Position numbers and translations under genes: made by a program. Shown piece by piece: positions 1 to 64,000 of a stretch of DNA of 64,000 nucleotides. Below the pieces are notes generated by a model, which worked only from the letters and a program-made list of their open reading frames with translations, was not told the DNA's origin and did not search any database. Position 1 is the first letter of the stretch; every line of letters starts with the position of its first letter. The stretch comes from Monosiga brevicollis MX1 (lineage: Eukaryota; Opisthokonta; Choanoflagellata; Craspedida; Salpingoecidae). The stretch covers positions 652,863 to 716,862 of the forward strand of contig NW_001865050.1 in NCBI RefSeq assembly GCF_000002865.3. Reading direction: 5' to 3'.

Positions 1-25
1 TACATGGCGCCTGATTGCTTGTCAG

Positions 26-1525
26 GTGCACACGGTGGAGTGCGCTGACCACGACGCATGCTTGGTGGCAGTCCGCCAAGCGTTGCTGGATTGGTGTGCG
101 GAGCAAGCCCCAGGCATCATCTTGATTCTCATCTCCGCCATTCTCAGTCGTGGCCTGGACAGGTGTGTTTGTATCGGTCCCACCAGAACCCAGCTTGGTT
201 TGTTCCTTGAAGAACACAGGTTGAGCCGACTTTCGATTGTATCCAAGACCTGCGTACCTTGTTCCGTAACCCTTGACGTTTGCTTCCCTCTTTGTTAGGC
301 TTCTTGCTGATCGAGATGTGGATGCAGGGCCTCTCCTTGGTGCTCACAACTATTGCACCCAGGTCTGTTGGTGTCGGGCTCGTGCGTGTGCTCCGTGCAT
401 CCACCTTCTCTCGTCTTGAGCTTCGGCCGCGATTGGCTGAACTTTTTTTTTTTTGTTTTTTTTTTGGTATGGTCAGGATATGGTCAATCTGCTTGTCACT
501 GGCCGAGCCACCTCCAATGTGCATGATGGTGAAGTGCGGCTGGATGACCAGGTATGCTGGCCGCTAGGGAAGGTGGCTTTGTTTGAAGAAGGCTACACTC
601 TTGCCTGAACAGCATCGGAGCTGCAGCCTTGTGGGCCTCTCACATGTTCTACTCAAAATTTAGCTGGTGCTCAAGGGCATCGATGACCCGGCCGACTTTG
701 GTCTGCTGTCACTCTTTGAACACTTTGACTCCTGTCGGGTATGCTTGTCCATGCTTTGCTCAGCGTGACCGATGCATTTTGCATGACACAAGGCGCGTCT
801 GACGTTCTACAGATCCACTATCATTCATGCTGCACTTGGGTATAGGTGGGGGTGCATTTGAAGCGGCCGACGTTTCCTATTTGGATTGTATGCGCAGAGT
901 CACATTTTACCGTGCTCTTCAGTCGCGAGCGACAAGTACAAGACTGGTGAGTTGCGTGTCTGGTCCTCGGTCATCTTTTCGCGAGATCTGGCATCAAGAA
1001 GCAGATGTACCATGGCGCACCAATAACGTCAAAGATCCCTGGCAAGCAATCTCGCAATACACACTTTTATTTTTCACGTGTGGGGCACGGCTTTTAGGGC
1101 GGATGATGAGGACTTTGAATTATGCTATTATGATCAATTAGCTCGCCTGGAGGAGCACTACGTCTTGCGAATCGGTAAGGCCAAGGATGGCCAGGATGGC
1201 CAAGATTTCCCGTCAGGGGGTCGAAGGGCGCCCTACATTGGGCACAACTTTCACAGTCGTCGTTTGTCGGCGCTGTTCTTTTTCTCAAAATCCTTCTTTG
1301 CATGTCGGTAGAGCCCCGGCCATTGGGTGGAGCACCGCGGCGCGCAGATCAACTGACGCCTTTGGAGCACTGCATCCGTACTCGGTACGTCTGCTTGCAG
1401 AGAAGGGCAGGGCCCGGAGTTTGAACGCAGAGTCGCGCGCAGTTGGAGCTCATGTCGTTGCTTTGTCCAATGCCAGCTGGGCGGGGGCACATATTGATTG
1501 GCAAGGCCACGATCCACTGTATTGA
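26..1525 (+). CDS. MINDY-3/4-type deubiquitinase, C-terminal part (5' end outside window)
   Basis: The last eight exons of a MINDY-family lysine-48 deubiquitinase are visible: 26-162, 299-362, 477-551, 664-738, 846-946, 1098-1174, 1312-1384 and 1477-1525. They join in phase to give 216 residues. Family motifs appear in order: LISAILSRGLDR, HNYCTQDMVNLLVTGRA, FGLLSLFEHFDSC, FPIWIVCAESHFTVLFS (carrying the family's catalytic His), FELCYYDQLA, LTPLEHCIRTRWAGAHIDWQ and a stop at 1523-1525. The catalytic Cys and Gln lie upstream of the window. MINDY enzymes trim K48-linked ubiquitin chains in the cytosol. The C-terminal D-W-x-G-x-D-P ending is typical of the MINDY-3/4 branch; which of the two cannot be decided from this fragment. 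The exon beginning at 26 is inferred from the AG at 24-25. Confidence 0.9.
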
Positions 1526-1716
1526 AAGATTGGTTCTGTGGCTTGAACACCAGGAGGCACGGCATTTCAGATCCGAAGCGACATGTAGTCGCGCTTGTTT
1601 GCCAGAGGAAGAATTGAAAATAAAAGGCGCTTTAAAGGGCACAAATATTTGGTGCGTTGGTTGAGTTGAGGGGAAAAAATCAAGGCGATGGCAAGGACGG
1701 TGAGTGGTGGAAAGAA

Positions 1717-2622
1717 TCAGTTGTCCGTTTCAACCTCTTCTTGAATCTCAGTGAGAACCATGTCCTCCTGCTCGTCAGTATCAAAGTAACGGCCAGCTGA
1801 GCGTGGGCGACGCGGAGTTGAGGGGTAGGCGGAGCCCGTGAGCAGTCGATCATCGTCCTCGCCCCAAGTATGACTGTGTTCCAGATAGGAAGCCAGGACG
1901 GTGGACATGATCAGGCCAACACCGATGAAAAATCCAGCAGTGGCCAGGCCAAGACCTATTAACATGTAAGGAATTAAAAAAAAAGCAAGGGAGAAGATCA
2001 GATATTTGCGCACGCAGCTGGGCCTTGCAGTGAGAAGATGCAGTCTTGGCAAGAAAGCCAACCAGCGACGGAAGACAACGCACCGACAACAGCACCCGAG
2101 CGGCGCACAGAGGCGGCAAGGTCATCAAACCCATCGGAGATGCTTCCTGAGACCATGGTCACAAAGGCCGACTTGAAGCCCTCCAGCGTGTCCATGTTGG
2201 CTTTGCCTTGAGCAATGACCTTCTGTCAGGGCAGAGAAGCAAGTCAAGTTCAGCGCATGACGTGGGCACACTGCCGTTCAAAGTGCCGTCAAACGGAAGG
2301 CTCCAAGACGCACCTCTGTCAGAAACTCGCGCACAGACTTGGCAGCCACTGCATCCGCAGTTGGCATCATCGCGCCTGGATTTATTGGCGCAGTGCTAGT
2401 GGGCAAACACCAGCCCGACAATGCTCACAGCCCTTGAGCAATAACTTGGCGACACACCACTGGCCAACAATGAACCATGAACGTCAAACCCACAAGAATC
2501 AAGGCACCAGCCTGTTCCTGCTGGACAAGGTGAAGCCACCCACCCACACACACACACACGCACTCCAAGAAGGCGAACAGCCACGGCGCTGCCCCCGCCA
2601 AGTTCAGGGCCCACCAGCTCAG
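1717..2622 (-). CDS. Unrecognised small membrane protein, multi-exon
   Basis: Reverse-strand exons can be chained: about 2564-2622, a piece ending at 2520, 2314-2395, 2084-2222 and 1717-1955 (stop at 1717). The 2084-2222 and 1717-1955 exons join cleanly and create a hydrophobic segment (AVVGLGLATAGFFIGVGLIM) followed by a charged acidic tail ending EEVETDN. An upstream exon holds a second hydrophobic stretch (GALILVGLTF). This suggests two or more membrane passes with a cytosolic acidic tail. I do not recognise the family. The first exon and start codon were not found; the sequence beyond 2640 is microsatellite. The intron between the GALILVGLTF exon and 2314-2395 is poorly determined. Confidence 0.45.
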
Positions 2623-2699
2623 CTCACGAGGCAACGTTAAGGAAGATGAAAGAAAAATGAAATAAAAGACGCGCGTTGCAAACAAATTGCTGACACACA

Positions 2700-2895
2700 T
2701 AGAGAGAGAGATGTGTGTGTGTGAGCGTGGGTCTGATGTGTGTGTGTGTGCAACTGTCATGCTGCTGGTGCTATGGTGCTATCCAAGGTGCTATGGTGCT
2801 ATGGTGCTATGGTGCTATGGTGCTATGGTGCTATGGTACTATGGTGCTATGGCGCTATGGCGCGCATGTGTGTGTGTGTGTGTGTATTCGAATGC
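2700..2895. repeat. GT microsatellites flanking an 8-bp GGTGCTAT minisatellite
   Basis: Two GT-rich tracts (about 2713-2752 and 2868-2886) flank roughly a dozen tandem copies of the octamer GGTGCTAT (about 2766-2862), with single-base variants in the last copies. An octamer is out of register with codons, so coding use is unlikely. It lies between two reverse-strand genes. Confidence 0.9.
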
Positions 2896-3069
2896 TTGTG
2901 CAGTCAGTGACCCTTTGGGGGGCACGGCGCGACAGCATGAGATGGGCAAAGCAGAGAAGAGGCCAAAGCAAAAGGACATAAACACTTGTCGAGGACCTAA
3001 AATTTCAATTTCAAGTCACCGAGACGCAGGGCAGGAGTCTAGTCCCGTATCGGCACCTGGGATCTCGAG

Positions 3070-4322
3070 TTACTCCCAGGCACCGTCGTTGCGGGTGACT
3101 TCCCAGCCAGGCGGCAGATGTCGAGGCTGTAGTCGGTCGACAAAGAGCCGGCGCCAGCGCTCGCAGAACGCCTGCAGACTGGCGTCAGCATTGGGCTCGT
3201 GCACTACGGCATGGACAATTTGCTCGGCCGGTGAAACAGTCGTAGCCTGTGGTAGACGCAGGGTATGGGCAATGATGAGGTCGGACTGCGACTGGGGCTG
3301 CGCGACAACAGAAATGACAAGACAAAACGTACCTCGCGAGCCTCGTTTAGCACCCGTAATTGGGTCTGAGCATACTCAGCTGCTCGAGCTAAAAGGACAT
3401 CATCCCGGGTGATGCCTCGCAGCTCGTCTGGTATAGCCTCCTCCACTTTCTGCCACAGTTGAGCTACCTTGGCTTCAGGCATGGCAGCCGCATACCGTTG
3501 CAGGGCACTGACGTCTCGAAGCAGTTGACGCAGCTCTGGCGGCGGGTCGGCTCGCGCGGCAGCCACCCCATATTGTAACAGCAGCGTTTTGTCCAGCTGG
3601 GTAGCAGCACGATTGAACTGCTCATGACAGGGCTGGCATAGGAGCACGACATCATGGTTATTGTGAGACTTGAGGGCATGGGGAAAATGGCTCCGATACT
3701 GCCGTGGTACAACGTGAGTGCGAATCAGCCCGGTGCCGGCATCATCCAACCCGGCAGTCTCGTGCTCTTGCATCCAGGCTATTGCACGCGCTGCCTCATC
3801 CTTGTCGTGGTCGGCTTCGTGGTCGTTCTCGTCACTGTGATAACCGTGTGGGTCGCCTTCGCTGCTGCTGCTGCTGCTCCAGTCGTCGTCGCAAGAACTC
3901 GCATCAGCTTCAGCATCAGCTTCAGCCGTGCCAGGCACCAGCGGCAAAGCCGGTAGCGCAACCGATGGTCCCCCTGTGTGAACCTTGGTCCTCAAAGCTG
4001 CCTTAAGCGGCCCCGGAGCAGTCGCTTCGTTGGTCCGCTGGGTCGGGCCCCATCCACAGGCCACGCAGATGTTGCGCAAAGGATTCTCATAAAAGGTATC
4101 TCCGCGACGTCCCTGTCCCCGTGGAACAAAGGTGAGGCGAATTGTGTGCTGCTCCTCTGGACCCTCGCGGTGCGCGAGCCCTCGATCCAGATACCACCGC
4201 GCCTTTTTATCGGCCGCAAAGAACAAAAAGTCGCCCTCTGGATCCAGCACGCGCACATTGGCGTAAGGGAGGGTGGCCGCCGTTCGCCCCTTGCTTCTCC
4301 GCTGTGCCGATCCACTCGACAT
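3070..4322 (-). CDS. EXD2-type C-terminal HNH-like domain protein without the exonuclease domain
   Basis: Two exons (3333-4322 and 3070-3297) separated by a 35-nt intron give 405 residues. The protein aligns by eye with the part of animal EXD2 that follows the 3'-5' exonuclease domain: NVRVLDPEG start, KKARWYLDRGL, NICVACGWG (first Cys pair), RTHVVPRQYRSHFP, NNHDVVLLCQPCHEQFN (HNH-like second Cys pair with His), and a C-terminal LPPGWEV. A low-complexity Asp/Ser/His stretch (residues about 120-170) sits between the Cys pairs. No DEDDy exonuclease motifs are present in the open frame, so this looks like a stand-alone domain. The ATG at 4322 was chosen because homology starts about 20 residues later; the frame stays open upstream to an alternative ATG at 4517 with Arg/Val-rich sequence. 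Function is inferred; EXD2 itself acts in nucleic-acid metabolism. Confidence 0.8.
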
Positions 4323-4725
4323 ATTGGCCCGTCCTGCACGCCTCTCCACCCCTTGATCTCCCACCTCAACCCTCACAGCCCGTCCTCCTCGCACATCACC
4401 CCTACCCGCACACCCGCGCCGTTGTTCCACCGCCACCACCACCACCACCCGTCTCGCTGCCGCTACCTCACCACCAGGTCTTGCCCGCACCCATGTCCGC
4501 AGCCCCTGCTTCAGCATCCCAGCAACAAAAGTCTGATATGTATTACACTTTGATTCTCAAAAGCGTGACCTTTACCACACTATCGCTTGGGGCCTGGATC
4601 CGTCTTTTTTCTTCTTGTGGCACGAGATCTGAGCTCGCTCAGTGGGTGAAGGGGTTGAGGGGGTGACGGCACTCTTGGTCGACGGTGGCCGAGCTTTGAA
4701 GCGTATCCCTCTCGTCTCTCTGTGT

Positions 4726-4749
4726 GTGCGTGCGTACGTGCGTGCGTGC

Positions 4750-4800
<51 letters not shown>
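4726..4800. repeat. TGCG/TG microsatellite upstream of the TMEM86 gene
   Basis: A short run of TGCG-type tetramers grades into an almost perfect TG dinucleotide run (about 4756-4800), ending some 50 bp before the TMEM86-like start codon. Confidence 0.9.
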
Positions 4801-4802
<2 letters not shown>

Positions 4803-4853
4803 GTGCAGCAGCAGTGGATCAAGTGGTGGTGCTGTCCTGCCACCCCTGCCAGG

Positions 4854-5570
4854 ATGAAGCTTTCTGACTGGTCACCCACGGTGTGGGATGGTTTGACGCT
4901 GCTGTCTGCAGTGCCGTACACGATCATGGGCCCAGCCCTCACGGCGGGTGGTGGCGATGATCTTACCCTCGCCTGTCTCGTCAAGTGCCTCCCGATGATG
5001 GTCCTGCTCATCTGGGCCATGAGCGCTCGCTACTCTCGTCAATCGGGCGTCTTCTCCTTTGGCTTTGTCTCCAAGGCCTTGCTCATCGCGGCCATCTGGT
5101 TCTCTGGGGCCGGTGACTGGGCGCTCGTGTACGAGAGCCACTTTGTGGCTGGCGTGCAGTATTTCCGCCTCAGCCACCTTGCTTACATTGCGCTCTTCGC
5201 GCGGGACATGACCCCTTCTTCTTTCGGGGCCCTCATTGCCTTTACCGTGCTTGTGGGGGCGCTCACCACTCTGCTGCCCGTCCTCCCCGCCGATCTCATT
5301 TTCACCATCCCTTCCTACAGCCTCGCCATCGTCATCATGTTCTACACTGCTTTTTGCACCAACGTGGCAGATGCGCGCACTGTGACTTTTGGCGCTCTCT
5401 GCTTCATGCTCTCCGACTTTGTGCTCTCGCTGAACAAGTTCATCTTCCCCTTTGCAGCCGCCCATTACATTGTCCACTGTTCCTACTATCTCAGCCAGCT
5501 CTGCCTGACACGTGGCGTCATTCTGCGTGATCAGCTGCAGAATACCCCTGTGCCAGCCAAGCAAGACTAA
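4854..5570 (+). CDS. TMEM86: TMEM86/YhhN-family lysoplasmalogenase-like membrane protein
   Basis: This is a single-exon reading frame of 238 residues with about eight hydrophobic segments spread along its length. The order of segments and spacing match the YhhN/TMEM86 family, including a central Phe-Arg-Leu-Ser-His segment and a C-terminal Leu-Ser-Asp-Phe-Val-Leu-Ser/Asn-Lys-Phe stretch followed by an Ala-Ala-His-Tyr motif. In this family the equivalent conserved polar residues lie in or near the membrane-embedded active site. Animal TMEM86A/B hydrolyse the vinyl-ether bond of lysoplasmalogens in ER membranes; the same reaction here is inferred. The ATG at 4854 is the natural start: residues before it are translated dinucleotide repeat. 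The gene has no introns, unlike most of its neighbours. Confidence 0.85.
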   Translation: MKLSDWSPTVWDGLTLLSAVPYTIMGPALTAGGGDDLTLACLVKCLPMMVLLIWAMSARYSRQSGVFSFGFVSKALLIAAIWFSGAGDWALVYESHFVAGVQYFRLSHLAYIALFARDMTPSSFGALIAFTVLVGALTTLLPVLPADLIFTIPSYSLAIVIMFYTAFCTNVADARTVTFGALCFMLSDFVLSLNKFIFPFAAAHYIVHCSYYLSQLCLTRGVILRDQLQNTPVPAKQD

Positions 5571-5868
5571 AGACTTGCTACACATGGTCACGATGAGGTG
5601 GTGTTTGGCCACATAAGAATTGACTCCTTTGAATTTCTTCGTATCGTACTTGTTTATGCAGGTCTACAGCGCTCGTCATCAGAGCAACACCAGCCATGGG
5701 ACTGGTCATGAGAACCACGACATTGTATTGGGCCAACGGCCAAAGTTACACCCCACATGACGGAGGAAGGGCCATGCACTCTAATTTGCAATCAGTTTTC
5801 TTCACATGTCAATTCCTTCCTCTCTGGATAGCAGAGCAGTTGGCCACGCGTTTCGGTCCGATCCTACA

Positions 5869-8800
5869 TCAGGCCTCGGAAGAATCGAGGCGATTGAGGC
5901 TGCTAGCAAAAGGGTTAGTCGGGGACCAGGGCGTGGAGGCATCGAGACGCAAAGCAGTTGCGGTAGACGTGGACGAGCGCTCAGAGCTCGCAGCCGTGGC
6001 CAAACTCTCTCCAGAGTCGAGACTGTTGGGGCGTATCGAGGTGCCTTCTGAAGCAGGGTTTGAGCCAGAGCCGGATCCATTCACCCTGGCTAGGCGTGAG
6101 CGGCTCAAAGATACAGTGCGTTGCGGCGGCGTCGGACGCCATGTCGTCGGTGCTTCTGCTGGCTCCGTGGGGGGTGTACCGGAGGATGGTGTAGCCCGAT
6201 CGTCAGTGCGCTTGCTTGGTTGGGCTGCCGGCGAGGAACAGGAGCCGGCTGGTTGTGGTGCTGGCCAGCTGGCTTGGCTTGGCCGGCGCTGTCCAGGATC
6301 AGCAGCTGCAGGGTCACTCAAGTGTAAAGAGGTGTACGACGAGCTGCGCCGTAAGCCTGTGCGAGAAGAAGTGGCTGGTGGGGAAAGGTCGATATCATCA
6401 AGATCTCGCGTGACCAGCGGACCAGCAACGAGCACGCATGTCCCCTCCAGCTCTTCGAGCTGCGACTCGGATTGCGAGCGTGGTCGCCGAGTACTATTCG
6501 AGCTTTCTCGCAGACGAACTCGGCCACGCTGTGCCGTTGTTGCACTGATCGTGTCCATCGAGATCAGTTGTGAGTTGTCCGTCCTGTGCCGCTGGCCCTC
6601 ATTTGTAATCGCGTCGGTGTATCGATGCTGTGCCCCTCCCGAAGTTTCATTGCCAGTGCCCTCTTTCTCGTTGTTGCTGGGTTGGCCTTTGGACCACGAA
6701 GCCCGGCGGTGTACTGATTTTTGCGTGCTATTGGAGCGGCTAGAGTTCCGTGGTGTGGTCATGTGCAGGTAGCACTGTTTTCCATCCTTGGTTTGAGTGA
6801 AGGGCAACCGACTGAAATAATGCACCAAGGCCCATAGTGTTTTGAATGCAACGCGTGGTGCTTCCTCGAGTTGCAAATGACCTACACGGGACTCAACACA
6901 ATTGGCAGATGGCTCGAGTGAGGGCTCCGCGAGTTGCAGCCTAAAGGCCTGTCATCGAGGGCATCTACGTACGGTTGGCGTCGCATCGAATAAGGCCGTG
7001 AAAAAGGGGGGGGGGAGGGGGCAAGCCGAGTCAAAATAATAATCATATTTAGAGCACAGATTCGATAGAGAACACAAAATACGTGTGGCCAAGCAGTCAG
7101 TGCAGGATACGGACTGGCAATGTCGAATGAAAAAGTAGCCCACTGGAAGTTTTTGCAGCGCAGCCTCAGCGGAATCACGGGTCATGTGAAGCTGAAGCCA
7201 GGGCATGTGGTCGTGTCGCGAGCCGGGCTTGTCTTTGCTTGTACGGACATGCACAAATCCAAAGGGCGACGAGATGTGGGTCGGTGTAGTGGCAGTATCA
7301 AGCTTGCGAGAGAAGAAATGCCGCGACCAGCTGCGGCGGGTTCGAGATGGTGTGTCGGTAGCAACACTGGCAGCAAGCATGTCGCTCGAACTTTTGAAGG
7401 GCGCTGAAATGAGCATGTCATCCTCAGTGTGAGACCGCCGGTTGAGCCAGGACCAACGAAAACCACCCCGCAGCTCGGTGGGTGAAGTCTCGACCATTGA
7501 TGTGCGCGAGCTCGCCGACGCATTGGCGTCATCAGTTTCTGTTTCATTGAGGCAGGCACCATGAGCAATCACGATAAGTCTTGCCGGGGCAAGTCATGAA
7601 TATGCCTCAGGAACTTGTTCACACCTTCTGGCACGATGGGGCGGGCTTTGTCGACTGGGGAGTCTTCGAAACCAAGGTGTTGCACATGTTGAAACTCCTA
7701 GAAAACAGGCTGGTTGGTGAGACACGATTGGCATTGACATGTAGCATGTAGGCCCCTAGTGCACATGCAGCAGCATACAAGCACTTACGCTGGGTCTTGA
7801 GATTTCGTCCTTGGATAGGCCAACGATGCGCTTGTTTCGCCGGCCCTGCTTTTGCCGTCGCCGAACGTTGCCTGCAAGCGTTTTGGTCAGCACAATATCG
7901 AGGGAGGCTAGCATCCAGTCAAGGATCGAGGGCCCAGCTTTAAAAACGCGCGCTCACCTGCAGCAGCGTCGTTATGTGACTCAGCACTAATGATGGCCAT
8001 TTCGCGCTCAAGCAGGGCACACTCGCGCTTGCTCAGGACGGCCTCACGTTTGTTGAGCGCCTGTTACGTGCAATGACCCCGATCGGGTGTCCAAACCTCA
8101 ATCAGGCAGACCCGACAACCCGTGCCCCAACACACATGGGGGGTGGTAACTCGAAGCAAAGGCACACGGGTGTGCAAGGTTGCAACGTTTACCTCCTGTT
8201 GGATGCGCTGTTCGGCTTGAAGGTGACGCAGGGCGTGGTGTTGCTGAGCAATTTCCTCCTCTGTGCGGTGTAGCTGTTTGAACTTCTCATGACACTCGTC
8301 GCGCCAGGCCTGCTGAAGATCAAAGAATGCATCGTGCTCGTTGCGAGCAAACTGGCTTGTGCGTAGTTCGTCCAGCTGATGAACCAAGGTCCGAAAACTT
8401 GGGCGCGCCCGGGGGTCCATTTCCCAACACGCGCGCATGAGATGTGCGACATCCGGCGGGCAGGAGTCCGCGATGGGGAGGGTGCAGCCATTGACACAGA
8501 CGGAGTACGCGACCGTAAAGCCATGGATCCCGGCGTATGGGCGCTAAGGCAGTTGTGAAGTTGGGTATTGTTCCAATCGTGAGGAGAGCAAGGGTATGGC
8601 GCTTGCACTCCGTGAATCGCCAAGTTGCCAAGGAAAATGTATGGGTGCTACTCACCTCCGAGTGCATCAGCTCCCAGAGGACAACGCCCCAAGACCAACA
8701 ATCAGATTCCTTGCCGAAGCGCGACGTTTTGATGACTTCGGGCGCCATATAGGCAAAAGTACCAGCTTGCGTCATCTCGACCGTCTCTGCAAAGGCACGG

Positions 8801-9894
8801 GCCGTGCCAAAGTCGCACAGTTTTACGACGTTGCGGCTCAGATCGGGCTGCCCGTTATCCAATACCTGGGTAGCCCCATTAAGTGCACATCTTCTGAGGT
8901 GAGAGGTGAACCGCTCTGCGTTTAGCCTGCTATCGCGATATTTCTAGTCTCCAAAAACCCACTCGTCGCACCTTCGAGAGGAGAATGTTTTCTGACTTTA
9001 GGTCTCGATGCACGATGCACTGTCGGCATTCATCATGCAGGTAGCGCATGCCCTGAGCAATTTGACTCGCCCAGTCGATGATAACTTCGGGTTCCAGCGT
9101 ATGGGTGCGCAGGACCGCCCCAAGTGATCCACCTGGGAGCCAGGGATGGAGGAAAAGAGTGAGCACTGCGAGCACAACAAGAGATCAAGTGGCAAGAGGT
9201 GGCGCAAAGATGCGCGTGGTCAATGCAAGTGACATGGGCTCTGACCAGCACAGTATTCCAAAACGAGGTAGTAATTCGGGGCTCTGGCGGGTGTGGAATC
9301 AGCATCAAGAGCAGTATTAAGGAACGGCTTTTGGTGGTAGTCAAGCAGCTGCTCACGCTTCGTACTGAGTGCAGGTAATGGGGTGCGTGCAGTGGGGAGG
9401 GCAGAGACGCTTTACCGGATGGCTTGCCCATACAGAGAGGCAATGTTGCGATGGCTGCAGCCGTAGAGGAGTTCGGCCTCTTGGCGAAAATCACGCATCT
9501 ACGCCAGAGGGGCGGGGGAGGGAGCAGGGGGTTGGCATGGATCATCGTTCTGAGCTGCCAACCATCAGACACAGGGGTGCGAGGGACAGAATCGTAGGAC
9601 GGTGGGTTAGAACCTTGGACTCAAAGTCGGCGACGCGGGGCACGGTGAGCTCCTTGATGGCAACGACAAGGTCCGTTTCGTTGAGCCTCAGATGACCCCG
9701 ATAGACACGACCAAAGCCACCAGCTGTAGCAGCGTACGGCGTGCAGCAAGCAAGCAACTTATCATGAGATACCGACTGAGCAACAGGGGCAGCGGACGGG
9801 GGGCATGAGAAGTAATGGACAAACCGCCGATGCAAGTGTCCAGGGTGATGTCCTCAAATCGCAGGGCCTGGGGCTGGGGAAGTGGAGCCGCCAT
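5869..9894 (-). CDS. Mixed-lineage-type (MLK/TKL) protein kinase with C-terminal SH2 domain
   Basis: Twelve exons (9825-9894, 9614-9723, 9416-9498, 9246-9364, 8972-9132, 8656-8865, 8193-8543, 7958-8060, 7789-7871, 7625-7697, 7111-7538, 5869-6948) sum to 956 codons plus stop with every phase agreeing. The N-terminal kinase domain has the glycine loop GAGGFGRVYRG, the VAIKEL lysine, HRDLKSENILL, DFGTARAF and YMAPEV, so it should be active. After RPSF comes a charged coiled-coil region and the block KREAVLSKRECALLEREMAI, then ISRPSEFQH, which match the leucine-zipper and following region of animal MLKs (MAP3K9-11). A Ser/Thr linker leads to an SH2 domain (exons 11-12): MTRDSAEAALQKLPVGYFFI, the key Arg in FFIRHCQS, AFRLQL and ALVHYFSRLP. 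The long tail is Ser/Pro/Arg-rich. No SH3 domain is seen before the kinase. Start at 9894 gives a short leader; an in-frame ATG exists at 10002. Confidence 0.87.
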
Positions 9895-9899
9895 GCTGT

Positions 9900-10677
9900 A
9901 GGCGTCGGAGGTGCTGCTAGCGAGATCGCCGCCGCCGTCCAATGCATAAAGCCACGCTCTTACCTTTCCTTCCTCTGCTTGCCCTCCTCCCCCTCTCCTC
10001 AATCGCTAGTGCTCTTGGGTGTACACCATTCCTCGCGCTGACACGTAAGCTCCTCTACTGCGATGCTCTGTCTTGGCTGATCACAAATCACGAAAGTTTG
10101 AATCGGAAGAGTGCGACGACCCTGATGCCCCAGCCAGCCACACCACACGCCTATCCCAACAGCAGCAGATGACACGGCAAGGACACCGGCATGCATGCGA
10201 CCACCAAGGCACAGGCTCCTCGAGGCTGAGCCAAAAGCAGCGAAGAGCCCAAAGCAAATAAGCTAAACTCTAAAACATTGAACATTATCTTAAAAACGCT
10301 TAACGTGGTATAGACTAATGTTCTGAAGAATATCTGCATTAACCGTTAATTTAACAACATTAACCCGAGATGCGACTGCCTCTGCCGCTGCCACGGTCTT
10401 GGTTTCTGTCTCTGCTTCTGCCTCTGCTTCTGTCACCGTCTCTCTGTCTCTCTCTGTCTCTCTGTCTCTCTCTCTCCCAACCAACTCTCTCTCTCTCTCT
10501 GTTTCTCTCTCTCTGTCTCTCTCTGTCTCTGCTCTCTCTGTCTCTATGTCTCTGTGTCTCATTCGAATGTCAGATATTTGTTGTTGATGTCGTTTTTGCG
10601 ATCGTGACGGCACGATCAAACGCGCGACGATGCCTGGGACTGCTGGGACTGCCGGGACTGGTCGGCTGCCACTGGCA
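9900..10677. other. Intergenic region between divergent kinase and glycosidase genes, CT-rich
   Basis: This is the presumed shared promoter region of the reverse-strand MLK-SH2 kinase and the forward-strand GH79 gene. It contains an AT-rich patch (about 10256-10365) and a long imperfect CT/CTGT tract (about 10370-10560). No supported gene lies in it; the reading frames over the CT tract are translated repeat. Confidence 0.7.
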
Positions 10678-13660
10678 ATGAGACTGATCGGGGTGTTGGT
10701 GGCGGTGGTGCTGCTTGGGGTTGTGTCTGGCACCAGTGTGGCTTCACAGACAACGGCCGCGGCCAATGATGCGCTGGATGGACAAGACATTGTCGTGGAT
10801 ATGAATGGGGATGTCTACACGCAGTCCATCCCGCCAAACTTTGCCTCGTTCTCCTTTGAGGTGTGTGAATGGGCGTATCGATGTGTGTGCGTGCGTGCGT
10901 GCGTGCATGCGTGCGTGCGTGCGTGTGTGATAGGAGGGGGCGCATCGGAGCCGGATGAGCCACGGGGCATGCGATTTTTCACGTCTTTCATCCCACCACC
11001 CCATGCCACCTTGACTCTGCTATCCAGCAACCAGGCAGTAGCTTTTTCAGCCTCATGTGCACGGCTCTGTTTTGCGTAGATTTCGGGCCTGATCACGATG
11101 ATCGGCCAGCTCCCTAATCCACCAAAACCCAGCTTTGTCCAGCTCTTGAAGAATTTGCAGCAGCAAAGTCAGAGCAACGGTCCCACCATTCGCGTTGGTG
11201 GCAATAGCGCAGAAGGTATGAACGCAAACGGCGAGATGGATCTGTCCGCCCTGGCAAGCTGACCCGATATTCACATTGGGAATTCTGGACACCTCTCTGC
11301 CCCTCTTCTTTGGCATACATTCAACAACCCAGAGTCATGGTGGAACCCAGACAACAAGCCCTTGCCTGCCAATGTGAGCTTCAACATCAATGCCACCCAA
11401 TTGCAATCCTACAAGAGCTTTGCTGAAGCCAGCGCCCAGACCAAGTATGCGCGAAATACCCATCTTCTTTCTTCGGCTGGCTGCAGCCACATCCAAAGTC
11501 TATGCCGCTTCATCGACTTGCGTTCATCTTGGTGCCCACCATAGATTCGTCCTGGGCACGTCCATGCTGCAGGCCAACTCCCCCGCATGGGCTGTGGCCC
11601 ATGTCCAAGCCATGGGCAAATACATCGGCTGGGATCTGATTGAAAGCGTCGAGATTGGCAATGAGAATGACCTCTTTGCAAGCAATTATTACCGGCCCCA
11701 GGTTGGTGGTTGGGCATCAGGGACAACCAACTCGCATTTGGCATCAATCACAACCAACTCGCAAATCGTAAAATCATCACGTCTCTCTGGTATCTTGCCG
11801 CAGAACTATAGCTATGAGGATTATCGCTCAGAGTTCAAGGTTTATGAGGAAGCATTGCAAGCACAGGGTGGATTGCCCTTGGGTAGGCACTGGATTTGGC
11901 TTTATGGCAGCCTGGGCCTGCGAGATCTTGGGATTTCTGATCATGCTGGGGCACTGGATAGGACGTGTCCAAGGCGGCACCTTTTGCTGTAAAAGCGATT
12001 TCAAGGACCACGTCGGTGCCTACATCGACGAGTTTCATGCCAACATGACGTCCTTCAGCTATCACCGGTACCCTGAATCTCACTGCCATGACAATGTGCG
12101 AATCTACCGGTCCATCATCCCGTGTCCCGGTTGAACCTCAACAAAAGAGGCGGGGACGCTCACTCATTTGGGACCCGTGCAATTAGGCACCGACCTTGGC
12201 GGGCCTCATGTCGGAAAACAGCTCGCAAGGACAAGCCGATATTCTGGCTCCGATGGTGCAGGTACGGCCATGCATATGAAGAATGCTGCGAGCAAGAGTC
12301 CTTGGATGTCAACTCTCCTCATCACAGACCTTGACCTCCCGCGTACGACCATGATGCTTGGTTTCCAATTAGGCGGCCTCACAATACCACCTCCCCGTGC
12401 GCGTGGGCGAGGGCAACAGTGTATCATGCGGCGGCTATCCCAACGTCTCCAATGTTATGGTCCGTGCTAGGCCCGTCTCTTGGCCGCACAAAGTGTCAGC
12501 CTTTTTTTTTTTTTTCTCCTAATCGACCCCACCTGCCTGTGCGGGACAACAGGCATCAGCACTATGGTCGCTGGACTTTATGGCCAGTTTTGCTGCCGTG
12601 AATGTCTCCATGGTCAACTTTCATGGCGGTGGCGAAGGTTTGAGTTTTGTACCTTGCAGACATCCTACAGCTCCCCAGCCCTGAGGCTAACTCTGCAATT
12701 GCCTTGAACTGACACTCAACATTTGGTGTTTGATGCTTGCCACCTTCTACCTTCTGCACTTGACCGCCAAAGGCGCCTACACAGCTATCGGGTATAAAAG
12801 TGCTTTTGACCAAGTGAGTTTTCTTACCGACCTGGTGGTTTTGCCTTGTCACAAACTGCCTGCGTGCCCCCACAGCTCTGCTTGTTCTCACGATTTCAAT
12901 CAGGTGCCGGATGTGCGCCCGTTATACTACGGCATGCTAGCCTTCACCGAGGCGACTCGTAACAACGCCAAGCTCATCAACGTCACCATCCAAAACAACG
13001 TGTCGGGTATCAAAATCTGGCCTTTCAAAGTGGGTGGAATGCCTGCTTCTGGCACCCGATACCAGTGCACGCCTGCTCCATTAGACCGGTGGCTTCTAGC
13101 ACGTAGCGCTGGATTGATTGCTATCTGCCGGCCTAGGATGATACTGGAGCAATGCGCGTTCTCGTCATTCACAAAAACTACAATCTGACCGCAAATGCCA
13201 GCATCGTCATCCTTCCCCCCACGGTGAGGCGTGCATTGCAGAGCTTGATGCTGCACCTGATGAACCGATGTAGGCCCAGATTTTGCACGAGCTATGAAGT
13301 GAGGCGGTTTTGTCCTCATTGCGGTGTGTGTGCCACTGGTCTGGGTTTGAGCAGGGCTCGCAAGTTACGACGGCACAGCTGAAACGGCTGATCAGCCCCA
13401 ACAATAACATCCTCGCAGAGTATGTTTGTCTTTGTTGTAAATGGCTCCAGCCCGCTTCCGCTCCCGCGACCTGCTGGACTTGACTTACTGCGTTTATGTC
13501 TGAATTGCCTAGGTACGGACTTAGCTGGGCTGGCCAAACTTTTGATGGGAGCAAGGATGGCTCGCCTCAGGGCACACGGGATGTTAAGACGGTGCACCTC
13601 GGCGAGGAAGGCTTTCACATCCACGTGCCACCCTGCAGTGCCGCGCTGATTGAGTTTTGA
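10678..13660 (+). CDS. Secreted GH79-family glycosidase (beta-glucuronidase/heparanase-like)
   Basis: This is a many-exon gene. Well-supported exons are 10678-10860, 11080-11215, 11333-11444, 11545-11701, 11804-11882 and 11962 to about 12091, then several smaller ones to the stop at 13658-13660. The N-terminus from the ATG at 10678 is a signal peptide (MRLIGVLVAVVLLGVVSG). GH79 landmarks occur in order: IRVGGNSAE, ESWWNP, FVLGTSML, SVEIGNENDLF (presumed acid/base Glu), SFSYHRYP, LPVRVGEGNS (presumed nucleophile Glu), ALWSLDFMASFAAVNVSMVN followed by FHGGG, VRPLYYGMLAF, MRVLVIHKNY and a C-terminal beta domain ending VPPCSAALIEF. GH79 enzymes remove glucuronic acid residues from glycans or proteoglycans outside the cell or in lysosomes. 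Exon limits between about 12090 and 12420 and between 13050 and 13450 are uncertain. An alternative in-frame ATG lies at 10630. Confidence 0.85.
10880..10925. repeat. TGCG microsatellite in intron 1 of the GH79 gene
   Basis: Tandem TGCG tetramers with a few TG units lie just after the donor at 10861, inside the first intron. Confidence 0.85.
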
Positions 13661-14063
13661 GTTTCTGTGCACGTATTGCACGCACCTTGTTGCAAGGGGC
13701 TTCTTTCCATCTTTCATTTTTAATGTTGTCTGCGCAATCCAAGGTTCCTTTGCAAACCCTTCCCGTTCCGCCTCAACGGTTGTATTCTCGGCGCGAGGAG
13801 TGACATGAGTTGATTTGCAAAAATGAATCATCAATATCGCAGGGGTACCCGCGTGGCCAGCATGCAGCCACAGCGGGGCACTCGGCGTCGATGGCAAATG
13901 CCAGGCGCTGGTGAATAAAATGTCGCTTTGTCGGGCTCGGCACAAGAGAGAAACACACATTGAGAACAAAAAACAATTTTCTGCTGCAAGGACTGGGTGT
14001 CAAGCAAGCGCAAGGAGGCTTTCTCAACCAGGGAATCCCAAGAGGAGAGTTGGGCATGGTAAT
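13661..14063. other. Convergent intergenic spacer, no gene seen
   Basis: This sequence lies between the 3' ends of the forward GH79 gene and the reverse CPPED1 gene. Short open frames here show no family motif or clear exon signals. Confidence 0.6.
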
Positions 14064-14981
14064 TCAGTTGAGATCCTTCAAAAGGTGAAAGGCATGGGAA
14101 TAACCAGTCTTGGTGACGTGGACTACGCGGAGACCCGAAAAGGCCGTGCCGACGTGGGCTTGACCGCAGGACTCGATGCCCAATGGGTTTTTGCCCGTGT
14201 CTTCGAGAGCGGCCCCGCTGGCGGAGGAAGTGATGACCTCCAGTTGCTCGTCACGCCCACCAGCTTCGCGATGATAGTGACCGGCAAACCAAGCGGAGAC
14301 GCCGGCGTTCTTAGCTGCGCTCAATAGAGGTTCGCGGACGCTACGGGCCAGATTGAAATAGCCCGTGTCTTCATCGGGGGTGAAGATAAAAGGCGGGATA
14401 TGCCCAAAGATCATGCGATGAGTGGCCTCGGAGGACTGCTGCAGCACACGGTGAAACCAATCATTTTGTGCGGAAGCTTCATCTTGCACCTCGCCAGGGT
14501 CTTTCCAGAGCTGAGTGTTCACCACGATGCCTGCAAGGCCGGCGACTGTGAAGCGATAGTAATCGGGACCAAAATCATCACGGTAGATGCGCAGCGTGTC
14601 GGAGGTGACCGTGTCACCAATATCATGATTGCCGCTCACATAAGCGACGGGAATGGCAGCATCAACCGCGGCCAAGGCATCCTTGAGGTCCTTGACCTGT
14701 CGGGCGTGCTTCTCGGAATCTCCGCATGGGCTGGGCGGGCAATGCACGAGGTCTCCAAGCACGATCACGAAGCGGGGTTTTAGCTTGTTGATGTAATCAA
14801 CGCTCTGTTTCAACATGTCAAGCTCCTCGGTCCAGCTCTCATTGCGATGGAGCAAGCCCAGTTGGGGATCTGCCAGGACGACAAAGTCAAAGTCACCATC
14901 CCATTCCAGCGGCGCTTGCAAGTCTGATTGCGGGGCCAAGGGATCAAGGCTCGCGCCGATCTCTGCCTCCTTGGATGCCAT
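14064..14981 (-). CDS. CPPED1: CPPED1-like calcineurin-type serine/threonine phosphatase
   Basis: A single exon encodes 305 residues, close to the 314 of human CPPED1. The metallophosphoesterase motifs are all present in order: DPQLGLL (with Gln where many relatives have His, as in CPPED1), GDLVH, SGNHDIGD, GHIPPF and GHYHREAGG. The CPPED1-specific stretches NTQLWKDPG and ITSSASGAAL are also present. The human enzyme dephosphorylates Akt at its hydrophobic motif; that substrate is not shown here. No signal peptide or membrane segment is present, so it is probably cytosolic. The start at 14981 is the only ATG that leaves the domain complete. An A-run and a GA-rich tract lie just upstream. Confidence 0.92.
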   Translation of the reverse strand: MASKEAEIGASLDPLAPQSDLQAPLEWDGDFDFVVLADPQLGLLHRNESWTEELDMLKQSVDYINKLKPRFVIVLGDLVHCPPSPCGDSEKHARQVKDLKDALAAVDAAIPVAYVSGNHDIGDTVTSDTLRIYRDDFGPDYYRFTVAGLAGIVVNTQLWKDPGEVQDEASAQNDWFHRVLQQSSEATHRMIFGHIPPFIFTPDEDTGYFNLARSVREPLLSAAKNAGVSAWFAGHYHREAGGRDEQLEVITSSASGAALEDTGKNPLGIESCGQAHVGTAFSGLRVVHVTKTGYSHAFHLLKDLN

Positions 14982-15033
14982 CCTGTTCCGCGTTCGGGCC
15001 TACAGGATACCCCACCAGAATGGAACAAACATC

Positions 15034-15240
15034 TTAAAAAAAAAAAAAAAAAAAAAAGCAGAAAGAGGATCACGCGTCCAAACTGACAAACCTGAGAAGA
15101 AAAATGAGATGTTAGAGAGAGAGAGAGAGAGATTTAGAGAGAGATGATTTAGAAAGAGAGAGATGATTGAGAGAGAGAGAGATGATTGAGAGAGATATTT
15201 AGAGAGAGGGAGATTTTAGAGAGAGGGGGAGAGAGGATGC
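15034..15240. repeat. Poly-A run and GA-rich tract
   Basis: An uninterrupted A run (about 15034-15057) is followed by GAGAGA-type sequence with ATTT and GATGATT interruptions to about 15240, in the 5' region of the CPPED1 gene. Confidence 0.85.
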
Positions 15241-15661
15241 TTCAAAAGAGATTTTGGACAGCGATGAAAGATCAGAGATGGTTTGAATAACATGTCAGCA
15301 TAAAAATCGGATAGATCTCAAAGTACAGTAGTACCAGAGGGGACATCAGCAGCTTTGGGGTGGTGGGCGTATGTTGTGAAAAGGACGGTGTGAAGAGTCA
15401 GGTGCCTGAGGAGGAGGTTGCGGTGAAGAGTCAGGTGCCGGGGGAGGGGGTAGTGGGGAAGAGTCAGGTGCCAACTGGTGTCGTCTTTAGACCGAATGCA
15501 TGTGTCCTCGCTGGTCAAGATAGCGCCTGTGTCAAGGCCATGCATGGTTCATGCATGGTTGGGGCACATGTGAGAGCTCGTGAAAGCACGTTGGGCGTGT
15601 GAATTGACATTGTAAGCAACATGGCAAGGCAGGGTGGAAGACAACGTCGCTTTGAAGGTTT
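15241..15661. repeat. Intergenic spacer with three imperfect copies of a GTGAAGAGTCAGGTGCC unit
   Basis: Copies of the unit begin at about 15389, 15422 and 15457 (about 33-36 bp apart) with GA/GT-rich spacers between them. The frame that runs through it has no recognisable domain, so I treat it as a short degenerate minisatellite, not a gene. The rest of the spacer holds nothing I can name. Confidence 0.6.
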
Positions 15662-17883
15662 TTACTGGGCCAGCGCGGCTGGACGAATGACGTGCATGCA
15701 GCCAAAGATGGCAAAGTTATGGAGGTGCGCAAAGTCATCAACGAAAACAATTTGCTTGCCATCAAAATAGAGTGAACTGTTGTTGGCGCCCTATACAGGC
15801 GCCAAACACGGGTGCCATGGAGTTGGGCGATGAGAGGAAATCAGGCCGGCAATCGCTGCGGCAGGTGTAAGGCAAGATGTACTTACATGTTGCTCACGTT
15901 GCACATCGAAAAAGCGCACCACTTCCAATGTGGGTAGCTGCAACATGATGAGGCGGCCACTGCCCTGATCCCCCACTTCAACGGTGATAACCAGGTCGCA
16001 GAAGCGCCACAAGCCTACAAAGCGCCCGTATCAAATCAGACATGCTTTTGACACCCTCCCCATTGTACTGCCTGACCAACCCCATACGCTTGGTTGTGAC
16101 GCACCACATAGCCCAAAGCCGGGTCGCACAAACTCGGCCAAGAGAGCTGGCGGTGCAAGTGTGGGTGAAGCCGACCACAGCCGAACTCGGCCGTCAAAGC
16201 CCACGGTAACGGCACGCTCTCGTGCCACGTTGATCCGGCTGCAGGTGTCTTCATGGGCAGTCCAGTAGACACGCCGACTCCGCTCACTCAGCTGTGGGGC
16301 CGCGGCATTCCCGGCAAAAACCAAGACAGATCACGGCATGAGCAAAAACATACAGTCGACGTATGGGCGGAATTCTGTGTGGGAGAGCGATCTCACGTTG
16401 AGCAGGCAGGCTTGACCTGACTCCAGTGCCACCCCAAACAATTCGTCCGAGACGTTCATATAAAACACCTGGGGTATGTCAGATTGGTGTGTATCTTCCG
16501 TCATGGCAAAGTTCATTTGCCAAGACACCTGTTTCAAAAGCCAATGGAAAGCGGTCAAGTGCTCGGAAAAACGAAAGCCAAAAGACAATAAAACAAAGCC
16601 GATGCCCACTCGAGCAGCGGGGTGAAGCTGGTTCCTACACGGCGCGGGCTGGGCTCGCCGTACCTCGCCAGTGGGCTTCAGCGTGTAGACGTCAATCAGG
16701 CGGTCGCCATGAAGAACGAACAACCGGTCATTGTTGGGATGGAAGTACACCATCCACACAAGCTGGTGGTCTCCATCAAGCGCCACATCCAGCAACCTAC
16801 CTGCAACACTTGCACGCCTAGGTCAGCACATCTAACAAGCATGAAGCAGCGCACGAAGCACGGGACAATGCCACCACCGACGGCAGTGGTGTGGCCAACC
16901 TGTCTGAATATCATAGAGGCTGACTGAACCGTTGGTGTCCCCAATTGCAACAAAGGGATAGCTGATGCTCAAGCGAAAGGGATCAGCGTCGGGTGGTGCT
17001 AGCAGACGTGGACCGAGCTCCATGGTGTCAAGGTCGAGGACTTGCACATAGGAATTGATCAAAGATGACACCAAGGTTGCGACCACGGTCCCACTGGTCT
17101 GCCAGGAAGCCGATTCAGTAGCACAGGTAAGCATGGCATGCTATTATCAGATGAAGAAAAAGAAAGGAAAAAAAAAAAAAAAGGAAAAAAAAAAAATAGA
17201 AAAGGAGGGCGTGCACCAGCTGCCGAGTCAAGTCCAGAATACCTTGTGCACCAGCGGTGGAGCTCGAGTAGTGCAGCTGTGACAAGTCAAGGCCTTTTCT
17301 TCGTGAAAGGCACCGCAGTTGGCACAGGTCCATGAGGATGTAGGAGGCACTGGCGATGCTCGAAAGACGCTGGCTCGCAGGGGATCGGCTGTCGCCGTCT
17401 TGGGCCTAGTGATTGTCGAAAGATGGGCAGCGGTCAACTTGACTCAAAATCTGGCTTGAAGTTTCCAACGCCCATAAACGCACCGAACGACGGAGATGTT
17501 TGGTTGCCCCTCTTTCCACAGGTCACCGCGCCGGGCCAAGAACCTGACACACAAACAAGGCAGTATCACTGGCTTTTAGGCGGTGTCAAAGCGCAAGTGG
17601 AGTGGAAAAGACAAGTGGAGACGTACTGGGATCGGCCGCGAGGAGAGTTGACATTGGCCAGGATGCGCTGGTCCCCCAGAGTGTAAAAGTCCTTCAATCG
17701 CCGGACAGTCTGGCGCTCGAGAAAGGACCACAACCGCTCGCTGGGGTCGTCGATCAGGTCACGGAAGAGACGCGACACACATCGCATGCAGGCCAAATCC
17801 CGCGCATCAGGCAGAAAGGACAAGATTCGAGACAGCACTTCCTCTGGCAACGTATCCAGCCTCGGCAGCTCCACAGTAGCCAT
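15662..17883 (-). CDS. F-box protein with RanBP2-type zinc finger and WD40-like propeller
   Basis: Eight exons (17627-17883, 17243-17405, 16900-17140, 16664-16800, 16397-16528, 16105-16291, 15887-16014, 15662-15790) join in phase to 457 residues. Residues about 8-50 are an F-box (LDTLPEEVLSRILSFLP ... CMRCVSRLFRDLIDD). Residues about 115-135 form a RanBP2-type finger, W-T-C-x2-C-x10-C-x2-C. The remainder consists of WD40-like blades, for example VQVLDLDTMELG, FVAIGDTNGSVSLYDIQTG, LFVLHGDRLIDVYTLK, AVTVGFDGRVRLWSAS and RLIMLQLPTLEVVRFF. F-box proteins present substrates to SCF ubiquitin ligases; RanBP2-type fingers can bind ubiquitin or RNA. The partner and substrate are unknown. The ATG at 17883 places the F-box eight residues in, as is common. 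Confidence 0.85.
17150..17200. repeat. A-rich tract in an intron of the F-box gene
   Basis: A nearly pure A tract with GAAA and GGAAAA interruptions lies in the intron between exons 2 and 3. On the gene strand it forms the pyrimidine tract near the acceptor. Confidence 0.7.
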
Positions 17884-17939
17884 GATAAGCGTTGCCGCCC
17901 GCGCTCGGTCGGTCGGTCGCGCACACACCACCAACTGCT

Positions 17940-18105
17940 CTCAACCTCACAACTTTTCAATTTCTCCCAAACCAATTCAATTTCTAAACTCTCTCTCAAA
18001 CTCTCAAACTCTCTAACTCTCAAACTCTCAAACTCTCTCTCTCTCTCTCGAACTCTCAAACTCTCAAACTCTCAAGCTCTCTCAAACTCACAAACTCTGC
18101 TTGTG
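17940..18105. repeat. CTCTCAAA-type tandem repeat between divergent F-box and LRR-kinase genes
   Basis: Repeated ACTCTCAAA units with CTCT runs fill most of the short promoter region shared by two divergently transcribed genes. Confidence 0.85.
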
Positions 18106-18215
18106 TCACACGGATGAGGCTTGAAACGGGGGAGAGAGGTGGAGAAAGCCATCATCACCCATGCTCACGTGCATCAGGTTCAGCTCAGCAGCGCCTCGGC
18201 AAGGGAGGAGAGAGG

Positions 18216-21200
18216 ATGGGCGTGTGGTCGTGGCCGCGCGCAAGCGTGGCTGTGCTGCTTGTGGTGATGCGGGCGGCTTGTATCGAGGCTGCACACTCGG
18301 GCGATCCCACCAATGCCTTTTGCGCCCAGGTGCGATTGCACGGCGTTGACGCGCCCATGTACGCTGCAAAGTGCCGAGAGCATGCGCACTTTGACCGCAA
18401 GGCCATTGCCAATGCCGCCCATGCCGACCCCACCGCGCCCTGGCAATCAGTGGTGCAGAGCCATGCTCAGCGCACTCGACGAGCCCAACTGCATGGCGAT
18501 GAAGGTCTGTTGCGCGCACGCTACCATCGGCCATCTCACTGGCGCGCAGCTGTTCCCAAATCGTCGCACCTCACACCGATGCCCACCGCGCCAATCGCGC
18601 GCACGTACTGCTAGACTGTGAACAAGCAACGGGTTGCACAGTAAGGCGCACGGCCAATGGATCTAGCGTCACAGTCGAGTGCTACGACAACACCTATACC
18701 AACCTGGAGGGCCTACAAAGCTGCAACATCAACGCTTCGGTCGACCTGACCCTCCGTCTCTACCTCGTCGACTGCTCCAACGTGGGCAAGTACTTTGACG
18801 GAGCATTCCTGGCGGCCAACGTCAACACGCTTGAGATCTTACCGGCCTTGCCGCTCGATCACTGGTTTCTCTTTTCCCCCGTCCCCAACACGCGCTGCCC
18901 TGCCCTCTTTGCCGGCCTTGCCTGGCAGGGCCTCAGCTCCTTGACCCTGGGCGTTCAGACCACCCCATTGGCTCAGACCATCCTACCCGCGCTGAATAGC
19001 AGTCTTCTTCATCACCTGGCCCTTTACAACGCAACAGATGACCCCGACTTTACGGGCTTGCCGGTCCAAAGCGACCTGACCACTCTAGAGCTTGTGAATT
19101 GCGGCCTGACCCATGTCCCCACCCTCCTCAACTATGCTCCCGGCCTGAGCGTGCTAAACATGAGCAGCAATTCCATTTTGCAGCTCCCGCCTAGTCTCAA
19201 CGACTTGGTCAACCTGACTGTGCTTTTGGCCGCTCACAATCAGATAACCGACCTGGACAACCTGAACCTGCCCCACCTGCAGACTCTTGATCTTGGCTAC
19301 AACCAGCTCAATGCGGATCTCGGTGACACGGTCCACCTACCAGAGCTGCAGGGCCTCGACCTGCGTGGCAATTTGCTGTCAAGCGTACCGCCGTTTGTGG
19401 CCACGCTAACGAGGCTCACCGAGCTCATCCTGAGTAATAATAACATATCTACCCTCAGCAGTGACACATGGCCCGCTCAGGCTGAGCTGACGTTGCTGGC
19501 CCTTGATTACAACCGCATTCGGTATTTGGAGCCGGGCACCTTTCAACGACTGACCGTCCTTGAACACCTCGATATCTCAAGCAACGCCATCACAGCGCTG
19601 CCCGCCGGTCTTCTGAGCGACCTCTCCAGCCTGACCATGCTCGAGCTCCAGTCAAACCGGATAGCCGCCATCGATGTGCACGTCTTTCAAGATCTTACAG
19701 CCCTCACCGTCCTCTATGCTTGGCAGAACCAACTCAGCGACTTGGACCCTGCCCTTCTCGCCCCCTTGTCACAGCTGCGCATTCTATTTCTCTCCACCAA
19801 TCGCCTGCGCACACTCCACCCAGACACCCTGGCAGCACAGACGCGCCTCGAGCAGCTTGGATTGGCCGACTGCCAGCTTGATGCGCTACCGGAGAATTTG
19901 GTTCGATCGGATCGCCTGCAGGCGCTCTACATTCGGGGGTCGGGCGTGACTGCCTTGCCCCACTCCCTCTTGTTCAACACCACCTCCCTTCAATCGCTCT
20001 ACGCTGCGGAGAATCGCTTGGCTTCGCTGCCGGACGGCGCTTTTCGTGGCTACGCGCAACTGCTGGATTTGGACCTGGGCAACTCTCTGATTGCAGACCT
20101 TGAGGGTCAGACCATACACCTTGACCTGGCCGCCAGCATGAGCTTGCAAAACCTTGATCTGACAGGCATGCGTCTGAACAGCGTCACTTTCAGTCAGATC
20201 ACCGAGCTAGTGAACCTAACCTACTTGGCTATGGGCGGACGCGCCACGGCCTGTCGTGAGAACGTGGACTGGGACCATCACTTTGTTAGCACTCGTCTCC
20301 TAGACTTTGCCATTACGGGGACGCTGTGTGAGAGCATCTCCCTGAACGTTTCGCTCAGTCCCGTGGCTAAACTGCGGCTGCATAACAACCTGCAGCTACG
20401 CCGTTTGAGCCTACTGCTCAACTCGGCGCAGGCCATTGACCTCCTCGACGTCTCCGCCACACCCTTGCTCGAACGCATCGACCCTGCCGTGCAGGTGCGC
20501 ACGCTCAACATCTCCCTCTCGGGCCTGCCCTATGACCCGCTACTCTGCAACTGGATGGGCCAGTATCGTTTGATTGCCCGGGGCTTGCGAAACTCTTCCA
20601 GCTACACCGTACATGCCCGACGCTTGCTTCAGGACTGCTTCCGAGGCACCGACTACATTGATCTCTCGGATAATGCGTTTTTGTCGAATCTGGAGGTCCT
20701 CCGCGAGACCATCTCACAGCCCTTTATCACGACAACCATGTACGCCTCGCCACATCTGGATGGGCCCAGCTACCAACCGGTTCAGGTTTTTGTCAATCCA
20801 ACCTTCTTGGCCTTGGCAGATCTGCCCGTATCCTGTAACATGTTGGTGGAAAATCAGGTCATTTGGAACGAGGTGGACAATACATACCCGCTGGCCACCG
20901 TCTATCGCTACGAGTGCGAGTGTGCCTCTGAGCACCGCCAGCTTGGAAGCAACTGCTATGCCATCTCGCCCATCGGGGACACGCAGGCCGGATTGGCTGC
21001 CTCGTTTGTGTTTGGCGTGCTCTTCGTGCTGCAGCTGGCGGTCTTTGCCCGACGCTACGTGCGGTACGTGCGTGAATACGATCAGATTCGCCTTGCGCTC
21101 GGCGAGGAGCGTAGCCAGCGCCACTGGGCCAAGATTAAAGCCTTGATCGACAAGCGACGCGTGTCGCGCACTGCTTTTACGCCCAAGCTCCGCGTTCGGG

Positions 21201-22240
21201 ACTTTGACGGTTCTTCATTGCGGGGTGGTTTTGGTGCTGTCGTTTTCAAGACGTTTGAAGAACACGAGGTGGCTGTCAAGGGAGCCGAGGTCCGCTTCCA
21301 AGGCAGCTCGGCCATGGACAACGAACAGCAGCAAGCCTTTGATACGGAGCTGGACTTTCTGCTCGTGTCGAGTCACGAGAACCTCGTGAACTGCTATGCA
21401 TGGGGCGTGCTGCAGGATGGGGCTTTTCGCGACAGTGCAGTGCAGCGTTGGTTTTACTACCTGGTGCTGGAAAAGATGGACGGGGATCTGACGGCGTGGC
21501 TTGAGCAGCACCCCTTTCAAGACGTTTCGGATACACAGCGAATCAACATTGCTCTCCAAGTGGCAACGGGCCTTGAGTATATTCATGGCCAACAGCATGT
21601 GCATCAAGACATCAAGCAGGGCAACGTTCTGGTCAAAGAGTTGCCGCCGGGGCGCCTCGTGGCCAAGGTGGCTGACTTTGGGAGCCTGACCCAGCGCTTG
21701 CGGGTCGGGGAGGACGGGCAACAGGACGAAGCCAATTGTCAGGGCACAGCCGAGTACCTGAGCCCAGCGCGCATGGAAGGCTTTCCGTTTGCGCCTTGCG
21801 AGCCGGCAGACGATGTGTATGCCTATGGAGTCGTTCTGTACGGGCTTGTCACGCATACAGAGACCAGCTTGCTGGAGCTGGCAGAGGGACCGCAGGTTGC
21901 CGGGTTTCCCGCCACCAAAATCAAGCGGACCCTCCCGTATGTGCGCCAGGGTTACAACTACTTTTCCTACTTGAACACCGCTCGGATGCAGACACGTTTA
22001 TTACGTCAACTTGTCAAACTGGGGCGGCAATGCTTAAACCTGGACGCGGCGCAACGACCTTCCTTCACAGAAGTAAAGCGTATTTTGATGCAACTGACCG
22101 GTGTGCTGGACAGTACGAGCGTGCACGATGACTGTGACGCGGGCAGCGAAAACGAGGAGGACGAACAAGCACCCAACGACCGCACAAAAGCCATCGAACA
22201 AGGACCACCCCCGCTCACCAGAGCCCTAGATACATCATGA
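18216..22240 (+). CDS. LRR receptor-like protein kinase (single-pass, TKL-like kinase domain)
   Basis: The main exon runs open from about 18620 to the stop at 22238-22240 (over 1,190 codons). A signal-peptide exon probably begins at the ATG 18216 (MGVWSWPRASVAVLLVVMRA); the one or two splices linking it to the main frame could not be settled. The ectodomain has about 15 or more leucine-rich repeats (LxxLxLxxNxL pattern) from about 19070 to 20220, then a Cys-bearing region. A transmembrane helix (ASFVFGVLFVLQLAVFA, about 20999-21049) leads to a kinase domain at about 21190-22090: LRGGFGAVVF, EVAVKGAE lysine, HQDIKQGNVLV catalytic loop, ADFGS, LSPARMEG, and DVYAYGVVLYGLVTH. The usual HRD Arg is Gln, but Asp, Asn and the DFG Asp remain, so activity is plausible. 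An acidic tail follows. The very long exon stands out in this intron-rich window. Confidence 0.85.
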
Positions 22241-22339
22241 TGTCGTTCGTTCAAAGTTGACGTCTCTCATTAAAATCTGACTTTCACATCAAACTCTTTC
22301 CTTTTTTTTCCTTTTTTGACTTTCATCACAAACGTCAAG

Positions 22340-22952
22340 ATGACTGTCGAGGTGAGGGAAAGGCGCCGTGCATCAGTAGGCTGCTGTTGTGTGCCCCCAT
22401 TGATGGCATGACGTGGGGCTGTGAAGACTTATGACACGCATGTGGGGGCATGTGGGGATACAGTGGATTCAAGTTGCGTCGCCGTCGGCGCTGTCGGAGG
22501 AGCTTGCCAAGCACGATGCCAAGAAGACGCGCGTCTTTGTGTACTTCAGTGGCAGTAAGGATGCCAGTGGCCAGTCCTGGTGCCCCGACTGCGTGGCCGG
22601 TTAGTTGGCATGGCATGTTGCTCGCTTCACCTGGGCAAAGGCTCTGCTCGGTCAAAAAAAAAACTGCTCGTCCCTGTTCTGTGTATGACTGGGATCTCTG
22701 GTTGAATGCGACATAGCGTGGCCCGTCGTGGACAAGGTGTGCCAGGAGCAAGGCGAGGAGGACGACGTTTTCATTTATGTGGATGTGGGAGATCGCGCCA
22801 CCTGGAAAGACCCCAACCACCCATACCGCAAGGACCCCTCTTTCAAGCTGACTGGCGTCCCCACGCTTTTGCAAGTTCAGACCCCCAAGCGTTTGGTTGA
22901 GGAGTCACTGCACAACCCTTCGACAGTGGCCATGCTTTTGGAGGAAGACTAG
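22340..22952 (+). CDS. TXNDC17: TXNDC17 (TRP14)-like thioredoxin-fold protein
   Basis: Three exons (22340-22351, 22464-22599, 22717-22952) join in phase to 127 residues; human TXNDC17 has 123. The diagnostic active site is WCPDC, preceded by VYFSGSKDASGQS and followed by VFIYVDVGDRATWKDPNHPY and GVPTLLQV with its cis-proline. This family reduces disulfides and nitrosothiols using thioredoxin reductase in the cytosol. No signal peptide is seen. The start exon is only 12 nt of coding sequence (Met-Thr-Val-Glu), chosen because it gives the correct phase and a good donor at 22352. Confidence 0.93.
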
Positions 22953-23885
22953 CTCTACCCGACAACGCTTTTGTTGAATGCCATTCATCCAAAATGTTTC
23001 CAGCTGCACGGCTCCCCCGTTACCGCGGGCCGATTGGTGCCTGACAGGCAAGGCCATAACCAGGATGCTTGTTTCTTGTCTCAATTCTATTTTTCTGTTT
23101 CTTAAATCGACCAGTAAGCACCTCCACGGAACCGCACATTGACAAGGGCCGCGCACGCACAAACACGACCAAATCCGCAGACGACCGAGCGGACCTTGAG
23201 ACAATACCAAAACATGCAAAAAAAAAGACGAAAAAGGGAGGCAACACGAAGCTTTTGGAAGAGGGAATGACAGGGATTGAAGTAACCAGGCTGCAGAAGA
23301 TCGAACACGACGCCTCGTACACCCTCAAAGCAATCAGAGGCTATTGGCCAAGACATGGGGCTCAAAATTGAGCAATTTAGACAGTAAAGACAACATCAAG
23401 GAGAGCAACTTAAAGGGTCGACACGGGCTGGAAGCAGCACAAGGCCCGGCACGATAGCAGGAGAAAGATGGCCACGCAGAGACGATCGATGATGGGCCGG
23501 GAGAAAAAAGCACGAGAGAGATAGCGAGAGAGAAAGAGAAAAAAAAAAAAGATGAAAGAATGAAGGGCATACGAGGAAAAGTGTGAAGGGAGACGCGGAC
23601 TGGCTGGCTTCAAAAGGAAACGTAGACATCGAATGGCGGCAGACACAGAAAGCATGAAGAAATCGGAACCACAACAACACAACAACTCGAAAATCTGGTT
23701 CCAAGCCAAAACATTGCTCTCGCCGCAACGCAAGAAAAGAAGCCAACCGAGAGGAGAAAAAAAAAAGCCGAAAAGCAAACAGGGGAGGCAAGTTTGGCAC
23801 AGACAAGACTTGCACGGGCTTGTGAGCTTGATGGAGAAATACCCGGCCTTGGGGCAAGACGGGAAAGAAAAACTGTCAAAGCAGT
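22953..23885. other. Convergent intergenic spacer between TXNDC17 and PCNA, purine-rich
   Basis: This A/G-rich sequence on the forward strand contains several A tracts (near 23217, 23540, 23758). Open frames across it are pyrimidine-rich on the other strand (Phe/Leu/Ser strings) and show no domain or splice pattern. I see no gene. Confidence 0.65.
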
Positions 23886-26422
<2,537 letters not shown>

Positions 26423-27568
26423 ATGATGCGCACCGCTGTTCTCCTGTTGGCCCTGGTGGCTGCCGCCGCCGCCCTCAGCAAGGTGACCCTGCACGGCATG
26501 GAGCGCACCCGCGATTCCCTCCGTCGTCAGGGCGCCATGCTGACCACCAAGTACCAGAACATCATGGCCGGTACCAACGTGCCCCTGTCCAACTACGAGG
26601 ACGCCCAGTACTTTGGTGAGATCTCCATCGGCACCCCCGCCCAAAAGTTCAAGGTCATCTTCGACACTGGCAGCTCCAACCTCTGGGTCCCCTCGTCCCA
26701 GTGCCCCAAGACCAACATTGCTTGCGACGTTCACGCCAAGTACGACTCGAGCGCCTCCTCCACCTACAAGGCCAACGGCACCAAGTTTGCCATCCAGTAC
26801 GGCACTGGCTCCCTCTCGGGCTTCCTCTCCACCGACACTGCCTGCATTGGCGATCTCTGCGTCAAGGACCAGACCTTTGCTGAGGCTCTTGAGGAGCCCG
26901 GTGTCACCTTTGTTGCTGCCAAGTTTGATGGCATCCTCGGCATGGGCTTCTCCACCATCTCCGTGGACCACGTCGTCCCCGTCTGGTACAACATGGTTCA
27001 GCAGCAGGTCGTTGAGCAGAACATGTACTCCTTCTACCTCAACCGCAACCCCAACGGTGTCTCCGGCGGTGAGCTCACCCTTGGCGGCTACGACGAGAGC
27101 CACTTTGCTGGCCCCATCCACTGGACCGATGTCACCGTTGATGGCTACTGGCAATTCACCATGACCGGCCTCTCCATTGAGAACACCCCCTACTGCACCA
27201 ACTGCAAGGCCATTGCCGACACTGGCACCTCCCTCCTGGCCGGCCCCACCGATGTTGTCAAGCAGATCAACAAGGCCATTGGCGCCACCACCATCGCCGC
27301 TGGCGAGGCCATCGTTGACTGCAACAAGATCCCCCATATGCCCAACGTCACCATTGTCATCAACGGCATCCAGTACTCCCTCAGCGCTGAGCAATACGTC
27401 CTCCAGGTCACCGCCGAAGGTGAGACCGAGTGCATCTCTGGCTTTGCTGGCATTGATGTCCCCGCCCCCGAGGGTCCCCTCTGGATCCTTGGCGACGTCT
27501 TCATCGGCGCCTACACCACCGTCTTTGACATGGGCAACAACCGCGTTGGCTTCGGTGCCTCCGCCTAA
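26423..27568 (+). CDS. Pepsin-family aspartic protease (cathepsin D-like), secreted or lysosomal
   Basis: One exon encodes 381 residues. It has a signal peptide (MMRTAVLLLALVAAAAALSK), a short basic propeptide, and a mature domain starting near the YFGEISIGTP segment. Both catalytic motifs are intact: FDTGSSNLWVPSS and IADTGTSLLAGP. The flap Tyr-Gly-Thr-Gly (IQYGTGSLSG) and the C-terminal WILGDVFIGAYTTVFD are also present. Cys pairs match the cathepsin D layout. Length and layout equal those of animal cathepsin D and pepsinogens. It should cleave proteins at acidic pH in food vacuoles or lysosomes, or outside the cell. Codon choice is strongly biased to C-ending codons (GCC, GTC, AAG, CTC), unlike most neighbours, which suggests high expression and explains the long antisense open frame. 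Confidence 0.95.
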   Translation: MMRTAVLLLALVAAAAALSKVTLHGMERTRDSLRRQGAMLTTKYQNIMAGTNVPLSNYEDAQYFGEISIGTPAQKFKVIFDTGSSNLWVPSSQCPKTNIACDVHAKYDSSASSTYKANGTKFAIQYGTGSLSGFLSTDTACIGDLCVKDQTFAEALEEPGVTFVAAKFDGILGMGFSTISVDHVVPVWYNMVQQQVVEQNMYSFYLNRNPNGVSGGELTLGGYDESHFAGPIHWTDVTVDGYWQFTMTGLSIENTPYCTNCKAIADTGTSLLAGPTDVVKQINKAIGATTIAAGEAIVDCNKIPHMPNVTIVINGIQYSLSAEQYVLQVTAEGETECISGFAGIDVPAPEGPLWILGDVFIGAYTTVFDMGNNRVGFGASA

Positions 27569-28164
27569 ATCTACTCTTTTGGTTGCATCCCTTTATTCCA
27601 AACGCAATTTATTCCCATAAAAGCTGAATAATTATGAGCCTCCCTGATTCGACGCAGAATGCGCGCACACACACAAACGCACCTCCTAGATACAACATTC
27701 TCATAAAGAACAGCCTTTGTGGACGCTGCGAGGCACAGACGGGAAAAAGCAATAACAAGAGCGAGATGCAATTGCGATGCTCAACGGCATTCAAACAAGC
27801 AATATGCGATACGCTGCTGCGTCACCAAAGAGAAAAGAGAGAGCAGATGAAGGAAACTTGGCGTGGCTCAGCCGTAGCGCCCATCTCCGCCACCAGGCCC
27901 TTTTTTTTCGGTATAAAAAATTCAAGAGCTCAGTCAGGCCCATTACTGCACGCGCCATAGATCTTGCAACGAGACACCCGCCGGCAATGGCTCAATGGCA
28001 AGGCCCAGTTCCTACACAGACCGGTCCCAACACAATACGCCAAGCTCAGTCAGATCACGGCGAGCCAGTAGTAGACAAGACACGTGATCAGACGAACCGC
28101 GGAAAAAACGGGGTCTCGACCGGTTGTCCCGGAACTGTCGCTTGAAAAGTACGCCTAATGTTCG
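27569..28164. other. Convergent spacer, no gene seen
   Basis: This sequence lies between the stops of the aspartic protease (+) and BBS5 (-). It is AT-richer just after 27570 with an AATAATTA patch near 27629 that could serve 3' processing. No coding signal is recognised. Confidence 0.55.
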
Positions 28165-30092
28165 TCACACCGTGAGAAGCTGGCCGGCCCCGTACAAGGC
28201 ACTGGGCCCACGGTCAAAACCACCTACCGCCATGGTGTCGACCTTATCCTGCTGGACAATTTCAACGTCGTCATCCGGCACGTTCTCCGGCATCAGATCC
28301 TCCGTTGGCTACCAGATTCGTGGCACAAGCTCGTTGGTCACGTGCGCGGGCTCGGCTCACAGCGCAGATGCCAGGCCACACCAAACTCACCTGCTCCTCC
28401 ACCTCAGCCTCAATACCCAGAAGCGGCGTAATGTGGTAGACTCGATGCAGACGCTGCATCATCTTCAGTAGCTTGGCCATCTACATTGTCAGATGCCCCC
28501 CCCCAAAAAAAGAAACCAATGAGCAAGAGGCGTATTCTGCCTGACACGACGGTTTTCCCGGGTGTTGCGCTCGCTCACGTACGCGCTTCGGGGGATCACA
28601 GCGAAATCCCAAGTTCAAGGCACCCGCTGCGCCGGCCAACTTGACAACCACAGCCGAGCCAAACTTGGATTGCCGCCCTCCGATGTGAGACTGTCGACGA
28701 CCGGGCAAGATTGAGACACCAACGTACGCAACGCCCAAGGACTGCGCCGAGCCGTTGCCTTCTGGTGGCTGCACAAGCATCATTGCACCCTGCAACTGAC
28801 CACTGTGTAATAGGGGCAGCTGACGTTATAGAGTGGGTTCTGCTCGCTGTACCAAATGAATCGAATATTGGTCACGATGAAACGACCGAGTTCCCCCTGT
28901 GTAAGCAAAAAATTGTGAAATGACGAGTGGGTATTCGTAGCTGTCGTGCCCTGCCTCTGACAAAGGCAGACAAAGGAACATTATGGCATACCTTTTCTCC
29001 CGATAGGTTGGAGACGCCCTCAAGCTGCACACAGCGGTGAACGCGCGCCCAGGGGGTTAGATGGGACACAAGCACGGGCTTATAGAGCCTCCTTGAAGCA
29101 GCATGACAAGCGCGCGCAAACATACGGCATCATAAACCTCTTCTTGGGGCAGGGGCTCGATGGCTCCATCACGGATAAGGGCAGGTGCACGAATTTTCAC
29201 ATCCCGATAAAGTGTGGAAGAGGCGTATGCCCTGAGCACGGGGTGGCCCACCGAAGCAGAGATGAGGGCAGGCGATGCCGTGTTGGCGAAACCGCGGTCC
29301 GTACAGATCAACGTACCGGTGCACGGCAGGCACTGTGGTGAAGAGGCGGGGAGAACCTGGGACGAGATGCGTGAAGATGAATTGATACTTGCTCTGTTTG
29401 TGCTTGCACATGATCCACAGCGCTTTGACATTGCCGAGCAGCTTCGATTCGACGGGCTTGACCTGGATGCTGACCACGTTGCGCAACCCGATTGCTGCAG
29501 GGCCGGGCGTGAGGTGAGCTTTATGACGGGCAAAGAGAACCTGCCAAGCAATCTTCCCCCGTCTGCGCCACCCGTACAGAGGTTGATGTTGCTGCGCTTC
29601 TTATTGGTCCAGATAAGCCTCAGATTGGTGACTGTCAAGGTACCTGGCGACGTTGGCAGCACCAGCGACTCGTGAGAAGACGTAGATGCGAGGAAGTTGA
29701 GGTGCCCTTGGAGCGGCCAAAACGCACCAGAAATGCCATTGTTGCCCTTGGTATCCTCAACCTGATCCAGATGATCAATCACGAATTCGCCTCGAGTCAG
29801 CGCAATGAGCCTAGGCACCATGACCAAAGTGAGAGGAAAATGATGAGCGGTCGAGCATGGGGCATGGTTGAACTGGCTGCTGATCACACACACACACACG
29901 AACACACACACACACACACACATAACCAGCTTCGCATACGCCCCTGGCCTCCTGCAGTGGGATACATCTTACTTGTTCCCGATGTCAAAGTGCACTTCGC
30001 GGTCCCGCCAGGGGTTCTCCGCCGTAAACTCCACCCTATATGCGCATCAAGATGAGAGAGAATGACACAGACTTCAACCCACTCCTCTCCAT
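28165..30092 (-). CDS. BBS5: BBS5, BBSome subunit
   Basis: Eleven exons (30073-30092, 29973-30035, 29728-29810, 29578-29643, 29317-29494, 29126-29231, 28992-29024, 28801-28896, 28583-28690, 28391-28480, 28165-28308) sum to 328 residues; human BBS5 has 341. Matching blocks include NPWRDREVHFDIG, GEFVIDHLDQVEDTKGNNG, TLTVTNLRLIW, QFIFTHLVPGSPRLFT, EPLPQEEVYD, GRFIVTNIRFIWYSEQNPLY, RQSKFGSAVVVKL, and MQRLHRVYHITPLLGIEAE, then an acidic C-terminal segment DDDVEIVQQ. BBS5 carries two PH-like domains that bind phosphoinositides and is part of the BBSome coat for ciliary membrane traffic. The first coding exon (20 nt, ATG at 30092) and its 37-nt intron are inferred from phase only. Confidence 0.92.
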
Positions 30093-31385
30093 CGCCTCTC
30101 CTCTGGATGACATGATGCCCCCCGCCCCCTACTCCACTCTCTTCCCCTGCACGGCACGATGCACATCACCCCCACTAGCCCTGGCTTTCTCCAACCGGAT
30201 AGGGCGCACACACGCACGGCTCGGCCATTTGGCTGCTGCTCGGATCGAAATTGAAGAGATAGAGATGAAGCAGCCTCTGAGCGAGGTGTCAGAGAAAGGC
30301 TTCAAACCTGTTGTTATCTTAGAGGTATGGATAAAACGTTTGAGATTTGGCACCCTTATACCTTTGTTTTATAACAAGTATCAGAGCGAGATGAGTGTAT
30401 ATGCAATTCACAAAGAGGATGATCTTTAATTAACTCACGCATCAGAGAGACGCACACAAGACCCCAACACTTTGTGTTGGCAGGTTGGTATCTACGATAG
30501 TGTGACGATAGACACACTTTCACAGTGCTCTCTCTCTCTCTCTCTCTCACAGTGCTCTCTCTCTGTCAAAATCTCTCTCTCTCAAAATCTCTCTCTCTGT
30601 CAAAATCTCTCTCTCTGTCAAAATCTCTCTCTCTCAAAATCTCTCTCTCTGTCAAAATCTCTCTCTCTCTCAAAATCTCTCTCTCAAAATCTCTCTCTCT
30701 CAAAATCTCTCTCTCTCTCTCTCGCAAGAAAGAAGAACGCGGACGCGCGCGCCAGAGGTCAGCTCAGCTGCGGATCGAACACGAGCTATCGCCGACCCTC
30801 TTCCTCTCCCTGGAACAGGTCTGCGACGGGGTTTGGAGGGTCAGCAATGATGGGCTGATGTGGGAGAGGGGTGTTGTTGCATGGTGTGTGGAGGAGGCCG
30901 GTTTGTGGGCGAGGGGAGAGTTTTGATGTGTGGCGATGTGGGGTGGGCTCGCTGCTTGGCTTTGCGCTGAAACATTCCATCTTGCCATCTTGCAATTGTC
31001 GCTGCGGCAGCCACATAGGGTTCATTGTGCAAGCACTCGGTCGATGAGCAAACTTGCGTCCCGGCTGGAGTCTGGCAACAGGCTCTTCTTGTTGTGTTCG
31101 CGCTTCCCGGGTCGCGACGTGAAACGAATTGCATCGTTGGGCTCAGAGAGAAGGACCTTCTTCGCCTCAAGGCAACATTCCAGACCGTCACCTGCACGCG
31201 TGCGTGGGGATCTGGCGGGGTTGCTGTTCTTGACCATAACGCCGCCCCTCGTTGACGTTAAAGCCTACATCTTGGACAAGGCTGTACACGTCAGCAGCTG
31301 CGCCAAGCTCAGCCTGTCCAGAGGGGCTCGCCTGCTTCTCAGCGTCTTACGTGCGCAGCCTGCGCGAGGATCGGCGCCCCGCGGG
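30093..31385. other. Intergenic region with CT/CAAAAT compound repeat
   Basis: This is the shared upstream region of BBS5 (-) and an unrecognised forward gene. A repeat fills about 30527-30725. The stretch 30740-31385 has open frames on both strands but no domain I recognise; it may hold 5' untranslated exons of the forward gene. Confidence 0.55.
30527..30725. repeat. CT microsatellite interrupted by regular TCAAAAT units
   Basis: Roughly ten copies of TCAAAATCTCTCTCTCTG-like units, about 17-19 bp each, are flanked by plain CT runs. This is a higher-order arrangement, not a simple dinucleotide repeat. Confidence 0.9.
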
Positions 31386-32583
31386 ATGGATGAGCTTGAA
31401 GACGATGCCGAAGTATTGCCACCCACTGCCCAGCTCTTTCACGGTTCCTTTGCGGCGCCACAACATGCCATGGTCACGGCAGCGCAGCAACAGCAACAAT
31501 CCCGGCGAGCTTCCCCTTTTTCTACAGCCTCCTCCTCATCCCTTGCAAGCACCATAGTACCCCACTCTTTCTCTGCCAAGCGCAGTGAGGGGTTTGCTTC
31601 TGAATTCAGCATGACAGACGACGAGGTTTGTCGCTTCTCAGGCCTCCAAGTGTCGTGATCGCCATGACGAATCTTCTTCAATGACCGTATTACCTGTCAC
31701 GCCGCTCGATGCATGTGCGGTCCTGATATCTCGTAGCTTGATCAAATTATGGCGCCCAAGCGTGCCAAGGGCCCAGGTGGCACCGATATGTCTTTTTTTC
31801 GTCATGGTCAGGGTACGTCAAGGCGCCCAATTTGACTGCGTCTGATGCTGCTGGTTTTTTTTTTTCTCCTTCTCCTTCTCCTTCTCCTTCTCCTTCTCCT
31901 TCTCCTTCTTCTTCTTCTTTGGTGTTATTGCGTGGAGTTAGATTTGGTGGGATTTGTCTGATAGACTCGATCGCAAAACATCTCGAAATTCTCATGCTGG
32001 GTCTTCTTTTTGCTCCAGGCAAGGCTTTGTCTGTTCCTCCGGGTGTCATTGGCCGCAACCCAAGCGCTTGTTCCGAATGTCAGTATGAAGGGTTACACCT
32101 GACATTTCGACGACAACTCCATGTTGTCATCTTTGAGCTTGCCTTCTCGGCCCCAAGCATCTCCTTGCACCCTGCCCCTGCTTCTGGTTCTTTGTCATAA
32201 CACTCTCTTGTTGTGTTTTTACATGGTGGCATGTATAGTCGATGGTGCAATATCGCCAATGTGGACAGATGAAGGCGACAGCACGACGCCCGAGCACACT
32301 GGCGACATTGATCCAGAGCTCTTGCACCTCCATCAGCTGGCTTCGGACCCCCTATCTGACTTCACTCTGGCAAGTCCAATGTGACCGCGACCTGTTTCCC
32401 CACCGCGAGCATGTTCTTGCCCGTCGCATCTCATGATGAAATCCGTGCACTTAGGTCTCGCGCCGCCTCAACCGACGGGGCACCTGGAGCACCGAGCTCT
32501 TGCACTCTCCGCTCGATCCTCTAGGCATGGATGACCGATTAGACATGGATTTTGGGGAGCCTCGGGTCCAAAGCCACCCATAG
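31386..32583 (+). CDS. Unrecognised Ser/Gln-rich protein, five exons
   Basis: Exons 31386-31625, 31737-31812, 32019-32078, 32239-32369 and 32455-32583 join in phase to 211 residues with a stop at 32581-32583. The N-terminal half is low complexity (acidic start, QQQQQ, Ser-rich). The C-terminal half has possible short motifs: GPGGTDMSFFRHGQG, VPPGVIGRNPSAC, DIDPELLHLHQLASDPLSDF and WSTELLHSPLDPLG. Two of these share an E-L-L-H core, hinting at an internal repeat. No transmembrane segment or signal peptide is seen; the composition suggests a nuclear or regulatory protein. The fourth intron appears to use a GC donor (ACTCTG|GCAAGT). I do not recognise a family. Confidence 0.55.
31862..31918. repeat. 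TTCTCC hexamer repeat in an intron
   Basis: About seven TTCTCC copies followed by TTC triplets lie within the intron between 31813 and 32018. They follow a T run. Confidence 0.9.
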
Positions 32584-33427
32584 ATGCTGCCGCGCCCGAC
32601 TCGATGTCATCCTTTGTGTGTATGCCAGCAGCAGTGCTGCATCTCCTCTTCTTGTTCATTGATGCCGCTGGACGGCGCTATTTTTTTTTTTTTTTCTTTT
32701 TTTCTTTTTTTTTTTCCCTCTTCCTTTTTTTCCTTCTTTTTGTTGGCTTGTTTTTCACGTGTTTGAATCCTTTTGGTTTTTCACTAACTGAACGCTTCCA
32801 CTTCGTTGCTCATTTCTTTTTTGGAACTTTGTACACAATTTGGTTTTTTAAGACGAGGCAAGAGCGTTTCTTGCTTGTTGCTAACAAATAATGGCATTCC
32901 ACTTCATGTTGTTGTTTTATGGTTTATCATGCTTCCTTCTTGCCCTTCCGATCCAAAGTGCGCATTTTCCATGATGCCGCGCTTCGCGCTGGGCCGTTTG
33001 CAAAGTCCGCCATGTTCCGAGGACGCGTGTACCGTGTTTCTTTTGGTGATCAGACCTTGACCTTGACCTTCAAAAAGACAATCCATATTTCGCCCCTCCG
33101 AGCACGTCAAGACCGCAAGATGAAATCCCCATGAGAGAGGTGAACGCATTTGCCTCAGAAGATGATGTGAAATTGGGAATGGCCAGTCTGCATATGGCAC
33201 ACGATAGCATGTTTAAGCGCGCGTCAACCGGCCGCCAACCATGCCGCGCTGGTTTGCGCTGATTGTTGATTTGTTCAGAGTACGCACAATCTGAGGCTCG
33301 CTCCTACAGGGGCCACGGGTGCATGCGTCATGTCAGAGTCGATCATGTTGATGGTCAAGCCATGCAATCCAACCACATGTGAACATGCCATCAATAAGCG
33401 TGGCTCATGAGCGCACAGACCAGGTAC
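32584..33427. other. T-rich spacer and unresolved 3' end of the SAM-domain gene
   Basis: The stretch 32680-32780 is strongly T-rich (with TTTTC units). The last exon of the reverse-strand SAM-domain gene probably begins near 33302, after an acceptor AG, but its frame and stop are unsettled. Nothing else is recognised. Confidence 0.5.
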
Positions 33428-34677
33428 CCACTTTTTAGCTTTTGGGGCTGTTTGTCCTTTGTTCTTGCTTTCAGAAGCAGTTTTGCCGGCCTCAGACCCG
33501 GAGATGCGGTCAAAGATGCTGCCTAGAAACAAGATGAACCGATATTCCACAAGCACGTTATGCATGAAGCGCCAACAGTTGCAATGTCATGGACATCGAA
33601 CCACACCCGAGCCTTGAATCAACACAACGCACTCTTGGATTTTTTGGGCGCCGGGTTGGCCGATGCGACAATAATGGGACTGGCCGTTGCCACGGAGGAG
33701 CTGCGAACGATGGTGGGTTTGGAAGTGGACTTGCGACTGCTTTGATTGGAGTTTGCGAGGGAGCGCTTGCGCGCCTCAGCCGTGATGGTCTTGGTGCCAT
33801 CGCCCGTCACCTTGTTCAGCTCGCTCAGGGCAATGGAGACGGAGGTTGGAGCAGATGGCGCCGACAAGCCGCTAGATTTGCGTGACCCCAGCTGTTCGCG
33901 CAGCTTTTGAATATCTGAGCGCGCACGTTTCAGTTCTGCCAAAAGTTTGTTCTCGCGATCGCGCGATTTGCTCAGCTGCATTTCAGTTGTCTGTTGCAGC
34001 TGCTGGTATTCTTGCTGCAGCGCGATGAATTGCTGCAAGGGTGACAAGCATGGCGGGCAGTGCGAGGCGAGTCCACAAAACGATCAACAAGAGGGTGAGA
34101 GCGGTGCCGAGTGCAAGATGAAGGAAGGATTGGGGTGCAAGCTGAACAACGAGCTCAAATGAGGGACAGAAAGACACGAATCAGACTGACATTAACATCC
34201 ACCGAGTCCTTGGGAGGGTTGCGGGCCTCGCTATACTCCTTGGCATATTTCTGGATGGCAATGACATCGCCCATGATGGCCACACCAAGTTCCTGGGAAG
34301 CCAAAGACAAAGGGCAGGCGCGGTTGGTGTTGAGAGTTGCGTGGACGTTGCATTTGATCAATGGTGAGGTCAGCAACGAGGGCAACGATCAAACCTGAAG
34401 GATCTCGCGGCTGAGCTCATCAATCATGGCCGGCGTGATGCGATTATCCTCAAACACATCCGAATAGCTCAGGGCATGCGCCTCTGTTGAGTTGGGGATC
34501 AACAGTACCGCAAATCACGAATGAGGTCTAACAGTGGTATGCGATGCGCCAGATGCGCCAGATGCGCCAGATGCATGTGACGCGGCTTTGATAAGATCGG
34601 TTTGTCGCACCAGGAATGCCAGCATTGAGAAAGAAGTTGAGCCAGGTGAACTCCTCGCCGCCGTTCAGGGTCGCCAT
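33428..34677 (-). CDS. SAM-domain coiled-coil protein resembling human C19orf47
   Basis: Five exons are supported: 34611-34677, 34395-34483, 34203-34292, 33633-34032 and 33428-33522; a further 3' exon below 33428 is expected. The N-terminus matches the SAM-like domain of C19orf47: FTWLNFFLNAGIP, ALSYSDVFEDNRI, MIDELSREIL, ELGVAIMGDVIAIQKYAKEY. Next comes a Gln-rich coiled coil (LQQEYQQLQQTTEMQ to DIQKLREQLG), a Ser/Thr/Lys-rich part, and a SIFDRISG motif that resembles the SVFDRLG motif seen in C19orf47. The human protein is poorly understood, so no function is offered. The ATG at 34677 starts nine residues before the conserved domain. Confidence 0.75.
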
Positions 34678-35504
34678 GACGCCGTTGGTTTTGTGTAGTC
34701 TAGGTCAGGACCTGGGCAGCCAGGCAAAGGGCAAGAGGCCTACAAGACAGACAAAGGCAAAGCACGTGTGCTACGCACGAGCTGATGGGTGATCACGCCC
34801 ATCGTTGACGTGGTGAGGGATTGTACTTCACAAGGTACGGCTCGAGACGTGTCACAGCTGACCTGCCTCGTCTCAGCTCGAAGCTCCGAATGCAATTCAC
34901 TCCCTGCACAGCCAGGCAACCGCACATGAATCAGATCAGATCAAATCACCCAAAGCGAACCCCAGGTGGGGGGGGGGGGGGGGGGGGGGGGGTTTTNNNN
35001 NNNNNNNNNNNNNNNNNNNNNNNNNNNNNNNNNNNNNNNNNNNNNNNNNNNNNNNNNNNNNNNNNNNNNNNNNNCCGGGGTCCGGCAGCCGTGAGCCTGA
35101 GATGCGGTCAGGGAGGGAAGCGTCGGGAACATACGGGTGTTGCAGGCAGAGCAGGGTCAGAGAAGAGGGCGAGAGACGGCAACTGAGTCAGAGGGGAGCG
35201 AGGTTAGGTGACCAGAAAGGCGACTTTATCGTGGGACAACCAACGTGCACTAGAGGTACGATTACGCTTCCAACCAACAAACAGAGACGCGTTTGCGCGA
35301 CATTCACCCCAGACTCTTTTGACAACTTTGACAACTTTGATTCACAGCCAGAGAAGAGAGAAGCAAAGACACAGAGAGAGAGACAGAGAGAGACAGAGAG
35401 ACAGAGAGAGAGACAGAGACAGAGAGAGGCACACACACACACAGAGAGAGCTCTTACAAAGTGTGATATCCAGTACACTATCTCATACGGTCCTCAACAA
35501 CAAC

Positions 35505-35543
<39 letters not shown>

Positions 35544-35723
35544 GCACTTTCCGCCGGCGCCTGCTTCGCCATCTCTCACTTGGCACGACGTGGGCGTGCG
35601 GTGACCTTGGTTCGGGGCTTGTGTTAAGCATGTGCATGCTGGTGTAGGACAGACGCAGAGTGTGAGCATTGGTATTTTACTTGATCGACGTGGAGAGGGC
35701 CGACGTCTGGCGGACGTTGCAGC
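34678..35723. other. Spacer containing the assembly gap and GA/CA repeats
   Basis: No gene is seen. It includes a 25-bp G run ending at 34992, the N gap, a GA/CAGA tract (about 35370-35450) and a CA run (about 35508-35540). It is the upstream region of the kinesin gene. Confidence 0.7.
34968..35074. other. Poly-G run and assembly gap (Ns at 34997-35074)
   Basis: Twenty-five Gs are followed by TTTT and then 78 Ns. The poly-G/T edge looks like a low-quality read end, so both the run and the gap length should be treated as assembly artefacts. Confidence 0.95.
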
Positions 35724-36847
35724 ATGCCTGCGGGCGCTCGAGGCACGCGCCGCGGCGCGAGCACCATGGGTGCAGGCGCCGGTGCCGTGGCCGAGACCAT
35801 CCAGGTGGCCGTGCGTGTTCGACCGTTTAATGCGCGTGAGCTAGCTGGTGCCCACGCCTGCGTCGTCTCCATGCAAGACAACGTGACGACGGTCGACACG
35901 AGCGCAGGACCCCGACCCTTTGGCTTTGATCGCTGTTATTGGAGCCATGATAACTTTGCCGAGAGCGATGACGGCGTCCTCATTCCCGCCTCTGATTCCA
36001 GCCCATACGCCTCCCAACAGCATATCTTTGAAGACCTCGGTGCCACGCTGGTGACCAACGTTCTAGCCGGCTACAATGCTTGCGCCATGGCCTATGGCCA
36101 GACATCAGCCGGCAAGTCCTACACCATGATTGGCACCCCCACCAACCCAGGCTTGGTGCCGCGCCTTTGCGCTGCGCTCTTTGCTGCCCCAGTCCCAAAC
36201 AAAGTCCAACGCCAAGTAACCCTCAGCATGCTGGAAATATACAACGAGCAGATCAACGACTTACTCGCCTCCTCAACCGCCCTCCACGAGTGCCGCGTAC
36301 GCCAGCACCCCAAGCAGGGCTTTTTTGTCGAAGGCCTCACCCGGGTGCCCGTCAATGATCATGCTGATGTCCAGGCCCGCATGCAGGTTGGCACCAAACT
36401 GCGCACCACAGCCGCCACCAACATGAACAAGACCTCGAGCCGCTCCCACATGGTTGTCACTCTTCACGTCAAACAGGTGCGTGGCCCCCGGGCAGTATGG
36501 CAGGCTTCTCCATGTGCTCCTGTCAGCTCGACAGCCCAGCTCTGGTCTCTGCCCCGCCATTCGCCTGTCTCGCTTTTTTTTTTTCTTACCGTCCCGCCGT
36601 CACTTCCCCCTCCTGCTCTCACACGCATGCCCCTGCGGCTGTTGGCTCATCCACTTGCAGACTCAGGTGAATGGCAAGGGGGAAAGCACTACCAAAACCA
36701 GCGACATTCATCTGGTTGACCTTGCCGGCAGCGAGCGAACCGACCTGGCAGGCACCAGCGATCAGCGTTTCAAAGAAGGCCTAGCCATCAATCAATCCCT
36801 CTCCAACTTGGGTAGGTCCTTTGTCTCCAAACCCGTCGCCTTGCCAA

Positions 36848-36922
<75 letters not shown>

Positions 36923-39776
36923 GAGTCAAAAAATAAAAAAAAAGGGGGGGTCTGCCACATCTATCGCTGCCGTGCCCCTGAACACGAAACACGCCTCATT
37001 CTTGCGCGTGTGCAGGCAACGTTATCGCTGCCCTTGCTGATCAGGCAACCACGATCCCATACCGCAACTCGGTTTTGACCAAGCTTCTGTCCAACGCGCT
37101 GGGTGGCAACTCGCGCACCATGATGATTGCCAACATCTCGCCGTCCCCTCTCAACCTGGAGGAGACCTTGTCGACGCTCCGCTTTGCTGATCGCGCCAAG
37201 CGCATCAAATGCAAGGCCGTGGTCAATGAAAGCCCCACGGACAAACTGATCCGGGAACTCAAGGAGGAAAACCAGCGTCTCTTGGACATGCTCAAAGCGG
37301 CCGGGAGCGATGCCGATTCGGATGCCCTGCGCGCCGACAAGGCCGAGGTATCCCGCAATTTGGCCGACCTCGAACAAGCCTGGACCACCCGCATTGCATC
37401 GGCTCAACAACAGTGGCAACAGCAAGGGGCAGATCAAGAGGCCGATGCCACCCTGGAGCAGCACCCACACCTCAGCAATATCAACCCAGACCCTCAGCTC
37501 ACGCACGTTGTCAAGCATATTCTGCTGCCCGGGTCTACACCCGTCGGCAAGGCCATCGATGCCACTCAGTACCCCAACAACATTTACCTGCAGGGACCCA
37601 CTATTGCGGCTGAGCACGGCATGTTTGTGCGAGAGGATTTGCACGTGTTCCTGGATCCCAGCGTTGGCGCCACCACTCACGTCAACGGCCAACTCCTGAC
37701 CCAGCGTCGGCGCTTGGCCCACCTCGATCGCATCATCTTCAGTCCCACCCACTGCTTTGTTTTCATCGAGCCGCGCGGCCACGACATGAGTCACCAAGAC
37801 TCGGCAGCTGCTGTCAATCTGGATTCCATCGACTATGAATACATGCAGCTTGAGCTGGCTGCCGCCCAGGGTATGGGAGATATGCTGGTGGGTCGCAGCC
37901 CCTCAACCCTCTCCATGACGCCAGAGGCACAGCAGCTGCGTCAGGCGCTTCTGCAGACCGCACCCCTCATCACGCAGGCCAAAGCCATCAGTGTGGAAGT
38001 GGGACTGCCCACCCAATTTGAAATGTTTGTGCGCGCCGGCAAGGCCCACGCGCTGACTGATAGCAGCAAAGAGGTCATGATACAGGTCAGTATGCACAGC
38101 ATGGACAGGAGTACCCTGTGTATCCCATGTGGATCACGAGTTGTTGGGCACCCAGCGCGGTGCACGACCTAAGCACATTCACATGCCCGGTGATATTTGC
38201 TCCCTCACTTGGTGCCGTTTTGTTGTTGTTGTTGTTGTCGGGATTCAGGTGACCAATATGCAGACGCTTCACACATGGCACTGGACAGCCGACGTGTTTG
38301 AGGAGCGTTTCTACGTGATGCAAGACATTTACAACGCTCACCAAGCTGGAGACGCCGACACAGTTCGGGCCACCTTGGAGAAGAACAACCCCTTTGTTGA
38401 TACGCTCGAACCGGTGCGCCTGTGTTCCTTTGGCACGTGTTTAGATGAAACTTGGACCCTTGGCTGACCTTCGAATTCGGGCCCTGCGTTACCCCTCTTG
38501 CGCGTCTGTGCTGTAGGTATTTTTGGGCAGCGCGCACGTCTTCCTGCAACCCCTAGCCTACGGCATTGACATTGAAGAGCGCCTCCCCGTGAGCAACTAC
38601 CGGGGCGTGACTGTGGGCGAGCTGGAAATGCACGTCGCCTTGTGCAGTGCAAAGGGAGTGCCCAACGAAGGTTTTGAACATGTGCGGGATCCATCGGATC
38701 TCTTGGAAGGGCGAATGGATATCATGGTGAAGATAAAGCACGCCGAGCGCGTGGACTGGCTCAATGAAGACCCCTCGCGTGGCGTGCTCTGTCGCTTCCG
38801 CTTCTATACGGATGCCCGGTTTCGTGAGACGCGCATCGTACACAACAAGCAGCCGGCCGTTTTCAAGTATCACAAGCAGTTCACGCTGCCCAAGGCCACG
38901 CAAAATCTCTTGAATTACTTGCAAACCAATGCCTTGGTAATTGAATTGTGGGGAGCTCAGGGCCAGGGCACTCCTAGCACGCCAGGCCGGGGAGCCTCGG
39001 CCCGCAGCCCCCAAGCCCCGCCCTTGTCGCCGCCATCGGACTCTCGGGCAACGGATGAAGAACTGGATAAGATAGTGGCCCACTCGGCCTGGACCGAGGA
39101 GCGGCGGCGCTTGCAGGACACAATTCACAAGCAACAACAAGAGATTGACTTTCTTCACATTGAGAAGAGCGTCCTGGTTCGGGTACGATCCGTGCCTCCC
39201 ATCAATGCACATCCCATGTTTGACCTCTGCGTCATCCGTCTTCTCGTAGGCTTGCCGCTTTGTCGTGTTCTTGTGCGTGTGTCTGTGCCTCTGTCTCTGT
39301 CTCTGTTTCTCCGTGTCTCCGTGTCTTCGCGTTCCTCTTCTTTTTCCTTTTTTTTTTTCCTTTTTTTTTTTTCCTTTCTTTCTTTCATATTGTGCTCGAA
39401 CATAGGAAGCAACCCGGGCAAACAGTACGCTACGCTCCACGCTTGGCGAGGATCTCAACGACCTAGGCGACTATGACATTGATCTGACCGAGGCAGCCAC
39501 GGCGTTTGTGCAGGCCGAACGGCGCCTCTTTGCTCGTCGCCAATCCCTAACAGGGCAGGTATGCAACAGAGCAGTTGCATCTTTTGCCGTGCCATGGTAT
39601 TGGCGCACGTCGTAGATCTCATCGGTGTTTGCTTGCTCGTGCATGGGCAGGAACAAAACGGGAGTTTGCGCACCAGCGTCGAAAATCTGCATCGAGCGCA
39701 TCGTGAGGCTGGCCAGCGTCTGATGGACATGGTGCAGGCGGCTCTGAAGCGCGCTGAGGCGAGCCTCTCATCGTGA
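35724..39776 (+). CDS. Kinesin-3-type motor with FHA domain
   Basis: Seven exons (35724-36476, 36661-36811, 37016-38085, 38249-38413, 38517-39182, 39406-39558, 39651-39776) give 1,027 residues in phase. The N-terminal motor has VAVRVRPFN, the P-loop GQTSAGKSYTM (Ser in place of the usual Gly), LEIYNEQINDLL, switch I NMNKTSSRSH, switch II DIHLVDLAGSE and the neck region LSTLRFADRAKRIK. A short coiled coil follows, then an FHA domain (about residues 430-540) and a KIF1-like region with GSAHVFLQPLAYGID and a C2-like stretch. The C-terminus is coiled coil; no PH domain was seen. The order motor-FHA-KIF1-like region points to kinesin-3, perhaps the KIF28 type. Such motors carry vesicles toward microtubule plus ends. 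A second possible start is Met at 35766. Confidence 0.9.
36850..36921. repeat. CA microsatellite in a kinesin intron
   Basis: About 36 uninterrupted CA dinucleotides lie within the intron 36812-37015, soon after its donor. Confidence 0.95.
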
Positions 39777-40165
39777 CTGTAAACATGGTTTTGCAGCTTT
39801 GTAGTCCCGCCATGCCTGCTCGCGTGCTATCTCTCCGGACTTGATTCATTCCTTTGGCACAGCTGTCAAGCATGCCTCCTTTTTATGATAACATCAACAT
39901 TATATACTTATTTTCATGATCAAAGTTGCCTTACAGCCGTTTCAGCCGTCATGACATGATAATTAATCTAATTGACACGTGAATCAATTCATAGCCGCTC
40001 AACACCACTGCAACACCACTCGGACGCTCCAGTACTCAGCTTGATAGGGTGCCCATATCCTTCACACAGACCATGGTCGCACGCACAGCGCACTCTGGGA
40101 CTAGGTTCGACATTTGGATGGCGGGACCCATTGATGATCGTTGACAGGTGAAATCAAACTGGGTC
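39777..40165. other. Convergent AT-rich spacer, no gene seen
   Basis: This sequence lies between the stops of the kinesin (+) and the GTPBP-type gene (-). It has AT-rich patches near 39880-39990 and no coding signal. Confidence 0.6.
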
Positions 40166-42999
40166 CTATACCGTCAAATGAGGGGTCCTGTCGGCCTCAT
40201 TCTCACTCTCGTCCTCCTGCTCATCGAGAGGTTCTTGATCAGACTGCGGCCCTGAACCGAGCTGATTGGTGCACACGGTACCAAGGCCGCGGCAAACTTG
40301 ATTCTGAAATACGAAGCGTGCACCAGGCTAACATGGACAAGCACACCACCCAGCGTCATGAGAGCATGCTGGCTGCCGTTGATCAGCGTATCGAGAGCTG
40401 ACGCCAAGGGAGAACCGCGAACAGTGCATGGTGGGTGTGTACACTCGTACCAAGACGACCTCTGGTCGACACACCCAAGTCAGGGTGGCAGTGGTGGTAT
40501 CCTCCTCATGTTCCAGTGGGCCGTGCAGCTGCGTCAGACGGCAATGTTGCCTCACGCTTCCCAGGTACACGCACACCTGAACGGATGCCCAATGGGTGTG
40601 AGTCATTGAGGTCATGTGGAAAGCCGCCAGCGATTGTCGTGCCCGCACCTCGGTGCCTTCTGTGAGCGACGCCTCGGCTTTGGTGAGCATCAAGGATGCC
40701 TCAAAGCTGGTGCAAACGGATACTTGATCCTATCCAGGAGCAGGGGCCCGCATCAACACGTTATTGAACATGAACAAACACACACCCGCACATGCATAAT
40801 GGGAACGCTGAAAACGGTTGGAAAACCAGGAACAACCACGATACCGGATCTTGCACAAGCACTTGGCCGCGCCGCGCCAAAGAGGTGGCAACACCTGCCA
40901 ACGCAAAGGTGGCAACATCACCGGCCTACAACGATCACAATGCCCGCGAGAACCACGTGCCGACCGTGCACAGCGAAAGCAGCGGTGAGATAAAAGTCAG
41001 GATGTTGAAAGCATGTTTAGCAACGTCTGCCTGCGAGCTTTTGCGAGGCCAACCTCGACAGCCTTGACAGGGGTGCGGTGGCGCTGTACGTCCGTCACGG
41101 TCACGGGAGCAAAGCAGCCGCTGTCATCGGGGCCTAAAAAGAGGAGGTCCCCGACTTGAACACGGCCTTGAATGAGCTCACCACCCACCACCAGGCCCGT
41201 GTCCGGAACATCAAAAGTCTCTTGGACGTGGCAGAGAGGATCGGCCAGACGCTGACGAGCGTGGCGTTTGCCGCTATCCGTGGGCAACATGTTCAGCATA
41301 TGCTTGAGGTGGTCCAGATTCTGGCCGGTGACACAAGACAGTAAAAGAATGGGGATGATGTTTCTACACAGCCGTCATAGCAGCTCAAATGATGAAACAG
41401 GCACAACTTCAAAGCAGCATCCGAGAGCACGATACGGGGCATTGAGGGCCGGGCATGGCACAAGGGTAATCGCCTACCGTGTGTCCCCGTTGCGCGCGGC
41501 GCTCATCACGTCATCGCGATTGCGAATCAAAAAGGGGACCCGCTTGCAAGTCGGGGCCTTGATGGCTGTTGCAATCTACGCAGTGTCGGTATGATCGCAC
41601 CCCGGTAGTGGCGGTGGAGGGCAGCGTGGTGAGGGGGAAACGGTGTTTGAGCTCGTGATAGAACAGGGATGGCAGAACACTTGATCTGTCATCACATTCA
41701 AACCTCGGTTAGGGTGGCCTTAAGCTGCACTTTGGAGCTCTGGTCAATCTTTGTGACCAGCACAATCATGCGGCACTCGAGAGCACACGCCACAGCCAGA
41801 TGCTCCTAGACGACGAAGAAGCAGTGAGAGGGCCATCAACATTATCATGGCTGATTGGAGGAAAAGCCCAGCATCATTCGACTGCATGACTGGAATCCGA
41901 TTTTGCCTCAACGGAAGAAGGTCCGAAAAAAAAAAAAAAAAGCACGAGCGAATTTGGAAGCATATGATGACGAGGCAGAGGGTTAGAGCAAAGAAGCAAG
42001 TCTTGGTACCTTGGCGCGAGGGGTCATGCCATGGTTGGCAGCGACAACGAGAACAACGTAATCCAGCGAGGGGTCTGCGAGGGCGCGCATGGCAGTCTTT
42101 TCATACTTGATGTGACCGGGCGAGTCACGGAGATGAACGAGTTTGGTGGCACGCTGGCAAATTTGTGCCAAGGTGGCAACGGTCCCGGCATCATCGTGGT
42201 TGACCAGACGACCGTGCTCGTCGAACCCGATAATTTCGGTGTTCAGACACGACGTGCGACCGGTCAACATCTCGTGGTTGTGGCGGAATATATTCAGACG
42301 AGCGGCGCCTAGTTCCGTCTCCAAGATGCCCGAGCCCAAGACGCCAATCAGGGTACTCTTTCCCACGCCAGAGTCACCAACGAGGGCCAAGCGCACGTCA
42401 AGGAAATGCTGCTCCTCGCGAACACGCCGCAGATGAACTTCGGCCACCATGCCAGAGCCATCAAAGGAGAGACGGCTGTGAATAGTCGTAATGTGCGCCC
42501 CGGCCTTTTCGGCCATCAAGGCCAGCGTCTCCAGAGACGCGGCTAGATCGTGCTCTTGCAGTCCCTGAACGGTGCCATCGTCAGCCACGCCAATCTGGTG
42601 GTGGGACATGAGCCAGCATAAGTAAAGCATTGAACGGAGCTGAGAGCTGGAGGTCTGATGCATCATCGAGCAGCCACAAGTGGTTGGACGCCACCAGACC
42701 TGGTAGACGCATTCGCCATCGCCCTCCGCCAGGCGCCACCGCATCTGAGTGATGAGATGCGTAAGGCGTTGCGAGGTCACATTCACCAGCTTGAGCTTGT
42801 ACTCGGTATTGCCCTCCTATTGTGTAATGCACCGGCAAGACAAAAAGAGGCGTCATGGAACAAAGCGCAGTGTAGCGTGCAGCGAGGCGGAGGTGGTGGG
42901 CGGAGCAGCATTGGCACCTGGGGTTCTGGGGGTAGGTGGGGTGGTGACTGCGCCAGCGTCCGTTGCTTGGCACGCGCCAGGAGGGGGTGTTGTGCCCAT
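40166..42999 (-). CDS. GTPBP1/GTPBP2-type translational GTPase
   Basis: Supported exons: 42862-42999, 42700-42816, 42010-42594, 41704-41805, 41478-41575, 41054-41363, 40845-40925, 40649-40729 and 40451-40576, each in phase. A last exon probably ends at 40166. Family landmarks are EGNTEYKLKLVN, LITQMRWRLAEGDGE, IGVADDGTVQGL, G1 ALVGDSGVGKSTLIGVL, FRHNHEMLTGRTS, G3 DSPGHIKYEKT, G4 VTKID, SCVTGQNLDHLKHML, GGELIQGRVQVGDLLFLGP and AGDVATFALA. GTPBP1/2 are elongation-factor-like GTPases linked to ribosome rescue and mRNA decay. The N-terminal exon is Pro/Thr-rich and unlike other family members; its start (42999) is tentative, as is the C-terminal exon that begins near 40299 (NQVCRGLGTV). Confidence 0.88.
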
Positions 43000-44074
43000 G
43001 CCATGGCTACCATCCACGGACGAGCTGAAATGAGCACTCGGAGGCCAGAGGCATGCACGGGTCAGCAGCAAGTCAGCAACGCAACTTGAAGGTCAACACA
43101 CCAGACAACGTCTTTTGGGAGTCCATGATGAAGGCTGGCTGGAATGAGGTACCGGGCCGGGCCGGGCCGGGCCGAGCAGGGCTGGCCGAGCCGGGTCGTG
43201 TCCTTTGAGAGGTTCGAAAAGGCTAAATTCGTATGCGATGTGCGGCGAGATGATGTCGGAACAGGTCCTGACAAGGGGAGTGAGGATGACGCGAGTTCCA
43301 AGTCTGCATGATTTGGTTCAGCGAGCTGGACTGCGCGACGTCGGCCAGGACAAGAAACTGCAACCATGCCGATGACTCGCGTCCACACACACGCGCAGGC
43401 TTGACCCAAATTTGGCCATTCGACCTCAACTCGCTCACTTACCGGCGTGCTCATCATCATCGTCTTGACTGAACGCCCAGCACCCATCGACACCTACAAA
43501 GCATGGAAACCGCACCTTGCTCAGTAAATCCAGGCTGAATGTTATGAATGCCAGCCCGGCTCCTGCACCGCCATCAAGCAGGCACGTCCGGCGCTGCCAT
43601 TGGACCAACCACCCGCGGGTCGTCCGGGTCTGTCCGCAGGAGAGCAGGAGGCGTAACCGGCCCTGCAACATCCACCTGAGCACCGCCTTTATGCTGCACA
43701 AAAGAGCGTTTGTGCAGATGGTAATAGTCACACTAGCCAAGATTTTGCAGAACGAGTGACGGTTTGTGCGGCTTTCGCCAACCGCTCCAACGCTACGTGT
43801 GCGATGCTGCTCTTGACCTAAAAATACCAACTTCTGAAGGGCTACTTTTAGACGATCGTTGTCAATGTCATTTTACAGAGGTGTTATGAAAATACACCTC
43901 CGGCGCGGCATGAGAGAGAGAGAGAGAGAGAGAGAGATTTGAGAGAGAGAGAGACACACACACACACACACACATACACAGCGAGAGATTTGAGCGAGAG
44001 ATTTGAGAGAGAGAGAGAGAGAGAGAGAGGCAGTGTCACGAACGGACGACGCCGAGCTGTGTGAGCGCGGCATC
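43000..44074. other. Spacer between divergent genes with GGGCC and GA/CA repeats
   Basis: It contains a GGGCC-type pentamer run (about 43147-43187), a GA run (about 43913-43936), a CA run (about 43953-43976) and another GA run (44000-44030) ending just before the myotubularin start. Reverse-strand open frames (43435-43830) have no recognised domain; they could be 5' exons of the GTPBP-type gene but I cannot support that. Confidence 0.55.
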
Positions 44075-47000
44075 ATGGACGAGATCGAACCGATCAAGGT
44101 CTGGTTCCGTGTTCGTCCGTGTTTGCGGCTTGGGAATTGGCTTTGTGTCGGCGCCTTTGTGCAGTGCATTGGCCAGTGAGACTGGGTCGCTTTGTGGAGG
44201 AGGCCCTCGCGCGCGCTCTGAGAGAGGGAGGATGAGCGCGATCGCCTGCCTGCCTGAGCACGCTCTGGCTTGACATTGGGTGGCAGCTCATCCGCCCCGA
44301 ATGATTCACCTGCCTGATTGTGTTAGATTAACAACGTGTCCCTGCGCCAGAACAACCGGACCGTAGCCACGGGCGTGCTCAAGTTTCAACATGCCGTCAT
44401 GCTCTTCCACGATGCTGCCTCCGGAACAGAGCAGTGGGTCAGTCTTGACACCTCCACACCACCCCCGCCAATCTGACTCAAGAGGACATGACAACGAGCC
44501 TTGCAGTGGCTTGAACCGTTCTCATCCTCGTTTGTCCCTCGATACGAATTGCGTGCCATGTGCCAGATTGAGTACATGATCATTCAGACGGTGGACATGG
44601 TCAAGCTTGGCCCTACTTGGATCCTCAACATCTTCTGCAAGAATTTTCGCAAGATCGAGTTCCAGATGACCTCGGAAGACGACTGCCTCCGCGCCCACGA
44701 CCGCCTTCAAGAATTGAGCCTCCCTGGTGAGTGGTTGGCCGGTTTTCCACTTATCCTTGAACGCCAGTCTCACACATGCATGGGCACCACAAAACCGATT
44801 ACGGCATTGTTGATCGGCATGTTGATCCACCTTGCTTTTCGGACGCCACCAGAGGATTTGGAGCAATTGGACGCCTTTCGCCCCCAGCGCAAGATTGATT
44901 CGGATGTCGACGGCTGGGCGCTCTACTCGCCCATGGCCGAATACGGACGCATGGGTGTACCCAACCCTCAGTGGCAGCAAGTAGATTACAACAATACTTA
45001 CAACGTAAGGTGAAGGCCATTCTCGATTTGCCGTTGATCAGGTGTACGTGTTCACCGGCCGCCCCCGGTGTCATGACGTAGCTCTGCCCGACATACGGAC
45101 GGACGCTCTACCTCCCAAGCTCCGTGACAATGGAGCAAGCCTTTGCCAGTGCCAAGTTTCGCAGCAAGCAGCGCCTGCCAGTCCTCAGCTATCTCTTTCA
45201 GCGCAATCAAGTCAGTGTTGACCTCTTTCTCTTACAGTTGTACCAGACTCCTTATTTTTCCCCTCTTCCGACCATGTCCGACCAGGCTCATGCGTTGATC
45301 ACTGCGCGCACCCACACACATATACAGGCGGCCATCTGCCGCTGTGCGCAACCACTGACCGGCGTGCAAGCCAAGCGCTCCGAAGACGACGAAGCACTTC
45401 TCGAGTTTATTCGACTTTGCAACCCTCACAGCGAATTGCCCCTCATCATCGTCGACACCCGCCCTCGGGTACGGCCCAGGACCTAATCACCCCCAACTCC
45501 AATCAACACGTGTGCCTGCTGATATACAGCATGGTCCTTGATGCACGCTCACCTAGTCTTCATGGCGCCCCACCCGTACAGATGAATGCCATGGCCAATA
45601 AAGCCGCTGGCAAAGGCTTTGAAAACATGGAAGGCTACACAAACTGTCGCCTAGAGTTCCACGGTCCGTGTGCAAACTCAAGCTGCTTGCTCTCACAAAG
45701 TATCAAGCTCTCATTTGCTTTATCCCGCAGGCATTGAAAACATCCATACCATGCGTGGCAGCCTCAACGCGCTTGTCAAAGGTCGGTCACGACAACAGTC
45801 AAGAGATGCCCTCGCATGCACCACCCACCTTGGCTCGCGCAAGCCCACCTTGGCTCGCTCGACTTGCTGTCCCGTAGTTGTGCAAGACCCGACCATCTCC
45901 ATGTCCAAGTATCTCAAGGGTGCGCCCCCCTGCCGCGTTTTGGTGCATGCAGCTGTTTGCATTTCGCTTGGCATCCGCGTTCTATATGCCAGCAAGCAAG
46001 AGAAACTCACCTTGCCATGACCACCAAATAGGCATCCAGGAATGCGCGTGGCTTAAGCATATCCAGGCCGTGCTGAAGACAACCATGGTGATCACTCGCT
46101 ACATTCAAGATGGCCACTCGGTCCTGGTGCACTGCAGGTGATCACTCGCATGTCCCTGGCCACGAATCCATGCCTCCGGTTGCACAACCAAAGGCGTGCT
46201 CAAAGCAACCTTTTGATCGTGTGCTGCTGCTGGTACTGCTGGTGATTACATGTCGACTTTGATCACGATAACTAACGGCAAGGCCATCTTTCGTGTGTTA
46301 GTGACGGTTGGGACCGCACAGCCCAAACTTGCTCCCTGGCCGGCCTGATGCTGGACCCCTACTACCGCACCATCGAGGGGTACATTGTTTTGATTGAAAA
46401 GGAATGGCTGTCCTTTGGCCACAAATTTCTTGATCGCAATGGCTTTCTCAAGGGCAGCGGCCGCGTATGTCCAGGCAGCTGTGACGCAAACGTCGTCCTG
46501 CAGTGCCATTTGTCGCCCGTTCACTTTTTGCCCGCTTCGCCACACGTCCTTCTCTGTAGGAGGTCTCGCCCATTTTTCTTCAACTTCTCGAATGCACCTG
46601 GTGCTTGCAACGGCAATTCCCATTGGCCTTTGAGTTCAACGAGTCTTTCCTCATTGCCATGCACGATTGCTTACATTCGTGCAAGGTACGTACGTGCTTG
46701 AGCCGCGTCTACCCTTCATGCGGGTCATTGTCCAGCCCACTCGCACTGACACAATCTGCCCATTGGCTTGACGTTACCATTTAGTTTGGCACCTTCCTGG
46801 GTAATTGCGAACAGGCTCGCCGTGATGCCAAATTGCATGAACGCACACAGTCCGCTTGGAGCTACCTCTACTCGCGGTACGCACCAGTTCTTCAACTCAC
46901 GGCCAAAGCGGTGCCCTTGCTTCTCTTTAACAACGATTCAATGTCACCTTGGCCTCGTCTCTTGCACGTGTAGCAAAAGCGAGTTTATCAACCCATTTTA

Positions 47001-47430
47001 CGACGCTTCGCAAGATCCTGAGGGTGGCGTCCTCAACCCATCACTTGCACCACAGCACTTTGAGCTGTGGTCGGCCATGTACTGTCGGTGGGAGTCTGCC
47101 AGCCTGCCACGCCAACCACTGCTGCGATCCTTTGAATATTACAAAGTCAAGCTGGATCATGACAAGCGCCGATTGGCCGAGGCAAAGGCGCGCCTCAGCC
47201 CCGCCGCAGCCAGCACTGAGACCAATCCGTCCACAGAAGATCCTATTCCCAGCCCCTTGGAGGTGGGTTAGATAGTCCTTTCGATGCTACTCGATACCAT
47301 TCAGTCATGTGGGGCCAGAAGCCTGCTAGACACGGCGATCGCTTCTCATGTCATGTCTTTTTTCGTTCGTCCATAGCCCCTCCAAACCTGGTTGGATAAC
47401 TCTACTTCAAGCATCATGCAATCTTGGTGA
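44075..47430 (+). CDS. Myotubularin-family phosphoinositide 3-phosphatase (MTMR6/7/8 type)
   Basis: Fifteen exons (44075-44098, 44327-44437, 44507-44726, 44853-45004, 45082-45210, 45328-45468, 45582-45663, 45731-45781, 45878-45919, 46032-46137, 46302-46464, 46560-46685, 46785-46876, 46974-47262, 47377-47430) total 593 residues. An N-terminal PH-GRAM domain precedes the phosphatase domain: [63 protein letters not shown]. The active site [11 protein letters not shown] (C-x5-R, with both Asp) is intact and split by an intron at the Ser codon. Downstream blocks [24 protein letters not shown] and FGTFLGNCE match MTMR6/7/8. The enzyme should remove the 3-phosphate of PI3P and PI(3,5)P2 on endosomal membranes. 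The C-terminus is short, with no FYVE domain. Confidence 0.94.
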
Positions 47431-47968
47431 ACCCATGGCTGCCATTTGGCTCTTGGGCTCTGCCCTGCCTGTCTTGAAAACTAGTTTACTAGGCCCAATG
47501 CTTTTTTGAAAGTAATTCATGCACATTTCAGACTCTTGCCCACGGCTTTGTCTCGATGATCTATCGTCTCGATTGTGTCCAGCAGCGCAGCCACGCAATA
47601 AAGGCACGGTGTTGACAAAGCATGAAGAACACGTCGCTTGCAGGCGCGCATGCTGAATACAATGGACCAGATCTGCCCCGAAATCAAGCTCTGCACAGTT
47701 TCTGATGGGGATTTCGAGGGGCATTCACAAATGAAGAAGAATCGCAATAAACAAGAACACACGGGGGAATAATGTGACTGAGACACAAGCGCCAAGGGCT
47801 TCAAAGAAGCGAGGCATGGTCAAAAGGAAAGCACCAAGCCTGAGCGCGTAACGAAGGGAGCCAAAAGAAAAAAAATCACAAAACATGCATCATAGCACAC
47901 AAGCGGGGAAAGCATTTCACGGCAGAGAAGATCGGAGACCTCGAGAAAGCGCTATGCTTTGTGGTGAC
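47431..47968. other. Convergent spacer, no gene seen
   Basis: This sequence lies between the stops of the myotubularin (+) and the first mucin-like gene (-). Short frames only; no motif or splice pattern is recognised. Confidence 0.6.
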
Positions 47969-50682
47969 TTAGGCACCAATGGGGCACTCGCCCGAGGTGC
48001 TGGCGCAGCAGCATAGACGTCGCTGTGCAGTACCAACGGCTTCCTTGGCGCAGGTCGGCACAGATGGACCGCCATCGTAGAACTCACAGCTGTTTGAGCC
48101 AGTCACAAAACGAGGGGTGTTACGACCACCGACGGCAGACGGGGTACTGCTGCAAGCTCCAAAGGGGGCTCCCAATTCAATTACGTAGACGTAGGTAAAC
48201 TCCATGACCGTGTCAACCTCAGCCAGACGAGCCTCGAGACAAGGCAGGTTCTCTTGATCACAGACTTCTTGACAGGATTCACCCTCCTGGCCAGCGAACC
48301 ATCCGGGATCGGACGCAGTGGAAGTGGAGGTGGAAGTGGAAGTCGAGGTGGAGGTGGAGGTAGAGGTGGAAGTTGAGGTGGAAGTCGAGGTCGAGGTGGA
48401 AGTCGAGGTCGAGGTCGAAGTTGAGGTCGAGGTCGAAGTTGAGGTCGAGGTCGAGGTCGAAGTCGAGGTCGAGGTCGAAGTCGAGGTCGAGGTCGAAGTC
48501 GAGGTCGAGGTCGAAGTGGTGGAGCTGGAAGTGGAAGTACTGCTAGAGCTAGAGCTTGAAGTGGAAGTGGAAGTCGAGGTGGAGGTGGAGGTGGAGGTGC
48601 TGCTAGAGCTAGAAGTGGAAGTCGAAGTCGAAGTGGAAGTGGAAGTCGAGGTGGAGGTGCTGCTCGAGCTAGAGCTAGAGCTAGAGGTGGACGTCGAGGT
48701 GGAGGTGCTGCTCGAGCTAGAGCTAGAGCTAGAGCTGGAAGTCGAGGTGGAGGTGGAGGTGGAGGTTGAGGTGCTGCTGGAGCTAGAGCTAGAGCTAGAG
48801 CTGGAAGTGGAAGTGGAAGTGGAAGTGGAAGTGGAAGTGGAAGTGGAAGTGGAAGTGGAAGTGGAAGTGGAAGTGGAGGTGGAAGTGGAAGTGGAAGTGG
48901 AAGTGGAAGTGGAAGTGGAAGTGGAAGTGGAAGTGGAAGTGGAAGTGGAAGTGGAAGTGGAAGTGGAGGTGGAGGTGCTGCTGGAGCTAGAGCTAGAGCT
49001 AGAGCTGGAAGTGGAAGTGGAAGTGGAAGTGGAAGTGGAAGTGGAAGTGGAAGTGGAAGTGGAAGTGGAAGTGGAAGTCGAGGTGGAGGTGCTGCTAGAG
49101 CTAGAGCTGGAGCTGGAAGTGGAAGTGGAAGTGGAGCTGGAAGTGGAAGTACTGCTAGAGCTAGAGCTTGAAGTGGAAGTGGAAGTCGAGGTGGAGGTGG
49201 AGGTGGAGGTGCTGCTAGAGCTAGAAGTGGAAGTCGAAGTCGAAGTGGAAGTGGAAGTCGAGGTGGAGGTGCTGCTCGAGCTAGAGCTAGAGCTAGAGGT
49301 GGACGTCGAGGTGGAGGTGCTGCTCGAGCTAGAGCTAGAGCTAGAGCTGGAAGTGGAAGTGGAAGTGGAAGTGGAGGTGGAGGTGGAAGTGGAGGTCGAG
49401 GTCGACGAGGAGGATGAGGTGGAGGTGGATGAGGAAGTGACGGGCAGGGGCAGCTGGTTTGCCTTGAGACGAATGGAACAGTCTCGTAGCTCCAAAAGGT
49501 CAGCATCAGCCTTTTTCAAGCACTTTTTCAACTTTTTGGCATCCTATGAGCAGGAGTAGTGACGACAGATTTTGTGAGGGCGGCTATCAAGGTTGGGTAA
49601 TGTGGGGATCCTAATACCGGGGCACTTGCGTACCTTCTTAGAGCGCACTTCAACCTTGACTTCGAAGCGATCGCGACCGGTCATGTCGTTGTCGAACTTG
49701 AGATCGTTCTCATCGCGGAGCAAGATGCGGCAAGGCTCATCAATGCGGCTGCAAGAGTCAACAACGTCCTGGAGCGCCTTGTAGATTCGGCGTTGGTCCT
49801 TGCTGGATAGCTCGGCGCCCCCACGACCTCCACATGTCGCGGCAAACTTGAACTGTAGAAGCAAAGAAGCCACGCATTAGAGAAAGGGAAAAGCATGTCA
49901 TCCAAGGAAAAGCTTCAGCACAACGAGGGAACCTCGAGATTCCCAGATCAAAGCAATATTGATCGGGCGACAATGGTGCCCGCAACGCCAACAGAACTCG
50001 GTGTCTAACGGACTGACGGGTGACTGACCTTCTTCTTGAGTTTGTCATCGTCTCCCTTGTCACAAGGCTTGAAGCGCAGGCAGGACTGGGTCTCATCATC
50101 AAAGCACGTGCGCGCTCGATAGCACATCTTGCCTTCGGGATCGGTGCAAGGCACTAGGGTGGTGCAGTCACAACGGCCAGCTAAAGTGGAGATTGAAAGG
50201 ACAAGTGCACAGACGATGAGAGCACGGATGCCGACGCTCCTGAGGCATGTGTGATAGGGAAAGAGGTCAGGGAGACGAGACGCACAAACGGAACCAAACG
50301 TGACACCGCTGGAAAACCCGGGGACGAGCATGTAACCCTGCTTGGCATTCTTGGCCTTGATGCCTTCACCATTGTTGTTCTACAGTGCACAACAGGGCAC
50401 AAGGAAATCAGCAATAGCCGGGGGGGGCACTTGCACTGGGCTGGCTTTGGGCAATCATCAGGCTGCACTGGATCCATTCAACAGGAAAAAGAGGTGAAAA
50501 GGGCAGCGTACCTCAAGAGCAATCAAACGCTCGGAGTCATAGTAAAAGTCGCCAAGCTGATCGGGGGTTGTCGTGACTGGGCTACGCGTGGTAGCAGGAC
50601 GACGCGTGGTGTGGTTGGCGGCGGCCATGGCTGCGAGGAGCACAAAGGCACAGGCCAGGAATCGGAGGCTGCTGTGTGCCAT
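47969..50682 (-). CDS. Secreted mucin-like Cys protein A, unrecognised family (paralogue of 51959-53855)
   Basis: Five exons (50512-50682, 50295-50379, 50029-50180, 49634-49852, 47969-49543) join in phase to 733 residues. A signal peptide (MAHSSLRFLACAFVLLAAMA) is followed by Thr-rich sequence, a globular N-terminal region with paired Cys (GRCDC, CTDPEGKMCYRARTC, CLRFKPC), a conserved block GRGGAELSSKDQRRIYKAL ending CSRIDEPCRI, then KKCLKKADADLLELRDCSIR. Next is a linker of about 370 residues made only of Ser and Thr. The C-terminal domain starts DPGWFAGQEGESCQEVCDQE and ends in LCCCASTSGECPIGA. The layout (signal peptide, Cys module, glycosylatable Ser/Thr stalk, Cys module) suggests an extracellular matrix or coat protein. 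I do not recognise either Cys module. Confidence 0.8.
48310..49425. repeat. Coding hexanucleotide minisatellite (GGAAGT/GGAGGT/AGCTAG family) with a 222-bp internal duplication
   Basis: On the forward strand the unit is GGAAGT with variants (CGAGGT, GGAGGT, GAGCTA). On the gene strand it encodes Ser-Thr or Ser-Ser pairs. Two blocks, 48521-48742 and 49133-49354, appear identical over 222 bp and lie 612 bp apart. Confidence 0.9.
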
Positions 50683-51958
50683 GCTTGCGGTGAAAAGGAG
50701 GGGCAGGGCACCACTAGCAAAGACACCGGGAGCAAAAATGGCACTCGTGGCAACGCATCAGCTGGTGAATAACTAGCAGTTTGATCGCCGTGCGTGACAA
50801 TTTCCACCGGATCGCCTCTTCTAGTGGACGGGACCCATGGATGTTAAGCTTGGCGGAAAAGGTCTGGGTCGCCTAGGCGACCTCGGGAACAGAGAAGCCA
50901 CCGAATGGTCGAGGGGGTGATGGCGCCTAGGACGATATTGCCAACTCGTGGTGGTCTCGCGCTTGGCCCCACGTGATGCAGCTGGTGAGCCAACGCAGTA
51001 CCATGTCATCCCGTCGGGCGATTGCGAGACATGCACTCTGTATGTGGCGTTTCCATGGACGCAGGAATATGGTGGCTGCCATGGGTGGCGTCATTGTGCT
51101 TGTGTGGACGGTTTCGCCGTGACCCTTGCGAGCTGTCCATTGTATGCTCCCCCTACACGCACGCGTGTACCTCGGCCCAACACCCAGGTACAAGCGGTGG
51201 GTGGAAGAGAAGAGGGTGTTGCAACAAGAACTGCACAACGTGCAAAGTAGTCAAAAGATGACGACGAGGACAAAGGCTCCCATCATCGGCGCAGAAGGTG
51301 TGTAGCGGCACACAGGTGGTGACCCCCGGCAACCCAGCGCTCGGACAACCAACAATTCTGCCGCGCAACCGCAGAGACAGCCAGCAACCTTTACCTTGGA
51401 TCGCACTCACACAGACACACACACACTCTCTCTCTCTCTTTCTCTTTTGATAAGCAAGCATGCATGCACATCGGATTTACAGAAGAGGACGTGGTGGTGA
51501 TCTTGCACCCGAAAAAAGTGTGCATGCATGTCTTGGGGCGACGGGGAGTGGCAGGCTGTGCAGGGGTGGGTAAGCAGGTTGTCATCTTGATGCTTGCCAC
51601 ACATGGCCTGATTGCAAGAGACTACCATGTGAATTGGCAGTGGACAAAGAGGAAGAATCATGCTGGCAGAACTAAACACTCGTGCTCTCAATTGTCGCTT
51701 TTCGACTCGTTCAAGCGCAACGTGTGGAGGCACAGGACACGCAACTCTGTGGCACACAGAGGCACACAGATGACAAAGGAAAAAGAACATGAAGCACTGA
51801 ATCGAGGGACGGTACGGGCGCACGGCGCGCTGATTGAGGCTGGGCCTCGGTAGACTGCACAGAAAGATGTATCACAAAGCACGAGGATCACAAGGACGAT
51901 GATTGATCTCACCAGGCTCTCAACAGCTGCGAGCTTGTGCGTTTGACCCAGTCGCCCC
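50683..51958. other. Spacer between the two mucin-like paralogues, no gene seen
   Basis: It separates gene A's start from gene B's stop. A short CA then CT microsatellite lies at about 51413-51450. Open frames on both strands lack recognisable motifs, signal peptides or splice chains, and none resembles either paralogue. Confidence 0.6.
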
Positions 51959-53855
51959 CTAGTTTTCGCCGTCATCGTCGCCATCATCGTCGCCATCATC
52001 GTTGCCATCATCGTTGCCATCATCGCTGCCATTGTCGCTGCCATTGTCGCCATCATCCTCAACGTCATCGGCGCTGAGGGGGCAGGCAGACGGGTCGGCA
52101 GCGCAGCAGCAGATGCGGTGGACATTCTCGTCGTCATCGCCAAAGGTGGCATCGCAATCTGGCTCCTGGGTCTCCTCGGAATAGTAACAGATCAGTTCGT
52201 TTGTCTCTGGCGTCACAAAGGGGCTGAAAATGGCCGAATAACCGAGCACATCGTCACAGATCCCAAACGGCGCGCCGAGCTGGCTTTGGTACACAAATGT
52301 CAGCTCAGCACCTGTGTCGAGGTCTGCAAGAGGTCCTGTTTGGCAGGTCTGGCCGACCGTCCCGCACACATCGGAACACGATTGCAACGGCATCGCCAGG
52401 TACCAGCCGGGCATCATTGTAGTTGTTGTCGTTGATGTGGTGGTGGTCGAGGTGGTGGTCGTGGTAGAAGTCGTGGTGGTAGAAGTTGTGGTGGTCGAAG
52501 TCGTGGTCGTTGTTGTCGTCGAGGTGGTGGTTGTCGAGGTTGAGGTAGTTGAGGTTGTTGAGGTTGAAGTCGTTGAGGTGGTCGTTGTGCTCGTTGTCGA
52601 GGTCGAGGTTGTCGAGGTCGAGGTTGTCGAGGTCGAGGTTGTCGAGGTGCTTGTGGTTGACGTGCTGGTGGTACCCACGCCCGGCAAGAGCTCGGGAGAC
52701 AAACGAATGGAGCAGCTTTTCTTTTCCAAGACGTCTGGGTCCACTTCATCAAAGCACCGCTTGAGATCCTTCTTGTCCGAGCGCGACACTACCTTGACCT
52801 TGACGGAGTAGGCCTCGAGACCCGTGTCATCGGGATCTGAATCGTCAAAGTTGAGGTCCTTGCGGTCGCCCGCCGCAATACGGCAAGGCTGCAGATCACC
52901 AGAAGACCATAAGTGCGGCAATGAGAACAGTTGCCGAGGTTGAATTACGGGACCAAGCCAAGCACCAAACCCAGCCAGCAATTCAGAGAAATACGCAGGG
53001 GCTTACCTCGTCAATGCGGTCACATTTGCGAATAACCTTGGACAGTGCCTTGTAAATACGCTTTTTGTCCTTCTTCTTGAGCTCGCTGCCGCCACGTCCG
53101 TTACACACGGCGAAAAACTTAAACTACGACGTAGCAAGGTGGTGTCTCCAACTGTGAGCTCGACCCAAGCAAGACAGGCGGCGACAGGCGTCACCCGCAC
53201 CTTGGCATCATTATCGTTGTCGTCATCCTCGTCACACTTTTTAAACTTGACGCACGAGTTGTCGTCAGACTCACAGGGAATGGCCCGAAGGCAGGTCAAG
53301 TTGTCCTCATCGGTGCACTCGACTGCAACTTGGCACCGGCACCGACCAGCTGACGGAAAAAAAAAAAAAAAAAAAAAATAAAAGCATAAGTAACAATGCA
53401 TCGCGCTGTCAGGTGCCGGGTTGATGGATAGAGAGTTGACCAGCAGGCTTGCTGTCGAGCGCGCTCGCTGCCTACATACCGACGCTCTCGAGGCGAAAGC
53501 CGCTTGAAAAGCCAGCCGCCAGCGTGTAGCCACTATTGCGTGCCTTGAGCTTGAACCCCTTGCCGTTGGCGTTCTAGGTACAGAGTTATCGAGTGAGGTG
53601 CAATCGGTTCTCACGCTGCCTGCGCATCAATTCCAGCTATTGTGACAGTCTGGCGCCTACCACATCATCCTGGAATGGTGCCAGCTGAAAGTTGTCAAAG
53701 TCGTCCAAGTCATCATCACCGCGATCATTGTTGGTAGTCACCACGGGAGCACGTGTGGTGGTGGTAGTGGTGACAACGGGAGCCCGCGTGGTGACCTGAG
53801 CAGCCGACAAAGCCACGAGGGCCAGAACGACCACGAGAGGGGTGAAGGAGGCCAT
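51959..53855 (-). CDS. Secreted mucin-like Cys protein B, unrecognised family (paralogue of 47969-50682)
   Basis: Five exons (53661-53855, 53480-53573, 53201-53349, 53007-53123, 51959-52888) join in phase to 494 residues. The layout follows protein A: signal peptide (MASFTPLVVVLALVALSAA), Thr-rich stretch with two TTRAPVVTT repeats, GKGFKLKARNSGYTLAAGFS, AGRCRC, CTDEDNLTCLRAIPC, KKC, then GRGGSELKKKDKKRIYKAL ending CDRIDEPCRI, and CSIRLSPEL. The linker (about 95 residues) is Thr-dominated with TST and TTT patterns, much shorter than in A. The C-terminal domain starts PGWYLAMPLQSCSDVC and includes FVYQSQLGAPFGICDD and ICCCAADPSACPL. A highly acidic Gly/Asp/Asn tail, absent from A, ends the protein. 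An acidic secreted tail could bind calcium; that is speculation. Confidence 0.8.
51961..52060. repeat. Coding CATCATCGTCGC-type repeat (Gly-Asp-Asp tail)
   Basis: Eight or so 12-bp units at the 3' end of mucin-like gene B encode Gly-Asp-Asp-Asp/Gly-Asn-Asp-Asp. The same codons on the other strand read as Ser/Leu/Pro strings. Confidence 0.85.
52415..52670. repeat. Coding GTGGTCGAG/GTTGTCGAG repeat (Thr-rich linker)
   Basis: Imperfect 6-18 bp units encode the Thr/Ser linker of mucin-like gene B on the reverse strand. The 18-bp unit GTCGAGGTCGAGGTTGTC is repeated near 52598-52650. Confidence 0.8.
53353..53380. repeat. A run in an intron of mucin-like gene B
   Basis: A run of about 24 As lies directly beside the acceptor of exon 3. 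On the gene strand it is a T-rich polypyrimidine tract. Confidence 0.8.
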
Positions 53856-55313
53856 GCTTGCAACTGGGTTTGCCGTTGGGTAGGACAATGCCAAAGTACA
53901 GCGCGAGGCGTGCAGTTGAGACTCAAGCTGGCCAAGGTCCAAGAGACAGTCACCCAAGTAAAATGCCACTCCGTGAAGCGGGGGGCTCACATCTCGAGCC
54001 GTGGCAGCCACTAAACCTGGTCGACACAGAGTCAAGGGCGGCAACAACAAACGAAAGGGCAAGAGCAGAACTAGCCTCCCCTTCTGCAGTGACGCTTCCT
54101 TGAACTAGAGTGGTTTGCACACGCCTCCAACGAGTGGCAGCGATGAACAGGCTCGCCGTGCTGCCATAATCTTACGGGTTGAAGAAGGAAAGAAGTCAGG
54201 GTTGCTTTCGTGGTGACTGGAAGGAGGAGTACTATCGAGTAGATGACTGACGGCGTGACAGAGCACTTTAAAACGGGTCACTCGAGCAGGAGCAACCCAC
54301 TGCACCATCCACCTCGCCCTCAGGGGCAAGAACTCGAAGACTTGTCCTACATCGCCTTTGCGGCTGCTAAACCGCAATTTGACTGCTGCGCCGAGAACTT
54401 CCTTCCCTCTGACTCAATGCTGTCCGTTTGCGACCAGAGTCCCTTGACATGCAGCGACTGCCCTAGCAGACGCATTCAAGCCAGCCGGACCCCGCTGTTG
54501 GCCTTTGGAGTCCAGTGGTCGCTGGTCTCCAGCACCGGGTCGACAACACGAATCTTCGCGTGTCCTGTTGCGATCGAAGCAGAAAAGGCAAACGTGTCGG
54601 CCAACACGCCAAGCTGTTGGACAAGCTGCCGTGATCCTCAGCCATAGTCCTCAGCCATACGAGGCCAGGGCAGAACGGAGCGCCCGGGCAGGACTGCAGG
54701 ACTGCCCCCACGTCCAGCAGACCTTTTGACCTCTTTTTCACATTTCAAAAACAAGTTGTGTCCGCTGTGGAGCCCGTAACATGTCCGCCCGTTGCTGGGC
54801 AGTCCCTGGTCAACCCATGACCGACCCGGTGGTGTCTGTGGTCGGCCCTTGTCATCTGCCTTTTGTCCTTGGTCAAGTATGACCCGACGAGTGCCTTGAC
54901 ATTCGTGCCTTGACGGCTTTGACGGCTCGTCATGGTAGTGGTGCCTCAACATCAAGCCACTGCAGCCACTGCGTAAGCGTCGGAAGAGACTGCAGGAGTA
55001 AGGCATGGGCACCACGACCACAGCTACGTGTTATTAGACTGTGAATAACGGGAAAGGCACCACCCTCGCCCATGGCGCAAGCATCCTGGACGGCACCGGC
55101 TGAGTCGAGCCCTGGTCGCTCATTAGTCAATTCACATGTCAGTTCAAACGGAGGGTCACGGCAAAGGGCCTCTCGCACGCCCTCTAGCCTTGAGTATGTT
55201 CAAGTCCATCAAGTCATTACATGTCCACAAGCTCCCACCGCATGACGGCGTCTATCTGCGTCTCTCTAGCTTTGCTTAGCTGCAGCCTCAGGCTGGCCAA
55301 ACACGATTACCCC
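53856..55313. other. Spacer between mucin-like gene B and PKC, no gene seen
   Basis: Almost 1.5 kb with only short frames. No domain, signal peptide or chainable exons were found on either strand. Confidence 0.55.
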
Positions 55314-58300
55314 TCATACCAACGAACTGTGGCTGTAAGAAAAGCCGGCAAATTCGCCCTGATCAATGCCCTCAATCATCTTTGGGTTGGTGGGGGTCAA
55401 CCGCACGGCCTCCGAGGTAAACTCGCGGTCAAAGTTGCTCGCGTCCAGGCTTGACTTTATGTGAGGGACAAAGGGAGGGGTCAACTCACACGCCTCCAGC
55501 TTCATCCAATCCAGACCCTCAAAAAAGGCGTGCGTTTTGATATCGCGCTCCCCCGTCGAGGCACAGCCCAATCGCCGCGGAATGGGACGCGTCAAAAACT
55601 GTTCCACGCCAGCGAGATTGTGCAAGTGAGCAACCAGCCGCGCCGCGCCGTGCCCTGCCCAGTCCCAAACCCTGGAAGCCGCTCTCAGCTATCACGAGCA
55701 ACGTACTGCCTCGATGAGGGCGCGCGCCGTCTTGCTGACCCAGGCCGGAAACAAGACACTGTCGTTGCAGATTGCATCAAAGAGATCCTCCTCATCCTCC
55801 GCATCAAAGGGTGGTTGCCCCACCAACATCTCATAGGTCAGCACCCCCAGCGCCCACCTACAAAGTCAGAGGAAAACCGGCGACAATCACGTGAACGAGG
55901 TCTGCTCATGCCATGGCCTGTCAGCAAAGCCTATCGCCACACGCGCGCGACAACCACCCACGTACCAGTCCACGGAAGGGCCATATGCCTCCTCACGAAT
56001 CAACTCGGGGCTAATGTAGTCGGGCGTGCCACAAAAGGTATTCTACACAAGCCGGCCATTTTCCACCAGGAAAGTCAGAAAAAAAAGCCAGCTATTGCCA
56101 TTGCCAGCAAGTACCAACCAGTCAAAGCTCACCGTCGTGCGCCCGTCACTGACGCCCATTTTGCACATGCCAAAATCAGCCAGGAGACAGTGCCCGGCGG
56201 CATTCAACATGACATTGTCCAGCTTCAAGTCGCTATCAACAAGCATGCAGATGGGAGCAACCGTATTGTCACCACAGGCGCGTGAGCCGCAGCGCAGCAT
56301 CTTCAAGGTCGAGCGGCGGCGGCGGGCGGGCGTTCGAATGGTAAAGGGGTTCAGCTAATTGATGTGCATGGATGCATCCCCGCTACCCCAACATTCTCGC
56401 TTGGGCAACAGCGGTGACAGCTCGGGACCGACCGGTAAATAATGCCGCGCTTGTGCAGAAACAGCAAGGCGCACACGATTTCAGCGCAGTAGAATTGGGC
56501 TCGGGGTTCCTCAAACTTGCGACTCTTTTGAATCTGGTACATCAAGTCACCGCCGGGTACAAACTCCATCACCTGTAGACACGTTCCATCCAAAGGCCAC
56601 GCACGTCCCCATGAGTGCTACGCATGTGTGCTGGTGCTGCTGGGGGGCTCGGCCAATTCCCAACAACCATGTACGCACAAAGTAAAGTTTATCTGGTGTT
56701 TGGAACGTGCAGACAAGCTGCGTGAGAAAGGGGTGTTGTGTAGCGACGGCCAGCACGTTCTTCTCAGTCAGGGCACACTCGACGTCGTCGTCCTCAAGAA
56801 TATGCACCTTCTTTAAAACCTGGAAGGTGCCGCCGTCAGCATGTGAGGCAAAGTTGTGGGGGGAAAAAGGCACTTGCTGAACAGAAACCACCAAATGGAA
56901 GGGGCGGTGCGTGCATGCGCGCACCTTGATGGCCACCGCCATGTGGTTGCGCTTGTCCTCGGCCAAAAGCACCTTGCCAAAGGAGCCACGGCCCAAGACT
57001 TTTAGAAGGTTGTAATCCTCGATTTTGGGCCCATGAGGCATGCTGCTGGGAGGCACAGCACCAGAGGTCGCCCCGTGGCTAGTCCGAATTCATGGATGAC
57101 AAATGAGATGGGGTGGGCCATTTCAAAACGAATGATGCGCACGCGTCAAGAAAACATGGCCAAACCAACCTGCTGTCGGTCTGCATGGATGAGTCGGAGC
57201 TTGCAGCAACCTGCGTGCCGAGCGCGTTGGGGGCGGCGCGAGCTCCAAAGCCATGTCGACTCTTGCGCACCCGGCCCTTGCTGCTTGTTGAAGCATTGCT
57301 CTATGACAATCACAGCCAGGGCAGCTTGGTGAGACTCGACAGCCCCTCGTGTGGCAACGAACGGAGAGACGTTTGGATTGTGAGAAAGGGGGCAGAAGAC
57401 GCACTCCGTCAAGTTGGCTGACACTGGTGCCAATCTCCGACAAGATGTCCGAAAAGGCCTTGGCATCAACGCCGCAATTGTGGGCCACATTGGCGAGGCA
57501 TCGCTTGTGCGAATTGAACCCACAGGCCTGGCAACGGTGTCCTTGATGTCGCAACCCCCTGTAAAGCGGAATTGAAAAAAAAAATGAGAAGTGGGACGGA
57601 CTACGTGCAAGGATGTGGCGCGATGCATAGGAGCGTAGCGTTGTACACTCGCGCTCAAGCGCCTGGCTCACAGCAAACTGCGGGCACTGACCAAAGTAGG
57701 GAGCCACAGTGGTCACAAAACGTGGGTCGAAAGTAGTTGTGGACCTTGAAGCGGTGCGGCAAGCTGATGTTGAAGCGCTTGTCTTGGCCCTGGGCGGTGC
57801 AAGATGAAGCAAAAGAAAAAGGGTATGATCAGCAACACGTCTTCTGCGAATGAAGCAATGGGGATGGGCTGGGCCCGCTTGCGAGGTGTGCGCAAGCGTG
57901 CCGTGCGGGAGTGTGGCTTGCCTCGGATGTGATTTGTTTGTCGACGCCAGGACACGAGGTGATGACTTTTTCGTGGCACTTTTTGTGCACGACGACACCG
58001 CACACTGGACCGGTCAAGAGGCAAACGCATGACACAGCAGGTCAATACGATAATTAACCATGAGACACGGTGCAGGCAGACACGCTGACATGGCCCACAG
58101 TTTGTGGAAGGTGAACCTACGTTGACATTTGTAGCCTTTGGATCGGTCGGTGCAAATGACGAGATGAGACAAGTCTTTGGAAGTTGTTGACGGGATGATG
58201 CGATGCAGACCCCGGTTGCTTGACAAACCTTGTTTTCCAAGACCCCAGCAAAAGCCGGAACAATGGCTGCAGAATGTGGGTTGGCGCAAGAACAGAGCCT

Positions 58301-59381
58301 ACGTGGCAGTTTTAATCAAGCGAAGGTGCGCTCGTAGGATGTGGAACACCACATCGAAGCGAGCCGGGAAGAAGCAGCGGATGCAATAAAGCATATGCAG
58401 GCGTACCACGAAGCGATGATTGAGGACCACATGAATTTTCTTCCGCTTCATGGCCCCACGGCGACCACGATTGGCGCGCGCGACGAATTTGCGGGGTTCT
58501 GATACAAGGCCATAATGTATGATGTTTCCAACAAGGCAGCATGCGGTCAGATGACGAGGCGGAAAGAAGACTTGACACACGAAAAGCAAATGGTAGAGAA
58601 GGAGGAGGAGGAGGAGGAGTGCCGTGGCTCCGAGCGAAACTAGACATTAAGGATGCCAAGCCAGGGCAATGTGGGCCGAAACAGGCACAGAACGCACCGG
58701 TGACGGCCTGTGCCCAGTCAATCTTCACTTTGACTTTTCCGGCAGGTTCGAGTTCAAACTGGGACGAAGCAAACCACCCGCGAACACGATTGTGAGCAAA
58801 GGGACGATGTCCGAGAAAAGATCAGGCAAAAAAAGAAAAGCGGGAAAACGGGGCAGGCGGGGCGGATGGGACACAGTTCAACACGACGCGGTGGGGAGGG
58901 GCGAAATGTTAGTGCCTACCCAAAGATCTGTGGTCCCACTGTCGCCTTCGATGCAATCGGCGAGGTTGACCTTGAGGCTGGCCAGAAAAGTGCCATCTCC
59001 AACCAAGGCCTTGCTGTAGCAAAGGAGCTCAATGTGTTCGGCGCGATCGGCGTTGGTTTCAAAGACTTCTTCCCAGATGGGCGACTCAGTTTTGGGCTTG
59101 ACGGTTGTTTTCCCCACCAAGGTGTGGTCAAGCTGGACGATGCAGTAGGGATCGATTGTGCGCTTGGAAGATTTGAGGGGCTTGAGATTCTCAGCACGCA
59201 GAACGTAGATGCGCAACATGCCAGAAAAGCTAAAGTGACTGCTGGGCGACTGATGGTGAGCCGTGCTGGCCGTGCTGGCCTGGCTAGCTTGGCTGGCGCT
59301 CTTCTGGCCACTGCTGCGGCGGCTGCTCTGGCTATGACTCTGGCTTGGCGCCTTGGCCTGACGTACGTGGGCCGCCATCAT
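55314..59381 (-). CDS. Novel-type protein kinase C (C2-C1A-C1B-kinase)
   Basis: Sixteen exons (58920-59381, 58698-58758, 58407-58498, 58229-58298, 58121-58135, 57922-58004, 57692-57789, 57405-57558, 57170-57276, 56925-57045, 56679-56819, 56433-56572, 56133-56232, 55966-56042, 55707-55857, 55314-55598) give 718 residues in phase. After a Ser/Gln-rich leader comes a C2 domain ([23 protein letters not shown]), then the pseudosubstrate [15 protein letters not shown] with Ala at the phospho-acceptor site. C1A ([17 protein letters not shown]) and C1B ([13 protein letters not shown]) keep their zinc Cys/His. Kinase motifs are [15 protein letters not shown], the [10 protein letters not shown] loop, [20 protein letters not shown]; the tail has the turn motif LTPTNP and hydrophobic motif FAGFSY. 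The C2-first order without calcium-binding Asp clusters means diacylglycerol-activated, calcium-independent PKC. Exon 5 is only 15 nt and the intron after exon 6 has a GC donor. Confidence 0.95.
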
Positions 59382-60550
59382 GTTGAGCTGGGACCCACCG
59401 AGAAACGAGGCTCAACCGTTGAGGCAGCCAAGGCACGGAAGGGGTGCGGGGGCAGTTTGACGAGAGCGCAAAGTTGAGAGCAGCGGTGACGACGGAGGCA
59501 GCTGCAGTGACAAGGTAGATGAAGAATGCGACACGAGAGCCAGAAGCCGACAGCCGAGCTGCAATGAGATGGAATCAATCGGGGTCGAAAAGCAGGGCAC
59601 CGCGCGTGAGCACCCGGATGTGTGCAAAAGGTCAAGAAAGGGGGTAAATGGGCACGTCAAGCGATGGTGATGGCTCGTGCGCCCCCCATTCCTTCTTTCC
59701 TTCTTGCTCTTTCCTTTTCCGTCTGGCTCGCGCAGGGCCCCTCGCGCACGAACAGAGGGCCCAAGCCTTGCCTGGCGTTGTTGGTCTTGTGTGTTTTTTG
59801 ACAAACAGGCGCACGATGAACGAGGGGCGGAGCCAAGATGTGCCCGCTCCACACACCAATTTAAAAACCCAGAACCACACACTTCGATGCCCATGAAAGA
59901 ATGCTCCCAGGTCACGTTATCACTGATTGTTAATCTCAGGTATGTGCGACGATGCCGCGCCGAGTCGTCCGTGCCTGACAGGGTGGCGAACGACAGGGGA
60001 CTTACACCCGGCACCCGGCACCCGGCACCAGTCGTAGTGGACCAGCAGGAGTGGGGTTTGCCACAAGGAGATCGGATGTGCAACAAGTTTATAATTATCA
60101 ACATAAACTATATTTTACATGCTGTTTGTTTCGTCAATAACTTGATCTTTTACTACATGTACTGGCATAAAGCGGACCTCTGGAAAAGTTTGCAAGCTTG
60201 CATGGACACCTCTCTCTCTTTCTCTCGTTGAAGTGTGATATGTATTACATTTTATTCAAGTAATGTCTGACAATACTCGGTTGGCACAAGGTGCATCTGC
60301 TTGCAAGCAAAGCCAAATTGCATGGTTGTCATCGAAATTCTGGTATTGTCTGACAAATGTGCGCGTGTCTGTGTGGTAAACCCCAAGCCTACAAGCTTAT
60401 GCATCTCATTCCATGTGTGAGTGTGTGATCCAGAGGTAAAGTGGTCAACGGTTGACTCACTCCTTGCTTCTTGTTCACTTTCTCTCTCTCTCATCTCTCT
60501 CTCTCATCTCTCTCTCTTATCTCTCACCTCTCACTTAAAAGGGCAGCGGG
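59382..60550. other. Spacer between divergent PKC and SLC35B2 genes, no gene seen
   Basis: It contains a CACCCGG heptamer run (about 60006-60030), an AT-rich patch (60080-60150) and CT tracts (about 60210-60225 and 60480-60535) just before the SLC35B2 start. Reverse-strand frames at 59412-60104 lack domains or splice logic. Confidence 0.6.
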
Positions 60551-62594
60551 ATGGCTGCCTCCGGTACTAGGATGGGCTTGGGCAGGATGCTCCTACTGGC
60601 CGCGGTTTGCTTGGTTCTGGTCAACCTGCAGATCGTGGCGGCGGGATCCGAGTCGGGTAAAAAGGACAAGGATAGCACCTGGAGTAGCTTTATCGAGAAC
60701 GTCGGCTCGTACTTGACCGTGGTCGTGCCCGCAGCCCTCCTCATCCGCTACCTCCGCAACAACCCCGACAAGCTAGCTGGTGCGTGTCCCATTGGCGCGT
60801 GCCAACGATAGTCCTGCGCTTGCGCTTGCGCTTGCGCTTGCGCTTGCGCAGCGTGCAGAAACCACTGCTTGCTCCTGCCCCCGCTCTCGTCTTGTTGGAC
60901 TACTCAGGAGACCTCACTCAACGGCGGCCAATGAATGAATGAAACATGCACACGCAGGTACCAATCCTTGCATGGGCGCTGCGCGCCTCTGCGTCTTTGG
61001 AAGTGAAGCCAGTGGTCCTGATGACAATGGCAAGAGCACCGGCTCGGCCAAACGAGCCAATGAAAAGGATCTGGAAGCTGGTCCCGTTGCCGATGAACCC
61101 CGTACCCCCACCTTTATGCAGCAAGCCTTCCGAATGGCCTTTTGCATCGCTGGCCTCCAAGGTTCCTACATCACGTGGGGTGTGCTGCAGGAGATGATCA
61201 TGACCCAGGCCTATGGCGTGGACGAAAACGGCGATGACATCATGTTCCGCAACTCCCAGTACCTTGTCTTTGTCAACCGCATCCTCGCCCTCATCGCAGC
61301 CGCCCTCGTGTGCAGCTTCACCATCCAGCCTCGCCATACGGCCCCACTCTACCGCTATGCCTTTGCCTCCATGTCCAACATCATGTCCAGTTGGTGCCAG
61401 TATGAAGCCCTCAAATACGTCAGCTTCCCAACCCAGGTGCTTGCAAAGTCAAGCAAGATGATCCCGGTCATGATCATGGGCAAATTTGTGCAAAACAAGA
61501 CCTACCCTCTCTACGAGTATGGTATTGCCGTTCTCATCTCCATCGGCGTCAGCATCTTCCTCTTCTCCAAGGCCGAGCAAGAGGGTGCCATCCCAGATGA
61601 ATCCGAGGATGATCAGACCAACCCTGTTGGCCTGATGCTACTCGTCGGCTACATGGCCTTTGACAGGTCTGTCCGTTGGCTCACCAAACCGCTTGCCTCC
61701 GGCCTCGGCTTTGGGGAATATTTTTTTTTTTATTCCTCTTCTTCTTGGCCTTGTTCTTCTTGGCCTTGTTCCTGGCCATGCTCTCTTTCTTCTCCTCCTA
61801 CTCCTCCCCCTGCTCCCTCTTCCGCCCGTTGCCTTCATTCCGTCTTATCTTTCATCCTGTCACAGCGATGGTGCCATGATTCTTGCTCACGCCCTTGCCT
61901 GTTGACGTGTCGCCCTGTGTGTTGGGGACCCTGTTGCGCGGTTTCATAGCTTCACCTCAAACTTCCAAGCCCACCTCTTTGGCACCTACAAGATGAGCAG
62001 CTACCAGATGATGTTTGGCATCAACCTCTTCTCCACCTTCTTCACTGCCTGGTCCTTGATGCAGGTTGGCCAGCCCACCGTGTTTTTCTTTTGCTATTTT
62101 TTTGTTTGTTTTCTTTCCTCGTATCATTCGACCGTTCCCGTATTCTCACCGCCGGTTTTCTTCTTTTGAATAGCGTGGCACCTTCTTTGCCAGCGTCAAC
62201 TTTATGCTCATGTTTCCTAAATTCATGTGGCATGTCATTCTCCTCTCCATCACCTCGGCCACCGGCCAAATGTTCATCTTCTACACGCTCTCAAATTATG
62301 GCGCGCTCGTCTTTACCATCATCATGACGACCCGCCAAGTCATCAGCATCTTTGTATCTGCCGTCCTCTTTGGCCATGAGTTTGCTGCCCAGGTAGGTCC
62401 GCGTTCTCTTCACTTTTTTGGGGCCTTGCCTCCCCATCGCCTCTGGTGGTCTGAGATCTTGCATTCTCATAAACCTGACCCGACCACCTCACGTGGCACG
62501 CGTGCATCCTTAGGGCTGGGCGGGCATTTTCGTGGTGTTTACGGCCATGTTTGCCAAAATTTACTTCAACAGCAAGTACAAAGGCAAAAAGTAG
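60551..62594 (+). CDS. SLC35B2: SLC35B2-like Golgi PAPS transporter
   Basis: Five exons (60551-60779, 60958-61666, 61950-62064, 62174-62392, 62514-62594) give 450 residues; human SLC35B2 has 432. An N-terminal hydrophobic leader and a loop with acidic and basic residues precede the ten-helix nucleotide-sugar-transporter core. Recognisable blocks: [121 protein letters not shown], and [20 protein letters not shown]. The C-terminus ends in KYKGKK. The protein moves the sulfate donor PAPS from cytosol into the Golgi lumen for sulfation of glycans and proteins. A T run and CT/TTCC-rich tract lie in intron 2. Confidence 0.94.
60815..60850. repeat. TGCGCT hexamer repeat in intron 1 of SLC35B2
   Basis: Six tandem TGCGCT copies lie in the first intron, about 35 bp after the donor. 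Confidence 0.9.
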
Positions 62595-62982
62595 TTCAAG
62601 CCTCCGGCTCTGAGTGAATGGCTGCTGTCCTGTTGTTTGTTTGTTAGTGTATTCTGCTTGCTTTGATGACTGTTTATGCCAGTTTTTGAATCTTATCCCT
62701 TTAATCTTTGAGCTTCTCTGCGACATCCGCACCAAGAATCCGTCCCATGCTCCTTCGACAAGGAGCTGGTAAAACTTGCTCGTGCTTATTGTCGACCAAA
62801 GCGCGAGCGACGTGGCCGTCACGTCTGCAGTGTAAACCAGGTCATTGTCGCCACTTGAGCTGGCAGCATCAATGCGCCCCTTCTATGTGGCTTCTTCACT
62901 GTACAATTGTCGGGACGTGCTTTCCACCTCCAACTAAAATGCCTACACTAGGTCAGGGCTTCAATTCATCGCGCCCGCGGCA
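62595..62982. other. Convergent spacer, no gene seen
   Basis: This sequence lies between the stops of SLC35B2 (+) and the last gene (-). No coding signal is recognised. Confidence 0.6.
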
Positions 62983-63844
62983 TTATGCACTCAGCTCGTC
63001 CAGAAGAGTCCGCACCACGCTCGCCGTGGTAGCGTCCGTCACATGCGACTGCAGCTGTGTCCACAAGTCCGAACCGGTCACTTGCTTTGGCAAATCGTCT
63101 TTTTCGAGTAAGCAAGCAAGTCAGCATGAGCCTAGGCGAGAACAAGCAAGCGCAACCTTGCCGTACGCTCTGCGAGGCACTCACTCGAATTGGCCAAACG
63201 CTGCACTAAGCTACCCACAACCTGGGCAAAGACGGTCTCGCGAGCCTTGACCAGTCGGGTGCCCTCGGCTGCCTCGCGGGCCACCTCTTGCCACCTATCA
63301 CACAGCAGCCCAATACCAGCTTTCATGAGGCTTCGCTGGTCTTGTGACTAGCACGAAAAAAAAAAAAACAGGGGCTAACAGTTTGGGCTGCACTTGAATC
63401 AAAAGCGCCATGTCTTCGGCCAGGGAGGCCCAGAGTTGATTCTGCATGCCAGAAGCACACCACATGAGTCATAGGCTAGAGGAAAAGATGCTACGCTGTA
63501 CAGGGCAAGTCAACCAACCGAGCCTGACGGGGCTGCCAGAAGTCGCAGGTGCAGCAATTGAAGGCCTGGCGTAAAAGCCGCAGCAGCACCCGCCGTGGCA
63601 GCGACATGACGAGTCGCATCTGCAGTTTGAGAAAGGAATGGGGCATGGGTGAGCCCACCGTCAAAGCACAAAGTAAACACGAGTGGTAACATGCCGATCC
63701 CACCTCGCAAACACGCCAAAAGGCGTTCGGTGCCAAGCGGTGGCAGCTCGCCCGGCGTGGCCTTGTGGTACTGACTCAGCTCCTCGCGCACCACCTCGAC
63801 CGGGAGGCTCGATTGAATCGCCAACTGCTCAAGATGAAGGTCGG
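62983..63844 (-). CDS. Unrecognised helical protein, 3' part (5' end probably beyond window)
   Basis: Reverse-strand exons can be chained: about 63681-63844, an exon from about 63621 down to about 63520, one starting near 63442, 63185-63347 and 62983-63098 (stop TAA at 62983-62985). The translation is rich in Leu, Arg, Gln and Ala and reads as amphipathic helices: LPVEVVREELSQYHKA, VMSLPRRVLLRLLRQAF, NQLWASLAEDMALLIQ, WQEVAREAAEGTRLVKARE, LWTQLQSHVTDATTA. There is no signal peptide or membrane segment in the visible part. It could be a subunit of a tethering or scaffold complex, but I do not recognise it. The junctions between 63380 and 63620 are the least certain. Confidence 0.5.
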
Positions 63845-64000
63845 CTAAGAGCGAGGTGCATAGCAGGAAACATCAATCAAACGTTTATCTCGCCTCATTC
63901 TGGTTCTGGCTGGTTGGTGGTGGGTTGATAGCGTTTCTGACTGCCATTCATACACACATCCACCCCGATTCCCATGGAACAGCATGCCGCTTACGTTGAT

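Follow-up and report, generated by a model that had tools for sequence, protein, structure and literature searches.

A mixed-lineage-kinase-like gene with a predicted C-terminal SH2 domain in the choanoflagellate Monosiga brevicollis

Background

In the mixed-lineage kinase MLK3, the SH3 domain is described as docking on Pro469, between the leucine zipper and the CRIB motif, and the binding of Cdc42 or Rac at the CRIB as freeing the docked SH3 (PMC4880868). The same source lists the DLK/LZK kinases (MAP3K12/13) and ZAK as MLK-family MAP3Ks that have a zipper and no SH3, and gives the DLKs without a CRIB (PMC4880868). Kinases that carry an SH2 domain are found elsewhere: Dictyostelium Shk1-5 are reported as TKL kinases with an SH2, the one MLK-family kinase given for that organism being of the HH498 type (PMC1420674), and the Src/Tec/Csk-type proteins are presented as tyrosine kinases with the SH2 ahead of the kinase (PMC8662651).

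Here we describe a gene found in a window of 64,000 nt of Monosiga brevicollis MX1 (contig NW_001865050.1); all positions below are window positions. With the animal MLK1-4 proteins (MAP3K9, 10, 11 and 21; Drosophila Slipper) it has in common the kinase type, the insert before DFG and the post-kinase segment, as well as the leucine zipper, the CRIB and the Pro/Ser/Thr-rich tail of the domain list in PMC4880868. It differs from them in that an SH3 was not found, the stretch between zipper and CRIB is without proline, and an SH2 follows the CRIB. To our knowledge, no SH2 occurs in animal MLK1-4. A TKL-group kinase combined with an SH2 is shared with Dictyostelium Shk1-5, where the SH2 is C-terminal, and we know of no zipper or CRIB in the latter. 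The zipper and the absence of SH3 are shared with DLK/LZK and ZAK, which score 95-99 bits below MLK1 among the best 60 of 2562 PDB matches, and the Src/Tec/Csk-type proteins likewise have kinase and SH2 in one chain, with a different SH2 order and kinase type. An SH2 on a kinase outside the tyrosine-kinase group is thus not new in itself (Shk1-5; a C2-AGC-type kinase). No MLK-SH2 fusion was described among the titles and abstract openings listed, which is not proof of absence.

Results

The gene occupies 5869..9894 on the minus strand, and splicing in frame, together with codon scores, gives 12 exons: 9894-9825, 9723-9614, 9498-9416, 9364-9246 (or 9283-9246), 9132-8972, 8865-8656, 8543-8193, 8060-7958, 7871-7789, 7697-7625, 7538-7111 and 6948-5869. 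All 11 introns read GT...AG on the minus strand, and the joined exons make up 957 codons, i.e. 956 aa and a single stop at the end, so that the preliminary description, in which the phases of all 12 exons agreed in one continuous frame of 956 codons, was confirmed by splicing. When the introns were retained and translated, an in-frame stop was met in 9 of the 11; introns 1 and 6 are stop-free but shift the frame. The training set for the codon scores consisted of 17 long ORFs from this genome, the overlapping pairs L002/L003 and L074/L086 being counted twice, and the model frame was the best of six in 11 of the 12 exons, with a near tie in exon 9 (-0.04 for the model frame vs -0.03). Exons 11 and 12 scored 0.03 and -0.05, far below the 0.15 of the kinase part.

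While the frame of the earlier model held, its exon 4 is possibly 27 codons too long, which had been overlooked. These codons of uncertain status (81 nt, 9284..9364, minus strand) are either the start of exon 4 or the end of intron 3, as an acceptor at 9283 offers a second in-frame option to that at 9364. Without them, MLK1 aligns as a single stretch and scores 280.0 instead of 259.8 bits, whereas their own codon score (aa 88-114, 0.20) is coding-like. At intron 11, the acceptor at 6948 keeps the frame and the one at 6940 leads out of frame to a product of 612 aa; an alternative intron, with a GTCC donor 4 bases earlier and running to 6941, gives 952 aa and lowers the SH2 score from 27.3 to 24.1 bits. 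The SH2 is kept under either of the two splice choices, in exon 4 and in intron 11.

The kinase domain is encoded by exons 1-7 (8373..9849, minus strand; aa 16-308 of the 956-aa model). Pfam PK_Tyr_Ser-Thr scored 192.9 bits on the predicted protein. Among the best 60 of 2562 PDB matches, the best solved relative was MLK1 (E 3.7e-76, 259.8 bits), the next was MLK4 (E 1.6e-70, 241.2 bits), and MLT/ZAK and DLK followed at 165 and 160 bits (E 1e-46 to 1e-47); within these 60, MLK1 and MLK4 exceed MLT/ZAK and DLK by 76-99 bits and Fes and TAK1 by 126-145 bits. Over the kinase and post-kinase segment, 138 of 308 aligned residues are identical to MLK1, and the MLK likeness does not end with the kinase but carries on through the stretch that precedes the zipper. 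An insert between HRDLKSEN, which we take to be the Ser/Thr kinase form, and DFG occurs in the query as it does in MLK1 and MLK4, whereas MLT lacks it. T209 and T213 align with T277/S281, given as the activation-loop acceptors of MLK3 (PMC4880868). The MLK-type kinase of the preliminary description is borne out, and the predicted kinase domain is nearest to MLK1-4 in a similarity ranking among PDB chains.

Downstream of the kinase, exons 7-8 encode a predicted leucine zipper (7992..8273, minus strand; aa 342-391), in which the heptad positions 342, 349, 356, 363, 370, 377, 384 and 391 are L, I, L, Q, L, L, L and I. With L or I at 7 of the 8 positions, the leucine-zipper block that had been proposed is present. 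The ISRPSEFQH segment, proposed along with it, stood as an MLK-type feature, and what had gone unnamed is its identity as part of a putative CRIB, i.e. a Cdc42/Rac-binding motif (7665..7806, minus strand; aa 425-441, EISRPSEFQHVQHLGFE; exons 9-10). Pfam PBD gave 15.1 bits for the CRIB, under the cut-off of 21.3, and all 10 PDB matches (E<=10) of a 70-aa CRIB segment were chains of N-WASP, WASP or PAK, every match being weak singly (best E 0.064). There is no proline in the stretch from zipper to CRIB, aa 393-425.

Since the kinase begins at aa 16, the model has no N-terminal SH3 of the kind that marks MLK1-4. None of the 10 minus-strand ORFs of at least 40 aa at 9691-10978 matched an SH3 family, a scan that a short or more distal SH3 exon could escape, and none of the 87 SH3_1 matches in the genome fell on the window's contig. 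The absence of SH3 claimed earlier agrees with both searches, neither of which found one upstream. Because an SH3 was not found, we file the gene as an MLK relative or variant rather than as a full MLK1-4 member. The presence of a TKL-type kinase and an SH2 would also fit a Dictyostelium-type SHK (PMC1420674), but kinase score, insert, post-kinase segment, zipper and CRIB are all MLK-type, the SHKs being compared by description alone, and the MAP3K-type MLKs are given without a clear Dictyostelium homologue in the same source (PMC1420674); that the gene is an SHK and not an MLK is very improbable.

The kinase-CRIB exons are separated from the linker-SH2 exons by intron 10 (7624-7539), and its 86 nt leave little space for the end of one gene and a new promoter. 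If this intron were retained, translation would stop 18 codons past aa 454, the end of the CRIB exon, in a protein of 472 aa without the SH2, and an in-frame Met early in exon 11 could start a separate SH2 protein; the locus would then make two products, one with kinase, zipper and CRIB and one with the SH2, and the fusion would be an artefact of the gene model. Against this, the exons lie just 86 nt apart with phases that fit, and over the linker ahead of the SH2 the joined frame has the highest codon score of the forward frames (0.04 vs -0.20 and -0.32), which makes two products improbable.

The putative SH2 domain lies at 6760..7200 (minus strand; aa 568-660) and is interrupted by intron 11 (7110-6949), which falls after strand B and before strand C. 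It was not listed in a Pfam scan of the whole protein, and on a 124-aa segment Pfam SH2 reached 16.8 bits against a cut-off of 21 (E 0.0074). A score under threshold was the outcome that the preliminary description had named as speaking against its C-terminal SH2; the domain was found all the same by HH-align and by a genome-specific profile, built from 40 SH2 domains of the Monosiga brevicollis genome. This profile matched the whole protein with 27.3 bits (E 1.6e-10, profile positions 1-77) and the segment by itself with 32.7 bits, and HH-align gave 97.5% with a score of 57.6. In the PDB search of the segment, 12 of 13 matches (E<=10, the lowest being 0.043) were to chains from SH2-containing proteins. 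Leave-one-out scoring placed genuine SH2s at 29.9-85.8 bits and the query segment at 30.1-34.2 bits, the bottom edge of the range. When the 593 window ORFs of at least 60 aa were scored with the SH2 profile, the best reached 22.1 bits and the next 8.0, the best being by position exon 11's own ORF, that is, half of the same SH2. AlphaFold2, run on the single sequence of the SH2 with 54 intron-11 codons read through (table 4), returned a pLDDT of 32. A chance likeness in a Ser/Thr-rich tail would account for the Pfam score under the cut-off, and one of 5000 shuffles (4290 reported) did reach 18.8 bits with the genome-specific profile. The next best shuffle had 8.7 bits, however, compared to the 32.7 of the segment, and the best of 200 shuffles in HH-align scored 17.7 compared to 57.6; chance is disfavoured by the shuffles, the reversed sequence, the leave-one-out scores and the other window ORFs, and is extremely improbable. 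The predicted SH2 is real but divergent.

The FFIRHCQS arginine noted earlier as binding phosphotyrosine, Arg593 (7123..7125, minus strand), does align with the conserved strand-B arginine, a column with R in 38 of the 40 genome SH2s, and R575 in helix A falls in a column with R in 33 of the 40. Both correspond to arginines that normally contact phosphotyrosine. The strand-D histidine (H in 33 of 40) is present in the MAFFT alignment and is not kept in those of HMMER and HH-align, the latter having Ser; phosphotyrosine binding may accordingly be weak or lost. Two places past the strand-B arginine there is Cys for the usual Ser (29 of 40). The Cys and the HH-align Ser, as well as a score at the low end of the range for SH2s of this genome, would be consistent with an SH2 fold that has lost phosphotyrosine binding and serves as a structural or protein-binding module. 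This is rather unlikely in our estimate, as R575 and R593 are both retained and the N-terminal SH2 of ZAP-70 has Cys at the same place (FLLRQC, PDB alignment). The SH2 is followed by a C-terminal tail that runs to the stop (5869..6759, minus strand; aa 661-956) and is rich in Ser, Thr, Arg and Pro (S 19%, T 11%, R 11%, P 9%).

A piecewise count gives 114 SH2 matches in the genome, which implies that phosphotyrosine signalling is abundant. A donor of the SH2 could not be traced among them, the closest other genome SH2 having 39% identity over 46 aa (E 0.086). Also present in this genome are a C2-AGC-type kinase that is followed by an SH2 (exons unjoined) and, at G000:C50, ~195-199 kb, a separate DLK-type gene with no SH2 match nearby. 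A search with a JNK segment, done exon by exon and no proof of absence, gave 14 matches, with TPY or TGY in none of the 12 that had a readable loop; by eye these were ERK-like (TEY) or CDK-, CDKL-, MAK-, GSK3- and DYRK/PRP4-like, the others being one piece without the loop and one unread. The corresponding MAP2K-segment search gave 16 matches, one apparently MEK-like among the 6 read.

Discussion

The combination of a kinase and a C-terminal SH2 is confirmed for the predicted protein, whose sequence contains a kinase with its catalytic motifs, a zipper, a CRIB and an SH2, with no SH3 found and no proline between zipper and CRIB. Taken as a whole, the interpretation of the gene as a relative of the MLK1-4 branch that has an SH2 after the CRIB, lacks the N-terminal SH3 and acts as a MAP3K is one we regard as probable, with some reserve as to the role. 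In such a role, the protein would be a Ser/Thr MAP3K that dimerises through its zipper, and GTP-bound Cdc42 or Rac at the CRIB would open the kinase. The SH2 could recruit it to tyrosine-phosphorylated proteins, or bind its own or a partner's phosphotyrosine, thereby taking the place of the animal MLKs' SH3 in positioning or switching the enzyme, and the kinase would then phosphorylate a MAP2K of a p38/JNK-like cascade. It can further be envisioned that MAP3K activation requires two signals together, Cdc42/Rac-GTP at the CRIB as well as phosphotyrosine at the SH2, and that the self-inhibiting or placing part once played by the SH3 with its docking proline has passed to the SH2; this two-input gate is a tentative proposal, and on balance we doubt it.

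If it were true, a single chain would tie tyrosine kinases to a stress MAP kinase cascade, a connection that animals make through other proteins. The pathway would be open to testing in the related choanoflagellate Salpingoeca rosetta, if an orthologue is present there, as genome editing with p38 and JNK knock-outs is reported for that species (PMC11984502). From a close MLK1-4 relative that has an SH2 but not the SH3 brake it would follow that an inhibitory module can be lost along with the site on which it docks, and that the branch point between tyrosine-kinase and stress-kinase signalling was wired differently in the sister lineage of animals.

Gene structure and splice choices

In our search of the 39.47 Mb, 57-contig Monosiga brevicollis genome, the window lies at contig C45:652863-716862, and the kinase gene runs on its minus strand from 9894 to 5869, where 12 exons splice to 957 codons with a single stop at the very end, as expected from the continuous frame of the preliminary description. 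Below 5.6 kb it is convergent with a YhhN-family membrane protein gene (4659-5570, plus strand; Pfam YhhN, 104 bits), and near 10.6 kb it is flanked by divergent plus-strand reading frames seen by eye (10590-12100), whose start is hydrophobic and part of which by eye resembles a heparanase-type glycosidase; Pfam found no match in their first 87 aa. A minus-strand ORF with an HNH-like stretch (CQPCHEQFN) was seen by eye at 3204-4556.

Exon 4 of the original model likely needs correcting. As first drawn, it splits the MLK1 alignment in two near aa 88-114, while use of an in-frame acceptor lying 81 nt beyond the first shortens the exon by 27 codons, restores a single MLK1 alignment (280.0 vs 259.8 bits) and gives an intron 3 of 132 nt rather than 51 nt; the coding-like codon score of the 27 disputed codons counts against the shortening. 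A second in-frame solution for intron 11 yields 952 aa and an SH2 score of 24.1 vs 27.3 bits, and the SH2 survives either choice at both places. The kinase-CRIB exons are separated from the linker-SH2 exon by a single 86-nt intron whose phases fit. If it is retained, the product stops at 472 aa, past the CRIB, and would be an SH2-less form. For exons 11 and 12 the joined frame scores best, yet their codon scores are low (0.03 and -0.05).

An MLK-type kinase with a zipper and a CRIB

The MLK assignment held: Pfam PK_Tyr_Ser-Thr matches the predicted protein at 192.9 bits, and the best 60 of 2562 in a ranking against all PDB chains are headed by MLK1 (3.7e-76; 138 of 308 aligned residues identical) and MLK4 (1.6e-70), followed by MLT/ZAK (1.9e-47), DLK (5.2e-46), a chain labelled EGFR (9p9u_A, 7.8e-46), a reconstructed Src-Abl ancestor (1.4e-36), then Fes (2.5e-32), TAK1 (3.6e-32) and others. 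The catalytic motifs GAGGFG, VAIK, RQEAEL, HRDLKSEN, DFG and APE are all present, and the MLK1 similarity extends into the segment separating kinase and zipper. The expected leucine zipper has Leu or Ile at seven of eight heptad positions (342-391). Because of its position in the protein and unanimous PDB matches (10 of 10 at E up to 10 are N-WASP, WASP or PAK CRIB regions), the natural reading of EISRPSEFQHVQHLGFE is a putative CRIB, each match being weak (best E 0.064; Pfam PBD 15.1 bits, below the 21.3 cut-off).

The genome-wide kinase search (74 matches; 93 of 249 candidates scored) showed no second MLK-proper gene, off-contig matches beginning at E 2.2e-19 and 37% identity. A minus-strand DLK/LZK-type MAP3K gene (G000:C50:195000-201500) has DLK as its best PDB match (152-aa C-lobe and post-kinase piece, 2.5e-41 vs 8.1e-27 for MLK1), so from these sequences both the MLK and the DLK branch seem present; the genome SH2 search found no match near it.

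A divergent SH2, and no SH3 found

Pfam did not list an SH2 for the whole protein, and the 124-aa segment scored 16.8 bits (E 0.0074) against a cut-off of 21, so that by Pfam the outcome is the sub-threshold score that the preliminary description had set as its refutation. For this reason we made our own profile out of 40 SH2 domains found in the same genome, kept from 114 matches as nearly full-length and without stops. Its match to the full-length protein covers all 77 positions and scores 27.3 bits (single-sequence E 1.6e-10), and it finds nothing in the reversed protein; the reversed segment scores -1.8 and the best of 5000 shuffles 18.8. In leave-one-out scoring, genuine SH2s reach 29.9-85.8 and the query segment 30.1-34.2. 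HH-align of the query SH2 gives 97.5% (score 57.6; 200 shuffles reach at most 17.7), and 12 of the segment's 13 PDB matches are chains of SH2 proteins. An AlphaFold2 run on an unspliced reading gave no usable structure (pLDDT 32). The profile and HH-align scores, the conserved W568, R575 and R593 (the strand-B arginine noted at the outset), together with a Cys for Ser two places past that arginine and a strand-D His position that is Ser in HH-align and His in MAFFT, indicate that the predicted C-terminal domain is a divergent SH2, for which phosphotyrosine binding is plausible.

Animal MLK1-4 share this layout, except that they carry an SH3 and this protein an SH2. In keeping with the claimed absence of an SH3, the genome's 87 SH3_1 matches include none on C45, and 0 of 10 upstream minus-strand ORFs, taken up to 10978, match an SH3 family; an SH3 in a very short exon, or in one beyond 10978, could escape this. 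In MLK3, the SH3 is described as docking on a zipper-CRIB linker site that includes Pro469, a brake released by GTP-Cdc42/Rac (PMC4880868); the corresponding stretch here (aa 393-425) has no proline. The original observation holds; exon 4 probably has to be corrected, and the CRIB is to be added.

Kinase-SH2 combinations and a possible mode of action

M. brevicollis tyrosine kinases are reported to combine domains in ways not seen in animals (PMC3082566). Outside that group we found a second, higher-scoring candidate kinase-SH2 combination, L094 (G000:C15:161500-167500, about 1621-4579, minus strand). Along one strand lie C2, then a kinase of AGC type carrying a Pkinase_C tail, and downstream of it a clear SH2 (Pfam 55.6 bits; exons not joined). 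Among MLKs no other SH2 fusion was seen; among Ser/Thr-type kinases at large this one does not stand alone.

The interpretation offered in the preliminary description, which leads to a JNK-pathway-type MAP3K under phosphotyrosine control, was supported in part. The parts and their order are established; by analogy with animal MLKs, the protein would dimerise through its zipper, be opened by Cdc42/Rac-GTP, autophosphorylate its activation loop (T209 and T213 align with T277 and S281, described as the MLK3 sites) and act as a Ser/Thr MAP3K. The JNK loop was absent from the 12 matches read, of 14, in this genome. Two p38-like paralogues are reported in choanoflagellates (PMC9846432) and proteins named p38 and JNK in S. 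rosetta (PMC11984502), so a downstream p38/JNK-type cascade exists in the group and is a candidate partner. The SH2 may let phosphotyrosine recruit or switch the kinase, a role with a precedent in Dictyostelium, whose Shk1-5 are likewise TKL kinases with an SH2 and where membrane localisation of Shk1 is reported to require that domain (PMC1420674).
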